Shown here in pieces: positions 1 through 64,000 of a DNA stretch of 64,000 bases. The first letter of the stretch is position 1; each line of letters begins with the position of its first letter. The DNA comes from Rhodoplanes serenus (GTDB taxonomy: Bacteria; Pseudomonadota; Alphaproteobacteria; Rhizobiales; Xanthobacteraceae), in contig WNKV01000014.1 in assembly GCA_009720755.1 (NCBI GenBank), positions 45,001 through 109,000 of the forward strand, in the 5' to 3' direction. The notes below the pieces were generated by a model. It was given only the letters and a program-made list of their open reading frames with translations. It ran no database searches and had not been told where the DNA came from. The position numbers and the translations under genes are program-made.

Positions 1-1058
1 CGATCGCCGCCCTGCTCGGCCCGCGCGGGCGCGACGCCCTGCGCGACGGCCAGAAGCTGCGCGTCCTGCTGTCGCCCGCACCCGGCGGCCGCAGCCAGCC
101 GGCCCGGGTGATGCTGATCGGCGAGACCGCCATCGAGGCGGTGGTCGCCCTGTCGGACCTCGGCAAGTATGTGGCCGTCGACGTCCAGAGCGCCATGACC
201 CAGCAGGTCAGCGAGCCGGACGACGAGGAGGACGACGGCACCGGCGTCCGCCTGTATCAGAGCCTCTACGATACCGCACTGCGAAACAACATTCCGCGCC
301 CCGTCATCGAGGATCTGATCCGCATCTACTCGTACGACGTCGATTTCCAGCGCCGGGCGCAGGCCGGGGACTCGTTCGAGGTGGTCTATGCGGGCGAGGA
401 CGACACCGCCGGGAAAGATACGGCGGGCCGTTCGGAAATCCTCTATGCCGGCCTGGTGGTCGGCGGCGAGACCAAGAAGTACTACCGCTTCCAAACATCC
501 GACGACGGCGTCGTCGACTACTACGACGAGACCGGCAAGAGCGCGAAGAAGTTCCTGGTCCGCAAGCCGGTCGCCACCGGCATCATGCGCTCGGGCTTCG
601 GCTCCCGCCACCACCCGATCCTCGGCTACACCAAGATGCACACCGGCGTGGACTGGTCGGCCCCGATGGGAACACCGATCTTCGCCTCCGGTCACGGCAC
701 CATCGAGAAGGTCGGCTGGGAATCCGGCTACGGCAAGTACATCCGCATCCGCCACGCCAACGGCTACGAGACCGCCTACGGCCACATGACCGCCTATGCG
801 CGCGGCATGGAGATCGGCACCCGGGTGCGGCAGGGCCAGGTGATCGGCTTCATCGGCTCCACCGGCCTCTCGACCGGCGCCCATCTGCACTACGAGATCC
901 TGGTCAACGGCCGCTTCGTCGACCCGATGCGGGTGCGCCTGCCGCGCGGCCGGGTGCTCGACGGCCCGACCCTCGTCGGCTTCGAGCGCGAGCGCGACCG
1001 GATCAACGGCATGATGGGTCAGACGCCTGCGCGTGTGGCGCAATCCAGCCGCTCGTGA
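1..1058 (+). CDS. M23-family metallopeptidase (5' end outside window)
   Basis: The frame is open to the left edge of the window, so the N-terminus is missing; about 351 residues are visible. The C-terminal half carries a lysostaphin-type M23 domain: the zinc site HTGVD (H-x-G-x-D) lies after SGFGSRHHPI, and the second motif is the H-L-H of STGAHLHYE. Such enzymes are periplasmic or outer-membrane endopeptidases that cut peptidoglycan cross-links. The preceding region (around 108-560) resembles the linker and beta domain that often sits before M23 in Rhizobiales proteins of this type. The gene ends with TGA at 1056. Family is clear; substrate bond and partner are unknown. Confidence 0.9.
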   Translation, partial: IAALLGPRGRDALRDGQKLRVLLSPAPGGRSQPARVMLIGETAIEAVVALSDLGKYVAVDVQSAMTQQVSEPDDEEDDGTGVRLYQSLYDTALRNNIPRPVIEDLIRIYSYDVDFQRRAQAGDSFEVVYAGEDDTAGKDTAGRSEILYAGLVVGGETKKYYRFQTSDDGVVDYYDETGKSAKKFLVRKPVATGIMRSGFGSRHHPILGYTKMHTGVDWSAPMGTPIFASGHGTIEKVGWESGYGKYIRIRHANGYETAYGHMTAYARGMEIGTRVRQGQVIGFIGSTGLSTGAHLHYEILVNGRFVDPMRVRLPRGRVLDGPTLVGFERERDRINGMMGQTPARVAQSSRS

Positions 1059-1080
1059 CTTCTCCGTAAATTATCGGACG

Positions 1081-1268
1081 CCGCCCCACCCGAAACGTGA
1101 TCATGCTCGCGCGCTCTACCACCATAGGGTGGAGCGTTCCGAGCCCGTGCCGGGCTGCCCCCGTCCCCGGGCCTGCGAACCGCGTGTGTATCGCGGTGCA
1201 CTCCTCGCGATAGACACGCGATTTCACTTCGCTTCGTCCATCGCCGCCCAACCGTAAGGGGGGAGACC
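1081..1268 (+). promoter_or_regulatory. Structured 5' leader of the NCS2 permease, candidate riboswitch
   Basis: Three consecutive hairpins lie between the M23 stop and the permease start. The first has a 9-bp stem (1112-1120 with 1128-1136, one U-G pair, 7-nt loop). The second is 1142-1147 with 1151-1156. The third is long: 1181-1195 pairs with 1206-1220, 15 positions with a single central G-G mismatch and a 10-nt loop. A strong Shine-Dalgarno run (AAGGGGGGAG) and a TTG start follow. A structured leader in front of a purine permease suggests riboswitch or attenuation control. A xanthine-type (NMT1) riboswitch is possible, but I cannot match its consensus from memory. Confidence 0.5.
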
Positions 1269-2666
1269 TTGCAGCGCGCCTTCGATCCCGTCGACGAAGT
1301 CCTTCCGGCACCTCGTCTCGTCACCCTCGGCCTCCAGCATGTCCTCGTGATGTATGCCGGCGCCGTTGCGGTGCCGCTCATCATCGGCCGCGCCCTCAAG
1401 CTGCCGCCCGAGGACGTCGCCTTTCTGATCAGCGCCGACCTGTTCGCCTGCGGCATTGTCACGCTGGTGCAGTGCGTCGGCTTCCCCGGCGTCGGCATCC
1501 GGCTGCCCGTCATGATGGGCGTCACCTTCGCGGCGGTCGGCCCGATGCTGTCGATGGCCGCCTCGCCCGATATCGGCCTGCTCGGCATCTACGGCTCGGT
1601 CATCGCGGCTGGCGTGTTCGGCATCATCGTGGCGCCGTTCATCAGCCGGCTGTTGCCGTTGTTTCCGCCCGTGGTGACCGGCTGCATCATCCTGATCATC
1701 GGCATCTCGCTGATGCGCGTCGGCATCAACTGGGCCGGTGGCGGGCTGCCCACCATCACCAAGGTGGTCGATGGCGTGCCCGGGGCGTTCCCGAACCCGA
1801 ACTACGCCCAGATGGAGGGTCTCGCCATCGCCCTCTTCGTGCTGCTGATCGTGCTCGCGCTGGTGCGCTGGGGCAAGGGCTTCGTCTCCAACATCGCGGT
1901 CCTGCTCGGCATCGTGGCGGGCTCGGGGCTGGCCGCCTTCCTCGGCAAGATGCACTTCGCCAAGGTGGCCTCGGCCCCGTGGTTCGACCTGGTGCTGCCG
2001 TTCCACTTCGGCATACCGCAGTTCCACATCGTCCCGATCGTCACGATGTGCATCGTGATGATCGTGGTGATGATCGAGTCGCTCGGCATGTTCCTGGCGC
2101 TCGGCGAGATGACCGGCCGCAAGGTCGACCAGAAGGCGATCGCCCGCGGCCTGCGCGCCGACGGCGTCGGCACGCTGGTGGGCGGCATCTTCAACACCTT
2201 CCCGTACACCTCGTTCTCGCAGAATGTCGGCCTGGTCGGCGTCACCGGCGTGCGGTCGCGCTGGGTCACGGCGGCGGGCGGCGTCATCCTGCTGCTGCTC
2301 GGCCTCGCCCCCAAGATGTCGGCGCTGGTCGAGGCGGTGCCGCAGGTGGTGCTGGGCGGCGCCGGCATCGTGATGTTCGGCATGGTGGCAGCCACCGGCA
2401 TCCGCATCCTCGGCGGCGTCGACTTCAAGACCAACCGCTTCAATCCGTTCATCGTCGCGCTGGCGGTCGGCTTCGGCATGATCCCGCTGGTGGCGCCGAA
2501 CTTCTTCAAGGTGCTGCCGCACGCCCTGCATCCGCTGCTCGAGTCCGGCATCCTGCTCACCGCCATCGTGTCGGTGATCCTGAACGCCTTCTTCAACGGC
2601 ATCGGCTCGGCCGAGAAGGCGGAGCATGACGCAGCCGACACGGCAGCCGCCGCCGAGCACGTCTGA
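1269..2666 (+). CDS. NCS2 family purine (xanthine/urate-type) permease
   Basis: 465-residue inner-membrane protein with about 14 hydrophobic segments, the normal size and topology of the nucleobase-ascorbate transporter (NCS2) family. The signature segment reads QNVGLVGVTGVRSR. In this family a motif starting with Gln and ending T-G is typical of xanthine/uric acid carriers, while uracil carriers such as UraA have E-N-x-G and end T-R, so a purine substrate is favoured. Translation starts at TTG 1269, supported by the purine-rich SD immediately upstream. It has its own structured leader and ends before a bidirectional terminator shared with clpB. Confidence 0.88.
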   Translation: MQRAFDPVDEVLPAPRLVTLGLQHVLVMYAGAVAVPLIIGRALKLPPEDVAFLISADLFACGIVTLVQCVGFPGVGIRLPVMMGVTFAAVGPMLSMAASPDIGLLGIYGSVIAAGVFGIIVAPFISRLLPLFPPVVTGCIILIIGISLMRVGINWAGGGLPTITKVVDGVPGAFPNPNYAQMEGLAIALFVLLIVLALVRWGKGFVSNIAVLLGIVAGSGLAAFLGKMHFAKVASAPWFDLVLPFHFGIPQFHIVPIVTMCIVMIVVMIESLGMFLALGEMTGRKVDQKAIARGLRADGVGTLVGGIFNTFPYTSFSQNVGLVGVTGVRSRWVTAAGGVILLLLGLAPKMSALVEAVPQVVLGGAGIVMFGMVAATGIRILGGVDFKTNRFNPFIVALAVGFGMIPLVAPNFFKVLPHALHPLLESGILLTAIVSVILNAFFNGIGSAEKAEHDAADTAAAAEHV

Positions 2667-2715
2667 TCGCCTCCCGGGCGCCGCACCGCGGCGCCGCGGG
2701 AGCCACCACGAAAAA

Positions 2716-2744
2716 CGGCCGGCCGAGGCATCCTCGGCCGGCCG
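2716..2744. terminator. Bidirectional intrinsic terminator between permease and clpB
   Basis: Perfect 13-bp stem (2716-2728 with 2732-2744) around a 3-nt loop. It is flanked by AAAAA on the left, which is a U-run for minus-strand transcripts, and by TTT on the right. It separates the two convergent genes and can serve both. Confidence 0.85.
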
Positions 2745-2819
2745 TTTCGTTGTCGCAACCGATGCTGAAGCTCGACATCGGCGCCACGGGCGGACGGCGC
2801 GACACGGCGCCGCCGCCGC

Positions 2820-5417
<2,598 letters not shown>

Positions 5418-5470
5418 CACTCGTCTCCCTCGGCCTGGCCGCCCGCCCCGCAGGCACGCGGCGGCCATCG

Positions 5471-5560
5471 TCACAGGGGCGCGCGGGGCGCGCCGTTGCC
5501 TCACAGGGGCGCGCTCGGCGCACCAGTGCATATCCACCGGCGCGCTGGGGGCGCCGTTGT
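5471..5560. repeat. Three degenerate 30-bp tandem repeats upstream of clpB
   Basis: Units at 5471-5500, 5501-5530 and 5531-5560. The first two share TCACAGGGGCGCGC exactly. The first and third share GCGCCGTTG near their ends. All contain a GC-rich dyad of the form GGCGCGC...GGCGC. They lie in the 344-bp gap between clpB and the divergent oxidoreductase, where no gene is visible. Role unknown. Confidence 0.6.
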
Positions 5561-5761
5561 GTCAACCCGGCGCGGCCCGGAACGGCGCCACGCCTGTCGT
5601 CAGAAATGTGGGAATGCCGCGCCGCCCGCGGTAGGGGGAGGCGGGCCGCCCGGCGACGCTCAATTGAGAGGCCGGGCAGCCGTTCGCGGACGGCAATTGC
5701 CCCGCCGCCGTCCGGATGTTAGCGGACGCCGGCCGCCCCAGGGTGGCGACGGAGGGGCGGC

Positions 5762-6853
5762 ATGCTGGTTCTGGTGGTCGGCGCCGGGGTGGTGGGGCTC
5801 GCGGTGGCACGCGCGGCGGTGCTGTCGGGGCACGAGGTGATCGTCGCCGAAGCGGCCGGCGCCATCGGCACCGGCACCTCGTCGCGCAACAGCGAGGTGA
5901 TTCACGCCGGCATCTATTACCCGCCGGGATCGCTGCGGGCGCGCCACTGCGTGCGTGGCCGGCGGATGCTGTACGCCTATGCCGAGAGCCATGGAGTACC
6001 GCACCGCAAATGCGGCAAGCTGCTGGTCGCCAACCGCGACGCCGAGGTCACCAAGATCGAGGCGCTGGTCGCCCAGGCCCGGGTGAACGGCGTCGAGGGC
6101 ATGACGATGCTCGACGCCGCCGCGGCGAAGGGGCTGGAGCCGGCGCTCGCCTGCGTCGCTGCCGCGCTGTCGCCGGAGACCGGCATCGTCGACAGCCACC
6201 GGCTGATGCTGGCCCTCCAGGGCGACATCGAGGACGCCGGCGGCGCCGTCGCGTTCCACACCCCGATCGTCGGGCTCGCGCCCGGCCCGGAGGGCTGGAC
6301 GGTGCGCCATGGCGGCGCGGAGCCCGGCACCCTGACGGTCGACGCCGTGGTCAACGCCGCCGGCCTCGGCGCCCAGCGGCTCGCCGCCGCGACCGAGGAC
6401 TATCCGCCGGCCCGAGTGCCGCGGCTCGTCCTCGCCAAGGGCAACTACTTCCAGTATGCGGGCCGCCCGGTGTTCTCGCGGCTGATCTACCCGGCCCCGG
6501 TCGAAGGCGGGCTCGGCACCCACGTGACCCTCGACCTCGCCGGCCGCATGCGGTTCGGTCCCGACGTGGAATGGATCGAAACCGAGGGCTACGAGGTCGA
6601 CCCGCGCCGCGCCGATGCCTTCTATGCCAGCATCCGGACCTACTTCCCCGGCCTGCCGGACGGCTCGCTGATGCCCGACTACTGCGGCATTCGCCCCAAG
6701 CTCACCGGCCCCGGCGAGCCGGCCGCCGACTTCCTGATCGAGGGTCCGGCCGAGCACGGCCTGCCCGGCCTGGTTCACCTGTTCGGGATCGAGTCGCCCG
6801 GCCTCACCAGCGCGCTGTCGCTCGCCGAGGACATCCTGGCGCGGCTCCGGTGA
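5762..6853 (+). CDS. FAD-dependent oxidoreductase, L-2-hydroxyglutarate oxidase-like (DAO family)
   Basis: 363 residues. The N-terminus is a dinucleotide-binding fold, VVGAGVVGLAVARA, followed by the acidic end of beta-2 (VIVAEA). The motif TSSRNSEVIHAGIYYP is characteristic of the L-2-hydroxyglutarate oxidase/dehydrogenase branch of the DAO family. The C-terminal part (residues about 225-363) holds the substrate-binding sheet and a GIESPGLTSAL segment near the flavin. Likely role: oxidation of a 2-hydroxyacid to the 2-oxoacid with electrons passed to oxygen or quinone. SD GGAGGGG lies just upstream. Substrate is inferred from family only. Confidence 0.82.
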   Translation: MLVLVVGAGVVGLAVARAAVLSGHEVIVAEAAGAIGTGTSSRNSEVIHAGIYYPPGSLRARHCVRGRRMLYAYAESHGVPHRKCGKLLVANRDAEVTKIEALVAQARVNGVEGMTMLDAAAAKGLEPALACVAAALSPETGIVDSHRLMLALQGDIEDAGGAVAFHTPIVGLAPGPEGWTVRHGGAEPGTLTVDAVVNAAGLGAQRLAAATEDYPPARVPRLVLAKGNYFQYAGRPVFSRLIYPAPVEGGLGTHVTLDLAGRMRFGPDVEWIETEGYEVDPRRADAFYASIRTYFPGLPDGSLMPDYCGIRPKLTGPGEPAADFLIEGPAEHGLPGLVHLFGIESPGLTSALSLAEDILARLR

Positions 6854-6960
6854 GGCGTCGTTCCGCGCGCCACGCCCGGGACAGAGCCCGTCAGACGAGA
6901 TCCGGCTGATCCGGGTGCCGCGCCCCGGAATGACAGCGCACTGATCACCCGAAAACAGTA

Positions 6961-8298
6961 TCAGAAGTACCGCAGCCAGACGTAGACGTGGGCGATGGCG
7001 ATCGACACCAGCATCATCGGGAAGCCGTACAGCGTGTAGGTGACGAAGCGGAACGGCACGCCGTTGCGCTCGCCGAGCCCGGCCACGATCAGGTTGGCGG
7101 AGGCGCCGATCAGGCTGCCGTTGCCGCCGAGGCAGGCGCCGAGCGCCAGGCACCACCACAGCGGCAGGATGGCGTCCGGTCCGCCATAGGCGGGCGCCAT
7201 GCTCTTGATGAGCGGGATCATGGTGGCGACGAACGGGATGTTGTCGACGATCGCCGACAGCACCGCCGAGGCCCACAGGATGGCGTAGCCGGCGGTGGCC
7301 ATGTCGCCGCCGGTGGCATCGACCAGATCCTTGGCGAGCAGCGCCAGCAGGCCACCGACCTCGACTCCATGGACCACGATGAACAGGCCGACGAAGAAGA
7401 AGATGGTGATCCACTCGACATCGCCGAAGGTGCGGTGGACGTTCTCGGACTGCTTCTCGGCATGGTGCTGCCAGTTGTCGAGCAGCATCAGCACGGCGGC
7501 GCCGCCGATCGCGATGGTGGCCGGCTCGAGATGCAGCGGCCGCGCCAGCACGAAGCCGACGATGACGGCGCCGAGCACCGTCAGTGACTGGCGCAGCAGC
7601 ACCGGGTCCTCGATGGCGGCGCGCTCGTCCATGCCCATCACCAGCGCTTGGCGGGCCGGGGTGGTCTTCAGGCTGCGGCCCCACAGCAGGTGGATCATGC
7701 CGAGCTGCACCGCCATGATCACCACGATGATCGGCGCGAGGTGAATCAGGAAGGCGTTGAAGTCGAGGCCAGCGAGCGAGCCGATCAGGATGTTGGGTGG
7801 ATCGCCGATCAGGGTCGCGGTGCCGCCGATGTTGGAGGCGAACACCTCGGCGAACAGGTACGGATAGGGCGGCACGTCCAGCTCGCGCACGATCGCGATG
7901 GTCACCGGCACCACGAGCAGCACGGTCGTGACGTTGTCGAGGAAGGCCGACAGCACCGCGGTGGTGATCTGCAAGAGAAGCAGAATGCCGGCCGGGCTCG
8001 CCTTGGCACGCTTGGCGGCCCATACGGCGAGATACTGGAACATGCCCGAGCGGCGCGAGATCGACACCAGGATCATCATGCCCGTGAGGAGCCCGATGGT
8101 GTTCCAGTCGACGCCCTTCAGGGCCTCGTGCTGATCGAGCACGCCGACGAGGATCATCACGGCGGCGCCGATCAGCGCCACAATCGCCCGGTTCAGCTTG
8201 TCCCAGATGATCACCGCGTAGGTGAGCGCCAGCACCACGGTGGAGACCGCCATCGGATCGAGCCCGAACCAGACGTTCGGAACGAAGCCGTGATCCAT
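6961..8298 (-). CDS. ArsB/NhaD-type ion transporter (SLC13/P-protein-like)
   Basis: 445-residue membrane protein with about 11-12 hydrophobic helices in two similar halves. The segment SNIGGTATLIGDPPNILI is the conserved signature of the ion-transporter superfamily that includes NhaD, ArsB-like proteins and the human P protein, and a second copy-like motif (GACLGGNGSLIGASAN) occurs near the C-terminus. It probably exchanges an anion or Na+ for protons. Start ATG 8298 is chosen because GAGAGGGGGA lies 8 nt upstream, although the frame continues upstream. No arsenic or sodium genes adjoin it, so the substrate is open. Confidence 0.8.
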   Translation of the reverse strand: MDHGFVPNVWFGLDPMAVSTVVLALTYAVIIWDKLNRAIVALIGAAVMILVGVLDQHEALKGVDWNTIGLLTGMMILVSISRRSGMFQYLAVWAAKRAKASPAGILLLLQITTAVLSAFLDNVTTVLLVVPVTIAIVRELDVPPYPYLFAEVFASNIGGTATLIGDPPNILIGSLAGLDFNAFLIHLAPIIVVIMAVQLGMIHLLWGRSLKTTPARQALVMGMDERAAIEDPVLLRQSLTVLGAVIVGFVLARPLHLEPATIAIGGAAVLMLLDNWQHHAEKQSENVHRTFGDVEWITIFFFVGLFIVVHGVEVGGLLALLAKDLVDATGGDMATAGYAILWASAVLSAIVDNIPFVATMIPLIKSMAPAYGGPDAILPLWWCLALGACLGGNGSLIGASANLIVAGLGERNGVPFRFVTYTLYGFPMMLVSIAIAHVYVWLRYF

Positions 8299-8627
8299 TT
8301 GCCCATCCCCCTCTCGGCGACGCCGACCGCATCCTCGGGACCGGGTCGCGATGCCGGCCCCCGCGCCATGCGATGCCGCCGGCACGCTCCGAGACGGGTG
8401 GATTCAAGTCAAGCGAACAAGCCCTTACGCGAAGGCATCGACAGGGCAGCCATGCGGAAGGCGAGCGGCAGCCGGGTCTTGCGACCGCGACGCCGCCGCG
8501 CCGAGCGGATGTCCCGAGCTCGACAGGGCGGGGGAGCCCCGGTAAAGCCTCCGTAACCTCGCCGGCGCCATATTGCGCTGCATTTTAACGGCCGGGACCG
8601 CCGACCGGCGGGCACGGAGGGGCATCG
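8299..8627. other. Divergent intergenic region, no gene seen
   Basis: 329 bp between the outward-facing transporter and patatin genes. Apart from the two Shine-Dalgarno sites I see only a slightly AT-richer stretch at about 8568-8588 that could hold the patatin gene promoter. Confidence 0.5.
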
Positions 8628-10100
8628 ATGAGGTTGCGCGGCGGCGTCTGGACGGTCCTGCTCGGCGTCTGCCTGGCCGCGGCGGGCTGTGCCGGCATGC
8701 GCAACGTGCCCGCAAACCTGCCGACCGCTGCCCCCCTGGTGGGTGACGCCGAGGGCATCGGCGACTTCCTGGCCGACGACGACGTCATGCTGGGCCTCGC
8801 CTTCTCGGGCGGCGGCACGCGGGCGGCGGCGTTCTCGTTCGGCGTGCTCAAGCAGCTCGCCCGGATGCCGCTCCCCTACGAGGGGCGGCCGCTCACCATG
8901 ATCGACCGCGTCGACATCGTCACCGGCGTGTCGGGCGGCTCGGTCACCGCCGCCTATTTCGGCCTCCGCCGCCGGGCCGCTCTCGACGACTTCCGCGAAC
9001 GCTTCCTGGTGCGGGACGCCGAAGCGGCGCTCAACACCGCGGTGTCGTTCGGCAACATCGCCCGCGCCTTCGGCGGCGGCGTCAACGGCGACGTGCCGCT
9101 GCGCCGCTGGCTCGACGCCAATCTGTTCGGTGGCGCCACCTTCGGCAACCTGCTGGCCAACCAGCGTCCGCATGTGGTGATCAACGCGAGCGATCTCTAC
9201 AACCGCACGCCCTTCGTGTTCACGCCCGCCACCTTCGCGGCGCTGTGCAGCGACATTTCGAGCTATCCGCTCTCGGCCGCGGTGGCGGCGTCGGCCGCGG
9301 TGCCGCTCGCCTTCGCGCCGGTGGTGCTCGCGACCTATCCGGAAAGCTGCAAGACGCCGCTGCCGCCCTGGGTGGTGCGCGCCCGCGACGACCCCGAGGC
9401 GAGCCCGATGGTGAAGGCGGTGGCGCGCGGCCTGACCCGCTACCGCGACGGCGCGATGCGCTACGTCAAGCTGGTCGACGGCGGCGTCGTCGACAATTTC
9501 GGGCTGTCGAGCTTCACGGTGGTGCGCGAGGCGGCGCAGACGCCCTACGGCCCGTTGACGCCGGCGCACGGCGTCAAGCTGCGGCGCATCCTGTTCATCG
9601 TGGTCGATTCCGAGCAGGCCGTGGAAGGCGACTGGGTCAGCACGCTGGACGGGCCGAGCGGCGTCGAGCTGATCACCGCCTCCGCCAATGCGGCGCTCGC
9701 GTCGAGCGTGTGGTCGAGCTACAGCGCCTTCCAGCTCAGCCTGCGCAAGTGGCGCGACGACCTGGTGCGCTGGCGATGCAGCCTGTCGGCCGGCGAGGTG
9801 GCGCGCCTGCGCGGCTCGACGGCCGGCTGGAATTGCCGCGACGTCGAGGGCTTCATCGGCCGCGTCGCCTTCGATCAGCTCGAGCCGGAGCGCGCCGCGA
9901 TGCTGAACGCGGTACCGACCCGCTTCCGCCTGCCGCCCGAGCAGGTCGACGCGCTGATCGAGGCTGGCGGCGACGCCGTCGCCCGCCATCCGTCGGTGCG
10001 CGCCTTCCTCAAGAGCCTCGGCGCCCCGGCTCCGATCTCCCGCACCGTGGCGGCGGCCGAGCCGGTCACGCCGGCGACGCCGGTGCCGGCGGCACCGTAA
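8628..10100 (+). CDS. Patatin-like phospholipase lipoprotein
   Basis: 490 residues. A type II signal peptide ends in the lipobox LAAAGC (Cys about 21), so the mature protein is lipid-anchored. The patatin hydrolase core follows: the glycine-rich oxyanion segment FSGGGTRAA, the nucleophile elbow G-V-S-G-G, and the catalytic Asp in DGGVVDN. The fold gives a Ser-Asp dyad acting on phospholipid or lipid esters. The C-terminal 150 residues are family-variable and end in an Ala/Pro/Thr tail. SD GGAGGGG precedes the ATG. It converges with polA, leaving only 18 bp between the stops. Confidence 0.88.
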   Translation: MRLRGGVWTVLLGVCLAAAGCAGMRNVPANLPTAAPLVGDAEGIGDFLADDDVMLGLAFSGGGTRAAAFSFGVLKQLARMPLPYEGRPLTMIDRVDIVTGVSGGSVTAAYFGLRRRAALDDFRERFLVRDAEAALNTAVSFGNIARAFGGGVNGDVPLRRWLDANLFGGATFGNLLANQRPHVVINASDLYNRTPFVFTPATFAALCSDISSYPLSAAVAASAAVPLAFAPVVLATYPESCKTPLPPWVVRARDDPEASPMVKAVARGLTRYRDGAMRYVKLVDGGVVDNFGLSSFTVVREAAQTPYGPLTPAHGVKLRRILFIVVDSEQAVEGDWVSTLDGPSGVELITASANAALASSVWSSYSAFQLSLRKWRDDLVRWRCSLSAGEVARLRGSTAGWNCRDVEGFIGRVAFDQLEPERAAMLNAVPTRFRLPPEQVDALIEAGGDAVARHPSVRAFLKSLGAPAPISRTVAAAEPVTPATPVPAAP

Positions 10101-10118
10101 GCAGAGCGCGCCGCCGGC

Positions 10119-13100
10119 TCAGTGCGCCTCGTCCCAGTTGTCGGCACCGCGGGCGTCGACATGAAGCGGCACCGAGAGCGCCACCGCCGGCATCGGCGCC
10201 TCCTCCATCACCCGCCGGACCACCGGAAGGGTCTGCTCGACCTCGCTCTCCGGCACCTCGAACACCAGCTCGTCGTGGACCTGGAGCAGCATGCGGGCCG
10301 ACAGCTTCGCCTTCTCCAAGGCCGGCTCCATGCGCACCATGGCGCGGCGGATGATGTCGGCGGCCGAGCCTTGCAGGCGCGCATTGATGGCGGCGCGCTC
10401 GTTGAAGGCCCGCAGCGACGGATTCGAGGCGCCGATGTCGGGGTAATGGCATTTGCGCCCGAACAGTGTCTCGACATAGCCGTGCGTGCGGCAGAACAGC
10501 TTGGTGGCCTCCATGTAGTCGCGGATGCCGGGGAAGCGCTCGAAATAGCGCTTGATGTAGGCGCCCGCCTCCTCGCGCGGAATGCCGAGCTGGTTGGCGA
10601 GACCGAACGCAGAGATGCCGTAGATGATGCCGAAGTTGATCGCCTTGGCGCGCCGGCGCACCTCGGCCGGCATGTCCTTCACGGGCACGCCGAACATCTC
10701 CGACGCCGTCATGGCATGGATGTCGAGGCCGTCGCGGAACGCCGCCTTGAGCACCGGGATGTCGGCGATCTCGGCGAGCAGTCGCAGCTCGATCTGCGAG
10801 TAGTCGGCCGACACCAGCTTGGTTCCCGGCTGCGCCACGAAGGCGCGGCGGATCTTGCGGCCCTCCTCGGTGCGGATCGGAATGTTCTGCAAGTTCGGAT
10901 CGGCCGAGGAGAGACGCCCGGTGGTGGTGGCGGCGAGCGCGAAGGTGGTGTGGACGCGACCCGTCTCCGGATTGACGAAGGTCGGCAGCAGGTCCGTGTA
11001 GGTCGATTTCAGCTTGGTGAGCTGGCGCCATTCGAGCAGCTTGACCGGCAGCGCATGGCCCTGCTCGGCCAGCTCGTCGAGCACCGAGGCGGAGGTCGAC
11101 CACGCGCCCGTCTTGGTCTTCTTGCCGCCCGACAGGCCGAGCTTGCCGAACAGGATGTCGCCGATCTGCTTGGGGCTGCCGAGATTGAACGGCTCGCCGG
11201 CGAGCGTCTGCACCTCGGCTTCCAGGGCCGCCGCTTTCTGGGCCAGCTCGCCGGACAACCGTGACAGCATCGCGCGGTCGATGGCGATGCCGCGCCGCTC
11301 CATCCGCATCAGCACCGGCACCAGCGGCCGCTCCAGCGTCTCGTAGACGGTGCGCATCCGCTCGGCGACGAGGCGCGCTTCGAGCAGCCGCCACAGCCGC
11401 AGCGCCATGTCGGCCTGCTCGGCGCAATACGGGCAGGCACGATCGATCTCCAGCCGCTCGAACGGCACCTGGGCCTTGCCCTTGCCGGCGATGTCGGCGA
11501 GCGCCAGCGCCTCGTGGCCGAAATGCCGGTGCGCCAGATCGGCGAGCCCGTGCGGCGCGACGCCGGCATCGAGCACGTAGGACATCAGCTGCACGTCGTC
11601 GAGGGACGCGAGCCCGATGCCGTGGCGGACCAGGGCGTGCAGATCGGCCTTGAGATCGTGGCCGATCTTGAGGACGGCGGGGCTCTCCAGCATCGGCCGC
11701 AGCAACGCCAGCGCGGCATCGCGATCGACCTGCCCGGGCGTGAGACCGCCGCCGGCGAGGAGATCGTCGCCGCGACGATGGCCGAGCGGCACGTAGCAGG
11801 CGCGCCCGGGCGCGAGCGCCAGCGCGACACCGATGATCTCGGCCCGCATCGGATCGGGCAAATCGGTGACAATGTCGATCGCCACGAGATGCTGGTCGGT
11901 CGCCTGCGCGATCCAGCGGCCGAGTGTCGCGAGATCCGACACGGTCTCGTAGCCGGCGCGATCGAACTTCTGGCGCGCCAGCTCGTCGCGGCGGGCGGCG
12001 GCCCGCTCCTGCGGCGTCACCACCACGTCGAGGGCGCCGGCTGGCCGCGATGCCGGCTTCGGGCGGGTGTCGTCGAGACCGAGGCCGAGCTGCGCCGAGG
12101 CACCGGCGCGGCGCGGGGCAGGCTCCGGCGCCGCCGCGGCGGCATCGTCGGCCTCCGCCGAGGCCGCTACCGTCGCGCCGGTCGCCCGCAGGGCCGGATC
12201 GGCCTCGATGTCGTTGGGATCGACCGCCAGCGCCTCGGCGACCCGCCGTGTCAGGGTGGAGAACTCCATCGCCTTGAGGAAGGCGATGAGCTTCTTCGCG
12301 TCGCGGCCGTCGAGCAGCAGGTCGTCGAGCGGGCAGACGAGATCCACCTGGTCGTCGAGCAGCACCAGCCGGCGCGACATCCGCGCCGTCTCGGCATGCT
12401 CGACCAGCGCCTGACGGCGCTTCTCCTGCTTGATCTCGGCGGCGCGCGCCAGCAGCGTGTCGAGGTCGCCATACTCGCCGATGAGCTGCGCCGCCGTCTT
12501 GACGCCGATGCCGGGAACGCCCGGCACGTTGTCGGTCGGATCGCCGATCAGCGCCTGCACGTCCGGCACCTTCTCGGGCGGCACGCCGAACTTGGCGATC
12601 ACCTCGTCGCGACCGATGCGGCGCTCGTTGCCGGGCATCGGGTCGTACATCGCGACGCCGTCGCGCACGAGCTGCATCAGGTCCTTGTCGCCGGCCACGA
12701 TGGTGACGTCGGCGCCGGCCGCGCGGGCGACGCGCGCATAGGTGGCGATCAGGTCGTCGGCCTCGAAGCCCTCCTGCTCGACCGGGATCAGGCCGAAGGC
12801 GCGCACCGCGTCGCGCATCAGCGGGAACTGCGGGATCAGCTCGTCGGGCGGCTCCGGCCGGTGGCCCTTGTAGTCGGTGTAGATCTCGTTCCGGAAGCTC
12901 TTGCCGGAGTGGTCGAACACCACCGCCAGATGGGTCGGGCTGACACCGTCGAGCCCCTCGCGGAGAATCTTCCACATCATGTTGCAGAAGGTCAGCACGC
13001 CGCCGATCGGCAGGCCGTCCGAGCGGGTGAACGAGCGGCCCCGGCTCTGCGCCGCCTTGAACATGGCGAAGTAGGCGCGGAACACGAAGGACGACCCGTC

Positions 13101-13157
13101 GATGAGAAAGACGTGGTCGCCCGGTCGGAGCGGGCGGGCGAGCGGTTCGGCGGACAT
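10119..13157 (-). CDS. polA: DNA polymerase I with apparently inactive proofreading domain
   Basis: 1012 residues in the standard order: 5'-3' exonuclease (1-300), a linker rich in Ala and Pro, a 3'-5' exonuclease fold (about 420-600), and an A-family polymerase domain with SADYSQIELRLLA, the O-helix RRAKAINFGIIYG and QVHDELVFEVP. By alignment to E. coli Pol I, the exonuclease motif FDTETD reads IDIVTD, so Glu357 becomes Val. The motif YAAEDAD reads YCAEQAD, so Asp501 becomes Gln. Asp355 and Asp424 are kept. Two of four metal ligands are therefore gone and proofreading is predicted lost. Polymerase and flap-nuclease residues look normal. Start ATG 13157 is chosen as the usual N-terminus. Confidence 0.96.
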   Translation of the reverse strand: MSAEPLARPLRPGDHVFLIDGSSFVFRAYFAMFKAAQSRGRSFTRSDGLPIGGVLTFCNMMWKILREGLDGVSPTHLAVVFDHSGKSFRNEIYTDYKGHRPEPPDELIPQFPLMRDAVRAFGLIPVEQEGFEADDLIATYARVARAAGADVTIVAGDKDLMQLVRDGVAMYDPMPGNERRIGRDEVIAKFGVPPEKVPDVQALIGDPTDNVPGVPGIGVKTAAQLIGEYGDLDTLLARAAEIKQEKRRQALVEHAETARMSRRLVLLDDQVDLVCPLDDLLLDGRDAKKLIAFLKAMEFSTLTRRVAEALAVDPNDIEADPALRATGATVAASAEADDAAAAAPEPAPRRAGASAQLGLGLDDTRPKPASRPAGALDVVVTPQERAAARRDELARQKFDRAGYETVSDLATLGRWIAQATDQHLVAIDIVTDLPDPMRAEIIGVALALAPGRACYVPLGHRRGDDLLAGGGLTPGQVDRDAALALLRPMLESPAVLKIGHDLKADLHALVRHGIGLASLDDVQLMSYVLDAGVAPHGLADLAHRHFGHEALALADIAGKGKAQVPFERLEIDRACPYCAEQADMALRLWRLLEARLVAERMRTVYETLERPLVPVLMRMERRGIAIDRAMLSRLSGELAQKAAALEAEVQTLAGEPFNLGSPKQIGDILFGKLGLSGGKKTKTGAWSTSASVLDELAEQGHALPVKLLEWRQLTKLKSTYTDLLPTFVNPETGRVHTTFALAATTTGRLSSADPNLQNIPIRTEEGRKIRRAFVAQPGTKLVSADYSQIELRLLAEIADIPVLKAAFRDGLDIHAMTASEMFGVPVKDMPAEVRRRAKAINFGIIYGISAFGLANQLGIPREEAGAYIKRYFERFPGIRDYMEATKLFCRTHGYVETLFGRKCHYPDIGASNPSLRAFNERAAINARLQGSAADIIRRAMVRMEPALEKAKLSARMLLQVHDELVFEVPESEVEQTLPVVRRVMEEAPMPAVALSVPLHVDARGADNWDEAH

Positions 13158-13250
13158 TCTCGGCTCGGCGTTGGTGAGCGGGGTCGATGATCGGGGCCGG
13201 TGGTCGGCGCGGCGCACTATACACGGCCGCGACGCCGCGCCAGTGCCGGC

Positions 13251-13637
13251 CTACACGATCCAGGCGCCGCGCGCCGACAGCAGCTCGCGCAGCACGGCGC
13301 GATGGCAGCGGGTCTCGTCCTCGCAGTAGCAGCCGACCGACACCGCGGCGTGGTGGGACAGCGCCGCGAAGAGATCGAGCAGCCGGCGCGCCGCCGGCTC
13401 GTTCATCTCGGCCCGGAAGGCGCGCGTGAAGGCTGTCCATTCGGCCGCTGTCGCTGCCGCATGGGCCTTCGTCACCAGATCAGGGCTCGGCGACAGCTCC
13501 GGCAGCCAGACGTCGAACCAGTCGTCGGCCGCCCAGCGATCCTTGCGCACACCGCGCGGGGGCCGCCGCACGGTGCCGATCCGCAGCCCTTCGTCGGGCG
13601 CCCGCGGCGTGCCGAGACGAACGATGCGCAGCGGCAT
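13251..13637 (-). CDS. DUF488 family protein
   Basis: 128 residues. The C-terminal motif VGCYCEDETRCHRAVL, with its Cys-x-Cys and Cys-His-Arg, is the hallmark of DUF488. The N-terminus IVRLGTPR also fits. The biochemical role of the family is not established; the cysteine/histidine cluster suggests metal or thiol chemistry. SD CGAGGAG precedes ATG 13637. It lies head-to-tail upstream of polA with a 93-bp gap. Confidence 0.85.
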   Translation of the reverse strand: MPLRIVRLGTPRAPDEGLRIGTVRRPPRGVRKDRWAADDWFDVWLPELSPSPDLVTKAHAAATAAEWTAFTRAFRAEMNEPAARRLLDLFAALSHHAAVSVGCYCEDETRCHRAVLRELLSARGAWIV

Positions 13638-13670
13638 GGGCTCCTCGCGTGAGCGGTGAGTGTCGCCGTT

Positions 13671-14756
13671 CTACTCGGCCGGTTGCAGCCGCGGGGCACG
13701 GCGCGGCGCGATATGGGCCCAGTCGGGCCGCTCGAACAGGATCGACAGGCGGGTGCCGCGCACCGCCCACCAGATCGCCAGCGCCCCGGCGATACCGGCG
13801 AGCGTCACGATCACCGACATCGTCCCGACATCGGCGATCACCCCGGTCTTGAGCAGCGCGATGCGGGTCGCCGCCATCGGCAGGAAGAAGGCGAGGTAGA
13901 TGACGATCGAGTGCTCGCCGCAGAAGCGCACCGGATCAAACAGGCGCGTCTTCGCCATCAGGACCGACAGCACGATGATGGCGCCGGCCCCCGCAAAGCC
14001 GAGGGCGAGGGAGACGAGCGGCAGCTCGGCATAGCCGCCGAACACCAGCGCCCCGTTGATCACCGCCCAGGCCAGGAGGCCGACGACGGCGGCGAGCGGC
14101 CGCGCCGCGGCGGTTTCGGCCAGGCCGAACACCCGGGTGGCGAGAAGATAGCCGGTATAGAAGTACACGAAGCGTGCCGCGAACTCGTCGATCGCGGTCC
14201 AGCCGGTATGGATGGGCGCGATCTCCAAGGCGGCGGCGACCAGCCACACCAAGAGCGGCGGCACGCGGAGCTGCCGTGCCGCCTTGGTCAGCACGAAGAA
14301 GACCGGCAAGAGGTAGATGAACCACAGCGTGCCGAACGGCTCGATCAGCGCCAGCAGCCACTGGCCCGGCACCCCGGCCCAGCCGTGCTCGGCGGCCAGC
14401 ACCGGCGCCTTGACGACGAGCTGGATGGTCATCCACAGCAGGTAGAAGTAGGCGAAGTGGACCACCTTGCGGTCCGTGTAGGTGCGCCAGTCGCGGTCGA
14501 TCACCCGCGCCAGGAACAGCCCCGAGATCAGGAAGAAGTCGGGCATCCGGAACGGCTTGGCGAAGGCCACCACGACATGCAGGAAGCCTTCGCGGCCGGC
14601 TGCCGCCTCGACCCCGAAGGTCGAGTGCAGCATCACCACCATGATGATGCAGAGGCCCTTGGCGGTGTCGACCCAATCGACCCGGCCGGCGTCGGTCCGA
14701 AGGGTGTCGGTCCGGCTGGCGTCGATCCGGGCGGTCTCGGTGGTGGGGGTTGCCAT
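13671..14756 (-). CDS. Acyltransferase family 3 membrane protein
   Basis: 361 residues with about 10 transmembrane segments. The first helix contains VDWVDTAKGLCIIMVVMLHS and the second PFRMPDFFLISG. This is the layout of acyltransferase-3 proteins, where an early conserved His (here in VMLHS) is needed for transfer of acetyl or other acyl groups to sugars or glycans at the membrane. E. coli YcfT is a similar uncharacterised member. The hydrophilic first 25 residues are a run of T, R and D. The same frame stays open far upstream across hrpB, but that is an artefact of base composition; ATG 14756 begins the conserved protein. Confidence 0.82.
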   Translation of the reverse strand: MATPTTETARIDASRTDTLRTDAGRVDWVDTAKGLCIIMVVMLHSTFGVEAAAGREGFLHVVVAFAKPFRMPDFFLISGLFLARVIDRDWRTYTDRKVVHFAYFYLLWMTIQLVVKAPVLAAEHGWAGVPGQWLLALIEPFGTLWFIYLLPVFFVLTKAARQLRVPPLLVWLVAAALEIAPIHTGWTAIDEFAARFVYFYTGYLLATRVFGLAETAAARPLAAVVGLLAWAVINGALVFGGYAELPLVSLALGFAGAGAIIVLSVLMAKTRLFDPVRFCGEHSIVIYLAFFLPMAATRIALLKTGVIADVGTMSVIVTLAGIAGALAIWWAVRGTRLSILFERPDWAHIAPRRAPRLQPAE

Positions 14757-14918
14757 CGTCCGTCCCAGCTTGTTTCTGGCGTCTCGCGCGGGGCACCTGC
14801 CCCGGAACAGGCCAAGTGTGGTTACGCCTCCGTAAATTGGGGCAAGAACCGGGCCTTTCCGCAAGGGTGGGCTCGATTTGGAGTTAATGTCCAGCCCGCG
14901 CGGCTGCACAGGACCGTG

Positions 14919-17450
14919 ATGACGAGTGTTTCGCGCTTCGACGCCCCGCTGCCGATCGACGAGGCCCTGCCGGCCCTGACGGCGGCGCTCGCCACTCGCG
15001 ACGCGGCCGTGCTGGTCGCCCCGCCGGGCGCCGGCAAGACCACCCGGGTGCCGCTGGTGCTGGCCGGGGAACCGTGGGCGGCGGGCCGCAAGATCCTGGT
15101 GCTGGAGCCGCGCCGCCTCGCCGCCCGCGCCGCCGCCGCCCGCATGGCGACGACGCTCGGCGAGAGCGTCGGCGAGACGGTCGGCTACCGGGTGCGCTTC
15201 GGCTCGAAGATCTCCGGCAAGACCCGCATCGAGGTGGTCACCGAGGGCGTGTTCACCCGCATGATCCTCGAAGACCCCACCCTCGACGGGGTCGCGGCGG
15301 TGCTGTTCGACGAGTTTCACGAGCGCTCGCTCGACGCCGATCTCGGCCTGGCGCTCGCCCGCGACACCCAGCAGGGCTTTCGCGAGGATCTGAGGCTCCT
15401 GGTGATGTCGGCCACCATCGACGGCGCCCGCATCGCCAAGCATCTCGACGACGCTCCAGTGATCGCGAGCGAAGGCCGGGCCTTCCCGGTGGAGACCCGC
15501 CACCTGCCGCGCGATCCCGCCCGGCACCTGGAGCCGCAGGTGACCGACGCGGTGCTGCGGGCGCTGCGGGCCGAGCCGGGCTCGATCCTCGTCTTCCTGC
15601 CGGGCGCCGGGGAGATCCGCCGCACCGAAAGCCTCCTCGCCGAAAAGCTCGCCGACCCGGCCGTCGACGTGGTGCCGCTCTACGGGGCGCTCGATGCCGA
15701 CGTACAGGACCGCGCCGTGGCCCCCGCGCCGCCGGGCCGCCGCAAGGTGGTGCTGGCGACCTCGATCGCCGAGACCTCGCTGACCATCGAGGGGGTGCGG
15801 GTGGTGATCGATTCGGGCCTCGCCCGGGTGCCGCGCCACGAGCCCGACCTCGCTCTGACCCGGCTGGAGACCGTCCGGGTGTCGCGGGCCGCCGCCGACC
15901 AACGGCGCGGCCGCGCCGGCCGCACCGAGCCGGGCGTCTGCTACCGGCTGTGGGACGAGCGCGAGACCGCCTCGCTCGAACCCTTCGTGCAGCCCGAGAT
16001 CCTCGCCGCCGATCTCGCCGGCTTCGTGCTCGATCTCGCCCACTGGGGCGTCGGCGACCCCGCCAAGCTCCTGTTCCTCGATCCGCCCCCCGCCCCGGCG
16101 CTCGCCGAGGCACGGGCGCTGCTCGGCCAGCTCGGGGCGCTCGATCCGGACGGCCGCATCACCGATGTGGGCCAGCGCCTGCGCGTGCTGCCTCTGCCGC
16201 CGCGGCTCGCCCGGATGGTGCTGGCGGCGGCCGGGCTCGGCGCGGCGCCGCTCGCTGCCGACATCGCCGCGGTGCTGACCGAGCGCGGCCTCGGCGGCAC
16301 CGATCCCGACCTCCGCCACCGGGTCGAGGGCCTGCGGCGCGACCGCTCGCGCCGCGCCGAGGAGGCGCGCCGGATGGCGGCGCGCTGGGCCGAGATCGCG
16401 GCCGCCGGCCGCCGCGCCGGCGGCGACCTCGGCCTGCCCGCCAACGCCCGTCTGCCGAAGGACGACGGCGCCGTCGGCGCCCTCCTGGCGCTCGCCTATC
16501 CGGACCGCGTCGCCAAGGCGCGCGGCGGCGGCAGCGGTGCCGTGCTGATGGCCAATGGCCGCGGCGCCTCGGTCGATCCCGCCTCGCCGCTCGCCCGCTC
16601 GCCCTATCTGGCGGTCGCCGACCTCGCTGGCAGCGCCGCCAATGCCCGGGTGCTGCTCGCCGCGCCGCTCGCCGCCGAGGTGATCGAGGCGCTGTTCGCG
16701 GATCGCATCGTCGAGACCGACGAGGTGACGTTCGATGCCGCCGCCGCGGCGCTGCGCGGCCGCTTCGCCCGCCGCCTCGGGGCGATCGCGCTGGCCGAGC
16801 GGCCGGTCCGCATCGTGCCCGACGAGGCGACGGCGCGGACGCTCGCCGAGGGCATCGGCGCGCTCGGTCTCGACCGCCTGCCGTGGTCGGCGGCGCTCTC
16901 CCAGTGGCGCGACCGGGTCGTCTTCCTGCACCGCCACGAAGGGGACGGCTCGGGCGACGAATGGCCCGACCTCTCGGACGCCGCCCTCGCGGCCACCATC
17001 GGCGACTGGCTCGCCCCGGCGCTCGCCGGCAAGACGGCACTGTCGGACCTCGGAGCCGACGCGCTGTCCCAGGCGCTGCACGCGCTGCTGCCGTGGAACC
17101 TGCGCCGAAAGCTCGACCACGAGGCGCCGACCCATTTCGACGCCCCCTCGGGCTCGCGCCTGCCGATCGACTATGCCGACCCGGAGGGGCCGCGGCTCGC
17201 CGTCCGGGTCCAGGAGATGTTCGGGCTCGACCAGCACCCGACGGTCGCCGGCGGCCGGGTGCCGCTGATCGTCGAGCTCTTGTCACCGGCACAGCGGCCC
17301 GTGCAGATCACCCGCGACCTGCCGGCCTTCTGGCGCGGCTCCTACGCGGATGTCCGCACCGACCTGCGCGGCCGCTACCCCAAGCACCCGTGGCCGGACG
17401 ACCCGCTGGCCGCCCCGGCGACCCGCCGGGCGAAGCCGCGCGGCACCTGA
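14919..17450 (+). CDS. hrpB: ATP-dependent DEAH-box RNA helicase HrpB
   Basis: 843 residues. Helicase motifs in order: APPGAGKTTRVPL (Walker A), LEPRRLAARAAA (Ia), FDEFHERS (DEFH form of the DExH box), VMSATIDGARIA (III), VVLATSIAETSLTIEG (V) and QRRGRAGR (VI). A C-terminal HrpB-type domain ends around LPAFWRGSY and GRYPKHPWPDDP, which is diagnostic of HrpB. Its RNA substrate in bacteria is not settled. ATG 14919 is chosen; the in-frame GTG 14916 is an equal alternative. It is divergent from the acyltransferase and precedes def by 80 bp. Confidence 0.95.
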   Translation: MTSVSRFDAPLPIDEALPALTAALATRDAAVLVAPPGAGKTTRVPLVLAGEPWAAGRKILVLEPRRLAARAAAARMATTLGESVGETVGYRVRFGSKISGKTRIEVVTEGVFTRMILEDPTLDGVAAVLFDEFHERSLDADLGLALARDTQQGFREDLRLLVMSATIDGARIAKHLDDAPVIASEGRAFPVETRHLPRDPARHLEPQVTDAVLRALRAEPGSILVFLPGAGEIRRTESLLAEKLADPAVDVVPLYGALDADVQDRAVAPAPPGRRKVVLATSIAETSLTIEGVRVVIDSGLARVPRHEPDLALTRLETVRVSRAAADQRRGRAGRTEPGVCYRLWDERETASLEPFVQPEILAADLAGFVLDLAHWGVGDPAKLLFLDPPPAPALAEARALLGQLGALDPDGRITDVGQRLRVLPLPPRLARMVLAAAGLGAAPLAADIAAVLTERGLGGTDPDLRHRVEGLRRDRSRRAEEARRMAARWAEIAAAGRRAGGDLGLPANARLPKDDGAVGALLALAYPDRVAKARGGGSGAVLMANGRGASVDPASPLARSPYLAVADLAGSAANARVLLAAPLAAEVIEALFADRIVETDEVTFDAAAAALRGRFARRLGAIALAERPVRIVPDEATARTLAEGIGALGLDRLPWSAALSQWRDRVVFLHRHEGDGSGDEWPDLSDAALAATIGDWLAPALAGKTALSDLGADALSQALHALLPWNLRRKLDHEAPTHFDAPSGSRLPIDYADPEGPRLAVRVQEMFGLDQHPTVAGGRVPLIVELLSPAQRPVQITRDLPAFWRGSYADVRTDLRGRYPKHPWPDDPLAAPATRRAKPRGT

Positions 17451-17530
17451 CCGGGCCACCGGAGCCGCCCCGCCGGCCGTAGCAGCCCGGATTTGACGGC
17501 CCGCACGTCTCCCCTTACATCCTCGCCGCC

Positions 17531-18049
17531 ATGGCCCTGCGCGACATCCTCCTTCTCCCCGACAAGCGGCTCCGTCTGGTGTCCGAGCCGGTGACGACCG
17601 TCGACGACGAGATCCGCACCCTCGTGGCCGACATGTTCGAGACCATGTACGACGCCCCCGGCATCGGCCTCGCCGCCATCCAGGTCGGGGTGGCGAAGCG
17701 CGTCGTCACCATGGACATCTCCCGCAAGGACGAGGAGAAGCGGCCGCGCGTCTTCATCAATCCGGAGATCGTCTGGTCGTCGGACGAGACCAATGTCTAC
17801 GAGGAAGGCTGCCTGTCGATCCCGGAGGTCCACGAGGACGTCGAACGGCCCGAGCGGGTCCGGGTGCGCTGGACCGACCTCGACGGGCAGGCGCACGAGG
17901 AGATGGCGGACGGCCTGTTCGCCACCTGCATCCAGCACGAGATCGACCATCTGAACGGCGTCCTGTTCATCGATCACATCTCGCGCCTGAAGCGCCACTT
18001 CATCACCAAGAAGTTCACCAAGCTGGCGGCCCGCCGCGCCGCCGAGTAG
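17531..18049 (+). CDS. def: Peptide deformylase
   Basis: 172 residues, normal size. All three motifs are present: [10 protein letters not shown] (motif 1), EEGCLSIP (motif 2, Cys metal ligand) and QHEIDHLNG (motif 3, HExxH with catalytic Glu). The enzyme removes the formyl group from nascent protein N-termini. The C-terminal basic helix ([17 protein letters not shown]) is the ribosome-binding extension of proteobacterial deformylases. It follows hrpB and converges with the PNPOx-fold gene. The usual partner fmt is not in the window. Confidence 0.97.
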
Positions 18050-18072
18050 CGCCGCCGCACTGCATTGCGCGC

Positions 18073-18546
18073 TCAGCCTTCGCGCCGCAGCATCAGCCGC
18101 TCCTTGTGGCCGAAGCCCCGGCTGTTGTCGATCAGCACCACGTCGTCGGGATCGAGCCGATAGACGGCGACCTGCGCGAACGCGACCCGCAGCGCCTCGG
18201 GCGCGCGGGCAAGCTCTTTGAGGAAAGGATAGCGCTCGGCCAGCGCGGCGCGCAGCCGTTGCGCCTCGGCCGCATCGTCGACCCGGGCGGCACGGCCGTG
18301 CATCTGCACACCGCGCACCGCGGCGTGCTCCGCCGTGTCGGGTGCGACCGTCGCCGCGACGGCCGGATTCGACGCGATATCCAGCGAATGGCGAGAGCCC
18401 GCATCGGACACCCAGACGAGCCCCAGCCCGTCGCGCACATAGAACAGATTCGCCGCATGTGGCCCGTTCGGGCCGGCGGTCGCCAGCGACATCACGTGTT
18501 GCGTATCGAGAAAGGCAGCCACGCGCGCGTGAAGCTGATCCGGCAT
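18073..18546 (-). CDS. Pyridoxamine 5'-phosphate oxidase-fold protein (UPF0306/YhbP-like)
   Basis: 157 residues with the split-barrel flavin-binding fold. N-terminal MSLATAGPNGPHAANLFYV resembles the FMN-binding first strands. The C-terminal DDVVLIDNSRGFGHKERLML matches the tail of E. coli YhbP (UPF0306). Such proteins bind FMN, heme or F420; the reaction is unknown. ATG 18546 is chosen because conserved sequence starts there, although the frame is open a further 25 codons. It is divergent from gcdH. Confidence 0.75.
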   Translation of the reverse strand: MPDQLHARVAAFLDTQHVMSLATAGPNGPHAANLFYVRDGLGLVWVSDAGSRHSLDIASNPAVAATVAPDTAEHAAVRGVQMHGRAARVDDAAEAQRLRAALAERYPFLKELARAPEALRVAFAQVAVYRLDPDDVVLIDNSRGFGHKERLMLRREG

Positions 18547-18641
18547 GGGGATTTCACTGTTCTTCGGGCTATAGGGGTTCGTTATAATCGAGCAGCACGC
18601 GGGATAAGAGGTTCCGGCCACCCAGACAAGGGGACGTTGCG

Positions 18642-19868
18642 ATGAGCATTGCCGAGACCGACCGCGCCCAGCCTACCATCGACCCGCTGGGCGGCGCATT
18701 CCAATGGGACGACCCGTTCCACCTCGACGACCAGCTCACCGCCGACGAGCGGATGATTCGTGATGCCGCCCGGGCCTACGCGCAGGAGCGGCTCCAGCCG
18801 CGGGTGATCGACGACTACCTCAACGAGCGCACCGACCGGGCGATCTTCCGCGAGATGGGCGAGCTCGGCCTGCTCGGCGTCACCCTGCCGGAGGACTTCG
18901 GCGGGGCCGGGGCGAGCTATGTGGGCTACGGCTTGGTGTCGCGCGAGCTGGACCGCGTCGATTCGGGCTTCCGCACCATCATCACCGTGCAGTCGTCGCT
19001 GGTCTCCCATCCGATCTTCCATTACGGCAGCGACCGCCAACGCGCCACCCTGCTGCCCAAGCTGGTGAGCGGCGAGATCGTCGGCGCCTTCGGGCTGACC
19101 GAGCCCGACGCCGGCTCCGACCCGGCCGGCATGCGCACCCGCGCCGACCGGGTGACCGGCGGCTGGCGGCTGACCGGCTCCAAGATCTGGATCACCCACG
19201 CGCCGATCGCCGACCTCATTCTGGTGTGGGCGCGCTCCGTCGCCGAGGACGGGCTGCTGCGTGCCTTCCTGGTGGAGCGCGGCGCCGCCGGGCTCTCGAC
19301 CCCGCAGATCTCCGGCAAGCTGGCGCTGCGCACCTCGGTGACCGGCGAGGTGGTCATGGACGGCGTGTTCGTGCCCGACGACGCGGTGCTGCCCGGCACC
19401 TCCGGCATGGCGGGCGCCACCCGCTGCCTGTCGCCGTCGCGCTACGGCATCGCGTTCGGGGTGATGGGCGCCGCCGAGGACTGCTGGATGCGCACCCGCG
19501 ACTACGTGCTCGATCGCACCCAGTTCGGCCGGCCGCTCGCCGCCACCCAGCTCGTGCAGAAGAAGCTCGCCGACATGCAGACCGAGATCGCCCTCGGCCT
19601 GCAAGGCGCGCTGCGCCTCGGCCGCCTCTTGGACGAGGGCCGCGCCACCGCCGAGCTGGTCTCGCTGATGAAGCGCAACAACTGCGGCAAGGCGCTCGAC
19701 GTCGCCCGCACGGCGCGCGACATGCACGGCGGCAACGGCATCCAGATCGAATACCACGTCATGCGGCACGCCCAGAACCTCGAGGCGGTGAACACCTACG
19801 AGGGCACGCACGACATCCACGCCCTGGTCATCGGCCGGGCGCAGACCGGCATCAAGGCGTTCGCCTGA
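18642..19868 (+). CDS. gcdH: Glutaryl-CoA dehydrogenase
   Basis: 408 residues, acyl-CoA dehydrogenase fold with [12 protein letters not shown] and KIWITHAP at the flavin/substrate site. The C-terminal active-site segment [17 protein letters not shown] carries the catalytic Glu in the glutaryl-CoA position. The enzyme oxidises glutaryl-CoA in lysine, tryptophan and anaerobic benzoate breakdown. The residue before the catalytic Glu is Tyr; in the non-decarboxylating anaerobic type this Tyr is Val, so this enzyme is predicted to make crotonyl-CoA plus CO2. It is followed on the same strand by a decarboxylase gamma subunit (30 bp) and beta subunit, which suggests an operon. Confidence 0.93.
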
Positions 19869-19898
19869 CGCGACGACCACCACGCACGGGGAGACAGC

Positions 19899-20048
19899 AT
19901 GGACAAGTTGACTTTCGGACTCACCATGATGGTGGTGGGCATCGGGGGGACGTTTCTGACCCTCGCGATCCTCATCTGGTCGATCCAGATCCTCAAGAAG
20001 CTCTTTCCGCTCTCGGCCGAGGACGGAAACAAGTCCAACCGCGGCTAG
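19899..20048 (+). CDS. OadG-like gamma subunit of Na+-translocating decarboxylase
   Basis: 49 residues, starting ATG 19899 after GGGGAGAC and stopping TAG 20046. One transmembrane helix (GLTMMVVGIGGTFLTLAILI) is followed by a short basic/polar tail. The small size, the G-x-T-x5-G pattern and the position directly before the beta subunit identify it as the gamma (OadG-type) subunit, which anchors the alpha carboxyltransferase to the membrane beta subunit. The acidic, Asn-rich C-terminus (SAEDGNKSN) lacks the His-rich zinc-binding end of classical OadG. Confidence 0.82.
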   Translation: MDKLTFGLTMMVVGIGGTFLTLAILIWSIQILKKLFPLSAEDGNKSNRG

Positions 20049-20063
20049 AGGGGGAGTCCCGCG

Positions 20064-21299
20064 ATGACGGAAGGAATTTTCGAGGGCCTCCTGGGCCTCA
20101 CGGCCGGCCTTCAGATGCTGTTCACGATCGCCGGCCTGAAGAACATGGTGATGCTGCTGATCGGCGGCACCCTGATCTATCTTGGCGTCAAGAAGGACGT
20201 CGAGCCGCTGCTCCTCGTGCCGATCGGCTTCGGCTGCCTGCTCGTCAACATCCCGGGCAGCGAGCTGATGCACCAGGGCATCGACATCGGTGCCAAGCAG
20301 GTGCTCGACGCCATGGGGCCTGCGGCCCCCGAAGCGCTCCAGCGGATGGCCAAGGACGACACCGGGTTCCTCCGCAGCATCTACAACATGGGCATCGCCA
20401 ACGAGCTGTTCCCGCTGCTGATCTTCATCGGCATCGGAGCGATGACCGATTTCGGCCCGCTGCTGGAGAACCCCAAGATCCTGCTGTTCGGCGCCGCCGG
20501 CCAGTGCGGCATCTTCCTGACGCTGCTGCTGGCGCTCGCCATCGGCTTCCCGCATCTCCAGGCCGTGTCGATCGCGGTGATCGGTGCCTGTGACGGCCCG
20601 ACCGCCATCTACGTCGCCTCGCAATACGCGCCCGAGCTGCTCGGCCCGATCTCGGTCGCCGCCTACTCCTACATGGCGCTCGTCCCGATCATTCAGCCGC
20701 CGATCATGAAGGCGCTGACCACCGAGAAGGAGCGGGCCACCCCGATGCCGGCGGTGAAGCGCAGCGTGTCGGGAACCACCAAGCTCCTGTTCCCGATCGT
20801 CGTCACCGTCGTGACCGGCCTGATCGCCCCCAAGGGCCTGCCCCTGATGGGCGCCATCATGCTCGGCAACTTCATGCGCGAGTGCGGCGCCGTCACCCGC
20901 CTCACCAAGGCATCCGAGAACGAGATCGCCAACATCGCGACCCTGTTCCTCGGCGTCGCCATCGGCGCCACCATGGGGGCCGAGGCGTTCCTCAAGCCGA
21001 CCACGCTGGCGATCTTCGCGCTCGGCTTCATCGCCATCTGTCTGGACACCGTGGTGGGCGTGGCGTTCGGCAAGATCTGGTACACGCTGTCGGGCGGCAA
21101 GATGAACCCGCTGATCGGCGCCGCCGGCATCTCGGCCTTCCCGATGGCGGCCCGCGTCGTGCAGGCGCAGGGCCAGCGCTACAACAAGCAGAACTTCCTG
21201 CTGATGCACGCCATGGGGGCCAACTGCGGCGGCCAGATCGGCTCGGTCGCGGCAGCCGCCGTGATGCTCTCGGTGCTCAAGGGCCTCGGCCTGATCTGA
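20064..21299 (+). CDS. Na+-translocating decarboxylase beta subunit (OadB/GcdB type)
   Basis: 411 residues, about 11 membrane segments. The sodium/carboxybiotin site motifs are present: GACDGPTAIYVA, equivalent to the essential Asp region of OadB, and NPLIGAAGISAFPMAARVVQ with the conserved Asn, Ser and Arg, followed by HAMGANCGGQIGS. It performs carboxybiotin decarboxylation coupled to Na+ export. The partner alpha (carboxyltransferase) and biotin-carrier subunits are not in the window, so the substrate acid (oxaloacetate, methylmalonyl-CoA, glutaconyl-CoA) is undecided. It starts 15 bp after the gamma gene. Confidence 0.9.
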   Translation: MTEGIFEGLLGLTAGLQMLFTIAGLKNMVMLLIGGTLIYLGVKKDVEPLLLVPIGFGCLLVNIPGSELMHQGIDIGAKQVLDAMGPAAPEALQRMAKDDTGFLRSIYNMGIANELFPLLIFIGIGAMTDFGPLLENPKILLFGAAGQCGIFLTLLLALAIGFPHLQAVSIAVIGACDGPTAIYVASQYAPELLGPISVAAYSYMALVPIIQPPIMKALTTEKERATPMPAVKRSVSGTTKLLFPIVVTVVTGLIAPKGLPLMGAIMLGNFMRECGAVTRLTKASENEIANIATLFLGVAIGATMGAEAFLKPTTLAIFALGFIAICLDTVVGVAFGKIWYTLSGGKMNPLIGAAGISAFPMAARVVQAQGQRYNKQNFLLMHAMGANCGGQIGSVAAAAVMLSVLKGLGLI

Positions 21300-21312
21300 G
21301 ATGAGCCCACGG

Positions 21313-21381
21313 GGCGCCGCCACGGCGGCGCCTTTGCCGGACGTTTCGACCAATGCGCGGGCTTCGGCCCGCGCATTTTTT
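21313..21381 (+). terminator. Tandem terminators after the decarboxylase operon
   Basis: Two hairpins in a row. The first has a 9-bp stem (21313-21321 with 21324-21332) followed by TTT. The second has a perfect 10-bp stem (21353-21362 with 21367-21376), a UUCG tetraloop and a T6 run, a textbook intrinsic terminator. Confidence 0.88.
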
Positions 21382-21502
21382 CGGCGCGCATCCTGCCCGA
21401 GGAACCATGGTGGCCGGTCGCGGCGACGGGATCCCAACCGAAATCCCGAACGGCCCAGGGCCAGCCATGAGCGGGCCGGGAGGGCACCCGAGGAGCCAAC
21501 CG

Positions 21503-22048
21503 TCAGAACTGCGCGCAGGCCATACGGGTGAGGACCAGCACCGAGCGCTGATCGAAGCGGCGCTTGTAGGCGGCCACAATGGCGGCCACGCGCGCCTCAC
21601 GCGACGAGGCCGCGGCCAAGCCGGCTCCCTCGGTCGTCTCTTGGGCCGCTGTCGCCGGCGTCACCAGCACCACCACCTTGGTGGCCTCGCGGACGACGCG
21701 CCCCGCCCCGTCGCGCCACTGGCCGCGGCCGTCCAGCACCGTCAGCCCGTCCGGAAAGCGCGGCGTGATCTCGCGCGCCAGGAAGCGCTCCCACGCGGCG
21801 TCGCTCACCACCCGCCGGTCGCCGCGGCTGCGCCCGAGATAGAGCTCGGTGACGACGGCCGCCACCGCGCCCGCCGCGCATTCGGCTGCTCCGGCCGGAG
21901 CCGTCGGGAGCACCGGCTCGGCCCGCCCCTCTGTGGTCGCCGTCGCGACGAGAGCCAGCGCCAGAAGGAGCAGCCCAGAGCGAACAGACGCGAACCGAGA
22001 AAAAAGAAAGGCACGGCCCCGACGGGGCCGTGCCTCGGACGATGTCAT
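21503..22048 (-). CDS. DUF3574 family exported protein
   Basis: 181 residues with an N-terminal hydrophobic signal segment (LLLLALALVATATTEG). The mature part contains SDAAWERFLAREITPRFPDGLTVLDGRGQWR and ends YKRRFDQRSVLVLTRMACAQF, the DUF3574 pattern. Function unknown; a secreted or periplasmic location is inferred. The only usable start is ATG 22048, but codons 5-14 are encoded by the perfect terminator hairpin that ends the pntB transcript, so how this gene is expressed is unclear. Same strand as the pnt operon, 35 bp after pntB. Confidence 0.72.
   Translation of the reverse strand: MTSSEARPRRGRAFLFSRFASVRSGLLLLALALVATATTEGRAEPVLPTAPAGAAECAAGAVAAVVTELYLGRSRGDRRVVSDAAWERFLAREITPRFPDGLTVLDGRGQWRDGAGRVVREATKVVVLVTPATAAQETTEGAGLAAASSREARVAAIVAAYKRRFDQRSVLVLTRMACAQF
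22001..22035 (-). terminator. Intrinsic terminator of the pnt operon
   Basis: Perfect 12-bp stem (22009-22020 with 22024-22035, 3-nt loop). On the minus strand the stem is followed by TTTCTTTTTT. It ends the pntB message but lies inside the 5' coding part of the DUF3574 gene. Confidence 0.85.
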
Positions 22049-22083
22049 GGCGACCGATGTCTCGCGCCGGCGCAAGCGAGTGG

Positions 22084-23481
22084 TCAGCCCAGCGCCTTCA
22101 CGATCTCCTCGGTCATCTTCTTGGCGTCGCCGAGCAGCATCATGGTGTTGTCGCGATAGAACAACGTGTTGTCGATGCCGGCGTAGCCCGAGGCGAGCGA
22201 CCGCTTGGAGAACATCACGGTGCCGGCCTTCCACACCTGGAGGACGGGCATGCCGAAGATCGGCGACTTGGGGTCCTCCTCGGCGGCCGGGTTGGTCACG
22301 TCGTTGGCGCCGATCACGAAGGCCACGTCGGCCTGCGAGAACTCCGAGTTGATGTCCTCCAGCTCGAACACCTCGTCGTAAGGCACGTTAGCCTCGGCGA
22401 GCAGCACGTTCATGTGGCCGGGCATGCGGCCGGCGACGGGGTGGATCGCATACTTCACCTCGACGCCCTCGGCCTTCAGCTTGTCGGCCAGCTCGCGCAG
22501 CGCGTGCTGGGCCTGGGCGACCGCCATGCCGTAGCCCGGCACGATGATGACCTTGCCGGAGTTCTTCATGATGAAGCCGGCGTCGTCGGCCGAGCCGAGC
22601 TTGACCGGGCGCGCCTCGGCGCCCGCCGCCGGTCCCGCCACCTCGCCGCCGAAGCCGCCGAGGATGACCGAGATGAAGGAGCGGTTCATGCCCTTGCACA
22701 TGATGTAGGACAGGATCGCGCCCGAGGAGCCGACCAGCGCGCCGGTGATGATCAGCGCCGAGTTGCCGAGCGTGAAGCCGATGCCGGCGGCCGCCCAGCC
22801 CGAGTAGGAGTTCAGCATCGAGATGACGACCGGCATGTCGGCGCCGCCGATCGGGATGATGATCAGGACGCCGAACAGGAACGACGCCAGCGTCAGCGCC
22901 CAGAATGCCGTGTAGCTCTCGGTCCGCGCGAACACCACGATCAGGGCGACGATCGCCAAGAACAGCGCGATGTTGATGACGTGGCGGCCCGGCAGCATGA
23001 TGGGCGCGCCGCTCATGCGGCCCGACAGCTTGGCGAAGGCGATCACCGAGCCGGTGAACGTGATGGCGCCGATGGCCACACCGAGCGACATCTCGATCAG
23101 GCTGGCGCCGTGGATCTGGCCCACCGTGCCGATGTCGAAGGCCGCCGGAGCATAGAGCGCGCCGGCAGCGACCAGCACCGCCGCCATGCCGACCAGCGAG
23201 TGGAAGGCGGCGACCAGCTCCGGCATCATGGTCATCGGCACCCGACGGGCGATGACGGCGCCGATGCCGCCGCCGATCGCGATGCCGAGCACCACCAGAA
23301 TCCAGGCGCCGGTGCCGGCTGGCGGATGCGCCGCCAGCGTCGTGCCGACGGCGATCAGCATGCCGATCATGCCGAACATGTTGCCGCGCCGGCTCGACTC
23401 GGGGCTCGACAGCCCGCGCAGGGCCAGGATGAACAGCACTCCTGCAACCAGGTACAGAAGCGCGGCGATATTCGCGTTCAT
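22084..23481 (-). CDS. pntB: NAD(P) transhydrogenase subunit beta
   Basis: 465 residues. The first 260 form about 9 membrane helices that build the proton channel. The C-terminal domain III binds NADP(H): VIIVPGYGMAVAQAQHALRELADKL, then MPGHMNVLLAEANVPYD and ADVAFVIGANDVTNPAAEEDP. It couples proton entry to hydride transfer from NADH to NADP+, supplying NADPH. It is last in the operon coxIV-pntAA-pntAB-pntB and is followed by a strong terminator. Confidence 0.97.
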   Translation of the reverse strand: MNANIAALLYLVAGVLFILALRGLSSPESSRRGNMFGMIGMLIAVGTTLAAHPPAGTGAWILVVLGIAIGGGIGAVIARRVPMTMMPELVAAFHSLVGMAAVLVAAGALYAPAAFDIGTVGQIHGASLIEMSLGVAIGAITFTGSVIAFAKLSGRMSGAPIMLPGRHVINIALFLAIVALIVVFARTESYTAFWALTLASFLFGVLIIIPIGGADMPVVISMLNSYSGWAAAGIGFTLGNSALIITGALVGSSGAILSYIMCKGMNRSFISVILGGFGGEVAGPAAGAEARPVKLGSADDAGFIMKNSGKVIIVPGYGMAVAQAQHALRELADKLKAEGVEVKYAIHPVAGRMPGHMNVLLAEANVPYDEVFELEDINSEFSQADVAFVIGANDVTNPAAEEDPKSPIFGMPVLQVWKAGTVMFSKRSLASGYAGIDNTLFYRDNTMMLLGDAKKMTEEIVKALG

Positions 23482-23633
23482 GTCACATCGTCCTCGTTCA
23501 GCGCAATGCGCGACCGCCGTCGATCAGGCGGAGCGAACGGCCGGAATGAGGAGGGTGCACGAGAAACCCCGCGGCGATCCGGCCCCCCTCGCCCGGATGC
23601 GCCGACCATGTCGGGTCGCGGTCGCCGCCGCGC

Positions 23634-23957
23634 TCACTTCTTTTTCTTCTGGTACATCGCCAGCATGCGCTGGGTGACCAGGAAGCCGCCGAAGATGTTC
23701 ACCGAGGCGAACACCAGCGCCACGAAACCCAGCACCCGCGCCAGCAGGGGGCCGTTGTCGTCGCCGACCAGCGCGACGCCGACCGCCAGCAGGGCGCCGA
23801 CCACGATCACCGACGAGATCGCGTTGGTCACCGACATCAGCGGCGTGTGCAGGGCCGGGGTGACCGACCACACCACATAGTAGCCGACGAACACCGCCAG
23901 CACGAAGATCGACAGCCGGAAGATGAACGGGTCGATCGCACTTGCCACATGCTCCAT
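23634..23957 (-). CDS. pntAB: NAD(P) transhydrogenase subunit alpha part 2 (membrane)
   Basis: 107 residues with three to four helices and a lysine tail (QKKKK). The sequence [43 protein letters not shown] is the conserved domain II alpha segment of split-alpha transhydrogenases. Separate genes for the soluble and membrane parts of alpha are usual in alphaproteobacteria. It lies 152 bp upstream of pntB and 175 bp downstream of pntAA, both on the same strand. Confidence 0.95.
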
Positions 23958-24132
23958 CGCACGTCTCCTTGAACGAAGGCGCCCGCTCCCTCCGCGGGAC
24001 GAGGCGCGCTATTCCTGTTTGCCGCCGGCTGCGGCCCGCGGAACGGTCCGCTCGATCGTGTCGGCCGCGCCGTGTCGTCTGGTTCCCGGCGAAGCCGGCC
24101 GCGAACCCGGGTCCGCGGCCGCGCCGCCGCCG

Positions 24133-25266
24133 TCAGGCCGCCGTCTTCGGCGCGAAGTTCGGGTGCACCACCGCGCCGTCCTTGGTCAGCGCCGTGGCCT
24201 TGACGATCTCGTCGTCCCAGTTCAGCGCGATCGCCTTGGTCTTCTTGTCGATCAGCACCTCGAGGAAGGCGTAGAGATTCTTGGCGTAGAGCGCCGACGA
24301 CGAGGCGGCGAGCCGGCCCGCGACGTTCAGGTGTCCGACGATCTTCACGCCGTTGATCTCGACGACCGCGCCGGGCTTGGCGCCCTCGACATTGCCGCCG
24401 CGCTCGACCGCGAGGTCGACGATCACCGAGCCGGGCTTCATCGAGGCGACCATCTCGGCGGTGATCAGCCGCGGGGCCGGGCGGCCCGGGATCAGCGCCG
24501 TGGTGATCACGATGTCCTGCTTCTTGACGTGCTCGGCGACGAGGGCCGCCTGCTTCGCCTGGTACTCCTTGGACATCTCCTTGGCGTAGCCGCCGGCGGT
24601 CTCGGCCTGCTTGAACTCGTCGTCCTCGACCGCGATGAACTTCGCCCCGAGGCTCGCCACCTGCTCCTTCACGGCGGGGCGCACGTCGGTGGCGGTGACG
24701 ATGGCGCCGAGGCGGCGCGCCGTGGCGATCGCCTGCAAGCCGGCGACGCCGACGCCCATGATGAACGCCTTGGCGGCCGGCACCGTTCCGGCCGGCGTCA
24801 TCATCATCGGGAAGGCGCGGCCATACTCGGCGGCGGCATCGATGACGGCGCGGTAGCCGGCGAGGTTCGCCTGGCTCGACAGCACGTCCATCACCTGGGC
24901 GCGGGTGATGCGCGGCATCAGCTCCATCGCGAAGGCGACCACGCCGGCGCGAGCGAGCGCGGCGAGCGCCGCCTCGTGACCGTAGGGGTCCATGATAGCG
25001 ATGACGAGCGCGCCCTTCTTGTAGGCGGTCAGCTCCATCTCGTTGGGCCGGCGCACCTTGAGGACGATGTCGGCGTCCCGCACGGCGTCACGCGACACGG
25101 TGGCGCCGGCCGCCTCGTAGTCCGCATCGAGGATGCCGGACTTCAGCCCCGCCCCCGGCTCGACCGCGACATCGGCGCCGAGCGCCTTGATCTTCTTGAC
25201 CGTCTCCGGGGTTCCGGCGACCCGCGGTTCGGCAGCGTCCGCCTCGGCACAAATCGCGATCTTCAT
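24133..25266 (-). CDS. pntAA: NAD(P) transhydrogenase subunit alpha part 1 (NAD-binding)
   Basis: 377 residues, soluble domain I. It starts MKIAICAEADAAEPRVAGTPE, similar to alanine dehydrogenase, and contains the NAD-binding segment KAFIMGVGVAGLQAIATARRLGA with the G-x-G-x-x-G loop, and KQDIVITTALIPGRPAPRLI. It binds NAD(H) and passes hydride to domain III of PntB. ATG 25266 is supported by CAGGAGAC upstream. Confidence 0.97.
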   Translation of the reverse strand: MKIAICAEADAAEPRVAGTPETVKKIKALGADVAVEPGAGLKSGILDADYEAAGATVSRDAVRDADIVLKVRRPNEMELTAYKKGALVIAIMDPYGHEAALAALARAGVVAFAMELMPRITRAQVMDVLSSQANLAGYRAVIDAAAEYGRAFPMMMTPAGTVPAAKAFIMGVGVAGLQAIATARRLGAIVTATDVRPAVKEQVASLGAKFIAVEDDEFKQAETAGGYAKEMSKEYQAKQAALVAEHVKKQDIVITTALIPGRPAPRLITAEMVASMKPGSVIVDLAVERGGNVEGAKPGAVVEINGVKIVGHLNVAGRLAASSSALYAKNLYAFLEVLIDKKTKAIALNWDDEIVKATALTKDGAVVHPNFAPKTAA

Positions 25267-25338
25267 GATGTCTCCTGCGAAAGGCATGACCGGACGGGCG
25301 TCGCGGCCCCGCGCCGCCGCCGCGGTCCGGAACGGTCT

Positions 25339-25491
25339 TCAGACCAGCACGACGGCCATCAGGACGAGGACGAGCACCGTCGCGCCGACGCTCCATTTCA
25401 CGAATTGTAGAAAGCCCTGGTAGGTCGCTTCGTGCTGGGCGAGATCGTTGCCCGACGCTGTCTCGTATTGCACGCTGGCGTGCTCGGCCAT
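25339..25491 (-). CDS. aa3-type cytochrome c oxidase subunit IV
   Basis: 50 residues: a polar start (MAEHASVQYETASGNDLAQH), the motif YQGFLQFVKW, and one C-terminal helix of V, L and A residues. This is the small bacterial CoxIV family, a single-helix partner of aa3 oxidase. It starts with ATG 25489-25491 behind TTGGAGGA and stops TGA at 25339. It heads the pnt operon, an arrangement I know from other Rhizobiales; the oxidase genes themselves are elsewhere. Confidence 0.88.
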   Translation of the reverse strand: MAEHASVQYETASGNDLAQHEATYQGFLQFVKWSVGATVLVLVLMAVVLV

Positions 25492-26142
25492 CGCGTCCTC
25501 CAACTCACGGGTTCCCCGCGGCGGGGCTTAGCGCAAATGAACGATAAGGGCAATGGAGTGGCGGATTTTCGCCACCCCGACGACAGCCTCGGGAGGCCGG
25601 CAGGGCAGCGGCGCCCGCCGCGCATGGCTGGGAAAATGGGCGTCCCGCGGTGGCGGGCGGCCGATCTTCGCGTGTGGCGCGACCCGGCGTCGCGATGCCC
25701 TACTTCGCCGACCGCGATGGTCGCGGTCGGCAAGACGGGGCGGTGGGCCGCCGCCGAGGCGGCGGGACGGCCGCTCCCAAGGGGTCATGGAAGACCAAAC
25801 CGGCGATGTGGCGCGCCCCCGGCGGCCGGTTGGACCGAAGGGGCCGGACCCAGCGAGCCAAGGGCCTGATGCTGCGGATTTGATCGCCCAGACCATGCCG
25901 CGACCTCCCAGGGTGTTATGATGGCCGGGCGTTGTCGGCAGCTCGCCGCCGCCGCGCGAGCGCTGCGATGGCGACGGAATCCCGGGGACCGCTCGCGGGC
26001 GGGATTCGGCTTGCACCAGCGCGGGTTGTTTGACATCGTGAAGGATCGGAGCAGCCCTTCGGCGGGCGCTCGGCCGTCCATTCTGGGAGCGCTCGCAAAC
26101 GCCGTCGAATCGCTTGCCGCTCCGGCGGCTTGCAGGCAGACA
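25492..26142 (+). promoter_or_regulatory. Intergenic region with the CRISPR leader
   Basis: 651 bp with no convincing gene. Near the coxIV start are hairpins at 25514-25527 and 25558-25575 (GTGGCG with CGCCAC). A perfect 11-bp stem lies at 25707-25731. The last 200 bp before repeat 1 are the probable leader: the opposite array end carries the most decayed repeats, and TTTGACAT at 26029-26036 offers a minus-35-like element. The crRNA precursor would be transcribed left to right. Confidence 0.6.
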
Positions 26143-29100
26143 GCTTTCCGCGGTTTCACCGCCGCGGCCTCATTGAAGCAACCATACCTAGAGCCGCAAT
26201 TGTAAAGATAAATAAACTGCTTTCCGCGGTTTCACCGCCGCGGCCTCATTGAAGCATCGATAGCAGCGACGCGATCCAGCCGAGGAACCCGCGCTTTCCG
26301 CGGTTTCACCGCCGCGGCCTCATTGAAGCAACGAGTCTGCGGGTAATGTCTACTAGTATTTTTACGCTTTCCGCGGTTTCACCGCCGCGGCCTCATTGAA
26401 GCGACACCATCGCCAGTAACGGTTATGGTGTCATTTTCGTGCTTTCCGCGGTTTCACCGCCGCGGCCTCATTGAAGCCCGATCCGGTGTTCCTCCAGACG
26501 GAGGAGGGGAACGGGACGCTTTCCGCGGTTTCACCGCCGCGGCCTCATTGAAGCATGCCCACACACCCTGGCCGGCTGATCGGGCGCCGCGCTTTCCGCG
26601 GTTTCACCGCCGCGGCCTCATTGAAGCTGCATAAGTCGAAAATCGGTTGTTAAGGTTAAGAAAGCTTTCCGCGGTTTCACCGCCGCGGCCTCATTGAAGC
26701 ACGACTACCGTCTGTACATCAACGCGAAAGGTACCGCGGCGCTTTCCGCGGTTTCACCGCCGCGGCCTCATTGAAGCCCGAGCACGGTCAATCGCTTCGT
26801 GCTCGGTACAGCCCTGCTTTCCGCGGTTTCACCGCCGCGGCCTCATTGAAGCTCGCAGGCATAGCCGGCCCTGCGCAGGACCTCAGCGCGCTTTCCGCGG
26901 TTTCACCGCCGCGGCCTCATTGAAGCACGTTAAGACCGATCTCAACCTTCTTGTCCTTGAGGCCGTGCTGCTTTCCGCGGTTTCACCGCCGCGGCCTCAT
27001 TGAAGCGCGAGCGACCGCGCAAATTTCGGGTGTGCCTCGTCGAGGCTTTCCGCGGTTTCACCGCCGCGGCCTCATTGAAGCAACAAAGTGAAATGGCGGT
27101 GCCGCAGCATGCGGGTCGCTTTCCGCGGTTTCACCGCCGCGGCCTCATTGAAGCGAAGATTAACATTAATCATTCGTTCGAATGATGTCTGCTTTCCGCG
27201 GTTTCACCGCCGCGGCCTCATTGAAGCTAGCAAACAAGCGGTTGACTGGACTAAGTGTACTTGCTTTCCGCGGTTTCACCGCCGCGGCCTCATTGAAGCA
27301 CGATCACGTGCCCGCGCAAGCTGATCAACCCCGCGACGCGCTTTCCGCGGTTTCACCGCCGCGGCCTCATTGAAGCCCGAAGCATTAACGTTAACGGCAA
27401 CAAGAGGCGTAGTACGCTTTCCGCGGTTTCACCGCCGCGGCCTCATTGAAGCTTCCATCGCCCCCCGTTCCGGGGCATGGAATCAGCGCTTTCCGCGGTT
27501 TCACCGCCGCGGCCTCATTGAAGCACGGAGGACACGCTGGCCATCGAGGCCAAGGGCAAGGACGCTTTCCGCGGTTTCACCGCCGCGGCCTCATTGAAGC
27601 TGCGGCAGGGGCTACCATCGGCCGCCGCCTCGATTGCCGCTTTCCGCGGTTTCACCGCCGCGGCCTCATTGAAGCACCATGCCGAACATCACACGTACCT
27701 CGCGCCGATCGTATGCTTTCCGCGGTTTCACCGCCGCGGCCTCATTGAAGCAGCTCGGCCGGCGTGAGCAGCGGCGCGGTGAACGTGCGCTTTCCGCGGT
27801 TTCACCGCCGCGGCCTCATTGAAGCGACCAAGGGTTTGGGCCGACGGTCATGTGGACAGGACCAGCTTTCCGCGGCTTCACCGCCGCGGCCTCATTGAAG
27901 CGCGCCCTGGATGCTGACGCCGGTACCGGCCGAAGAAAGCTTTCCGCGGTTTCACCGCCGCGGCCTCATTGAAGCTCGCTCTGAGACTGCACATAGTAGT
28001 CGCTGAACCGCTCCGCTTTCCGCGGTTTCACCGCCGCGGCCTCATTGAAGCCGTTCACCGGACCTATTTACCGAGCTATCGTGATGCAAGCTTTCCGCGG
28101 TTTCACCGCCGCGGCCTCATTGAAGCACCGGCTGGTTCAGCGCAGCGCCGTTCAACGCGATGCTTTCCGCGGTTTCACCGCCGCGGCCTCATTGAAGCCC
28201 GCTGAGGCGCGGATAGGGCTGCGGGTCTCCGTGAGCTTTCCGCGGTTTCACCGCCGCGGCCTCATTGAAGCGAGATCACGATCGACGCGAAGGCCGCACC
28301 GCCCGAGCTTTCCGCGGTTTCACCGCCGCGGCCTCATTGAAGCTCGATGCGCTGGTGGTGCCAGCCTGTGACGAACATAACTTTCCGCGGTTTCACCGCC
28401 GCGGCCTCATTGAAGCCGCTGCACCAGAACGCCTACCTCCTGAAGGTGCGGCAGGCTTTCCGCGGTTTCACCGCCGCGGCCTCATTGAAGCCCAAGGGGC
28501 GAAGGCCCGCGCCTGGGAGACCCGCGGGGTGCTTTCCGCGGTTTCACCGCCGCGGCCTCATTGAAGCGCAGAGGACCGCCAATCCTGGACGCTCTCGTGC
28601 CGGGCTTTCCGCGGTTTCACCGCCGCGGCCTCATTGAAGCATATCGGAAAAGCAATCACAGACGCCCTCGAACGACTGGCTTTCCGCGGTTTCACCGCCG
28701 CGGCCTCATTGAAGCCCGCAATCGCATCATCAACGGCCCGTGCAACATCAAGCTTTCCGCGGTTTCACCGCCGCGGCCTCATTGAAGCCAGACGATCGGC
28801 CGCGGACACGGCGAGATCGGGGATGCTTTCCGCGGTTTCACCGCCGCGGCCTCATTGAAGCCCGACCTCGACGCTCGTGTGGCGCGACGGCGCGAACTGG
28901 GCTTTCCGCGGTTTCACCGCCGTGGCCTCATTGAAGCCCGATCCGCATGATCCCCTTGGCGGGATCGTACTGGCGCTTTCCGCGGTTTCACCGCCGCGGC
29001 CTCATTGAAGCAGCATGCTGATCTTGACGTGCGTGGTGGCAACGTCGAGCTTTCCGCGGCCTCACCGCCGCGGACTCATTGAAGCGAGGATTAGTGGGAC

Positions 29101-31168
29101 GACGGCTCGACCAACTACATCTCCCTTCCGCGGCCTCACCGCCGCGGCCTCATTGAAGCTGGAATGCCTGGGACACGCTGAGGGCGTCGATCTCGCGCTT
29201 TCCGCGGTTTCACCGCCGCGGCCTCATTGAAGCTCGGTCGGCAGCGCCTCGAGGGCCTGGATCGCATCCGGCTTTCCGCGATTTCACCGCCGCGGCCTCA
29301 TTGAAGCGCAACACCAGTCACATCGAGTGCGGTTGCTGTTGCCGCTTTCCGCGGTTTCACCGCCGCGGCCTCATTGAAGCTCGACGCCGTTGTGCGTCGA
29401 GATCACCAGCACCTTGCGCTTTCCGCGGTTTCACCGCCGCGGCCTCATTGAAGCTAGGCGATGGTGGTCACTACGGGGTCGCCACCGAGGGGAGCTTTCC
29501 GCGGTTTCACCGCCGCGGCCTCATTGAAGCTTAATATTGCCCACACAAGTGCAGCGACGTTTGACCCGCTTTCCGCGGTTTCACCGCCGCGGCCTCATTG
29601 AAGCCAGTCGCTGGTGGTAGGCTTCCCGTCGCGGTCGACGCGCGCTTTCCGCGGTTTCACCGCCGCGGCCTCATTGAAGCTGACAATCGAACCAACCCCG
29701 CCACCATGATCGGTAGCTTTCCGCGGTTTCACCGCCGCGGCCTCATTGAAGTCGCATACTTAAGGGTGATGTTCATCGTCATGATCCCGGCTTTCCGCGG
29801 TTTCACCGCCGCGGCCTCATTGAAGCGGGCAGACGCTCAAGCGACTCGAGTTGGTACCGAATTGCTTTCCGCGGTTTCACCGCCGCGGCCTCATTGAAGC
29901 CTGTCGCTCAAGCGCTACAAGCTGCCGTTCCCCAAGGGCTTTCCGCGGTTTCACCCCCGCGGCCTCATTGAAGCTGACGCCAGAGCGACGCGGACGGCCA
30001 GCGCCACAGCGCTTTCCGCGGTTTCACCGCCGCGGCCTCATTGAAGCAAGATCCGCGAGGACGAGCCGGAGGGCATCCTCACCGGGCTTTCCGCGGTTTC
30101 ACCGCCGCGGCCTCATTGAAGCATGCCGAGAACAACCAGGACGGCTTCATCGGCCGTTAGGCCTTTCCGCGGTTTCACCGCCGCGGCCTCATTGAAGCCC
30201 CATGGCGAACGGCATGGGCCTCATGGGCGAGGCTGCTTTCCGCGGTTTCACCGCCGCGGCCTCATTGAAGCCGGTGACGAGCAATCTGACGGAGCAGATC
30301 AAGCAGAACGGCTTTCCGCGGTTTCACCGCCGCGGCCTCATTGAAGCGCTGGCTCCGGCGCGATCACCGTCACGGGAGCATGTACGCTTTCCGCGGTTTC
30401 AACGCCGCGGCCTCATTGAAGCACGCCCAGCTCGAACAGCAGCGCAGTCAGCAGCGTCTTGCGCTTTCCGCGGTTTCAACGCCGCGGCCTCATTGAAGCG
30501 GGTTCCGGCACATCGTCGCGGGGAAATCGGTCCGGTGGATGCTTTCCGCGGTTTCACCGCCGCGGCCTCATTGAAGCTCGGCGGTGCCGCGCTGGGCGAT
30601 CTTGCCGAAGCCGAGCTTTCCGCGGTTTCACCGCCGCGGCCTCATTGAAGCGTTCGCGGCCTCAGTCCCCTTTCCTCAGTCGTGCCCGCTTTCCGCGGTT
30701 TCACCGCCGCGGCCTCATTGAAGCGCGGACTGCCATTGCCCTGACTCCTGTCGTGTCCCTAGCTTTCCGCGGTTTCACCGCCGCGGCCTCATTGAAGCGT
30801 CGCCGCGATGATGAACGACGGATAGGCATCGAGCGGCTTTCCGCGGTTTCGCCGCCGCGGCCTCATTGAAGCATGACTGGAAGCGGCCGAGGGTCCCTGC
30901 AAATCTGCTCGCTTTCCGCGGTTTCACCGCCACGGCCTCATTGAAGCCCGCCCAAACGACCTCCATCGTCTGAGGATCAGCCATGGCTTTCCGCGGTTTC
31001 ACCGCCGCGACCTCATTGAAGCGGCATGATGAACTTGACGGGCGCCGCCCAGGTGACATGCTTTCCGCGGTTTCACCGCCGCGGCCTCATTGAAGCCACC
31101 ACTGCGCGTTCTCGCACACTTCGAACCAGTCGCTTTCCGCAGCTCCACCGCCGCGGCCTCTCCGGGCC
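26143..31168 (+). CRISPR. CRISPR array, 68 repeats and 67 spacers, no cas genes nearby
   Basis: Repeats of 36-37 bp begin GCTTTCCGCGG, have the middle TTTCACCGCCGCGG, and end CCTCATTGAAGC. Mean period is 74.5 bp; spacers run about 35-43 nt and all look distinct. The inner inverted repeat GCGGT-TTC-ACCGC gives a short hairpin, and the 3' end ATTGAAGC matches the 8-nt crRNA handle produced by Cas6, so a class 1 (type I or III) system processed from the plus strand is expected. The first 23 repeats are identical. Variants accumulate toward the right, and the last (31132-31168) is strongly degenerate, which puts the leader on the left. No cas gene lies in the 26 kb before or 33 kb after. Confidence 0.98.
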
Positions 31169-31197
31169 CGGCGACCATGCGGAGATCGGCCCCGCGG

Positions 31198-31863
31198 TCA
31201 GCGGATCGCCCATTGCTGCGACAGGCCCCAGCGATGCGGCGTGCCACCCGGGGTGCCGCCGCCCGCGGTGCCGCCACCCGGGGTGCCGCCGGCCGGCACC
31301 GCCGCCGGCCCGGCCGGGCCGGCCTCCGCCCGCTGGTCCGGCGCCGCCAGGATCAGCGCCCAGAACACCTTGTACTTGGTGCCGGGCGCGAAGGCGGCCG
31401 CGATGCCCATGCGGGTCGCGTCCTTGGCCAGCATGTTGGCGCGGTGCGGCGGCGAATCGCGCCAGCCCGAGAACGCCTCGGCGAGGGTGTGGTAGCCGGC
31501 CGAGACGTTCTCGACCGCCATCCGGGCATCGAAGCCGGAGCCGGCGATGCGGGTCTTGAAGTCGCGCCCGACATTGTGGTCGAGCTTGTTCTTCGCCGCC
31601 ATGGCGCGCGCCTGCTCCTCGGCGAGCCGCATCAGGATCGGATCGATGGTGACGGCGCCGAGGCCGTTGTTGCGGCGATAACCGGAGATCATCGAGGCGG
31701 CGGCGGCCGGATCGAGATCGGCGCCCTTGGTGAGATTGCGGTAGAAGCTCGGCTCGTCGACCCCGGGGTCGCGGTCCCCGGCGCAGCCGGCGAGCGCCAG
31801 CGCGGCGGCGGCGAGCACGACCAGATGCCGCGACGGACGCGGCAGGCGGCGAGCGGACATCAT
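31198..31863 (-). CDS. CAP/SCP-domain lipoprotein
   Basis: 221 residues. The signal peptide ends with lipobox LALAGC. The CAP domain (about 55-165) shows GYRRNNGLGAVTIDPIL, LDHNVG, the motif ENVSAGYHT and GWRDSPPHRANML. Bacterial CAP proteins are extracytoplasmic and mostly of unknown function. The C-terminus is a Gly/Pro/Ala repeat (GGTPGGGTAGG). The start ATG 31861-31863 overlaps the TGA of the MscS gene (ATGA), so the two are translationally coupled. The stop lies 29 bp from the last CRISPR repeat. Confidence 0.88.
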   Translation of the reverse strand: MMSARRLPRPSRHLVVLAAAALALAGCAGDRDPGVDEPSFYRNLTKGADLDPAAAASMISGYRRNNGLGAVTIDPILMRLAEEQARAMAAKNKLDHNVGRDFKTRIAGSGFDARMAVENVSAGYHTLAEAFSGWRDSPPHRANMLAKDATRMGIAAAFAPGTKYKVFWALILAAPDQRAEAGPAGPAAVPAGGTPGGGTAGGGTPGGTPHRWGLSQQWAIR

Positions 31864-34298
31864 GGTGTCGGTTCCTCGATCATGGGCGGACCCGGCACGC
31901 GCTCGTCGTGAATCGGGTAGGGAATCTTGATGCCCGCCTCGCGGAACTTCTGCAAGACCGCGACGTGCAGGTCGTTCTTCACCGACAGGCCGTTCTCGAC
32001 ATTGGAGAGAATGCAGCGCAGCTCGAAGTCGAGCCCGATGTCGCCGAAGCCGAGCAGGAACACGCCCGGCGGCGGCGCCCGCAGCACCAGCGGATGGGCG
32101 CGCGCGCAGCCGGCGAGAATCTCGCGCACCCGCTCGACGTCGCTGTCGTATGCCACTCGCACCTTGAGGATGACACGGCCGAGCGTGTTGCCGTGCGTCC
32201 AGTTCTTCACCGAGGAGGTGATGAACTCGGAGTTCGGGATGATCACGCTGGCGCGATCGAAGGTCTCGATCTCGGTGGCCCGCACGCTGATCTTGCGCAC
32301 GAACCCCTCCTCGTTCTTGACCACCACCCAGTCGCCCACCCGGATCGGCCGCTCGGCGAGCAGGATCAGGCCCGACACGAAGTTCGACACGATCGATTGC
32401 AGGCCGAAGCCGATGCCGACCGAGAGGGCGCCGGCGATGAGGGCGATCTTCTGGAGGTCGATGCCGATCGAGCCGAGCACCGCGGCGAGCACGCCGATCA
32501 GGCCCGCGTAACCGAACAGGGTCGAGATCGAGTGCTGCAAGCCGGGATCGAGGGCGGTGCGCGGCAGAAAGCTCGTCTCCAGCCAGCGCTGCGCGCCGCG
32601 CACGCCGAGCACACCGATCAAGAGGATGGCGATGGCGCCCAGCACGGTCTGGATCGAGATGGTGACGCCGCCGACCTGCCAGCCGAACGCCGCCTCGGCC
32701 AGGCGGGTCAGCACGTCGTCGGCGAACACGCCCCACGGCCCGAGCACCGCCAAGATCGCGAGCACCAAGAGCGACACCCGGATGATCGCCGACAGCAGCG
32801 TGGCGATGAGGTCGAGACCGCGGCTCGACAGGCCGAGCAGCCCGGCGATGGCGCGGCCGCGCTCGCTGCCGCCCGACAGCACCTGGGTGAACAGCGCATC
32901 CACGAAGGCATCGAGCACCACCAGCATGCCGGCCAGCGACAGCACGATGACCAGCCGGCTCGCCATGAAGGCGGCGAGCGCGATGTAGCCGGCCGCCAGC
33001 GGCACCGCGATGGCCACCACGAAGAGGGCCAGCAGCACCCGCGCGCCACGCAGGCCCGGGCCGGGCGGCGCATCCTCCGCGGCGGCGCCGCGGGCGGTCC
33101 GCCACATGAAGTTGACCGCGAGGCCGACGATCATCACCGCCAGCATGGCGCTGGTCGCCACCGTCAGGGCGATCGGGGCGGTCGTCGTCTTGTGGATCAG
33201 GTTGAGAACGATGACGAGGCCGAGCGCGCGCGCCGCCCAGGTCAGGTGAAAGGTCGCCCGGGTCGCCTCGGCGTCGCTCCAGGCGAACAGCCGGCGGCTC
33301 GGCTGGTCGGGCGCGAACAGCGCACGGGCGACGGCCCGCCCGGTGCTGGCGGTCGCCACCGCGAGCCCGATGCCGACCCCGAGGCTGCGAATCCACGCCG
33401 GCATCAGCCCGTAGTTCTCCAGCACCAGCACGGTGACGATCACCGCCGCCGGCATCGTCAGCGCATGGGCGAGCAGCACCATCACGGCCTGGTAGGCGCG
33501 GTCGAAGCGGGCCGCCAGCCCGCCGTCGATCAGCCGATGGTGCAGCCAGCGGAACAGCAGCACGGCGCCGAGCCCGAAGCCGAGCAGCGTCAGCGCCGCG
33601 CCGGCGACGCTGCCGCGGGTCGCGGCGGCGCCCGCATAGAGCCACCAGGCGCGACCGAGCTGGACGAGGCGGCCGGCCTCCGAGCGCAGGCCCTCGGAGA
33701 CGTCGGCCCAGAAGGTCGGGTTGAACAGCCCGGCACTGCGGGCGAACAGCTCGCGGGTGAACAGGCCACGTCGCAGGTCGGTCACCCGCTCGCTCGCCTC
33801 GTCGGCCTTGACCAGCAGCAGCCGCCCCTGCTTGACGGCGGCCTCCACCTCGCTCTGCTGCTTGGTCAGCTTGGCCCGCTCGGCGGCGACGCCGGGGTCC
33901 TCCTTGGGCTGGTCCTCCTCGGGCGGGTCGCCAAGCTGCTTGAGCTGGGCGGTGGCCTGGTTCAGCTCGCCTTCGAGCGCCCCGATGGTGTCGCGCAGTT
34001 CGGCCCGCATGACGGTGAGGCGGCGGCGCAGCTCGGCGAGGGAGTCGTCGAAGTGAGCGTCGGCGGCGAGCGCCTTCTCGATCTCGTCGAGGCTCGCCTT
34101 GGTGGCATCGAGGCGCGCCGCAACCGGCGGCGGCTGGGGCGCGGCCGCCGGCTTGGCGCCGGGCTGGGCGGCCCCCGCTGTCGCGGCCACCAGCACCAGC
34201 CCGAGCCAGACGGTGAGCACGAGGCCCGCCAGCGCGGCGGCGCCCCACCCCACGCCCCATCGCGCGCCGCCCCGGCGCAGCCCCTTCGTCTGTCGCAT
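31860..34298 (-). CDS. Large mechanosensitive channel, DUF3772-MscS type
   Basis: 812 residues. The N-terminal signal/anchor segment is followed by a periplasmic coiled-coil region (about 60-180; DUF3772-like) and about 11 membrane helices. The MscS core lies at roughly 560-790: the pore helix has KIALIAGALSVGIGFGLQSIVSNFVSG, then RPIRVGDWVVV in the beta domain and a C-terminal domain ending PYPIHDERVPG. Such long MscS homologues release solutes on hypo-osmotic shock. Upstream by 32 bp is a small membrane protein; downstream it is coupled to the CAP lipoprotein. Probable three-gene operon. Confidence 0.92.
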   Translation of the reverse strand: MRQTKGLRRGGARWGVGWGAAALAGLVLTVWLGLVLVAATAGAAQPGAKPAAAPQPPPVAARLDATKASLDEIEKALAADAHFDDSLAELRRRLTVMRAELRDTIGALEGELNQATAQLKQLGDPPEEDQPKEDPGVAAERAKLTKQQSEVEAAVKQGRLLLVKADEASERVTDLRRGLFTRELFARSAGLFNPTFWADVSEGLRSEAGRLVQLGRAWWLYAGAAATRGSVAGAALTLLGFGLGAVLLFRWLHHRLIDGGLAARFDRAYQAVMVLLAHALTMPAAVIVTVLVLENYGLMPAWIRSLGVGIGLAVATASTGRAVARALFAPDQPSRRLFAWSDAEATRATFHLTWAARALGLVIVLNLIHKTTTAPIALTVATSAMLAVMIVGLAVNFMWRTARGAAAEDAPPGPGLRGARVLLALFVVAIAVPLAAGYIALAAFMASRLVIVLSLAGMLVVLDAFVDALFTQVLSGGSERGRAIAGLLGLSSRGLDLIATLLSAIIRVSLLVLAILAVLGPWGVFADDVLTRLAEAAFGWQVGGVTISIQTVLGAIAILLIGVLGVRGAQRWLETSFLPRTALDPGLQHSISTLFGYAGLIGVLAAVLGSIGIDLQKIALIAGALSVGIGFGLQSIVSNFVSGLILLAERPIRVGDWVVVKNEEGFVRKISVRATEIETFDRASVIIPNSEFITSSVKNWTHGNTLGRVILKVRVAYDSDVERVREILAGCARAHPLVLRAPPPGVFLLGFGDIGLDFELRCILSNVENGLSVKNDLHVAVLQKFREAGIKIPYPIHDERVPGPPMIEEPTP

Positions 34299-34330
34299 TC
34301 TCCGCCCCCGTCCAGCTCCGATGCGGCGCT

Positions 34331-34693
34331 TCAGCGACGCGGCCCCCTCGCCCGCACCGCCATCGGCTCGCCGCGCTGCTCCACCGCGGGGGCGGCCGGC
34401 GCCGCAGCGCCGCCGCCGGCGCCGTCGTCGCGCTCGCCGAGCCGCATCACGGCGGTGCCCATCACCCAGCTCCCCAGCGTCACGGCAAAGCCGAACAGAA
34501 GGAGGCCGATCGCCACCACCGGCGACTGGTCGCCGAGCACCAGCGTCCGCAACCGATGCGCGTCGAGGGCCATGAGCCCCGCCACCGCGAGCACCGCGAT
34601 CACCAGGCCGATGGCCAAGTTGATCGCCAGCAGGCGCACCAGCGGCAGCCGCAGCAGGCGGCCGGCCGGCGTGTCGGGCCGAGAGTGGGTCAT
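34331..34693 (-). CDS. Small two-helix membrane protein
   Basis: 120 residues, not recognised. Two hydrophobic helices (LLAINLAIGLVIAVLAVAGL and VVAIGLLLFGFAVTLGSWVM) are separated by a short loop. The cytoplasmic tail is rich in Ala, Gly and Arg. Start ATG 34693 follows GGAGGACC; the frame is open further upstream without support. It is 32 bp before the MscS gene on the same strand and may be an accessory of that operon. The 296-bp gap on its upstream side holds an imperfect dyad (34933-34967) after ecfG that may end that transcript. Confidence 0.65.
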   Translation of the reverse strand: MTHSRPDTPAGRLLRLPLVRLLAINLAIGLVIAVLAVAGLMALDAHRLRTLVLGDQSPVVAIGLLLFGFAVTLGSWVMGTAVMRLGERDDGAGGGAAAPAAPAVEQRGEPMAVRARGPRR

Positions 34694-34989
34694 GGGGAGG
34701 TCCTCCGCCGCGGCGCGGACCTCGTGGCCCGCCGGAACCTTATGGCCCAACCGGAATCGCCGTGTCGAGCCGGCCTCCCGTTGCCGTGTCTCGATGGCGG
34801 AAGCATGGTGCGACCCGCAGCCGCCGGCGGAGGGAGCCGGGGACCGGCCCTCGCAGGGCGGTCGCACCGCAGTGGCGCACCCGTAATGGGCGCACCTATA
34901 GTGGTTCATCTACTGCGACGCACCCATAGCAACGCACCGGCCACGGCGGGCTGCCGCGGCCGGTGCGAGCCGAACAAGAAGTAGGGTAT

Positions 34990-35568
34990 TTAGCTGCCGC
35001 CGCCCGAGAACACGGCGCGCAGCTCGCGATCGGGACCGAGGTCCTCGATGCTCTCGATGGCCAAGAGCTCGGCGAGGCGCGTGCGGGCGCGGTTGACGCG
35101 GCTCTTGATGGTGCCGACCGCACAGCCGCAGATCTCGGCGGCCTCCTCGTACGAGAAGCCGGACGCGCCCACCAGCACCAGCGCCTCGCGCTGGTCCGGC
35201 GGCAGCTTGCCGAGCGCCTCGCGGAACTCCTCGAACTCGACCCGGCTCGCCTGCTCGGGCTGCGTCTTCATGCTGTCCGCATAAGCGCCGTCGGAATCCG
35301 GCACCTCGCGCCGCCGCTTGCGGTACTCGGAGCGGAACAGGTTGCGCAGGATGGTGAACAGCCACGCCGACATGTTGGTGCCGGGCTCGAACGAATCGAG
35401 ATTGGCCCAGGCCCGCAGCAGGGTCTCCTGCACCAGGTCGTCGGCGCGGTCCACATTGGCCGACAGCGAGATGGCGAAGGCGCGCAGGCTGGGGACGGCC
35501 GCCAGCATGGCCTCGCGAACGCTCGCGTCGTTGCGCGAGTCGGCCCGTCCGGACGGATCGCGGCTCAT
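34990..35568 (-). CDS. ecfG: General stress response sigma factor EcfG
   Basis: 192 residues, ECF sigma factor. Region 2 is recognisable in RADDLVQETLLRAWANLDSFEPGTNMSAWLFTILRN; region 4 in LPPDQREALVLVGASGFSYEEAAEICGCAVGTIKSRVNRAR. The match to alphaproteobacterial EcfG and the pairing with nepR and phyR define the role. EcfG directs RNA polymerase to GGAAC-N16/17-GTT promoters when NepR is titrated by phosphorylated PhyR. Its ATG overlaps the nepR stop (ATGA), so the two are translationally coupled. A promoter of its own class lies upstream of nepR, giving positive autoregulation. Confidence 0.96.
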   Translation of the reverse strand: MSRDPSGRADSRNDASVREAMLAAVPSLRAFAISLSANVDRADDLVQETLLRAWANLDSFEPGTNMSAWLFTILRNLFRSEYRKRRREVPDSDGAYADSMKTQPEQASRVEFEEFREALGKLPPDQREALVLVGASGFSYEEAAEICGCAVGTIKSRVNRARTRLAELLAIESIEDLGPDRELRAVFSGGGS

Positions 35569-35801
35569 TCGCTCGCGTCCTTGTCGACGCCTTCCGTGCG
35601 GACCACCTTGGTGTCCAGATTACGCAGGAGATCGGCGAAGCGATCGGGCACGCCCTGATCGACGATATCGTCGTAGACGGCCCGGAGCTGCTGTCCGATC
35701 TTGGTCTGAATCTCGCGGTTCAAGGCGGGGCCCGGTCTCGCCGGGCTCGGACGCACCTGAACCAATCCTTCGGGCCGCGACGACTTTCTTTCCTTCATCA
35801 T
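35565..35801 (-). CDS. nepR: Anti-sigma factor NepR
   Basis: 78 residues. The conserved two-helix core LNREIQTKIGQQLRAVYDDIVDQGVPDRFADLLRNLD is diagnostic of NepR, which holds EcfG in the uninduced state and is captured by phospho-PhyR. The flanking ends are disordered-looking (SSRPEGLVQVRPSPARPG; KVVRTEGVDKDASE). Two adjacent ATGs (35801 and 35798) are possible starts behind GAGG. It overlaps ecfG by four bases and is divergent from phyR across a shared regulatory region. Confidence 0.95.
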   Translation of the reverse strand: MMKERKSSRPEGLVQVRPSPARPGPALNREIQTKIGQQLRAVYDDIVDQGVPDRFADLLRNLDTKVVRTEGVDKDASE

Positions 35802-35860
35802 GTCCTCACACCGGCTCGCCCGTGACCCGGGAAACGCCGGACCCCCGCGCACTTTGAACC

Positions 35861-35919
35861 AACTCCGGAAACCTGTCATAGTTCCAGCCGAGGGAACCTT
35901 TATGTGATCACCGCGTTCC
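35861..35919. promoter_or_regulatory. Overlapping divergent EcfG-type promoters of nepR-ecfG and phyR
   Basis: Plus strand (toward phyR): GGAAC 35893-35897, 16 nt, CGTT 35914-35917. Minus strand (toward nepR): GGAAC at 35915-35919, 16 nt, GGTT at 35895-35898, occupying the same DNA. A second minus-strand box has GGAAC at 35881-35885, 16 nt, AGTT at 35861-35864. The spacing and sequence agree with the known EcfG consensus. Confidence 0.85.
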
Positions 35920-35964
35920 CCTCGGGCTCGTCCACGGGGTCACACACATTTGGGAGTTCCAGCT

Positions 35965-36768
35965 TTGTCGTCGGCGCAAATGGTTGCTCACCATCTTCCG
36001 TATCTGCGCCGGTATGCGCGCGCGCTCACCGGCAGCCAGTCGTCGGGAGACGCCTACGTCGCCGCCACCCTCGAGGCCATCGTCAAGGAGCCGTCGATTC
36101 TCGCCGACGCCGGCAAGCCCAAGGTGGCCCTGTTCCGCTGCTTCACGGCGATCTGGAACTCGTTGCCGGTCAACGGCTCCTCCGATCTGGTCGAGCCCGA
36201 CAGCCCGGCCGAGCGGCGCCTCGGCCAGCTCACGCCCAAGGCGCGGCAAGCCTTCCTGCTCGTCTCGCTCGAAGGCTTCTCGGAGGAGGACGCCGCCGGC
36301 ATCCTCGACGTCGATCTCTCCAAGATTCGCAGCCTCGTGGAAGAGGCCGGCCGCGAGCTCGCCGCCGAGATCGCCACCGATGTCCTCATCATCGAGGACG
36401 AGACCTTCATCGCCCTCGATCTCGAAGGGCTGGTGGAGAGCCTCGGCCATCGCGTGGTGGGCATCGCCCGCACCCACAGCGAGGCCGTGCAGATCGCCCA
36501 GAAGAAGCGGCCGGGCCTGATCCTCGCCGACATCCAGCTCGCCGACGGCAGCTCCGGGCTCGACGCCGTCAACGAGCTGCTCGACACCTTCGAGGTGCCG
36601 GTGATCTTCATCACCGCCTATCCCGAGCGCTTCCTCACCGGCCAGCGGCCGGAGCCGGCCTTCCTGATCGCCAAGCCGTTCCAGCCCGCCACCGTCTCGG
36701 CCGTGGTCAGCCAGGCGCTGTTCTTCGAGCGCAACGCCACCCGGCGTGAGCGCCGAATTCCAGCCTGA
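35965..36768 (+). CDS. phyR: Stress response regulator PhyR
   Basis: 267 residues from TTG 35965, the same length as Methylobacterium PhyR; GGGAG lies 8 nt upstream. TTG 35950 and ATG 35980 are alternatives. Residues 1-125 form the sigma-like domain (LPYLRRYARALTGSQSSGDAYVAATLEAIV; LTPKARQAFLLVSLEGFSEEDAAGIL), which mimics EcfG and binds NepR. Residues 140-255 form a receiver domain: acidic pair in IIEDE, phospho-acceptor Asp about 189 in ADIQL, Thr in FITAYP and Lys in AKPF. Phosphorylation, probably by the nearby HWE kinase, frees the sigma-like domain to take NepR off EcfG. Confidence 0.96.
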   Translation: MSSAQMVAHHLPYLRRYARALTGSQSSGDAYVAATLEAIVKEPSILADAGKPKVALFRCFTAIWNSLPVNGSSDLVEPDSPAERRLGQLTPKARQAFLLVSLEGFSEEDAAGILDVDLSKIRSLVEEAGRELAAEIATDVLIIEDETFIALDLEGLVESLGHRVVGIARTHSEAVQIAQKKRPGLILADIQLADGSSGLDAVNELLDTFEVPVIFITAYPERFLTGQRPEPAFLIAKPFQPATVSAVVSQALFFERNATRRERRIPA

Positions 36769-37041
36769 CGCCTCCCCGCGGCGACGCCGTCGCCGCGGGC
36801 TCCCACCCGCCCGCCGATCGCCAGGTCCCGCCGCGTCCGCCTCCTGCGCCGCTTCCCATCTCCCGCATGTCGTACCGTCTTGCCTTGGGGAGGACGGTCG
36901 CTCCGTGAGCCGAGGACGAGATGCGCCGTCGGCAGAGGCCGGCCCGACCGCCGGCCAGCGAGGCGCGACGAACCGGCCATCGCGAACACGGGGTGCGGGA
37001 TCTGGACAGAGATAAAGAGCGTGGAGCGCGAAAGGGCCCGG

Positions 37042-37128
37042 ACAGAGAAAAGGCGTGGTTGACGGAGTCAACCACGCCTTAAATGGCCGGCCGAGCACGG
37101 GGGGGGAGGGGGAATGGCGGCCGGTCAC
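37042..37128 (-). ncRNA. Candidate EcfG-dependent small RNA with C-rich loop
   Basis: On the minus strand a consensus EcfG promoter (GGAAC 37155-37159, 16 nt, GGTT 37135-37138) points left and predicts a start near 37128. The RNA would then form a 7-bp stem (37120-37126 region with 37087-37093) closing a 24-nt loop that contains C5-U-C8. A perfect 14-bp terminator hairpin (37050-37063 with 37067-37080) and UUUUCUCU follow. Length is about 85 nt. No reading frame of note is present. C-rich loops are used by stress sRNAs such as Caulobacter GsrN to pair with purine-rich ribosome sites. Start site and existence are inferred. Confidence 0.6.
37050..37080 (-). terminator. Perfect terminator hairpin in the GSR intergenic region
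   Basis: 14-bp perfect stem with a 3-nt loop, followed on the minus strand by TTTTCTCT and on the plus strand only by AAATGG. The orientation therefore favours termination of a minus-strand transcript, although no annotated minus gene lies upstream of it. Confidence 0.8.
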
Positions 37129-37134
37129 CAGGAC

Positions 37135-37283
37135 AACCGACCACCAGGACATTGGTTCCGGACATCTTGAAAAAATTTTGGACCCGAACTCGGCTCCCTC
37201 CGGGAGGCGCCGCGTCGGCGGCGTCTTCTCTGCGGCCGCGGCGCCCCGTGCGACAGAAACCATCGACGTCGTCACCGCGTTCC
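37135..37283 (-). promoter_or_regulatory. Two minus-strand EcfG-type boxes between phyR and the HWE kinase
   Basis: Proximal box: GGAAC 37155-37159, N16, GGTT 37135-37138. Distal box: GGAAC 37279-37283, N17, GGTT 37258-37261. Both point away from the kinase gene and toward the candidate sRNA. The rest of this 667-bp gap (36769-37435) shows no convincing gene, and I found no plus-strand EcfG box for the kinase. Confidence 0.65.
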
Positions 37284-37435
37284 GCTCGGGCACAGCACCC
37301 GAATCCGGGCCGATGGAGCGGCCGCGGACGAGTCCCGGCCCCGGCCGGCTTCGCCGCGCTTGCCCGAGATCAAGGCGGGGGTTGGAGGGCCCGGCAGGAT
37401 TCGGGTGGCCCTTCGGCCCCGATGGAGTGTGGGAC

Positions 37436-39283
37436 ATGAGCGGCTTGGTCGCGTGGCTCGGCCTCGCGCCGGACGGCCTGACGGTCGCCGGACGCGCCGG
37501 CACCGACCTGTTGCGGCTCACCACCGAAGCCTTCATCGCCTTCAGCTTCTTCGGCATTTTGTTCGGGCTGGTGTGGGTCGCACGGCAGCGGGCCGATCTG
37601 CGGCGGGAGTACCGCGCCCTGGTCTGGGCCGGCGGCGGATTCCTGCTGGCCTCCGCCCTCGCCCACCTGCTCGGCGCCTTGTCGGCGGTGCTGCCCTGGG
37701 AGGGATTGTTCAATCTCGCCAACGCGGTGGTGGCGGTGCTCGCCTCCGCCACCGTGGTGCTGCTGCTGCCGCTCCTGCCGCAGCTCGCGCGCGCCCCCTC
37801 CACCGCCCAGCTCGCCCAGGCCAACGAGAGCCTGCGGCGCGAGGTCGCCGGCCACGAGGTGACGTTGCGCGAGCTGGAGACGGTGCAGCGCGAGCTGGAA
37901 ACCCGCGTGGTCGAACGCACCCGCGAGCTGTCGACCGTCACGGCGCGGCTGGAGACGGCATTGCGCGGAGCCTATGTGCATGCGTTCTCACAAGATCGTG
38001 ATCTCCGCTACACCTGGGTCTACGATCCCGGCGGCGATGGCGGCGACGGCATGGTGGGCCGCACCGACGAGGAGGTGTTCCCGCCGAGCGAGCGCGACGC
38101 CATCGTGGCGGTGAAGCGCCGGGTGCTGGAGACCGGGCAGTCGGAGACCTGCGAACTGCCGGTGGTCAGCCCGCGCGAGCGGGGGCTGTACGCCGTGCAC
38201 CTCGAGCCGGCCCGCGGTCTCGACGGCGCCATCGCGGGGCTGACCGGGGCCGCCATCGACATCTCGCGGCTGCGCTCGCTGGAGAGCGAGCAGCGCCGCC
38301 TCGCCGACGAGCTGCGCACCGTGCTGCAACGCTACGAGATCGCGCTGCGCGGCTCGCACATGACCCTGTTCACCCAGGACCGCGACCTGCGCTTCACCTC
38401 GATCAGCAATCCGCTGTTCGGGCGCGAGGTCGTCGACATCGTCGGCCGCACCGACACCGAGATCCTGCCGGCCGAGAGCGTCGCCCAGTTCGGCACCCTG
38501 GCACGGGCGGCGCTCGCCACCGGCAAGGCCCAGGGCGGCGAGGTCAGCGTCAAGCACGGCGATACCCGCTGGTACGAGCTGCATGTCGAGCCGCTGCTCG
38601 ATTCCGCCGGCGCCGTCATCGGGGTGGCCTGCGCGCTGTTCGACGTCACCGAGCGCAAGACCGGGGAGAGCCATCTGCGCCTCCTGATGCGCGAGCTGAC
38701 CCACCGCTCCAAGAACCTGCTCGCCGTGATCCAGGCGATGGCGCGCCAGACCGCCCGCCACTCCGGCAGCATCGAGTCGTTCCTGGATGCCTTCGGGGCG
38801 CGCCTCCAGGCGCTCGCCACCTCGCACGACCTGCTGGTCCAGGAGGGCTGGTACGGCGCCTCGCTCGGCGACCTGACCCGCCGTCAGCTCGCCAAGTATC
38901 TCGACGGCGCCGCCGCCCGCGTCTCGGTCGACGGGCCGCCCATCCACCTCAAGCCGGCCGCCGCCCAGAGCTACGGCCTCGCCCTGCACGAGCTCGCCGT
39001 CAACGCCGAGCGTTACGGCGCCCTCTCGGTGCCGGACGGACGGGTGGCGATCGCCTGGAGCCTGAAGCCGGCGGAGGCCGGCGGCGAGGAGGCGATCGAG
39101 ATCCTGTGGTCGGAGTCCGGCGGCCCCGACGTCGCCGCCCCCGAGAGCCGCGGCTTCGGCACCTTGGTGGTCGAGAAGAACCTGGCCCGCGCCCTCGACG
39201 CCGAGGTGGTGCTGAGCTTCGATCCGGGCGGTGTGCGCTGCCGCATGGTGATTCCGGCCTCGCATCTGCTGGCCGCCCGCTGA
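37436..39283 (+). CDS. HWE-family histidine kinase with membrane anchor and two PAS domains
   Basis: 615 residues. Three N-terminal helices (about 25-118) are followed by a coiled coil (125-175), two PAS-like domains (about 175-280 and 300-405, the second QDRDLRFTSISNPLFGREVVDIVGRTD), and an HWE kinase core. The phospho-acceptor His (about 423) lies in ELTHRSKNLLAVIQAMARQTAR. The N-box is HELAVNAERYGAL and the W-S-E of ILWSESGG gives the family its name. HWE and HisKA_2 kinases are the known PhyR kinases, and the position two genes from phyR supports that role. Start ATG 37436 is chosen; the frame is open upstream but runs through the sRNA region. Confidence 0.9.
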   Translation: MSGLVAWLGLAPDGLTVAGRAGTDLLRLTTEAFIAFSFFGILFGLVWVARQRADLRREYRALVWAGGGFLLASALAHLLGALSAVLPWEGLFNLANAVVAVLASATVVLLLPLLPQLARAPSTAQLAQANESLRREVAGHEVTLRELETVQRELETRVVERTRELSTVTARLETALRGAYVHAFSQDRDLRYTWVYDPGGDGGDGMVGRTDEEVFPPSERDAIVAVKRRVLETGQSETCELPVVSPRERGLYAVHLEPARGLDGAIAGLTGAAIDISRLRSLESEQRRLADELRTVLQRYEIALRGSHMTLFTQDRDLRFTSISNPLFGREVVDIVGRTDTEILPAESVAQFGTLARAALATGKAQGGEVSVKHGDTRWYELHVEPLLDSAGAVIGVACALFDVTERKTGESHLRLLMRELTHRSKNLLAVIQAMARQTARHSGSIESFLDAFGARLQALATSHDLLVQEGWYGASLGDLTRRQLAKYLDGAAARVSVDGPPIHLKPAAAQSYGLALHELAVNAERYGALSVPDGRVAIAWSLKPAEAGGEEAIEILWSESGGPDVAAPESRGFGTLVVEKNLARALDAEVVLSFDPGGVRCRMVIPASHLLAAR

Positions 39284-39358
39284 GCCGGCGCCCCCACCCT
39301 CGCCCTCCGCTCCGCCGCCCAGAACGCGAATCGGCCGTGAACCTCACGGGGCCGTGAA

Positions 39359-39383
39359 GGAACAAACTGATTAACAGACTGTT
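39359..39383 (+). promoter_or_regulatory. Candidate EcfG-type promoter
   Basis: GGAAC 39359-39363, 16 nt, TGTT 39380-39383, with the downstream gene starting at 39450. The first base of the minus-10 element is less usual than C or G. Confidence 0.5.
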
Positions 39384-39449
39384 ATCAGCTCGGACCGTCC
39401 GGGGGCGGTCTGTTCGCACGGGGCCTTCTCGGCATATTGGACCGATCCG

Positions 39450-40049
39450 ATGTGCAAGACCAAGATCTTGTCTGCCATGGGCGTTTCCGCGCTGGTCGCG
39501 TGGGCGGTCGTGACGATCGGAGGGGAGCCGGTGTTCGGCGGCACCGAGCGCGCCATGGCGGATCGCACCGCCTCGCTGGCCGCGCCGGTGGACCGCGCAC
39601 GGAAAAGTGATCGCCTGCCGGACGCCGCCACCGAGCGGCCCGAGGCCCGCGTCATCTCCACCGTCGAGGTGATCGGCATCCGCGACGCCGCCATCGTGTA
39701 TCGCGATCGCGACGGCCGCGTGCTGTATCGCAGCGATCCGCTGACCAACGCCACCGTCGTCACCAAGGGCGTGGTGCTGCCCGCCGTGACGGTGCGTGAG
39801 ACGCCGGCGAGCGCCGTGCGTCCGGTCGCCACCGACGCCATTCCGCCCAAGCCGGCGCTGCCCAACCAGCCGTCCGTCAACTCGCGCGACCTGCCGGCGA
39901 AGCCGGCGAGCGCCCCGGCCGGACGGCCGCGCATTCCGGAAGGCTGCGATCCCGCCGCGAGCCCGATCGCCTCGCCGCAGCTCTCGCACATCCTGAGCAA
40001 GTGCCTGGTCGAGGCGCCGACGCCGACCAAGCTCGCCGCCCTGATGTGA
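39450..40049 (+). CDS. Unknown exported protein, candidate GSR member
   Basis: 199 residues, not recognised. A hydrophobic N-terminal segment (ILSAMGVSALVAWAVVTIGG) suggests a signal peptide or anchor. The middle part holds VEVIGIRDAAIVYRDRDGRVLYRSDP, which looks like a small folded beta unit. A Pro/Ala-rich linker then leads to a C-terminal motif with two cysteines, PEGCDPAASPIASP and ILSKCLVEA, which could form a disulfide. It lies behind an EcfG-like box and ahead of a strong terminator, so it is a single-gene unit inside the stress cluster. Confidence 0.7.
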   Translation: MCKTKILSAMGVSALVAWAVVTIGGEPVFGGTERAMADRTASLAAPVDRARKSDRLPDAATERPEARVISTVEVIGIRDAAIVYRDRDGRVLYRSDPLTNATVVTKGVVLPAVTVRETPASAVRPVATDAIPPKPALPNQPSVNSRDLPAKPASAPAGRPRIPEGCDPAASPIASPQLSHILSKCLVEAPTPTKLAALM

Positions 40050-40104
40050 GCTGCGACCGATGTGAGCTGCGCGACGCGAACGATCTGATCACGAACCTGT
40101 GACG

Positions 40105-40129
40105 ACAGCCGGGCCTCGCCCGGCTGTTT
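40105..40129 (+). terminator. Intrinsic terminator
   Basis: Perfect 10-bp stem (40105-40114 with 40118-40127), 3-nt loop, then TTTG. Ends the transcript of the unknown exported protein gene. Confidence 0.8.
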
Positions 40130-40235
40130 GCGTTTGCGCTACCGACAGACGCCGCGCGGCGACAACACGATCTGATCGGATCGGTGAGCCTCCGATCCCC
40201 GAGTGATCGACTCGCCGTCGGTAGGGGGCGCGGGG

Positions 40236-40370
40236 TTGTCCCGGCCATCCACGTCATTGTTGCTGCTCGGCCTGATAATGCCCGGCACGAGGCATGTGCT
40301 CGGGCCGGCCGAAGGCCGGACCCGAGTGCCGGGCCTGACGAGTCGGCATCAGCGGCCATCGGCATGGGAT
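40236..40370 (+). repeat. Dispersed intergenic repeat, copy A
   Basis: Contains TTGTCCCGGCCATCCACG, TGTTGCTGCTCGG, TGCCCGGCAC and GGCATCAGCGGCCAT in that order. The same blocks recur in inverted orientation at 45011-45115. Copy A has an extra GC-rich dyad in the middle. Together with the terminator and the promoter of the next gene it fills the 582-bp gap 40050-40631; no gene is seen there. Confidence 0.75.
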
Positions 40371-40560
40371 GACGAGCTGATCAGCCGGGTCTCATGCGAC
40401 GATCCGCGTGCAAGCCTGCGACAGCCTTCTCCAACGGCCTTCTCACAGGGGCTTTTCCGCGGGCCTCGCCGACTGCTCTCACGCGGCAGCTCGCGGCGTG
40501 ATCACATCGCGATGTCTCGGATCAGATTCACGTTTGCTTAATTTTCATCGTTAACAACAC

Positions 40561-40585
40561 GGAACTCTTTCCCCGATTCGCGGTT
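40561..40585 (+). promoter_or_regulatory. EcfG-type promoter of the L,D-transpeptidase gene
   Basis: GGAAC 40561-40565, 16 nt, GGTT 40582-40585. The predicted start gives a leader of about 40 nt before ATG 40632. Confidence 0.7.
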
Positions 40586-40631
40586 GTAGATGCGGCAGTC
40601 GATCTGCCGGGGATATTTCGGGGAGGGTGAC

Positions 40632-41450
40632 ATGGCTCGCAGCGCGAAGCTTCATCTCGTCGTCGGCGCCGTTGCGGCGATGATCGCCGGCACGACGTTC
40701 ACCCCCGCCAAGGCCGACCCGCTCGCCCTGTTCGCACCGGACGGCTACCGCACCTCGCGCATCGACCCCTACATCAGCGACGAGCGCATCCGCCTCGACC
40801 AGGCGGACGAGACCCGCACGGTCACGCCGGCGCATCTGCGCCGCCAGGTCGTCGCCTATGGCGGTTCGGAAGCGCCCGGCACCATCGTGGTCGACACGCC
40901 CAACACCTATCTCTATCTGGTGCTCGGCGGCGGCAAGGCGATGCGCTACGGCATCGGCGTCGGTCGCGAGGGCTTCACCTGGTCGGGCGTCGAGCAGATC
41001 ACCCGGATGAGCGAGTGGCCGGACTGGACCCCGCCGTCCGAGATGCTCCAGCGCCAGCCCTATCTGCCGCGCTTCATGGCCGGCGGCCCGGGCAACCCGA
41101 TGGGCGCCCGCGCCATGTATCTCGGCAACACGGTCTATCGCATCCACGGCACCAACGATCCGTCGACCATCGGCAAGCGGGTGTCGTCCGGCTGCATCCG
41201 CCTCGCCAACGAGGACGTGATGGACCTCTATGCCCGGGTGAAGCCCGGCGCCACCGTGGTGGTTCTGCCGATGAACGGCCGCCGCACCGTGGGCGCGCCG
41301 TCGCGGCCCGCCGCCGCGAAGCCCACTGCCGCCAAGCCGGTCGCCGCCAAGCCGGTCGCAGCCCAGCCGGCGAGCCCGGCTCCGGCCATCGCTGTGCCGG
41401 CCACTCCGGCCCGCACCGCCGACAGCCTGACCGGCCCGCGCACCAACTGA
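40632..41450 (+). CDS. L,D-transpeptidase (YkuD family)
   Basis: 272 residues. A signal peptide (residues 1-30) is followed by a YkuD catalytic domain (about 85-215). The active-site segment HGTNDPSTIGKRVSSGCIRLANEDVMDLY has the conserved His and the nucleophilic Cys in S-S-G-C-I-R-L. The enzyme forms 3-3 cross-links in peptidoglycan or attaches proteins to it. The C-terminal 50 residues are Ala/Pro/Lys-rich. SD GGGAGGGTGA supports ATG 40632. The EcfG-type box upstream points to induction under general stress, which fits cell-wall reinforcement. Confidence 0.93.
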   Translation: MARSAKLHLVVGAVAAMIAGTTFTPAKADPLALFAPDGYRTSRIDPYISDERIRLDQADETRTVTPAHLRRQVVAYGGSEAPGTIVVDTPNTYLYLVLGGGKAMRYGIGVGREGFTWSGVEQITRMSEWPDWTPPSEMLQRQPYLPRFMAGGPGNPMGARAMYLGNTVYRIHGTNDPSTIGKRVSSGCIRLANEDVMDLYARVKPGATVVVLPMNGRRTVGAPSRPAAAKPTAAKPVAAKPVAAQPASPAPAIAVPATPARTADSLTGPRTN

Positions 41451-41458
41451 GTGCCCCA

Positions 41459-41526
41459 GGCGGGGTCTGCCGACCCCGCCACCCGCCTCCCCTCTCCCTC
41501 GCCGCCATGGCGAGAGACCGGGGAGG
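41459..41526. repeat. Two consecutive inverted repeats after the L,D-transpeptidase gene
   Basis: The first is a 9-bp stem (41459-41467 with 41472-41480). The second pairs CCTCCCC (41486-41492) with GGGGAGG (41520-41526) around an inner CTCGCC/GGCGAG dyad. Neither has a T-run, so intrinsic termination is doubtful; they may belong to a dispersed repeat family. Confidence 0.45.
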
Positions 41527-41703
41527 CCAGCGCCTCGCGTCTCAATGCCTCGCGCGAGGGACGCCGCAGGATCAGGCGACGAGTTCGGCCCGACGTGAGT
41601 GACCCGAGTGGGTTCGACGAGCCGCCGAGGGCAGCCGTCGACCGCCTCCGACGCAGCCGGTGCCCGCTCCGAGAATGTCCACACCAGGCCGCCCGCGCCC
41701 GCG

Positions 41704-42507
41704 ATGACCACCACCACATCCCACAATCATCGCACCCCGCACCGCCGCTCGGCGCGCGTGCTGCTGATCGTCGCCGCCGCGTTGCTGATCACCGACGCCG
41801 GCCCCGGTGCTGCCCAGACCGCCGCCCAGACCGCGTCCTGGTCGAGCCGGCCGGCACCCGCCTCCGCGCCCGTGCGGCCGGCCGGCGACCTGTTCTCGAC
41901 GCTGTTCGGGGCCTTCGCGCCGCCGGCCGCAGCGCCGTCCCCTGCCCGCACCGTGCCGGTGATGGCCTATGGACCGTCCGGCTTGCCTGTGGATCGCGAC
42001 GCACCGGCCGCCCCGATGCTCGTCCCCGATGCCGCGCCGGCCCAGGCGGCCTATTGCGTTCGGCTGTGCGACGGCCGCTTCTTCCCGCTCAGCCCGGCCG
42101 CCGCGGTGACGCCGGCCAAGCTGTGCGGAGCGTTGTGCCCGGCGAGCCGCACCAAGGTGTTCGAAGGTCCCGGCATCGATCAGGCGATGGCCACCGACGG
42201 CAGCCGCTACGCGGCGCTGCCGACCGCCCATCTGTATCGCCGCGAGCTGGTCGGCGGCTGCACCTGCAACGGCCGGGACGCCTTCGGGCTGGCGAAGATC
42301 GATCTCGCGGCCGACCCGACGCTGCGGGCCGGCGACGTGGTGGCCACTGGCGACGGCTTCAAGGTCTTCCGCGGCGCCGCCGGCAGCCGGCACCGCACCG
42401 CCGACTTCACGCCGGTGCGGCGCTCGCCGCTGGTCGCCGACGATATCCGCCACCGCCTGCGCACCCTGCGCATCGCCCGCGACACCGGCGCCGCCCGGCG
42501 GCTCTGA
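41704..42507 (+). CDS. DUF2865 family exported protein
   Basis: 267 residues. The start ATG 41704 gives a basic N-terminus and a signal peptide (VLLIVAAALLITDAGPGAAQ). The conserved part is YCVRLCDGRFFPLSP, then KLCGALCPASRTKVFEGPGIDQAMATDGSRYAALPTAHLYR and GGCTCNG, the cysteine-rich DUF2865 pattern typical of Rhizobiales. Function unknown; extracytoplasmic disulfides are likely. It converges with the ABC exporter gene. Confidence 0.82.
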   Translation: MTTTTSHNHRTPHRRSARVLLIVAAALLITDAGPGAAQTAAQTASWSSRPAPASAPVRPAGDLFSTLFGAFAPPAAAPSPARTVPVMAYGPSGLPVDRDAPAAPMLVPDAAPAQAAYCVRLCDGRFFPLSPAAAVTPAKLCGALCPASRTKVFEGPGIDQAMATDGSRYAALPTAHLYRRELVGGCTCNGRDAFGLAKIDLAADPTLRAGDVVATGDGFKVFRGAAGSRHRTADFTPVRRSPLVADDIRHRLRTLRIARDTGAARRL

Positions 42508-42562
42508 TCTCGCCGGCGGTTTCCGGCAGCGGCGGCCGCCATCCGCGTGGCCGAACGGTCGC

Positions 42563-44395
42563 TCACACCACCGGCATCGGCTCCGGCGACGTGTCGAACT
42601 GGAGGCGGGCCAGGCGGGCATAGAGGCCGCCCTGCTGCACCAGGCTGTCGTGGGTGCCCTCCTCGACGATGCGACCCTGGTCCATCACCAGGATGCGGTC
42701 GCAGGACAACACCGTCGCCAGCCGGTGGGCGATCACGAGGGTCGTGCGGCCCTGCATCAGGCGGGCGAGCGCCGTCTTCACCAGCGTCTCGTTCTCGGCG
42801 TCGAGCGACGAGGTCGCCTCGTCGAGCAGCAGGAGCGGCGCCTCGCGCAGGATGGCGCGCGCGATGGCGAGCCGCTGGCGCTCGCCGCCCGACAGCAGCA
42901 CGCCGCGCTCGCCCACCGGCGTGTCCATGCCCTGCGGCAGCCGGGCGATGAACTCCGAGGCGGCGGCCAGCTCGGCCGCACGGGCGACGTCGGCGTCGCT
43001 GGCGTCGGGCCGGCCGAAGCGGATGTTCTCGGCGACGCTCGCTCCGAACACCGCGGCATCCTGCGGCACCAGCGCGATGCGCGAGCGCACGGCGCGCGGA
43101 TCGGCCTCGGCGAGGCGCACGCCGTCGAAGCGCACGGCGCCGCTGTCGGGATCGTAGAAGCGCAGCATCAGGTGAAAGAGCGTGCTCTTGCCGGCCCCCG
43201 AGGGACCGACGATCGCCACCTTCTCGCCGGCCCGCGCCGTGAACGACACGCCGTCGAGCGCCGCCACCTCGGGCCGGGTCGGATAATGGAAGCGCACCGC
43301 CTCGAAGGCGACCTCGCCGCGCGACTTGACCGGCAGCGGCACCGGGTTGGCCGGCACCTCGATGTCGGGCTCGATGGCGAGCAGCTCGTTCAGCCGCTCG
43401 GCAGCGCCGGCCGCCTGCGAGATCTCGCCCCACACCTGCGACAGCTCGCCGAGCGCCCCGGCCGCGAACACCGCGTAGATGACGAACTGGCTCAGCCGCC
43501 CGGCCGTCATCCGCTCGTCGGCGACGTCCTGGGCGCCGACCCACAGGATCACCACGACACTGGCGAACACCATGAAGATGGCGATGCCGGTGAGCCAGGC
43601 GCGCGCCTTGGTGGAGGCCACCGCCGCCGCGAAGGCGCGCTCGACCGCCGCGGCGAAGCGGTGCGTCGCCATCGCCTCGTTGGTGAACGCCTGGAGGGTA
43701 CGGATGGCGCCGATCAGCTCGGCCGCGTAGCCCGAGGCCTCGGCGAGCGTATCTTGCGCCTCGCGCGAGCGGCGCCGCACGATGCGGCCGAAGGCGACCA
43801 GCGGCAGCACGATCACCGGGATGGCGGCGAGCACGAACAGCGACAGGCGCGGGCTGGTCACCACCATCATCAGGGTGGAGCCGAGGAACAGCAGCAGGTT
43901 GCGCAGCGTGATCGACACCGAGGCGCCGACCGCCGACTTGAGCTGGGTGGCGTCGCCGGAGAGCCGCGAGATCAGCTCGCCGCTCTTGGCGCTGTCGAAG
44001 AAGCCGGCCGACAGCGCCGTCAGGTGCTCGAACACGCGGGTGCGCAGGTCGGAGACGATGCGCTCGCCGAGCGTGGTGACCAGGTAGTAGCGCAGCGCGC
44101 TCGCCGCGGCGAGCACCCCGGCGACGATCAGAAGCACCGTGAAGTACTGGTGGATCAGCCCGGCAGCGTCCTGGGTGAAGCCGACATCGATCATGCGGCG
44201 GACCGCGACCGGCAGCACCAGGGTGGCGAGCGAGGCGGTCACCAGGGCGATCAACGCCGCCAGCGCGCGACCCTTGTAGCGCATCACATAGGGCACGACC
44301 GCGAGAAGCGGCCGGATGTCACGGCGGCCGGCGGTGACCTCGCCAGACTGCGGCCCGGTCGATCCGAGCCCGCGCCCTCCGCTGTCCAGATTCAT
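42563..44395 (-). CDS. ABC transporter, MsbA-like fused permease and ATPase
   Basis: 610 residues. Six-helix permease domain (about 30-330) is followed by a nucleotide-binding domain: Walker A VGPSGAGKST, Q-loop VPQDAAVFG, signature LLSGGERQRLA, Walker B PLLLLDEATSSLD and H-loop IAHRL. A half-transporter that works as a homodimer; this branch resembles lipid A/multidrug exporters. ATG 44395 starts the conserved protein; the frame extends upstream through arginine-rich, unsupported sequence. Substrate is not predictable from context. Confidence 0.92.
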   Translation of the reverse strand: MNLDSGGRGLGSTGPQSGEVTAGRRDIRPLLAVVPYVMRYKGRALAALIALVTASLATLVLPVAVRRMIDVGFTQDAAGLIHQYFTVLLIVAGVLAAASALRYYLVTTLGERIVSDLRTRVFEHLTALSAGFFDSAKSGELISRLSGDATQLKSAVGASVSITLRNLLLFLGSTLMMVVTSPRLSLFVLAAIPVIVLPLVAFGRIVRRRSREAQDTLAEASGYAAELIGAIRTLQAFTNEAMATHRFAAAVERAFAAAVASTKARAWLTGIAIFMVFASVVVILWVGAQDVADERMTAGRLSQFVIYAVFAAGALGELSQVWGEISQAAGAAERLNELLAIEPDIEVPANPVPLPVKSRGEVAFEAVRFHYPTRPEVAALDGVSFTARAGEKVAIVGPSGAGKSTLFHLMLRFYDPDSGAVRFDGVRLAEADPRAVRSRIALVPQDAAVFGASVAENIRFGRPDASDADVARAAELAAASEFIARLPQGMDTPVGERGVLLSGGERQRLAIARAILREAPLLLLDEATSSLDAENETLVKTALARLMQGRTTLVIAHRLATVLSCDRILVMDQGRIVEEGTHDSLVQQGGLYARLARLQFDTSPEPMPVV

Positions 44396-44655
44396 GGATG
44401 ATCTCGCTCGACGTCCACTGATGAGGCGAGAGCGAGCCCGCGCGCCGGAGAGACGCCGACGGGCTCGCCGCGCGGCGGACAATGCCTCGCCGTGTGGCCG
44501 GTGACAATGCGGCGGCCGCCTCCGGTGCGGCTTTTTCGAGGACATGGTGGCCGCCTACGGTCGGGCGCGGGCCGGCGACGCCGGCTTGTCTCGCCGCACC
44601 CCCTGGGCTATAGACCCCGCAACCATCGACACAGCGCGACGATCAGGACCGAGCG

Positions 44656-44880
44656 ATGAAGCCCGACATCCACCCCCAGTACCATACCGTCAAGGTCATC
44701 ATGACCGACGGCACCGAGTTCAACACCCGGACGACCTGGGGCCAGGCCGGCGACACGCTGCGTCTCGACATCGACCCGAAGTCGCACCCGGCCTGGACCG
44801 GCGGCTCGCAGCAGCTTCTTGACCGCGGCGGCCGCGTGTCGCGCTTCCAGAAGAAGTTCTCGGGCCTCGGCCTGAAGTAA
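44656..44880 (+). CDS. rpmE: 50S ribosomal protein L31
   Basis: 74 residues. [19 protein letters not shown] and the C-terminal [14 protein letters not shown] are the L31 ends. The four zinc-binding cysteines of the C+ form are absent, so this is the zinc-independent C- form, common in alphaproteobacteria. It lies opposite to and just downstream of the divergent ABC exporter start, and is followed by a terminator. Confidence 0.96.
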
Positions 44881-44923
44881 TCGCGCCGACGAGCCGCCGC
44901 ACGCGGCATCGCCGATCGGTTCG

Positions 44924-44949
44924 AGGCCGGGCCCGCCGCCCGGCCTTTC
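44924..44949 (+). terminator. Intrinsic terminator of rpmE
   Basis: 9-bp stem (44924-44932 with 44938-44946) with a 5-nt loop, followed by TTCG. The short T-run makes it modest in strength. Confidence 0.65.
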
Positions 44950-45010
44950 GGCGTTTGCTGGCCGAGTGCACCCGAACGGGCCGGCGCGCCGCACACCAGA
45001 TCCCGGTGAT

Positions 45011-45124
45011 CATGCCGAATGGCCGCTGATGCTGACTCCTCATGCCCGGCCTTGTGTGCCGGGCATCCACGACTTTAAGCCGAGCAACAACAAGAACGTG
45101 GATGGCCGGGACAAGCCCGGCCAT
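45011..45124 (-). repeat. Dispersed intergenic repeat, copy B
   Basis: Inverted copy of the element at 40236-40370: the minus strand shows TTGTCCCGGCCATCCACG, TTGTTGCTCGG, TGCCCGGCAC and AGCATCAGCGGCCAT in the same order. Its right edge forms a perfect 9-bp hairpin (45102-45110 with 45116-45124). The 377-bp gap 44881-45257 holds this repeat and a 17-bp sequence (45164-45180) also found inverted at 6918-6934, but no gene. Confidence 0.75.
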
Positions 45125-45257
45125 GACGGAGGATGCAGTCCGAGAGTGCTGCCGTTGGGTCGCGTCATTCCGGGGCGCGGCGACGCCGCGAACCCGGCAA
45201 AGCCGCGAACTGGAATCCAGCGGCAATCGTCGAACGAATGCTCGGCCGGATCTCGGA

Positions 45258-45779
45258 TCAGTCGCCGTCGCGCTCGAAGGCGGCCTTGAGGAGGCCGAGC
45301 TGGCGCTCCAACGGATTGGCGGCCGGAGCCACCTCGGGCAGCGGGGCGTGAATGGTGGCGTCGAGCCGCCGCACCTGATCCTGGAGCTTGAGCGAGCGGT
45401 CGATCAGCTCGACCAGGCGCTCGGGCAGCAGCGCCAGCACGTCGGGATCGGCCGGGTCGGCCATGCCGAGCTTGACCTTGGTCTTCTCCCGGTTGGCCTG
45501 GTCGAGGGACATCTCGCCCTCGTTGACGGCGCGGTGGAGCAGCAGCCAGGAGGCGAGCTGCATCAGCCGCGTGGTCAGCCGCATGCTCTCGGTCGCATAG
45601 GACAGCGCCGACGTGCGCTCCAGGCGCTTGGACTCGCTGCGGCCGGGTCCGTCCAGGTAGGCCGCCGTCTCCTCGACCAGCTTCATGCCGTCGCTGAACA
45701 ACGTCACGAAAGCCTGGGAGGACGCGAGCCTCGCGCCGAACGACACCGGACCCGCCACGATCGGCGAATGGTCGGACAT
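45258..45779 (-). CDS. DUF1465 family protein, RcdA-like cell-cycle adaptor
   Basis: 173 residues, all-helical. The segments FVTLFSDGMKLVEETAAYLDGPGR, LSYATESMRLTTRLMQLASWLLLHRAVNEGEMS and LPERLVELIDRSLKLQDQVRRLDA match the DUF1465/RcdA family. Caulobacter RcdA is an adaptor that helps deliver CtrA and other proteins to ClpXP at the cell pole. The same role here is inferred from family. Start ATG 45779 follows AGAGGGA. Confidence 0.85.
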   Translation of the reverse strand: MSDHSPIVAGPVSFGARLASSQAFVTLFSDGMKLVEETAAYLDGPGRSESKRLERTSALSYATESMRLTTRLMQLASWLLLHRAVNEGEMSLDQANREKTKVKLGMADPADPDVLALLPERLVELIDRSLKLQDQVRRLDATIHAPLPEVAPAANPLERQLGLLKAAFERDGD

Positions 45780-45910
45780 GGCAATCCCTCTGTTCGCGGC
45801 GACTATGGCGCGCGCGGACAGCCGGAGTCCAGCCGGCGGGACTTCGGCCCCCGCCAAGATTTTTCGACATAGTTTCCGTATCGGCGACGTCCGATCGCCC
45901 ACGGAAGGCC

Positions 45911-46003
45911 AAAAAAGGGGCCGCCACGAAGGCGGCCCGAAGTGTCAACAGGGAGGCGTCAAACAGAGTGGACAGGAGCCACTCGATGTCCACGAGGTGG
46001 ACG
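45911..46003 (-). ncRNA. Candidate small RNA with two loops and a strong terminator
   Basis: On the minus strand, after an AT-rich patch with a possible minus-10 TATTAC (46010-46015), come a 6-bp hairpin with loop CUC (45988-45993 with 45997-46002) and a second 6-bp hairpin with a CUCCU-containing loop (45966-45971 with 45979-45984). An unpaired stretch with GCCUCCC follows, then a perfect 8-bp terminator stem (45918-45925 with 45931-45938) and U6. Exposed CUCC motifs are usual in alphaproteobacterial sRNAs that pair with Shine-Dalgarno sites. The alternative is the 3' UTR of the DUF1192 gene. The rest of the gap 45780-46210 shows no gene. Confidence 0.5.
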
Positions 46004-46210
46004 TACACAGTAATATTCGGGAAAGCTTAACGAGCCCTTACCGGCGGGGCCGGCCGGCAGCCCGCGGCCCGCCCGGCGGCGCGGGCCAGACCGGCGCCGA
46101 GCGCAGGACGGATGGCGCCTCGAGCCCCGGTCGGGCGCATCGGCCTCGGGAAATTGGCCTTATGGGGGCATCGGTCCTGGCGGACGGCCGGGTCCGGGCC
46201 GGCGAGCCGG

Positions 46211-46405
46211 TCAGCGCCGAAAGAACTGGTCGGCGGCCGAGCGCGACGCCTGCTTGGCGTCGCGGGCCGCTTCGAGGCGGGCGATCTCGGCCCGCAGCAG
46301 GTCGATGCGCTCGCCCAGCTCGGCCACCGAGAGGAGTGCGATGTCCTGGCCGATCTCGTGCCCGAGCTTGCGCTTGGGGCGGTCGTCCTCGTCGCCGATC
46401 GCCAT
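46211..46405 (-). CDS. DUF1192 family protein
   Basis: 64 residues. The core HEIGQDIALLSVAELGERIDLLRAEIARLEAARDAKQASRSAADQFF is a helical DUF1192 protein, a small family confined mainly to alphaproteobacteria; function unknown. The helix heptads suggest a coiled coil. GAGGAGGA lies just before ATG 46405. It is divergent from the quinone oxidoreductase gene. Confidence 0.85.
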   Translation of the reverse strand: MAIGDEDDRPKRKLGHEIGQDIALLSVAELGERIDLLRAEIARLEAARDAKQASRSAADQFFRR

Positions 46406-46646
46406 GGCGGTCCTCCTCGTTCGGCCGGCCGGGGTCGTCGCGCGCCGCCTCCATCCCGGGGCGGCCACCCCCGCGGACGGCAATACAGGTTCCCTCGCGC
46501 CGGCAAAATGCTCTAGTGTGTCGGCCTGCCGTTGCGCCGCGCCCGGCGCGGCGACCTTGCGCCGAGGACCACCCGGGTGGCAAGCGCGCGCCGTCGGCGC
46601 GCCCTCGGGCCGGCCCGGTCGAACCACACAGGACTCCCCTTTCTCC

Positions 46647-47657
46647 ATGACGTCGACGCCGTACCCCGTTCCCGCCCGCATGACCGCCATCGCCATCCGG
46701 GCGCCGGGCGGCCCCGAAGTCCTGGTTCCCGAGGAGCGCCCGGTGCCGGCGCCCGGGCCGGGCGAGATTCTGGTCAAGGTCGAGGCCGCCGGGGTGAACC
46801 GCCCGGACGTCGCCCAGCGCAAGGGCCACTACCCGCCGCCCCCTGGAGCGCCCGACATTCCGGGCCTGGAGATCGCCGGCACCGTGGTGGCCTGCGGCGA
46901 GGTGGCGACCCGCTTCGCGCTCGGCGACCGGGTGATGGCGCTGGTGGCGGGTGGCGGCTACGCGCCATACTGCGTCGCCCACGAGAGCCACGCCCTGCCG
47001 GTGCCGGACGGGCTCTCGGCCGCCGAGGCGGCCGCCATCCCGGAAACCCTGTTCACGGTCTGGCACAACGTGTTCGAGCGCGGCGGCCTGAAGGCCGGCG
47101 AGACCCTGCTGGTGCATGGCGGCTCGTCCGGCATCGGCACCATGGCGATCCAGCTCGCCAAGGCGTTCGGCGCCCGGGTGATCGTCACCGCCGGCTCGGC
47201 CGAGAAATGCGACGCCTGCCGCAAGCTCGGCGCCGATGTCGCGGTGAACTACCGCGAGCAGGACTTCGTCGCCGAGACCAAGGCGGCGACCGACGGGGCC
47301 GGCGTCGCGCTCATCCTCGACATGGTCGGGGGCGACTACATCGAGCGCAACTACGAGGCCGCCGCCGTCGAGGGCCGCATCGTCCAGATCGCCTTCCAGG
47401 GCTCGCCCAAGGCGACCGTCGACTTCCGCCGCATCATGCTGAAGCGGCTGCACCACACCGGCTCGACCCTGCGGGCGCGCTCGATCGCCGACAAGGCCGC
47501 CATCGTGCGCGCCGCCGGCGAGGCGGTGCTGCCGCTGATCGCGGCCGGGCGGGTGCGGCCCGTGATGGACCGGACGTTCCCGCTCGCCGAGGCGGCGGCC
47601 GCCCATGCCCGCATGGAATCGAGCGCCCACATCGGCAAGATCGTGCTCGCGGTCTAG
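46647..47657 (+). CDS. NAD(P)H quinone oxidoreductase, PIG3 family
   Basis: 336 residues, zinc-free medium-chain reductase. N-terminal GroES-like domain: GEILVKVEAAGVNRPDVAQRKGHYPPPPGAPDIPGLEIAG. The NADP-binding Rossmann loop is VHGGSSGIGTMAIQLAKAFGA. The DVAQRKGHYPPPPG segment is typical of PIG3-type enzymes. These reduce quinones or enones with NADPH. ATG 46647 is used; ATG 46680 (MTAIAIRAPGG) is possible but has no ribosome site. No partner genes adjoin it. Confidence 0.92.
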   Translation: MTSTPYPVPARMTAIAIRAPGGPEVLVPEERPVPAPGPGEILVKVEAAGVNRPDVAQRKGHYPPPPGAPDIPGLEIAGTVVACGEVATRFALGDRVMALVAGGGYAPYCVAHESHALPVPDGLSAAEAAAIPETLFTVWHNVFERGGLKAGETLLVHGGSSGIGTMAIQLAKAFGARVIVTAGSAEKCDACRKLGADVAVNYREQDFVAETKAATDGAGVALILDMVGGDYIERNYEAAAVEGRIVQIAFQGSPKATVDFRRIMLKRLHHTGSTLRARSIADKAAIVRAAGEAVLPLIAAGRVRPVMDRTFPLAEAAAAHARMESSAHIGKIVLAV

Positions 47658-47793
47658 AGCATTTTCCGGCGAAGTGGATTCCGGTTCGCCGTAGAAAATG
47701 CGATCGAATTTGGCGCGACCATCGCGCGTCGTTTGGTCGTTCACCGCACCCCGCTCCCGGCTCGGTCCGGGGGTGAGAGCCTGGAGGTTCGGC

Positions 47794-50679
47794 TTGCTTC
47801 GAGGTGTCCGCGCCGCGCTGGTGTCGGCCGTTCTCGTCATCGTGGCGGTGCTCGCCGCGGGTCCGGCCGCGCATGCCGTGCAGGCCGTCAGCGTGCGGCC
47901 CGACGTGCCGGCCATCGATCTCACCGAGGCGGTCGAGCTCCAGCAGACCGAGGGCGACCGCGTCCAGGTGTCGACCGCGCCCGGCCCCGACGGCATCGTC
48001 CGCCGCATCGAGGTGCGGGCCCGCGACGGCGGCAACAGCTGGGCGGTGCTGGCGCTCGCCAACACCAGCGACGAGCAGTTCGACCGGCTGATCGTCGTAC
48101 CGCACTACCAGATGGTCGGCTCCGGCCTGCTGTGGCCCGATCTCGGCCTGTCGCGGGTCGCCACCATCACGCCGAGCGCCGGCGACCGCCCCGACCGCCA
48201 GGACAGCCCGACCGCCGACATCTTCCGCGTCACCCTCGATCCCGGCGCCGTCATCACCTTCGTGATCGAGCTGCGCACGCCGCGGCTGCCGCAGATCTAT
48301 CTGTGGGAGCCGGAAGCCTACAAGGACAAGGTCAACAGCTTCACGCTGTACCACGGCATGGTGATCGGCATCGCCGGCCTGCTGGCGCTGTTCCTCACCA
48401 TCCTGTTCGTCGTCAAGGGCAGCGTCATGTTCCCGGCGGCGGCGGCGCTGGCGTGGGCGGTGCTGATCTATATCGGCGTCGACTTCGGCTTCTGGGGCAA
48501 GGTGTTCGACATGTCGGCCGGGGCCGAGCGGGTGTGGCGCGCCTGCGGCGAGGCGATCCTGGCCGCCACCCTCGTGGTGTTCCTGTTCGCCTATCTCAAT
48601 CTCAGCCGCTGGCATGTCCGCTACGCCCATGTCACCGCCGGCTGGCTGGTGGTGCTGGCGACGCTGATCGGCGTCGCCCTGTGGGACCCGGCGATCGCCG
48701 CCGGGGTGGCGCGGCTGTCGCTGCTGCTGGTGGCGACGCTCGGCCTCGCCCTGGTGATCTATCTCTCGACCCACGGCTTCGACCGCGCCGTGCTGCTGAT
48801 CCCGACCTGGTTCCTGCTGGTGGTGTGGGTGCTGGCCGCCGGCATGACGGTGACGGGCGCCGTCACCAACGACATCGTCGGCCCGGCGCTGCTCGGCGGC
48901 CTGGTGCTGATCGTCATGCTGATCGGCTTCACGGTGATGCAGCACGCCTTCGCGGGCGGCGTCACCCAGGGCATCGTCTCCGATGTCGAGCGCCGCGCCT
49001 TGGCGCTGACCGGCGCCGGCGATCTGATCTGGGACTGGGATGTCGGCGCCGACAAGGTCTTCACCAGCCCCGAGACCGAGCAGGTGCTCGGCCTCAAGCG
49101 CGGTACCCTCGACGGCCCCGCCGCCAACTGGCTGGAGGTGCTGCACCCGCTCGATCGCGACCGCTTCCGCGCCGCGCTCGACAGCGCGCTGGAGCAGCGC
49201 CGCGGCCGCCTGATGCAGGACTTCCGCCTGCGCACCGCCGACGGCCATCACCTGTGGTTCACCCTCAAGGCGCGGCCGGTGGTCGGCTCCGACGGCGAGG
49301 TGGTGCGCCTGGTCGGCACGCTGACCGACATCACCGAGTTCAAGACCGCCGAGGAGCGGCTGCTGCACGACGCCGTGCACGACAACCTCACCGGCCTGCC
49401 CAACCGTCAGCTCTTCCTCGATCGCCTCCAGGCGGTGTTCGCCTTCGCCAAGGCCGATCCGACGATCCGCCCGACCGTGATGGTGATCGATCTCGACCGC
49501 TTCAAGCAGGTCAACGACTCGGTCGGCATGGCGGTGGGCGACTCGATCCTGCTGACGCTCGCCCGTCGGCTCGGCCGCCTGCTGAAGCCCCAGGACACGC
49601 TGGCCCGCCTCGGCGGCGACCAGTTCGGCCTGATCCTCCTGTCCGAGAAGGACTCGGGCCGCATCGTCGGCTTCGCCGAGACGATGCGCAAGGCGATCAA
49701 TGCGCCGATCGGCTTCAACGACCGCGAGATCATCCTGACCGGCTCGATCGGCCTCGCGCTCGGCGACGGCCAGCCGCAGCGGGCCGACGAGATGCTGAAG
49801 GACGCCGAGCTGGCGATGTATCACGGCAAGCGCATCGGCGGCGATCGCATCGAGATCTTCAAGCCCGCCATGCGGGCCCGCAAGACCGACCGGCTGACGC
49901 TCGAGTCCGAGCTGCGCCGCGCGCTCGAGCGCGAGGAGATCACCATCCTGTACCAGCCCATCGTCCGGCTGGAGGACCGCTCGGTCGCCGGGTTCGAGGC
50001 GCTGGCGCGCTGGGACCATCCCAAGATGGGGCGGCTGTCGCCCTCCGAGTTCATCTCGATCGCCGAGGAGATCGGCCTCATCGTCGATCTCGGCCTGTTC
50101 GCCATGGAGCGCACCGCCCGCCAGCTCGCCATCTGGCAGCGCGCCGTGCCGACCCGCCTGCCGCTGTTCGCCAGCGTCAACGTCTCGTCGCGCCAGTTCC
50201 TGCGCCACGACCTCATCCACGACCTGCGCACCGTGATGGCGCGCTCGGGCCTGCTCCGCGGCAGCCTCAAGCTCGAGCTGACCGAGAGCCTGGTGATGGA
50301 GAATCCCGAGCTGGCGACGCAGATCCTCCAGCGCGTCAAGGAGCTGGGCGCCGGGCTGGCGCTCGACGACTTCGGCACCGGCCACTCGTCGCTCGCCTAT
50401 CTGCAACGCTTCCCGTTCGACACCATCAAGATCGACAAGTCGTTCGTCCGCACCACCGCGAAGGGCACCCGGCCGGTGATCCTGCGCTCGATCATCGGGC
50501 TCGCCCACGACCTCGGCATGGAGGTGGTGGCGGAGGGCGCCGAGACCGACTCGGACGCCGTCGAGCTGTATCAGCTCGGCTGCGAATACGTGCAGGGCTT
50601 CGTGTTCGGCGAGGCGATGCCCGCCGAGGCGGCGCGCGAGCTGCTGGCCCGCGACCGCCTGGCGCTGGCGACCCGCTGA
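47794..50679 (+). CDS. 7TM-PAS-GGDEF-EAL signalling protein, probable c-di-GMP phosphodiesterase
   Basis: 961 residues from TTG 47794, preceded by GGAGG at 6 nt and giving a clean signal peptide; the frame is open to ATG 47698. A periplasmic beta domain (about 30-190, 7TMR-DISM-like) is followed by seven helices (215-400), a PAS domain (410-530), a GGDEF domain whose signature reads GGDQF (about residue 607), and an EAL domain with EALAR (about 734), NVSSRQF, ELTESLVM, DDFGTGHSS and KIDKSFV. The EAL catalytic residues look complete, so c-di-GMP hydrolysis is likely. The Glu to Gln change in GGDQF argues that the cyclase half is inactive or only binds GTP. Confidence 0.9.
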   Translation: MLRGVRAALVSAVLVIVAVLAAGPAAHAVQAVSVRPDVPAIDLTEAVELQQTEGDRVQVSTAPGPDGIVRRIEVRARDGGNSWAVLALANTSDEQFDRLIVVPHYQMVGSGLLWPDLGLSRVATITPSAGDRPDRQDSPTADIFRVTLDPGAVITFVIELRTPRLPQIYLWEPEAYKDKVNSFTLYHGMVIGIAGLLALFLTILFVVKGSVMFPAAAALAWAVLIYIGVDFGFWGKVFDMSAGAERVWRACGEAILAATLVVFLFAYLNLSRWHVRYAHVTAGWLVVLATLIGVALWDPAIAAGVARLSLLLVATLGLALVIYLSTHGFDRAVLLIPTWFLLVVWVLAAGMTVTGAVTNDIVGPALLGGLVLIVMLIGFTVMQHAFAGGVTQGIVSDVERRALALTGAGDLIWDWDVGADKVFTSPETEQVLGLKRGTLDGPAANWLEVLHPLDRDRFRAALDSALEQRRGRLMQDFRLRTADGHHLWFTLKARPVVGSDGEVVRLVGTLTDITEFKTAEERLLHDAVHDNLTGLPNRQLFLDRLQAVFAFAKADPTIRPTVMVIDLDRFKQVNDSVGMAVGDSILLTLARRLGRLLKPQDTLARLGGDQFGLILLSEKDSGRIVGFAETMRKAINAPIGFNDREIILTGSIGLALGDGQPQRADEMLKDAELAMYHGKRIGGDRIEIFKPAMRARKTDRLTLESELRRALEREEITILYQPIVRLEDRSVAGFEALARWDHPKMGRLSPSEFISIAEEIGLIVDLGLFAMERTARQLAIWQRAVPTRLPLFASVNVSSRQFLRHDLIHDLRTVMARSGLLRGSLKLELTESLVMENPELATQILQRVKELGAGLALDDFGTGHSSLAYLQRFPFDTIKIDKSFVRTTAKGTRPVILRSIIGLAHDLGMEVVAEGAETDSDAVELYQLGCEYVQGFVFGEAMPAEAARELLARDRLALATR

Positions 50680-50739
50680 TGCGCCGCCGCGGCGCGACGC
50701 GCCGCCGCGATCGTGGTGGGCCGTCGAGGCTCGCCGCGG

Positions 50740-51690
50740 CTATCCGGTCGCTGCGTTCCGCGATACCGCGTCGAGATGCTGAACCAGGCCCGGGTCGAGC
50801 TTCAGCCCGGCGGCGAGCCGAGCCAGAAAGGCCGTTTCGGCGACGTTGTCGGGATTGATGGCGAGCCGCGCCGCCGTGTAGACCTGCGCCGCGACCGCCG
50901 GCGTCGTCGCTGCCGCGACGAGCTGGTCGACCGACAGCGGCGCGGCGAACTCGCGCGCCAACGCCGCGGCCGCCTCGGTGTCGGAGGCGGCCTTGCCGAG
51001 CCCGCCGACGATGTGGCGTCGTTCCGCCTCGTCGACGACGCCGTCGGCCGAAGCCGCCGCGATCATGGCCCGCACCATCAGCAGCGCCGTCGCCTGATCC
51101 TGGGCATGGTCGGCGGTCTCGCCGAACGGGCTCGCATCGGGCGCCGGCGCCACCGGGCCGCCGAGATCGACCAGCGGCTTGCCGGCCTGATAGTTCTCCC
51201 ACGCCTTGTAGGCGAGGCCGCCGATCACCGCGAGGCCGCCGAGCCGCGCCGTGCTGGCCGCGATGCCGCGGCCGGCGCCGGTGCCGAGCAGGATGGCGGC
51301 GAGGCCGCCGAGCGCAGCGCCCGCACCGAGCTTGTTCTGACTGGCGAGATCGCGCGCCTTGGCGAGCAGATCGCCGGCGCTCGATCCGGTGGCGTCCTTC
51401 AACGCCTGATCGGCCTTGCCGCCGATGCCGGTCTTGGCCTCGACGTCGCGCGCGGCCGTCTGGAGGCCGGAGGTCGCGGCACCGAGGACCTGACCGATGA
51501 TCGAGGCGAAGCTGCCGGAGCCGAGCGGCTTGCCGGCGGCGCCCTCCTGCATGCCGGCGCGCAGCTCGGTCGCGACCTGGCCGAGCATGTCGCCGAGCCC
51601 GCCGGCAGCAGCGCCCTGCTGCGCGGCCCCGGCGGCACCTGGTGTCGCACCGCCACCCATGATGGCGTCGAGAAGCTTCTTCGTATCCAT
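50740..51690 (-). CDS. DUF533 family membrane-associated protein (TerB-like)
   Basis: 316 residues. Start MDTKKLLDAIMGG follows AAGGAGA. The first half is low-complexity Gly/Ala/Gln with hydrophobic glycine-rich segments (LGGLAAILLGTGAGRGIAAS; LAVIGGLAYKAWENYQAGK). The second half (about 190-310) is helical: ATALLMVRAMIAAASADGVVDEAERRHIVGGL, the DUF533/YebE pattern related to the TerB tellurite-resistance fold. Role unknown. It converges with the EAL protein gene; stops are 60 bp apart. Confidence 0.82.
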   Translation of the reverse strand: MDTKKLLDAIMGGGATPGAAGAAQQGAAAGGLGDMLGQVATELRAGMQEGAAGKPLGSGSFASIIGQVLGAATSGLQTAARDVEAKTGIGGKADQALKDATGSSAGDLLAKARDLASQNKLGAGAALGGLAAILLGTGAGRGIAASTARLGGLAVIGGLAYKAWENYQAGKPLVDLGGPVAPAPDASPFGETADHAQDQATALLMVRAMIAAASADGVVDEAERRHIVGGLGKAASDTEAAAALAREFAAPLSVDQLVAAATTPAVAAQVYTAARLAINPDNVAETAFLARLAAGLKLDPGLVQHLDAVSRNAATG

Positions 51691-51944
51691 GCCACGATCT
51701 CCTTCGGGGGGAGCACGACGGCCACCGGCGCGCGGCAACGAGACCGCGGCACGATGGCGACGCGCCGCGACCGAGCACCACGACGCGGGGCTCGCACGAT
51801 GAACGAGAGTGCAGGAAGGGAGTACCGCACGAATGCGGCCGTTGCGCGACAGCCCGCGTCGACGATATCGGCAGCATCGGCAGCGCGATCACGACGCATC
51901 ATGACGGCGGCGGACAGCGACCGACGCGGCGCTGCGCCTCGTGG

Positions 51945-52250
51945 CTAGTCCATCACCTTGTCGGCCGCCGTGATCAGGCCGTGGGTCGGGTTCGTCGCGC
52001 AGTAGGCGCCGAGCTTCTCGGCCTTCTCCTTCAGCTTGCCGAAATCGAGCACCGGCGGGTCGTCCTCGTCGGTGTAGTAGCCGAGCATCCAGGCGATCAC
52101 GAAGTCGAGCCGGTCCTTGCTGCCCTCGAAGAAGTCCTTGCAGGTGATGGTCGACAGATCGAGGCTCTGGGCCGCCGCCGGGAGGGGCGTGGCCGCCGTC
52201 AGGGTGGCGGCGAGCAGCAGGGCGGCAACCGGAGCACCTGGAGTCCTCAT
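51945..52250 (-). CDS. HdeA/HdeB-family periplasmic protein
   Basis: 101 residues with a signal peptide (first 28). The mature part ITCKDFFEGSKDRLDFVIAWMLGYYTDEDDPPVLDF and EKLGAYCATNPT has the two cysteines and spacing of the acid-stress chaperones HdeA/HdeB. In E. coli these prevent periplasmic aggregation at low pH; here that role is inferred. AAGGACA precedes ATG 52250. It is divergent from the acetyltransferase gene. Confidence 0.8.
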   Translation of the reverse strand: MRTPGAPVAALLLAATLTAATPLPAAAQSLDLSTITCKDFFEGSKDRLDFVIAWMLGYYTDEDDPPVLDFGKLKEKAEKLGAYCATNPTHGLITAADKVMD

Positions 52251-52526
52251 GGGCCTGTCCTTTCGAGGCAATGCGAGCGAGTCGCGACGCCTCCAGGTGG
52301 CATGGACGCCCCGGCCGCCACAACGCACGAAGTCGAGATGAGCGCGGCGGCGCCGGACCGGCTCGCCGCGCATGCCGCCCTTCGGCCATGCCGTCCAGGC
52401 AGGATGCGATTCGCGGCGGCTGGCGGAACCGACGGCCCTGTCGGGCGTGAATACGAGACACGCTCGGATCGGAGACACGAGGCGTGCGAGAGCCTGCCTG
52501 TGAGCAGCGAGCAGACGAGTGGTGGA

Positions 52527-53123
52527 ATGACGAGCAGCGGGACGATGGGTAGCGGGACGACGCGGAGCGAGACGACGCGGAGCGAGAAGCAGAAGATGCT
52601 GGCCGGCGAGCTCTATCGCCCGGGCGATGCCGAGATCCAGGCCGACCAGGCCGCCACCAAGGCGTGGCTCGCCCGCTACAACGCCGCCGCGGCGGCGCCA
52701 CCGGCGGAGCGCCGCGGGCTGTTGCGCGAGCGCCTCGCCGCGGTCGGCGACGGCGCCGTCATCCGGCCGCCGTTCTTCTGCGACTTCGGCTTCAACATCG
52801 CGCTCGGCCGCGACGTCTTCCTCAACTTCAACTGCGTGATTCTCGATGTCACGCCTGTCGAGATCGGCGACGGCACCCAGATCGGTCCGGCCGTGCAGAT
52901 CTACGCGGCGGATCATCCGCGCGAGGCGGAGCCGCGGCGCCAGGGGCTGGAGTTCGGCCGCCCGGTGCGCATCGGGCGCAATGTGTGGATCGGCGGCGGC
53001 GCCGTGATCTTGCCGGGCGTCGTCGTCGGCGACGACGCGGTGATCGGCGCCGGCAGCATCGTCACCCGCGACGTGCCGCCCGGCGCCACCGTGGCCGGCA
53101 ACCCGGCGCGACCGCTGCGCTGA
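52527..53123 (+). CDS. Maltose/galactoside O-acetyltransferase-like hexapeptide protein
   Basis: 198 residues from ATG 52527. The family N-domain EKQKMLAGELYRPGDAEI is followed by a left-handed beta-helix of hexapeptide repeats (IGDGTQIGP, IGRNVWIGGGAVILPGVVVGDDAVIGAGSIV) and the catalytic His in YAADHP. It acetylates sugars from acetyl-CoA. The 18 residues before the family start are a Ser/Thr/Gly/Arg run encoded partly by a 15-bp tandem duplication (52556-52570, 52571-52585); ATG 52545 or GTG 52500 could also be used. Confidence 0.88.
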   Translation: MTSSGTMGSGTTRSETTRSEKQKMLAGELYRPGDAEIQADQAATKAWLARYNAAAAAPPAERRGLLRERLAAVGDGAVIRPPFFCDFGFNIALGRDVFLNFNCVILDVTPVEIGDGTQIGPAVQIYAADHPREAEPRRQGLEFGRPVRIGRNVWIGGGAVILPGVVVGDDAVIGAGSIVTRDVPPGATVAGNPARPLR

Positions 53124-53141
53124 GGCGGCGGGCGCCGCGCC

Positions 53142-54398
53142 TCACTCGGTCATTGCCATTGCCCGCAGCGCCATGCGCTCGCGCGCCGACAGCTTCTCGG
53201 TCGCGCTCTTGAGCTGGCCGCAGGCGGCCAGGATGTCGCGGCCACGCGGCGTCCTGACCGGCGACGAGTAGCCGGCGTTGAAGACGTATTCCGAGAACGC
53301 CTCGATCTGCTCCCAGTCGGAGCACTCGTAGCGGCTGCCCGGCCATGGATTGAACGGGATGAGGTTGATCTTGGCCGGGATGCCCTTGAGGAGCTTGACC
53401 AGCGCCTTGGCGTCGGCGAGCTGATCGTTGACGCCCTTCAGCATCACGTACTCGAAGGTGATGCGCCGCGCGTTGGAGAGACCGGGATAGGTCCGGCACG
53501 CCTCCATCAGCGCGGCGATCGGATACTTGCGGTTCAGCGGCACCAGCTCGTCGCGGATATCGTCGCGCACCGCGTGCAGCGACACCGCCAGCATGACACC
53601 GATCTCGGCGCCGGCGCGGGCGATCATCGGCACCACGCCGGAGGTCGACAGGGTGATGCGTCGCTTGGAGAGGCCGAGCCCCTCGTTGTCGGCGACGATC
53701 AGCAGGGCGTCGCGCACCGCCTCGAAATTGTAGAGCGGCTCGCCCATGCCCATCATCACGATGTTGGAGACCATGCGGCCGCCGTCGGTCGGCACGATGC
53801 CGTCGGTGGGCGGTGTGCCGCCCGGCCAATCGCCGAGGCGGTCGCGCGCCACCAGCACCTGGCCGACGATCTCGCCGGCCGTGAGGTTGCGCACCAGGCG
53901 CTGCGTGCCGGTGTGGCAGAACGAGCAGGTCAGCGTGCAGCCGACCTGGCTCGACACGCACAGCGTGCCGCGGTCGCTCTCCGGGATGTAGACGCACTCG
54001 ACCTCGTGGGCGCGGCGGGCCGCCGCGCCGGTGCCGTCGCCCGGGAGCCGCAGCAGCCACTTGCGGGTGCCGTCGGTCGACACCTGCTCGGCCACCACCT
54101 CGGGCCGCGCCAGGGTGAAGTGCCGGTCGAGCACCGCCCGCAGGTCCTTCGACACGTTGGTCATCGCGTCGAAGTCCTGGGCGCCGCGCACATAGAGCCA
54201 GTGCCAGAGCTGCTGGGCCCGCATCTTGGTCTGGCCCGGCGGCACCCCGATGCCGGCGAGCGCGTCGCGCAGCGCCGCGCGCGACATCCCGACCAGCGAC
54301 GGCTTGTCGGGCGCCACATAGGTCTCCAGCGCGGTCTTCTCCAGCGGCGCCGGAGCAGCGCCGGCGGCGGCAGCGGGGGTGTCGAGCGAAACGGTCAT
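53142..54398 (-). CDS. rlmN: 23S rRNA/tRNA adenine-C2 methyltransferase RlmN
   Basis: 418 residues, radical SAM enzyme. The cluster motif C-T-L-T-C-S-F-C (CxxxCxxC) is within [31 protein letters not shown] and [10 protein letters not shown] follow, and the C-terminal [15 protein letters not shown] contains the cysteine that forms the methyl intermediate. It methylates A2503 of 23S rRNA and A37 of some tRNAs. The N-terminal 30 residues are Ala/Pro-rich. It converges with the acetyltransferase gene; the stops are 18 bp apart. Confidence 0.97.
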
Positions 54399-54599
54399 GG
54401 GGTCTCTTCGGGCGGTCTCGTCGGGCGTCGCCCGGGATCTCGGTCGGGGGTGCGGCTCGTCGCCGCCCCGTTATCTAGGGGTTCGTGGCCGAGATGTCCA
54501 AATCGCATCGGCGCGAGGCCAAGACGCCGAGGCGCCGCGCCCGCGACCAGAGATGCCGGGACGGCAGCGGCCGCTTCGCCCGCCTCTGCTACCTGAGCC

Positions 54600-55847
54600 C
54601 TACCCAAACGCCCGCGGCGCCGCCGACACCACCTCGGGGCCGCCGCCGGTCACCTTGAGCACCGCCAGGCCGCGCTGGTTGGTGCCGTCCTGGCGGAAGC
54701 GGAACACCCCGTCGATGCCGGCGAAGCCCGAGGGGTTCAGCAGCGCCTCGTCGGTGATGCGGCCGCCGCCCTGCTGCTTGAGCAGCGCCGCGACCAGCGC
54801 CACCGCGTCGTAGGCGAGCGTCGCGGTGCGCACCGGGTCCTGGCCGTAGCGGCCGCGGTAGCGGGTCGCGAAGGACCGGAAGCCGGCCGAGTCGGGGGCC
54901 GCGAACCAGCCGCCGCCGAGTGCCGGATCGGCGAACACCCGGCTGTCGTCCCACAGCCCGGTGCCGATGAGCTGGAGCCGCCGCGGATCGACCCCGCCGG
55001 CCTGGAGCGCCTGGACCACCCGCGGCAGCGCCTCGCCGGCATCGGCCAGGAACAGCGCGTCGGCGCGGCCGGCCGCCTCGGCGATCCGGCGCACCGGCTC
55101 CTGGAGCCCGCCGGCGTCGCCGCCCTTGTAGCGGGCGATGGCGGCGACCCGCCCGCCCTGACGCGACACCGCTTGCTTGAACGCCGCCTCGGCGACGCTG
55201 CCGTAGGGGTTCTCGGGCAGGAGCGCCGCGAAGGAGCGCTTTCCCTGCTGGGCCGCGTAGTCGACGATGCGGTCGACGTCCGACTCGGGCAGGAAGCTCA
55301 AGAGGTAGACACTGCGGGCCGCGACGTTGGAGTCGGTCGAGAAGGCGATCATCGGGACGCCGCGCTCGCGGGTCACCCGCGCGGCGGCGCCCACCGCGTG
55401 GGCGAACAACGGGCCGAGCACCACCACGGCGCCCTCGTCGATCGCCTGCCGGGCTGCCGCCTGGGCGCCCTGGGCGGTGCCGCCGTCGTCCTTCACGTCG
55501 AGCTGGACATCGGGGCTGTTGAACTCGGCGAGCGCCAGCTCGGCGGCGTTCTTCATGGATTGGGCCGCCGCCCCGGCATTGCCGCCGGCCGACAGCGGCA
55601 GCAGCAGGCTAACCCGGGTCTGCCCGGGGGCGGGCGGCGTCCCGCCGCCGGCGGGCGGCAGCGGCTCGGCGACCGGCCCGGCACCGCCGCCGGGCGGCGG
55701 CGGCTCGGCTGGCCCGCGGGACGATCCGATACTGCCGAGATCGACCCCGGCGCAGCCCGCCGCCAGGACGGCGGTGCCCAGCCCAAGGACCCGCGCGGCG
55801 GCGCGGCGGGTCATCCCCGGGCAGATGGGATCGCGTGAGGCTGCCAT
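54600..55847 (-). CDS. LpoA-like penicillin-binding-protein activator lipoprotein
   Basis: 415 residues from ATG 55847 (GGGGAG upstream); ATG 55814 is possible. Lipobox VLAAGC, then a Pro/Gly linker and a periplasmic-binding-protein fold of the Leu/Ile/Val type: VSLLLPLSAGGNAGAAAQSMKNAAELALAEF, VVVLGPLFAHAVGAAARVTRERGVPMIAFSTD, and YDAVALVAALL. It corresponds to the C-terminal half of E. coli LpoA, which activates PBP1A. The divergent rsmI-yraN pair next door is the conserved neighbourhood of this gene, which supports the call. Confidence 0.86.
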   Translation of the reverse strand: MAASRDPICPGMTRRAAARVLGLGTAVLAAGCAGVDLGSIGSSRGPAEPPPPGGGAGPVAEPLPPAGGGTPPAPGQTRVSLLLPLSAGGNAGAAAQSMKNAAELALAEFNSPDVQLDVKDDGGTAQGAQAAARQAIDEGAVVVLGPLFAHAVGAAARVTRERGVPMIAFSTDSNVAARSVYLLSFLPESDVDRIVDYAAQQGKRSFAALLPENPYGSVAEAAFKQAVSRQGGRVAAIARYKGGDAGGLQEPVRRIAEAAGRADALFLADAGEALPRVVQALQAGGVDPRRLQLIGTGLWDDSRVFADPALGGGWFAAPDSAGFRSFATRYRGRYGQDPVRTATLAYDAVALVAALLKQQGGGRITDEALLNPSGFAGIDGVFRFRQDGTNQRGLAVLKVTGGGPEVVSAAPRAFG

Positions 55848-56023
55848 GACCGGAACTCCCCGCAGCGGCCGGCGCGGGCCTGAAAAGATGCACCGCCCCA
55901 CAGCGCCACACCACACCGGGCGGGTCAATCCTCCTGGTGGCCGGGTTCGGTCGCACCATGTGACCGCCTCGTCGACGGCGTACCGGCGTCCACTTCGCCG
56001 GGAAATGCTCTAGAAAGGGGACG

Positions 56024-56986
56024 ATGAGAGATCACCACGACACCGATCCGGCCGCCCCTGTCGGCCCCGACGACCGCAGCTTCGTGCTGCTCGGCGCCAC
56101 CCACCGGGTGCCGCCGGCGGCCGCCGGGCTTCACGTCGTCGCCACCCCGATCGGCCATCTCGAAGACGTCTCGCTGCGGGCGCTGACGACGCTGGCGGGC
56201 GCCGACCTGATCGCCTGCGAGGACACCCGCGTCACCCGCAAGCTGCTCGGCCGCTACGCCATCACCCGACCGTTGACCCCCTATCACGAGCACAATGCCG
56301 CCGAGGCGCGGCCGAGGCTCCTGGCCCGGCTGCACGACGGCGCCGCGGTGGCCCTGGTGTCGGACGCCGGCACGCCGCTGGTCTCCGACCCCGGCTTCCG
56401 GCTGGTGCGTGCGGCCCGCGAGGCGGGTATCGCGGTCACGGCGGTGCCCGGCCCGTCGGCGGTGCTGGCCGCGCTGGCGGTCGCCGGCCTACCGACCGAC
56501 CGCTTCTTCTTCGAGGGCTTCCTGCCGGTGCGCAGTGCCGCCCGGCAGGCCCGCATCGCCGAGATCGCCGCCATCCCGGCGACGCTCGTGCTGTTCGAGA
56601 CCGGCCCGCGGGTGGCCGCCGCGCTCGCCGATCTCGCCGCCGGGCTCGGGGCGCGCGAGGCCGCGGTGTGCCGCGAGCTGACCAAGCTGCACGAGGAGGT
56701 GCGGCGCGGCGACCTCGCGGCGCTCGCCGACGCCTATGCGGCCGACGACGCCGAGCGGCGCGGCGAGTTCGTGCTGGTGATCGGCCCGCCGGCGACCGCC
56801 GCGGCGGCCGGGTCCGACGAGATCGACGCGCTGCTGGCGACCGCCCTGCGCTCGGCCTCGCTCAAGGACGCGGTGGCGAGCGTGGTGGCGGCGACCGGCT
56901 CGCCCCGCCGCACCGTCTATCAGCGGGCGCTGGCGCTCGAGCGACGGGAAAGCCACGTTTCGGAGACCGGCGATGACGAGCCCTGA
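56024..56986 (+). CDS. rsmI: 16S rRNA cytidine-1402 2'-O-methyltransferase
   Basis: 320 residues. [40 protein letters not shown] is the tetrapyrrole-methylase-like SAM site of Rsm[22 protein letters not shown] and [28 protein letters not shown] follow. A C-terminal helical domain ([26 protein letters not shown]) is included. About 35 extra N-terminal residues precede the domain. It overlaps yraN by 14 bp, an operon. Confidence 0.96.
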
Positions 56987-57518
56987 CGAGGACGAGCACG
57001 GCGACGAGCCCGGTGGAGATGCGCCGCCGCGCCGGCGTGCCGCGCCGCTCGCTCCCGCCACGGTGACCCGGCGCCTGAAGGGACCCGGCGAGATCGCCGG
57101 TCTCGACCCCGCGCCCCCGCCCCCCGCTTCAGCCCCCGCCCCGGCGGTCCGGCCGGCCTCGGCCCGGCAGGCCGCCCAGCGGCTCGGCCTGTCGGCCGAG
57201 AGCCGCGCCGCCGCCTACCTGATGTCGAAGGGCTACCGGATCGTCGCCCGCCGCTACAAGACGCCGTTCGGCGAGATCGACATCGTGGCGCAGCGGCGCG
57301 ACACCGTGGTGTTCGTCGAGGTGAAGGCCCGGGCGAGCCTCGCCGCCGCCGCCGAATCGATCTCGCCGCGCCAGCGTGGTCGCATCGTCGACGCGGCGCG
57401 CCACTGGCTCGCCGGCCATCCTCAGGTGGCGGGCCTCGCCTTGCGCTTCGACGTCATCCTGATCGCGCCGGGAACCCGGCCGCAGCATCTCGCCGGCGCC
57501 TTCGAAGCCGACGACTGA
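56973..57518 (+). CDS. UPF0102 family nuclease-like protein YraN
   Basis: 181 residues. The core (about 65-175) has [29 protein letters not shown] followed by [10 protein letters not shown], the restriction-endonuclease-like D...E-x-K arrangement of UPF0102. Family function is unproven. The first 60 residues are an unusual Pro/Ala-rich extension. It overlaps the 3' end of rsmI and belongs to that transcript. Confidence 0.9.
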
Positions 57519-57539
57519 GCGGTCCCGGCGGCGCCGGGG

Positions 57540-59255
57540 TCAGGCCGCCTTGGCGGCGGCCGCCACGCCGCCCTCCTCGCGCAGGCGAGTGAAGAACGCC
57601 TGCACGGTCTCGGCGATCAGGGCAGTCTCGCGCGAGAGGTCACCGACCGCATCGAGCACGCCGGTGGCCGAGCGCCCGGTCTCGCCGATCGCCGACGTCA
57701 CCCCGCCGATATTGCCGACCAGCGCCGCATTGCTGCGGGCCGCCAGCCCGGCGCTCTCCGAGATCTCGCGCGAGGCGGCCGCCTGCTGGGCGACCGCGCC
57801 GGCGATCGTCGTGGTCACCTCGGTGATCTCCCGCATGGCGGCGCCGATCTCGCCGACCGCCGCGGTGGCGCTGCGGGTCGAGGTCTGGATGGCTGCCACC
57901 TGCTCGGCGATCTCGCCGGTCGCCTTGGCGGTCTGGCCGGCCAGCGCCTTGACCTCCTGGGCGACGACCGCGAAGCCCTTGCCGGCCTCGCCGGCCCGCG
58001 CCGCCTCGATGGTGGCGTTGAGGGCGAGCAGGTTGGTCTGCGCCGCGATCGCCTGGATGAGCTGCATGACGTCGCCGATGCGCTCGCTCGCCGCCGCGAG
58101 CCCCTCGATCTCGGCCACCGAGCGCTCGGTGCGGGCGCCGGCCTCGGCCACGATGTGGGTCGCCCGATCGACCTGGCGGCCGATCTCGCCCACCGCCCCG
58201 GTCAGCTCCTCGGCCGCGGTCGAGACGGTGCGGATGCCGGTGCTCGCCTGCTCGGTCGCGTCGCCGGCCTGCCGGGCCTCGCGGGCGGCGTCCTCGGCCA
58301 TGCGGACGATCGACTGGGTGGCGGCCCGCATGGCACCGGCGTCGCTGGTCAGCGCCCGGACGATCTCCTCGACCGAGCCGCGGAACGACTCGATGGCCGC
58401 CTCCACCCGGCGACCGCGGCCGGCGATCGCCTCGGTCTGCGCCTTGACGGCGACGGCGAGCTCGCGATTGCGCGCCATCGCGCCCTGGAACACCTCGACG
58501 GCGCGGGCGAGGGCGCCGATCTCGTCGCCCCGATCGGTGTAGGGAATCGCCTCGGTCTGACGCTGCTCCGCCACCGCCCCGATGGTGCGGGTGATGGTGG
58601 ACAGCGGGCGGGCGATCGAGCGCCAGATCATCACCACGCCGGCACTGCCAAACGCAAAGGCCAGCAACGCGATGACGGCCTGCATCACGGTGTTGGTGGT
58701 GGCGCTCAGCTCCAGCGCCCGAGCCCGCTCGGCGCGTCCCACATAGACCTTGGCCAGCCCGTCCAGATCCTTGTTGAGGGCCGTGCGCACCGCCCGGTTG
58801 GCCTCGTTGTCGCCCCACTCCCGGCCGGCGGCGGGCGACACCTCGACGGCGCGCCGCACCAGCTCGCGGCGAAACTCGCGGAACTGCCGCACCCGATCGG
58901 CGAAGGCGTCGAACTGGGCGGCATCGGCAGGCGCCACGAAGCGGCGCCAGGCGTCGACCACCTTGCCGATCTGTTGCTCGTAGCCGAGCAGACCGTCGCC
59001 GTAGCGCTTCACCACCTTGGGATCGGTCGACATGTAGATGCCGCGTGATTCCATCACGACGGCATAGATGAGGCCGTTGATCTGCTCGATGCTGCGGGCG
59101 CCCTCGGCGGCCGCCTCGGCCTCGGCGGCGATCTCGGACTGAAGGGCGGCGCTGCGATACTCCAGGGCAGCCAGGGTGACGAGGGCGAGGCCGAGCACGG
59201 CGAAGACCGAGTACAGCTTGGCGGCGATGGACACCCGCGTGAACGCATGCAACAC
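57540..59255 (-). CDS. Methyl-accepting chemotaxis protein
   Basis: 571 residues from GTG 59255, which has GGAGAA at 7 nt; GTG 59303 is the other option. TM1 (about 10-35), a helical periplasmic sensor (about 40-180), TM2, a HAMP domain ([19 protein letters not shown]), and a long cytoplasmic helical hairpin. The hairpin tip has [42 protein letters not shown], the CheA/CheW contact region. No CheR-binding pentapeptide ends the protein. It sits between yraN and gshB, which are adjacent in many relatives, and no other chemotaxis gene is near. Confidence 0.93.
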
Positions 59256-59352
59256 GGGACGTTCTCCACGATCGATCTGGACGACTTGGGGCAGTCTGAA
59301 CACCGGGCGTTAAGCAACGGTGTCGTTCTCGGCCCGAACGGGGTGAATCGAG

Positions 59353-60297
59353 ATGACTTTTCGCGTCGCGGTGCAGATGGACCCGATCGAGCGGATCAAT
59401 ATCCGCGGCGATTCCACGTTCGCCCTGCTGCTGGAAGCGCAGGCGCGCGGACACCGGCTCGGGTATTACACCACGGACAGGCTAGCTCTTCGGGACGGTG
59501 AGGTCTTCGTCCGCACCGCATCGCTGACGGTGCGCGACGAGCCGGGCAACCACTTCGCCTTGGGCGAGGAGCGGCGCGTGCCCCTCGCCGGGTTCGACGT
59601 GATCCTCATGCGCCAGGACCCGCCGTTCGACCTCGCCTACATCACGGCGACCCATCTGCTGGAGCGCGTGCACCCGAAGACCCTGGTGGTCAACGATCCG
59701 GCTCATGTGCGCAACGCCCCCGAGAAGGTGTTCGTCACCGAGTTCCCCGAGCTGATGCCGCCGACGCTGATCACCCGCGACCGCGACGAGATCAGGGCGT
59801 TCCGCGACGAGTTCGGCGACATCGTGATGAAGCCGCTGTACGGCCACGGCGGCGGCGCGGTGTTCCGCGTCACCCGCGACGACCTCAATTTCGGCTCGCT
59901 CTACGACATGTTCGCGGTGACCTACCGGGAGCCGTGGGTGGTGCAGCGGTTCCTGCCGGCGGTGGCGCAGGGCGACAAGCGCATCATCCTGGTGGACGGC
60001 ACGTTCGCCGGAGCCGTGAACCGGGTGCCGGCGGCCGACGACCTGCGCTCCAACATGGTGCGGGGCGGCGCCGCCGAGGCCACGGATCTCACCCCGCGCG
60101 AGCGCGAGATCTGCGAGCGCATCGGCCCGGCGCTGCGCGCGCGCGGCCTGCTGTTCGTCGGCATCGACGTGATCGACGGCTTCCTCACCGAGATCAACGT
60201 GACGTCGCCGACCGGCATTCGCGCCATCAAGGCGCTCGGCGGGCCCGACATCGCGGCGCGGATCTGGGACGTGATCGCGGCCAAGCGCGGCGGCTGA
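59353..60297 (+). CDS. gshB: Glutathione synthetase
   Basis: 314 residues, normal length. N-terminal [30 protein letters not shown] is the GshB start. The ATP-grasp part has [39 protein letters not shown] and [25 protein letters not shown]. It joins glycine to gamma-glutamylcysteine in glutathione synthesis. ATG 59353 is taken as the start. Divergent from the chemotaxis protein gene. Confidence 0.97.
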
Positions 60298-60548
60298 CGC
60301 AGCGGCGGGCCGCGGCCCAGCCACACCGGCCCGCATGGGGGTGGCGGCACCTGCATGGACCCGGCTCGCTCCGCGCCGGCTATCTCCGCCCGGGGCAATC
60401 CGACCCGGAGGCCGCGTCGAAGGCCCACGCCCGCCGGCGGGTGCCGGCGGGCGCGGAGAGAGGGGCCACGAACGCGACGCAGCCGCCCACGGCGCGACCT
60501 CGTCGCGACCGGCCCCGCGACCGGACTGCTGCCGGCAATCCGGTCGAA

Positions 60549-60731
60549 TTAGGTCGCCGAGAACAGGTCCGGCTCGGTGGCCCGGCGCCCGAAGGGCAGC
60601 CGGTGCCAGGCGCGCTCGGACACCCGCACGGCGTCCAGCAAGGTCTCGATATCGCACGCCGACGCCTGCGCCTCCAGCCTCGCCCGCCGCACCTGTTGCA
60701 ACTCCCGCTGAAGCACACCGACATCGATCAT
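60549..60731 (-). CDS. Small hypothetical protein
   Basis: 60 residues, not recognised. A helical first half (VGVLQRELQQVRRARLEAQA) is followed by TLLDAVRVSERAWHRLPFG. GGAG lies 7 nt before ATG 60731, which supports translation. Upstream is an AT-rich stretch with a palindrome (60804-60828) that could carry its promoter and operator. Confidence 0.5.
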   Translation of the reverse strand: MIDVGVLQRELQQVRRARLEAQASACDIETLLDAVRVSERAWHRLPFGRRATEPDLFSAT

Positions 60732-60803
60732 GGGTCACTCCGGGCATAATCCATCCGGAGTTTCTGTATCGTATCTTTTATGTTCCGTCTATGTTCATAT
60801 TTT

Positions 60804-60828
60804 ACAACTTACACAAGTGTAAGGTTGT
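60804..60828. promoter_or_regulatory. AT-rich island with palindrome, candidate operator
   Basis: Perfect half-sites TTACAC (60809-60814) and GTGTAA (60817-60822) around AA, extended by ACAAC and GGTTGT. It sits in a stretch (about 60765-60835) far more AT-rich than anything near it. Position fits control of the small gene to its left. Confidence 0.5.
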
Positions 60829-60908
60829 ATTTCGGTCCGCGATCGTTCTCGCTCCACTGGGCGACGTCACCCGATGGAGCGATAGCAGCCCGGTCAGGCG
60901 GCTTTCGA

Positions 60909-62291
60909 TCACGTCACCACCGATGTGACCTGCCGGGCGAGCCCGGCCGGCGTGATCGCCGGCGACGCCGCTGCCGTCAGCACGCCGTCGGCGATCGCGG
61001 TCGCCTGCGCCCCCAGGCTCGGGCCGGCGAGGCGGAGAAACTTGGCCCGCACCTCGTCCTCGGACATCGGGTCCTGCGGATCGCCGTGGCTCCCATGCGC
61101 CTCGGCCGTGCGGGTCGAGCCGTCGGCGAGGTCGACCTCGACCCGGGCGGCCCGCACGCCGGGGAACAGGGCCGAGAGCGCGGGATCGTCGGCGACCGTC
61201 ACCCGCTCGGCGAGCGCCGCGATGTCGCGCCGCGACAGCACCGGCTCGCGGAAGGCGTCGTCGCCGAGACCACCGTGCAGCAGCCGCGCCGCCACGATGT
61301 AGGGCAGCGAGAACTTGGCGGCGAGCGGGGTCGGCTGCGGCCGCAGCGCGCCCGTCGCGGCGACCGCCCGCGCATAGGTGAAGGCGCGCACCGCCACGAT
61401 GGCGTCCGGTGCCACGCCGTCGACCGCCTGTTCCAGCGCCGCGACGCTGGCATGGGTGTGGCGGCAGCAGGCGTAGGGCTTGAAGTAGTTCTCGCAGATC
61501 AGCCAGCGGTGACCGAGACCGTCGGTGGCGGCGGCGCGGTCGAAGCCGGTGCCGAGCACGCGGCCGAACACGCCGGCCGGCGCATCGGCAGCGGCCGAGA
61601 AGCCGGCGCGCGCCAGCTCGACCGCCATGGTGCCGGCGAAGCCCGCCATGCCGGACCAGGCGTTGCGGACCAGCGCCCCGGCATGGACGGTCTGGTAGTC
61701 GGTCGCGACCGACAGGCTCGCGGCAGCCCGGATCGCGGTGGCGATCACCGGGGCCGGCAGGCCGGCGAGGCGGCCGAGCGCCGCGGCCGCCCCGCCGGCG
61801 CCCCAGGTGCCGTGCGGATGGATGCCGTCGCGGAACGTGGTCGCTGCGCCCAGCCGGGCCGCCACCTCGTAGCCCGCCACCAGGGCGGTCAGCAATGTGT
61901 CGGCATCGGCGTCGTGGCCCGCCGCCATCGCGGCCAGGAGGGCCGGGACGACATGGACGCCCGGGTGGCCGCGCGAGGGCGCGCAGCCCTCGTCGAGCTC
62001 GATCGCCACCCCGGCGGTGCCGAGCACGAAGGCGAGCTGGGCCGGTGCCGTGGCGCTGCCGGCGCGCAGGGCCGCGGCGAGCGCCGCGATCTCGGTCTCG
62101 CGGGTGCCGGCGACGATCGCCCCGACGGTGTCGAGCAGCACCAGGCGGGCGTGGCGCCGCACCGCCTCGGGGATCGCCGCGGGGGTGAGCGACGCCGCGA
62201 AGGCGGCGAGCTCGTCCGCATAGGCGGCCAGCGCCGGGACGGCCGCAGGAGCGGCGGGGGTGGCGGTGGAAGCGAGGGCGGTGCTGCTCAT
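60909..62291 (-). CDS. MmgE/PrpD family protein
   Basis: 460 residues. Helical domain with AVRRHARLVLLDTVGAIVAGTRETEI, AFVLGTAGVAIELDEGCAPSRGHPGVHVVPALLA and HPHGTWGAGGAAAALGRLAGL. The C-terminal alpha/beta domain contains FKPYACCRHTHASVAALEQ. These are conserved blocks of the 2-methylcitrate dehydratase/itaconate decarboxylase-like family. The substrate is not fixed; the neighbours (NTF2-like protein and Bug receptor) suggest breakdown of an imported organic acid. ATG 62291 lies 4 bp after the upstream stop. Confidence 0.88.
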   Translation of the reverse strand: MSSTALASTATPAAPAAVPALAAYADELAAFAASLTPAAIPEAVRRHARLVLLDTVGAIVAGTRETEIAALAAALRAGSATAPAQLAFVLGTAGVAIELDEGCAPSRGHPGVHVVPALLAAMAAGHDADADTLLTALVAGYEVAARLGAATTFRDGIHPHGTWGAGGAAAALGRLAGLPAPVIATAIRAAASLSVATDYQTVHAGALVRNAWSGMAGFAGTMAVELARAGFSAAADAPAGVFGRVLGTGFDRAAATDGLGHRWLICENYFKPYACCRHTHASVAALEQAVDGVAPDAIVAVRAFTYARAVAATGALRPQPTPLAAKFSLPYIVAARLLHGGLGDDAFREPVLSRRDIAALAERVTVADDPALSALFPGVRAARVEVDLADGSTRTAEAHGSHGDPQDPMSEDEVRAKFLRLAGPSLGAQATAIADGVLTAAASPAITPAGLARQVTSVVT

Positions 62292-62295
62292 CGGC

Positions 62296-62724
62296 TCACC
62301 GCACCGGCTCGGAAGAGGGGGCGAGCGCCGCGGCCCGCGCCAGGCGATGCTCGGCGGCGTCGTTCCAGACGTCCTGGCGGCGGATTCCCTCGCCGTCGAT
62401 CTCGAAGCGGTCGACGAAGCGGATGCCCTCGAACGGCGCCCCGTCGCGCCAGCGGCCGTGCAGCGTGCCGCGGCAATAGACGACGAAGCCGCCGGCCGGC
62501 GCGTCGTAGGCTTCCACGGCCTCGAAATGCTTGCCGACGAACTGATAGCGGGCACCGGACCCGCTGACGATGTCGGCGACGCCGGCGCGGCGATGGCCGC
62601 CCGGGAAGGTCAGCACGGCATCGGCCGCGACGCAGCGCGCCGCCTCGTCGAGCGCGCGGCGCTCCATGGCGTCGAGATAGCGCCGCGCCAGCGCGGCGGC
62701 CTCGTCTCGGGTTCGGACAGGCAC
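62296..62724 (-). CDS. NTF2-like (SnoaL-type) protein
   Basis: 142 residues with the cone-shaped NTF2 fold pattern: an N-terminal helix (EAAALARRYLDAMERRALDEAARCVAADAVLTFPGG), then strands ending RFVDRFEIDGEGIRRQDVWND. Such proteins are isomerases, lyases or ligand binders; the reaction cannot be told. It ends 4 bp before the PrpD-like start, so the two are probably co-translated. Confidence 0.75.
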   Translation of the reverse strand: MPVRTRDEAAALARRYLDAMERRALDEAARCVAADAVLTFPGGHRRAGVADIVSGSGARYQFVGKHFEAVEAYDAPAGGFVVYCRGTLHGRWRDGAPFEGIRFVDRFEIDGEGIRRQDVWNDAAEHRLARAAALAPSSEPVR

Positions 62725-62812
62725 GTTACTCTCCTTCGGGGATCAGCCGCGGCGGCCGGCCGGCCACCGCGTCGCGTCGAGAGCGGGTGGCGCCGTGCGC
62801 GGCGCCCTCGGA

Positions 62813-63811
62813 TCAGCCGGTGCGGGCCATGCCGAGCCGCTTGAGCATGTCGAGGAAGAAGGCGTTCTCGGTCTCCAGCTCGCGGCGGAACTCGGCCGGG
62901 CCGACATAGTCGATCTCGGTGCGGCTCTTCTCGCAGAAGGCGACGAAGTCGGGCGCCATGCTGCCGACCCGGATCGCCTCGGCGAGCTTGGCGACGACGT
63001 CGTCCGGGGTGGCGGCGGGCGCCCAGAAGCCGGTGAGCGGCGGCATCGCCAGGTCGACCCCCATGTCGCGGAAGGTCGGCACGTCGGGCAGCACCTTGGT
63101 GCGCTTGGGGCCGAACTGGGCGAGGGCGACCAGCCGGCCGCCGTCGACCTGCGGCATCACCGCCTGGGCGAAGCCGAAGGCGAGGTCGACGGTGCCGCCG
63201 ACCGCCGCCGCCACCGCCGGGGTGACGCCCTGGAACGGCACATGGGTGAGCTTGATGCCGGCCGCCTGGGCGAACGCCTCGCCGGCCAGATGCAAGGCGC
63301 CGCCGGTGCCGGCGCTGCCATAGGTCACCTTCTCGGGGTTGGCCTTGGCGTAGGCCACCAGCTCGCGGACGTCCTTGAACGGAGCGCCGACGCGGGCCGC
63401 CATCATGTTGGGGCCGACGGTGAGGCGGGCCACCGGCTTGAGATCCGCGAAGCCATAGGGCAGCGCGGTCTGATGCGGCGCGATGGTGTGGAAGGCGCTG
63501 ACCCCGAAGATCAGCGTATGGCCGTCCGGCTTGGCCCGCTTGGCCACGTAGGAGGCGCCGACGCTGCCGCCGCCACCCGGCTTGGTCTCGGTGACGAGCG
63601 GCTTGCCCAGCGTCTTCTCCATGCCCATGCCGAGCACCCGCACGAGCTGGTCGGTGGTGCCGGGGGCATACGGGATGATCACCGTGACGGGCTCGGTCGG
63701 GAATGCCCGGGCGACGCGGAGGCCGAGGCCGCCGAGCGCGGCGGCGCCGGCGGCCGCGACCAGCACGGCACGGCGGCTCGGTCCCGGCGGCGGATGGGTC
63801 GAGACAGTCAT
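62813..63811 (-). CDS. Tripartite tricarboxylate transporter substrate-binding protein (Bug family)
   Basis: 332 residues. The signal peptide contains a twin arginine (PSRRAVLVAAAGAAALGG), possibly a Tat signal. The mature protein reads FPTEPVTVIIPYAPGTTDQLVRVLG, TKPGGGGSVGASYVAK and GSAGTGGALHLAGEAFAQAAGIKLTHVPFQG, the Bug/TctC fold. It delivers a carboxylate to a TctAB membrane carrier, which is not in the window. It is transcribed toward the NTF2-like and PrpD genes. GGGAGGAA precedes ATG 63811. Confidence 0.93.
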   Translation of the reverse strand: MTVSTHPPPGPSRRAVLVAAAGAAALGGLGLRVARAFPTEPVTVIIPYAPGTTDQLVRVLGMGMEKTLGKPLVTETKPGGGGSVGASYVAKRAKPDGHTLIFGVSAFHTIAPHQTALPYGFADLKPVARLTVGPNMMAARVGAPFKDVRELVAYAKANPEKVTYGSAGTGGALHLAGEAFAQAAGIKLTHVPFQGVTPAVAAAVGGTVDLAFGFAQAVMPQVDGGRLVALAQFGPKRTKVLPDVPTFRDMGVDLAMPPLTGFWAPAATPDDVVAKLAEAIRVGSMAPDFVAFCEKSRTEIDYVGPAEFRRELETENAFFLDMLKRLGMARTG

Positions 63812-63890
63812 GGGGGTTCCTCCCTGCGGCCGCAGCACGCGGCTCTGATCGCGTTTGATCGGGTCTCGTCGATGCCACCGAGCCCGCGGC

Positions 63891-64000
63891 TCAGGCGGCC
63901 GACGTGTCGGTGTCGCCGGCTTCGGCGGGCGCCCGGCTGATCACGTTGGCGGCGGCGCGAGCGATATGGGAGCGCATCAGCGACTCGCTCAGCTCGCCGT
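63891..64000 (-). CDS. C-terminal end of a gene, possibly a GntR/FCD regulator
   Basis: The last 36 residues are visible: GELSESLMRSHIARAAANVI, a short acidic tail and stop TGA at 63891-63893. The MRSHI pattern resembles the end of FCD-domain GntR regulators, which often adjoin Bug-type catabolic clusters, but this is weak. Most of the gene lies outside the window. Confidence 0.45.
   Translation of the reverse strand, partial: GELSESLMRSHIARAAANVISRAPAEAGDTDTSAA

Follow-up and report, generated by a model that had tools for sequence, protein, structure and literature searches.

In the general stress response (GSR), phosphorylated PhyR captures the anti-sigma factor NepR and thereby frees the sigma factor EcfG, which is an established pathway. 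The PhyR-EcfG cascade reportedly affects symbiosis in Bradyrhizobium, a finding ascribed to Gourion et al. in 2009. The closest described small RNA (sRNA) to the element treated here is GsrN (ccna_R0081) of Caulobacter crescentus, which pairs with G-rich mRNA sites via a C-rich loop and has the katG leader as a known target (Tien et al. 2018, PMC5869019). In the passages of that paper used here, GsrN homologues are predicted in several Alphaproteobacteria and lie typically near ecfG, nepR, and phyR. For Rhodopseudomonas palustris and Bradyrhizobium diazoefficiens, the prediction used only proximity and an EcfG site, and gsrN of C. crescentus is located away from the GSR locus (PMC5869019).

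The window, a 64,000-nt stretch of the Rhodoplanes serenus genome, carries genes identified by Pfam as EcfG, NepR, PhyR, and an HWE-type histidine kinase, and between the last two lies a candidate sRNA gene. It has in common with GsrN, as described in those passages, an EcfG/SigT-type promoter, a 5' C-tract loop, a 3' intrinsic terminator, and a link to the general stress response, and the two RNAs are about the same size (106 nt for GsrN, taken from a named deletion). Unlike C. crescentus gsrN, this sRNA is mostly found beside phyR, and the pairing with the katG leader that is known for GsrN was not found for it.

The sequence-only reading had called the element undescribed. This is not supported, because the passages of PMC5869019 already predict gsrN homologues in the lineage and loci labelled R. 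palustris and B. diazoefficiens carry the element. It is most likely the same gene as these predicted homologues, with which it shares the lineage, a place beside the GSR locus, and an EcfG box; for them, the same passages give no sequence family or covariation. The kind of RNA is already known, and what is new here is the definition of the family and its synteny with phyR. What was in this lineage a prediction based only on proximity and a promoter box becomes a searchable, covariation-supported RNA family, and Rhodopseudomonas and Bradyrhizobium gain a defined candidate for a post-transcriptional arm of the general stress response. Within the excerpts returned by our literature search, no further paper on the element was found besides Tien et al., and the passages of PMC5082802 and PMC4842269 that were examined do not mention it.

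The promoter, hairpin, and terminator unit

Table 1. Coordinates of the predicted sRNA gene and its neighbours in the window
Feature	Position	Strand	Basis
EcfG (general-stress sigma)-type promoter, GGAAC-N16-GGTT	37135..37159	-	sequence; GGAAC upstream of homologues
Predicted sRNA transcript, ~86 nt	37043..37128	-	start inferred from promoter, end from terminator; covariance-model match 37043-37135; 85 nt identical in 4 species
5' stem-loop of sRNA	37082..37129	-	fold; double changes in 9/10 pairs of helix 1
Exposed C5-U-C8 tract in loop, presumed target-pairing region	37099..37112	-	unpaired in fold; C-run kept in homologues
14-bp Rho-independent terminator, U-run on minus strand only	37050..37080	-	scanner; double changes in 13/13 pairs of helix 2
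phyR (sigma-like domains and receiver), conserved convergent neighbour	35980..36768	+	Pfam; linkage
Histidine kinase (ETR1_N, PAS_4, HWE_HK), neighbour in the genus and some others	37436..39283	+	Pfam
nepR, anti-sigma factor	35565..35801	-	Pfam NepR
ecfG, general-stress sigma factor, presumed sRNA activator	34990..35568	-	Pfam Sigma70_r2 and Sigma70_r4_2

The consensus EcfG promoter that had been claimed on the minus strand is present in exactly that form, as GGAAC CAATGTCCTGGTGGTC GGTT with a 16-nt spacer (Table 1). Folding of 37130-37038 gives a 5' stem with the C5-U-C8 tract unpaired and the 14-bp hairpin, which confirms the claimed stem with an exposed loop; the fold has a z of -5.07, and 0 of 200 dinucleotide shuffles are equally stable. 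A scanner's terminator call for this hairpin is confined to the minus strand, in line with the sequence-only reading, and the U-run is short (UUUUCUCU). The distance of about 30 nt given there between promoter and stem is right when counted from the start of the box but not from its end, where the stem follows ~6 nt on (its core ~11). As had also been said, no protein gene that accounts for a minus-strand terminator is evident in the ORF list.

Neither the box nor the terminator is rare on its own, and conservation is the deciding evidence. For the 4.5-kb region around the site, the scanner reports 3 terminator-like sites versus 1.6 expected, so the 14-bp hairpin alone is not significant. The pattern GGAAC-N16/17-GTT has 6 matches in the window versus 1.64 expected (1 of 100 shuffles gets to 6), four of them within 35861-37159 and the others at 39359 and 40561. 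Throughout the 5.5-Mb genome, 210 sites were counted versus 116 for the pattern read backwards.

The genome holds one copy of the sRNA, the next covariance-model match having an E of ~1. When compared with Rfam 15, the site gave no family above the gathering score (the best at a lax threshold had an E of 2.3 or more), and the same search with 20 homologue loci gave no family match above the gathering score. The known sRNA BjrC1505 (RF02356), found by Rfam at 45911-46048 on the minus strand with 100.5 bits, is also an sRNA of this lineage, but it belongs to a different Rfam family, lies ~9 kb away, and has no match at the site.

Conservation and covariation of the RNA

The element is a real conserved RNA. 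Its 85-nt core is identical in four species of the genus (genomes G000, G001, G002, and G004), whereas the 200-nt flanks in the 6 species pairs share 42-58% upstream and 17-41% downstream. The remaining genus genomes, G003 and G005, also carry the sRNA with small changes, for example in C-run length. A first covariance model, made from eight sequences, was used to search 149 genomes of the family and found a match in 74. A second model was rebuilt from 52 matches, and the same 149 genomes were searched again, which gave 103 matches in 91 genomes and 34 of 47 genera. A covariance-model search of relatives had been suggested by the sequence-only reading, which had staked its claim on the box, C-loop, and terminator being conserved in relatives that keep phyR next to the kinase; the claim was not refuted by conservation.

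In 138 of the 149 genomes phyR was found, and 47 of these 138 have no sRNA match; phyR is only 49-53% identical in 15 of the 47. The model searches scored few candidates per genome under strict filters and lost weak matches, so some of the 47 missing matches may be false. Outside the family, weak matches were obtained from 15 genomes in a search of 199 genomes of the order and from 11 in a search of 240 genomes of the class. From both searches 23 loci were drawn (one of them, L094, from the own family), and among the 19 with full flanks that were examined only L092 was convincing, in which the GGAAC box is present and loop and stem are similar. This locus, from another family of the same order, is likely a homologue of the sRNA; no PhyR or EcfG match was found in its flanks. 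Another candidate, L091, lies directly behind phyR but has neither the box nor a C-rich loop; it was rejected and is probably the terminator of phyR itself. When the 240 class genomes, a set that possibly lacks Caulobacteraceae, were searched with model R2, no match was convincing.

GGAAC lies outside the covariance model. The motif precedes the model start by 20-26 nt in 52/52 model matches and in 64/64 loci collected with a Rhodopseudomonas-type PhyR, against a background of 2.7% in random stretches; the two sets overlap in some genomes, and 7 of the 52 are seeds selected because they have the box. The -10 element varies. Among the 52, CGTT occurs in 19 and no element was recognised in 17, and among the 64 loci AGTC is commonest (41/64), with none recognised in 3.

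Covariation was analysed in alignments fitted to the covariance model. With 52 sequences, 91.2% of cells are paired, 22 of the 23 pairs have double changes, and 169 double-change cells are seen versus 50.3 when shuffled; if the partner is slid by 1-3 columns, pairing falls to 20.5-45.0%. The 64-locus alignment (47 distinct rows) is 81.0% paired and has 90 double-change cells versus 25.9 shuffled; in it, two of the model's terminator pairs are never seen, and for two outer pairs of helix 1 pairing is limited to 4 cells. The excess of G-U over A-C cells in the 52 set (73 versus 25) suggests that the RNA is the minus strand, and the counts in the 64-locus set (61 versus 54) say little on the strand.

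A loop C-run of at least 4 C is kept in all homologues (52/52 and 64/64). RNAs like that of the window often have CCCGUGCU at the loop end, exactly so in 19/52, and the shape found in Rhodopseudomonas and Bradyrhizobium has a CCC(Y)UGCCCC core (14/52 and 62/64) together with GGUGAUGCC in the terminator loop (14/52 and 61/64). In one genome (G178, L199:3161-3232), a second terminator hairpin, lacking the C-rich 5' domain, is located 1.5 kb from the full sRNA.

Convergence with phyR

The location between phyR and its kinase, as described by the sequence-only reading, is correct for this window but does not hold as a general rule, since the kinase is no conserved neighbour. One was found further along in 17 of 55 loci, for which a flank of 0.2-1.5 kb was covered, and in 0 of 64 loci, mostly of Rhodopseudomonas or Bradyrhizobium, for which the remainder of the 5 kb past phyR was covered. 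The conserved feature of the sRNA locus is its convergence with phyR. Among the 103 matches, 78 lie at most 5 kb from phyR, and all 78 are downstream of it and convergent with it, at a median distance of 229 nt. Seed genomes, picked beside phyR, account for 8 of these matches. None of the 78 overlaps phyR, and the distance ranges from 28 to 4966 nt. Seven further matches, on the contig of phyR and 8.3-25.5 kb off, are convergent too. In total, 25 of the 103 lie outside the 5 kb around phyR; 18 are on other contigs or far from it, several of these being marginal.

A match to the sRNA was found in 64 of the 80 phyR loci collected with a Rhodopseudomonas-type PhyR. In 10 Rhodopseudomonas loci the distance from the phyR match to the sRNA beyond it is 98-229 nt; in B. 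diazoefficiens SZCCT0423 it is 4.2 kb. One genome, G025, carries phyR at two loci, each accompanied by an sRNA copy. Another, G009, has seven copies of the sRNA (L016 and L192-L197) with the loop core CCCCC(C)CG, and GGAAC is found upstream of 6 of the 7. For the six extra copies, no PhyR or EcfG match was found in the surrounding 2.5-4.1 kb, and these copies favour action in trans, with the reservation that the assembly of G009 has 680 contigs and 4% contamination, so that mis-binning is possible.

Interpretation and neighbouring features

We consider it probable (about 0.8) that the element is a stand-alone trans-acting sRNA of the general stress response, ~86 nt long, transcribed by EcfG, and similar to GsrN. 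The box, the covarying structure, and the conservation argue for an sRNA gene of EcfG type whose loop is C-rich, as had been proposed. Transcription, EcfG dependence, loop pairing, and targets are features that we infer from the sequence, and the mode of action would be as in Caulobacter GsrN. Once phosphorylated PhyR has captured NepR, the freed sigma-EcfG would transcribe the sRNA from the minus strand, and a strong intrinsic terminator would end it. The 5' hairpin would expose the C-rich loop, which may pair with G-rich stretches in target mRNAs. A unit of promoter, hairpin, and terminator in which the C-rich loop is kept and the stems covary fits RNA pairing with G-rich mRNA sites, like that of GsrN. 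As a candidate target, the katG leader was rejected: pairing of the loop with positions -150 to +40 was no better than with mononucleotide shuffles in 5 of the 5 genus genomes scored, with the loop of R. serenus used for all (two genomes differ slightly) and the sixth, in which no katG start was found, left unscored.

A different origin would be that of an sRNA family of its own, unrelated by descent to GsrN and tied to phyR itself. As an EcfG output it would regulate mRNAs via the C-rich loop, its fixed convergence would make it a local feedback on phyR expression as well, and it would have expanded in one lineage to seven sibling copies; we regard this as rather unlikely. The convergence of all 78 near matches with phyR, shared by the seven at 8-26 kb on the same contig, and the retention of a copy at both phyR loci of G025 could also be read as signs of a cis element with no trans targets, whose convergent transcript and terminator insulate phyR or act at its 3' end as antisense or by collision. 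We find this improbable, as the near matches never reach into phyR (28-4966 nt away), the six extra copies in G009 have no PhyR or EcfG match in the stretch examined, the hairpin has no U-run on the phyR strand, and the C-rich loop and the dedicated promoter would be left unexplained.

The hairpins could further belong to the leader or the end of a protein gene, or the site could encode a small peptide. The only ORFs at the site are one of 677 aa that spans it and a minus-strand one of 122 aa that begins within the terminator hairpin, and they speak for this reading. We judge it very improbable: C-run lengths vary by single bases across species, so the sRNA is not coding; the 85 nt are identical at every base in four species, with no codon pattern; and promoter, hairpins, and terminator together span merely ~86 nt. 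A coincidence of a chance promoter and a chance hairpin might be suspected from the surplus of box-like sites in the genome and of terminator-like sites nearby, but it is effectively excluded by the conservation of the unit in relatives and its covariation, and the synteny also stands against it. The stand-alone, GsrN-like sRNA is therefore the reading that we retain.

The neighbourhood has several other features. In the kinase, PAS and HWE_HK domains are combined with an ETR1_N domain like that of ethylene receptors. A second box at 37256-37283, shared by four species of the genus and conserved among them, is readable in both directions, as GAAAC-N17-CGTT on the plus strand (a possible kinase promoter) and as GGAAC-N17-GGTT on the minus strand. 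Two EcfG-type boxes on the plus strand are located just upstream of ORFs: the one at 39359-39383 precedes a 199-aa ORF (39450-40049) without a Pfam match, and the one at 40561-40585 precedes a 286-aa ORF (40590-41450) that is L,D-transpeptidase-like by eye. These boxes and their ORFs possibly form a local GSR regulon. On the other side of the locus, a CRISPR array extends from 26518 to at least 29500, the end of the stretch searched. Between 26500 and 29500 it has 40 repeat copies, each ~37 nt long and spaced 72-80 nt, and an Rfam CRISPR-DR16 match at 27865 lies inside it.
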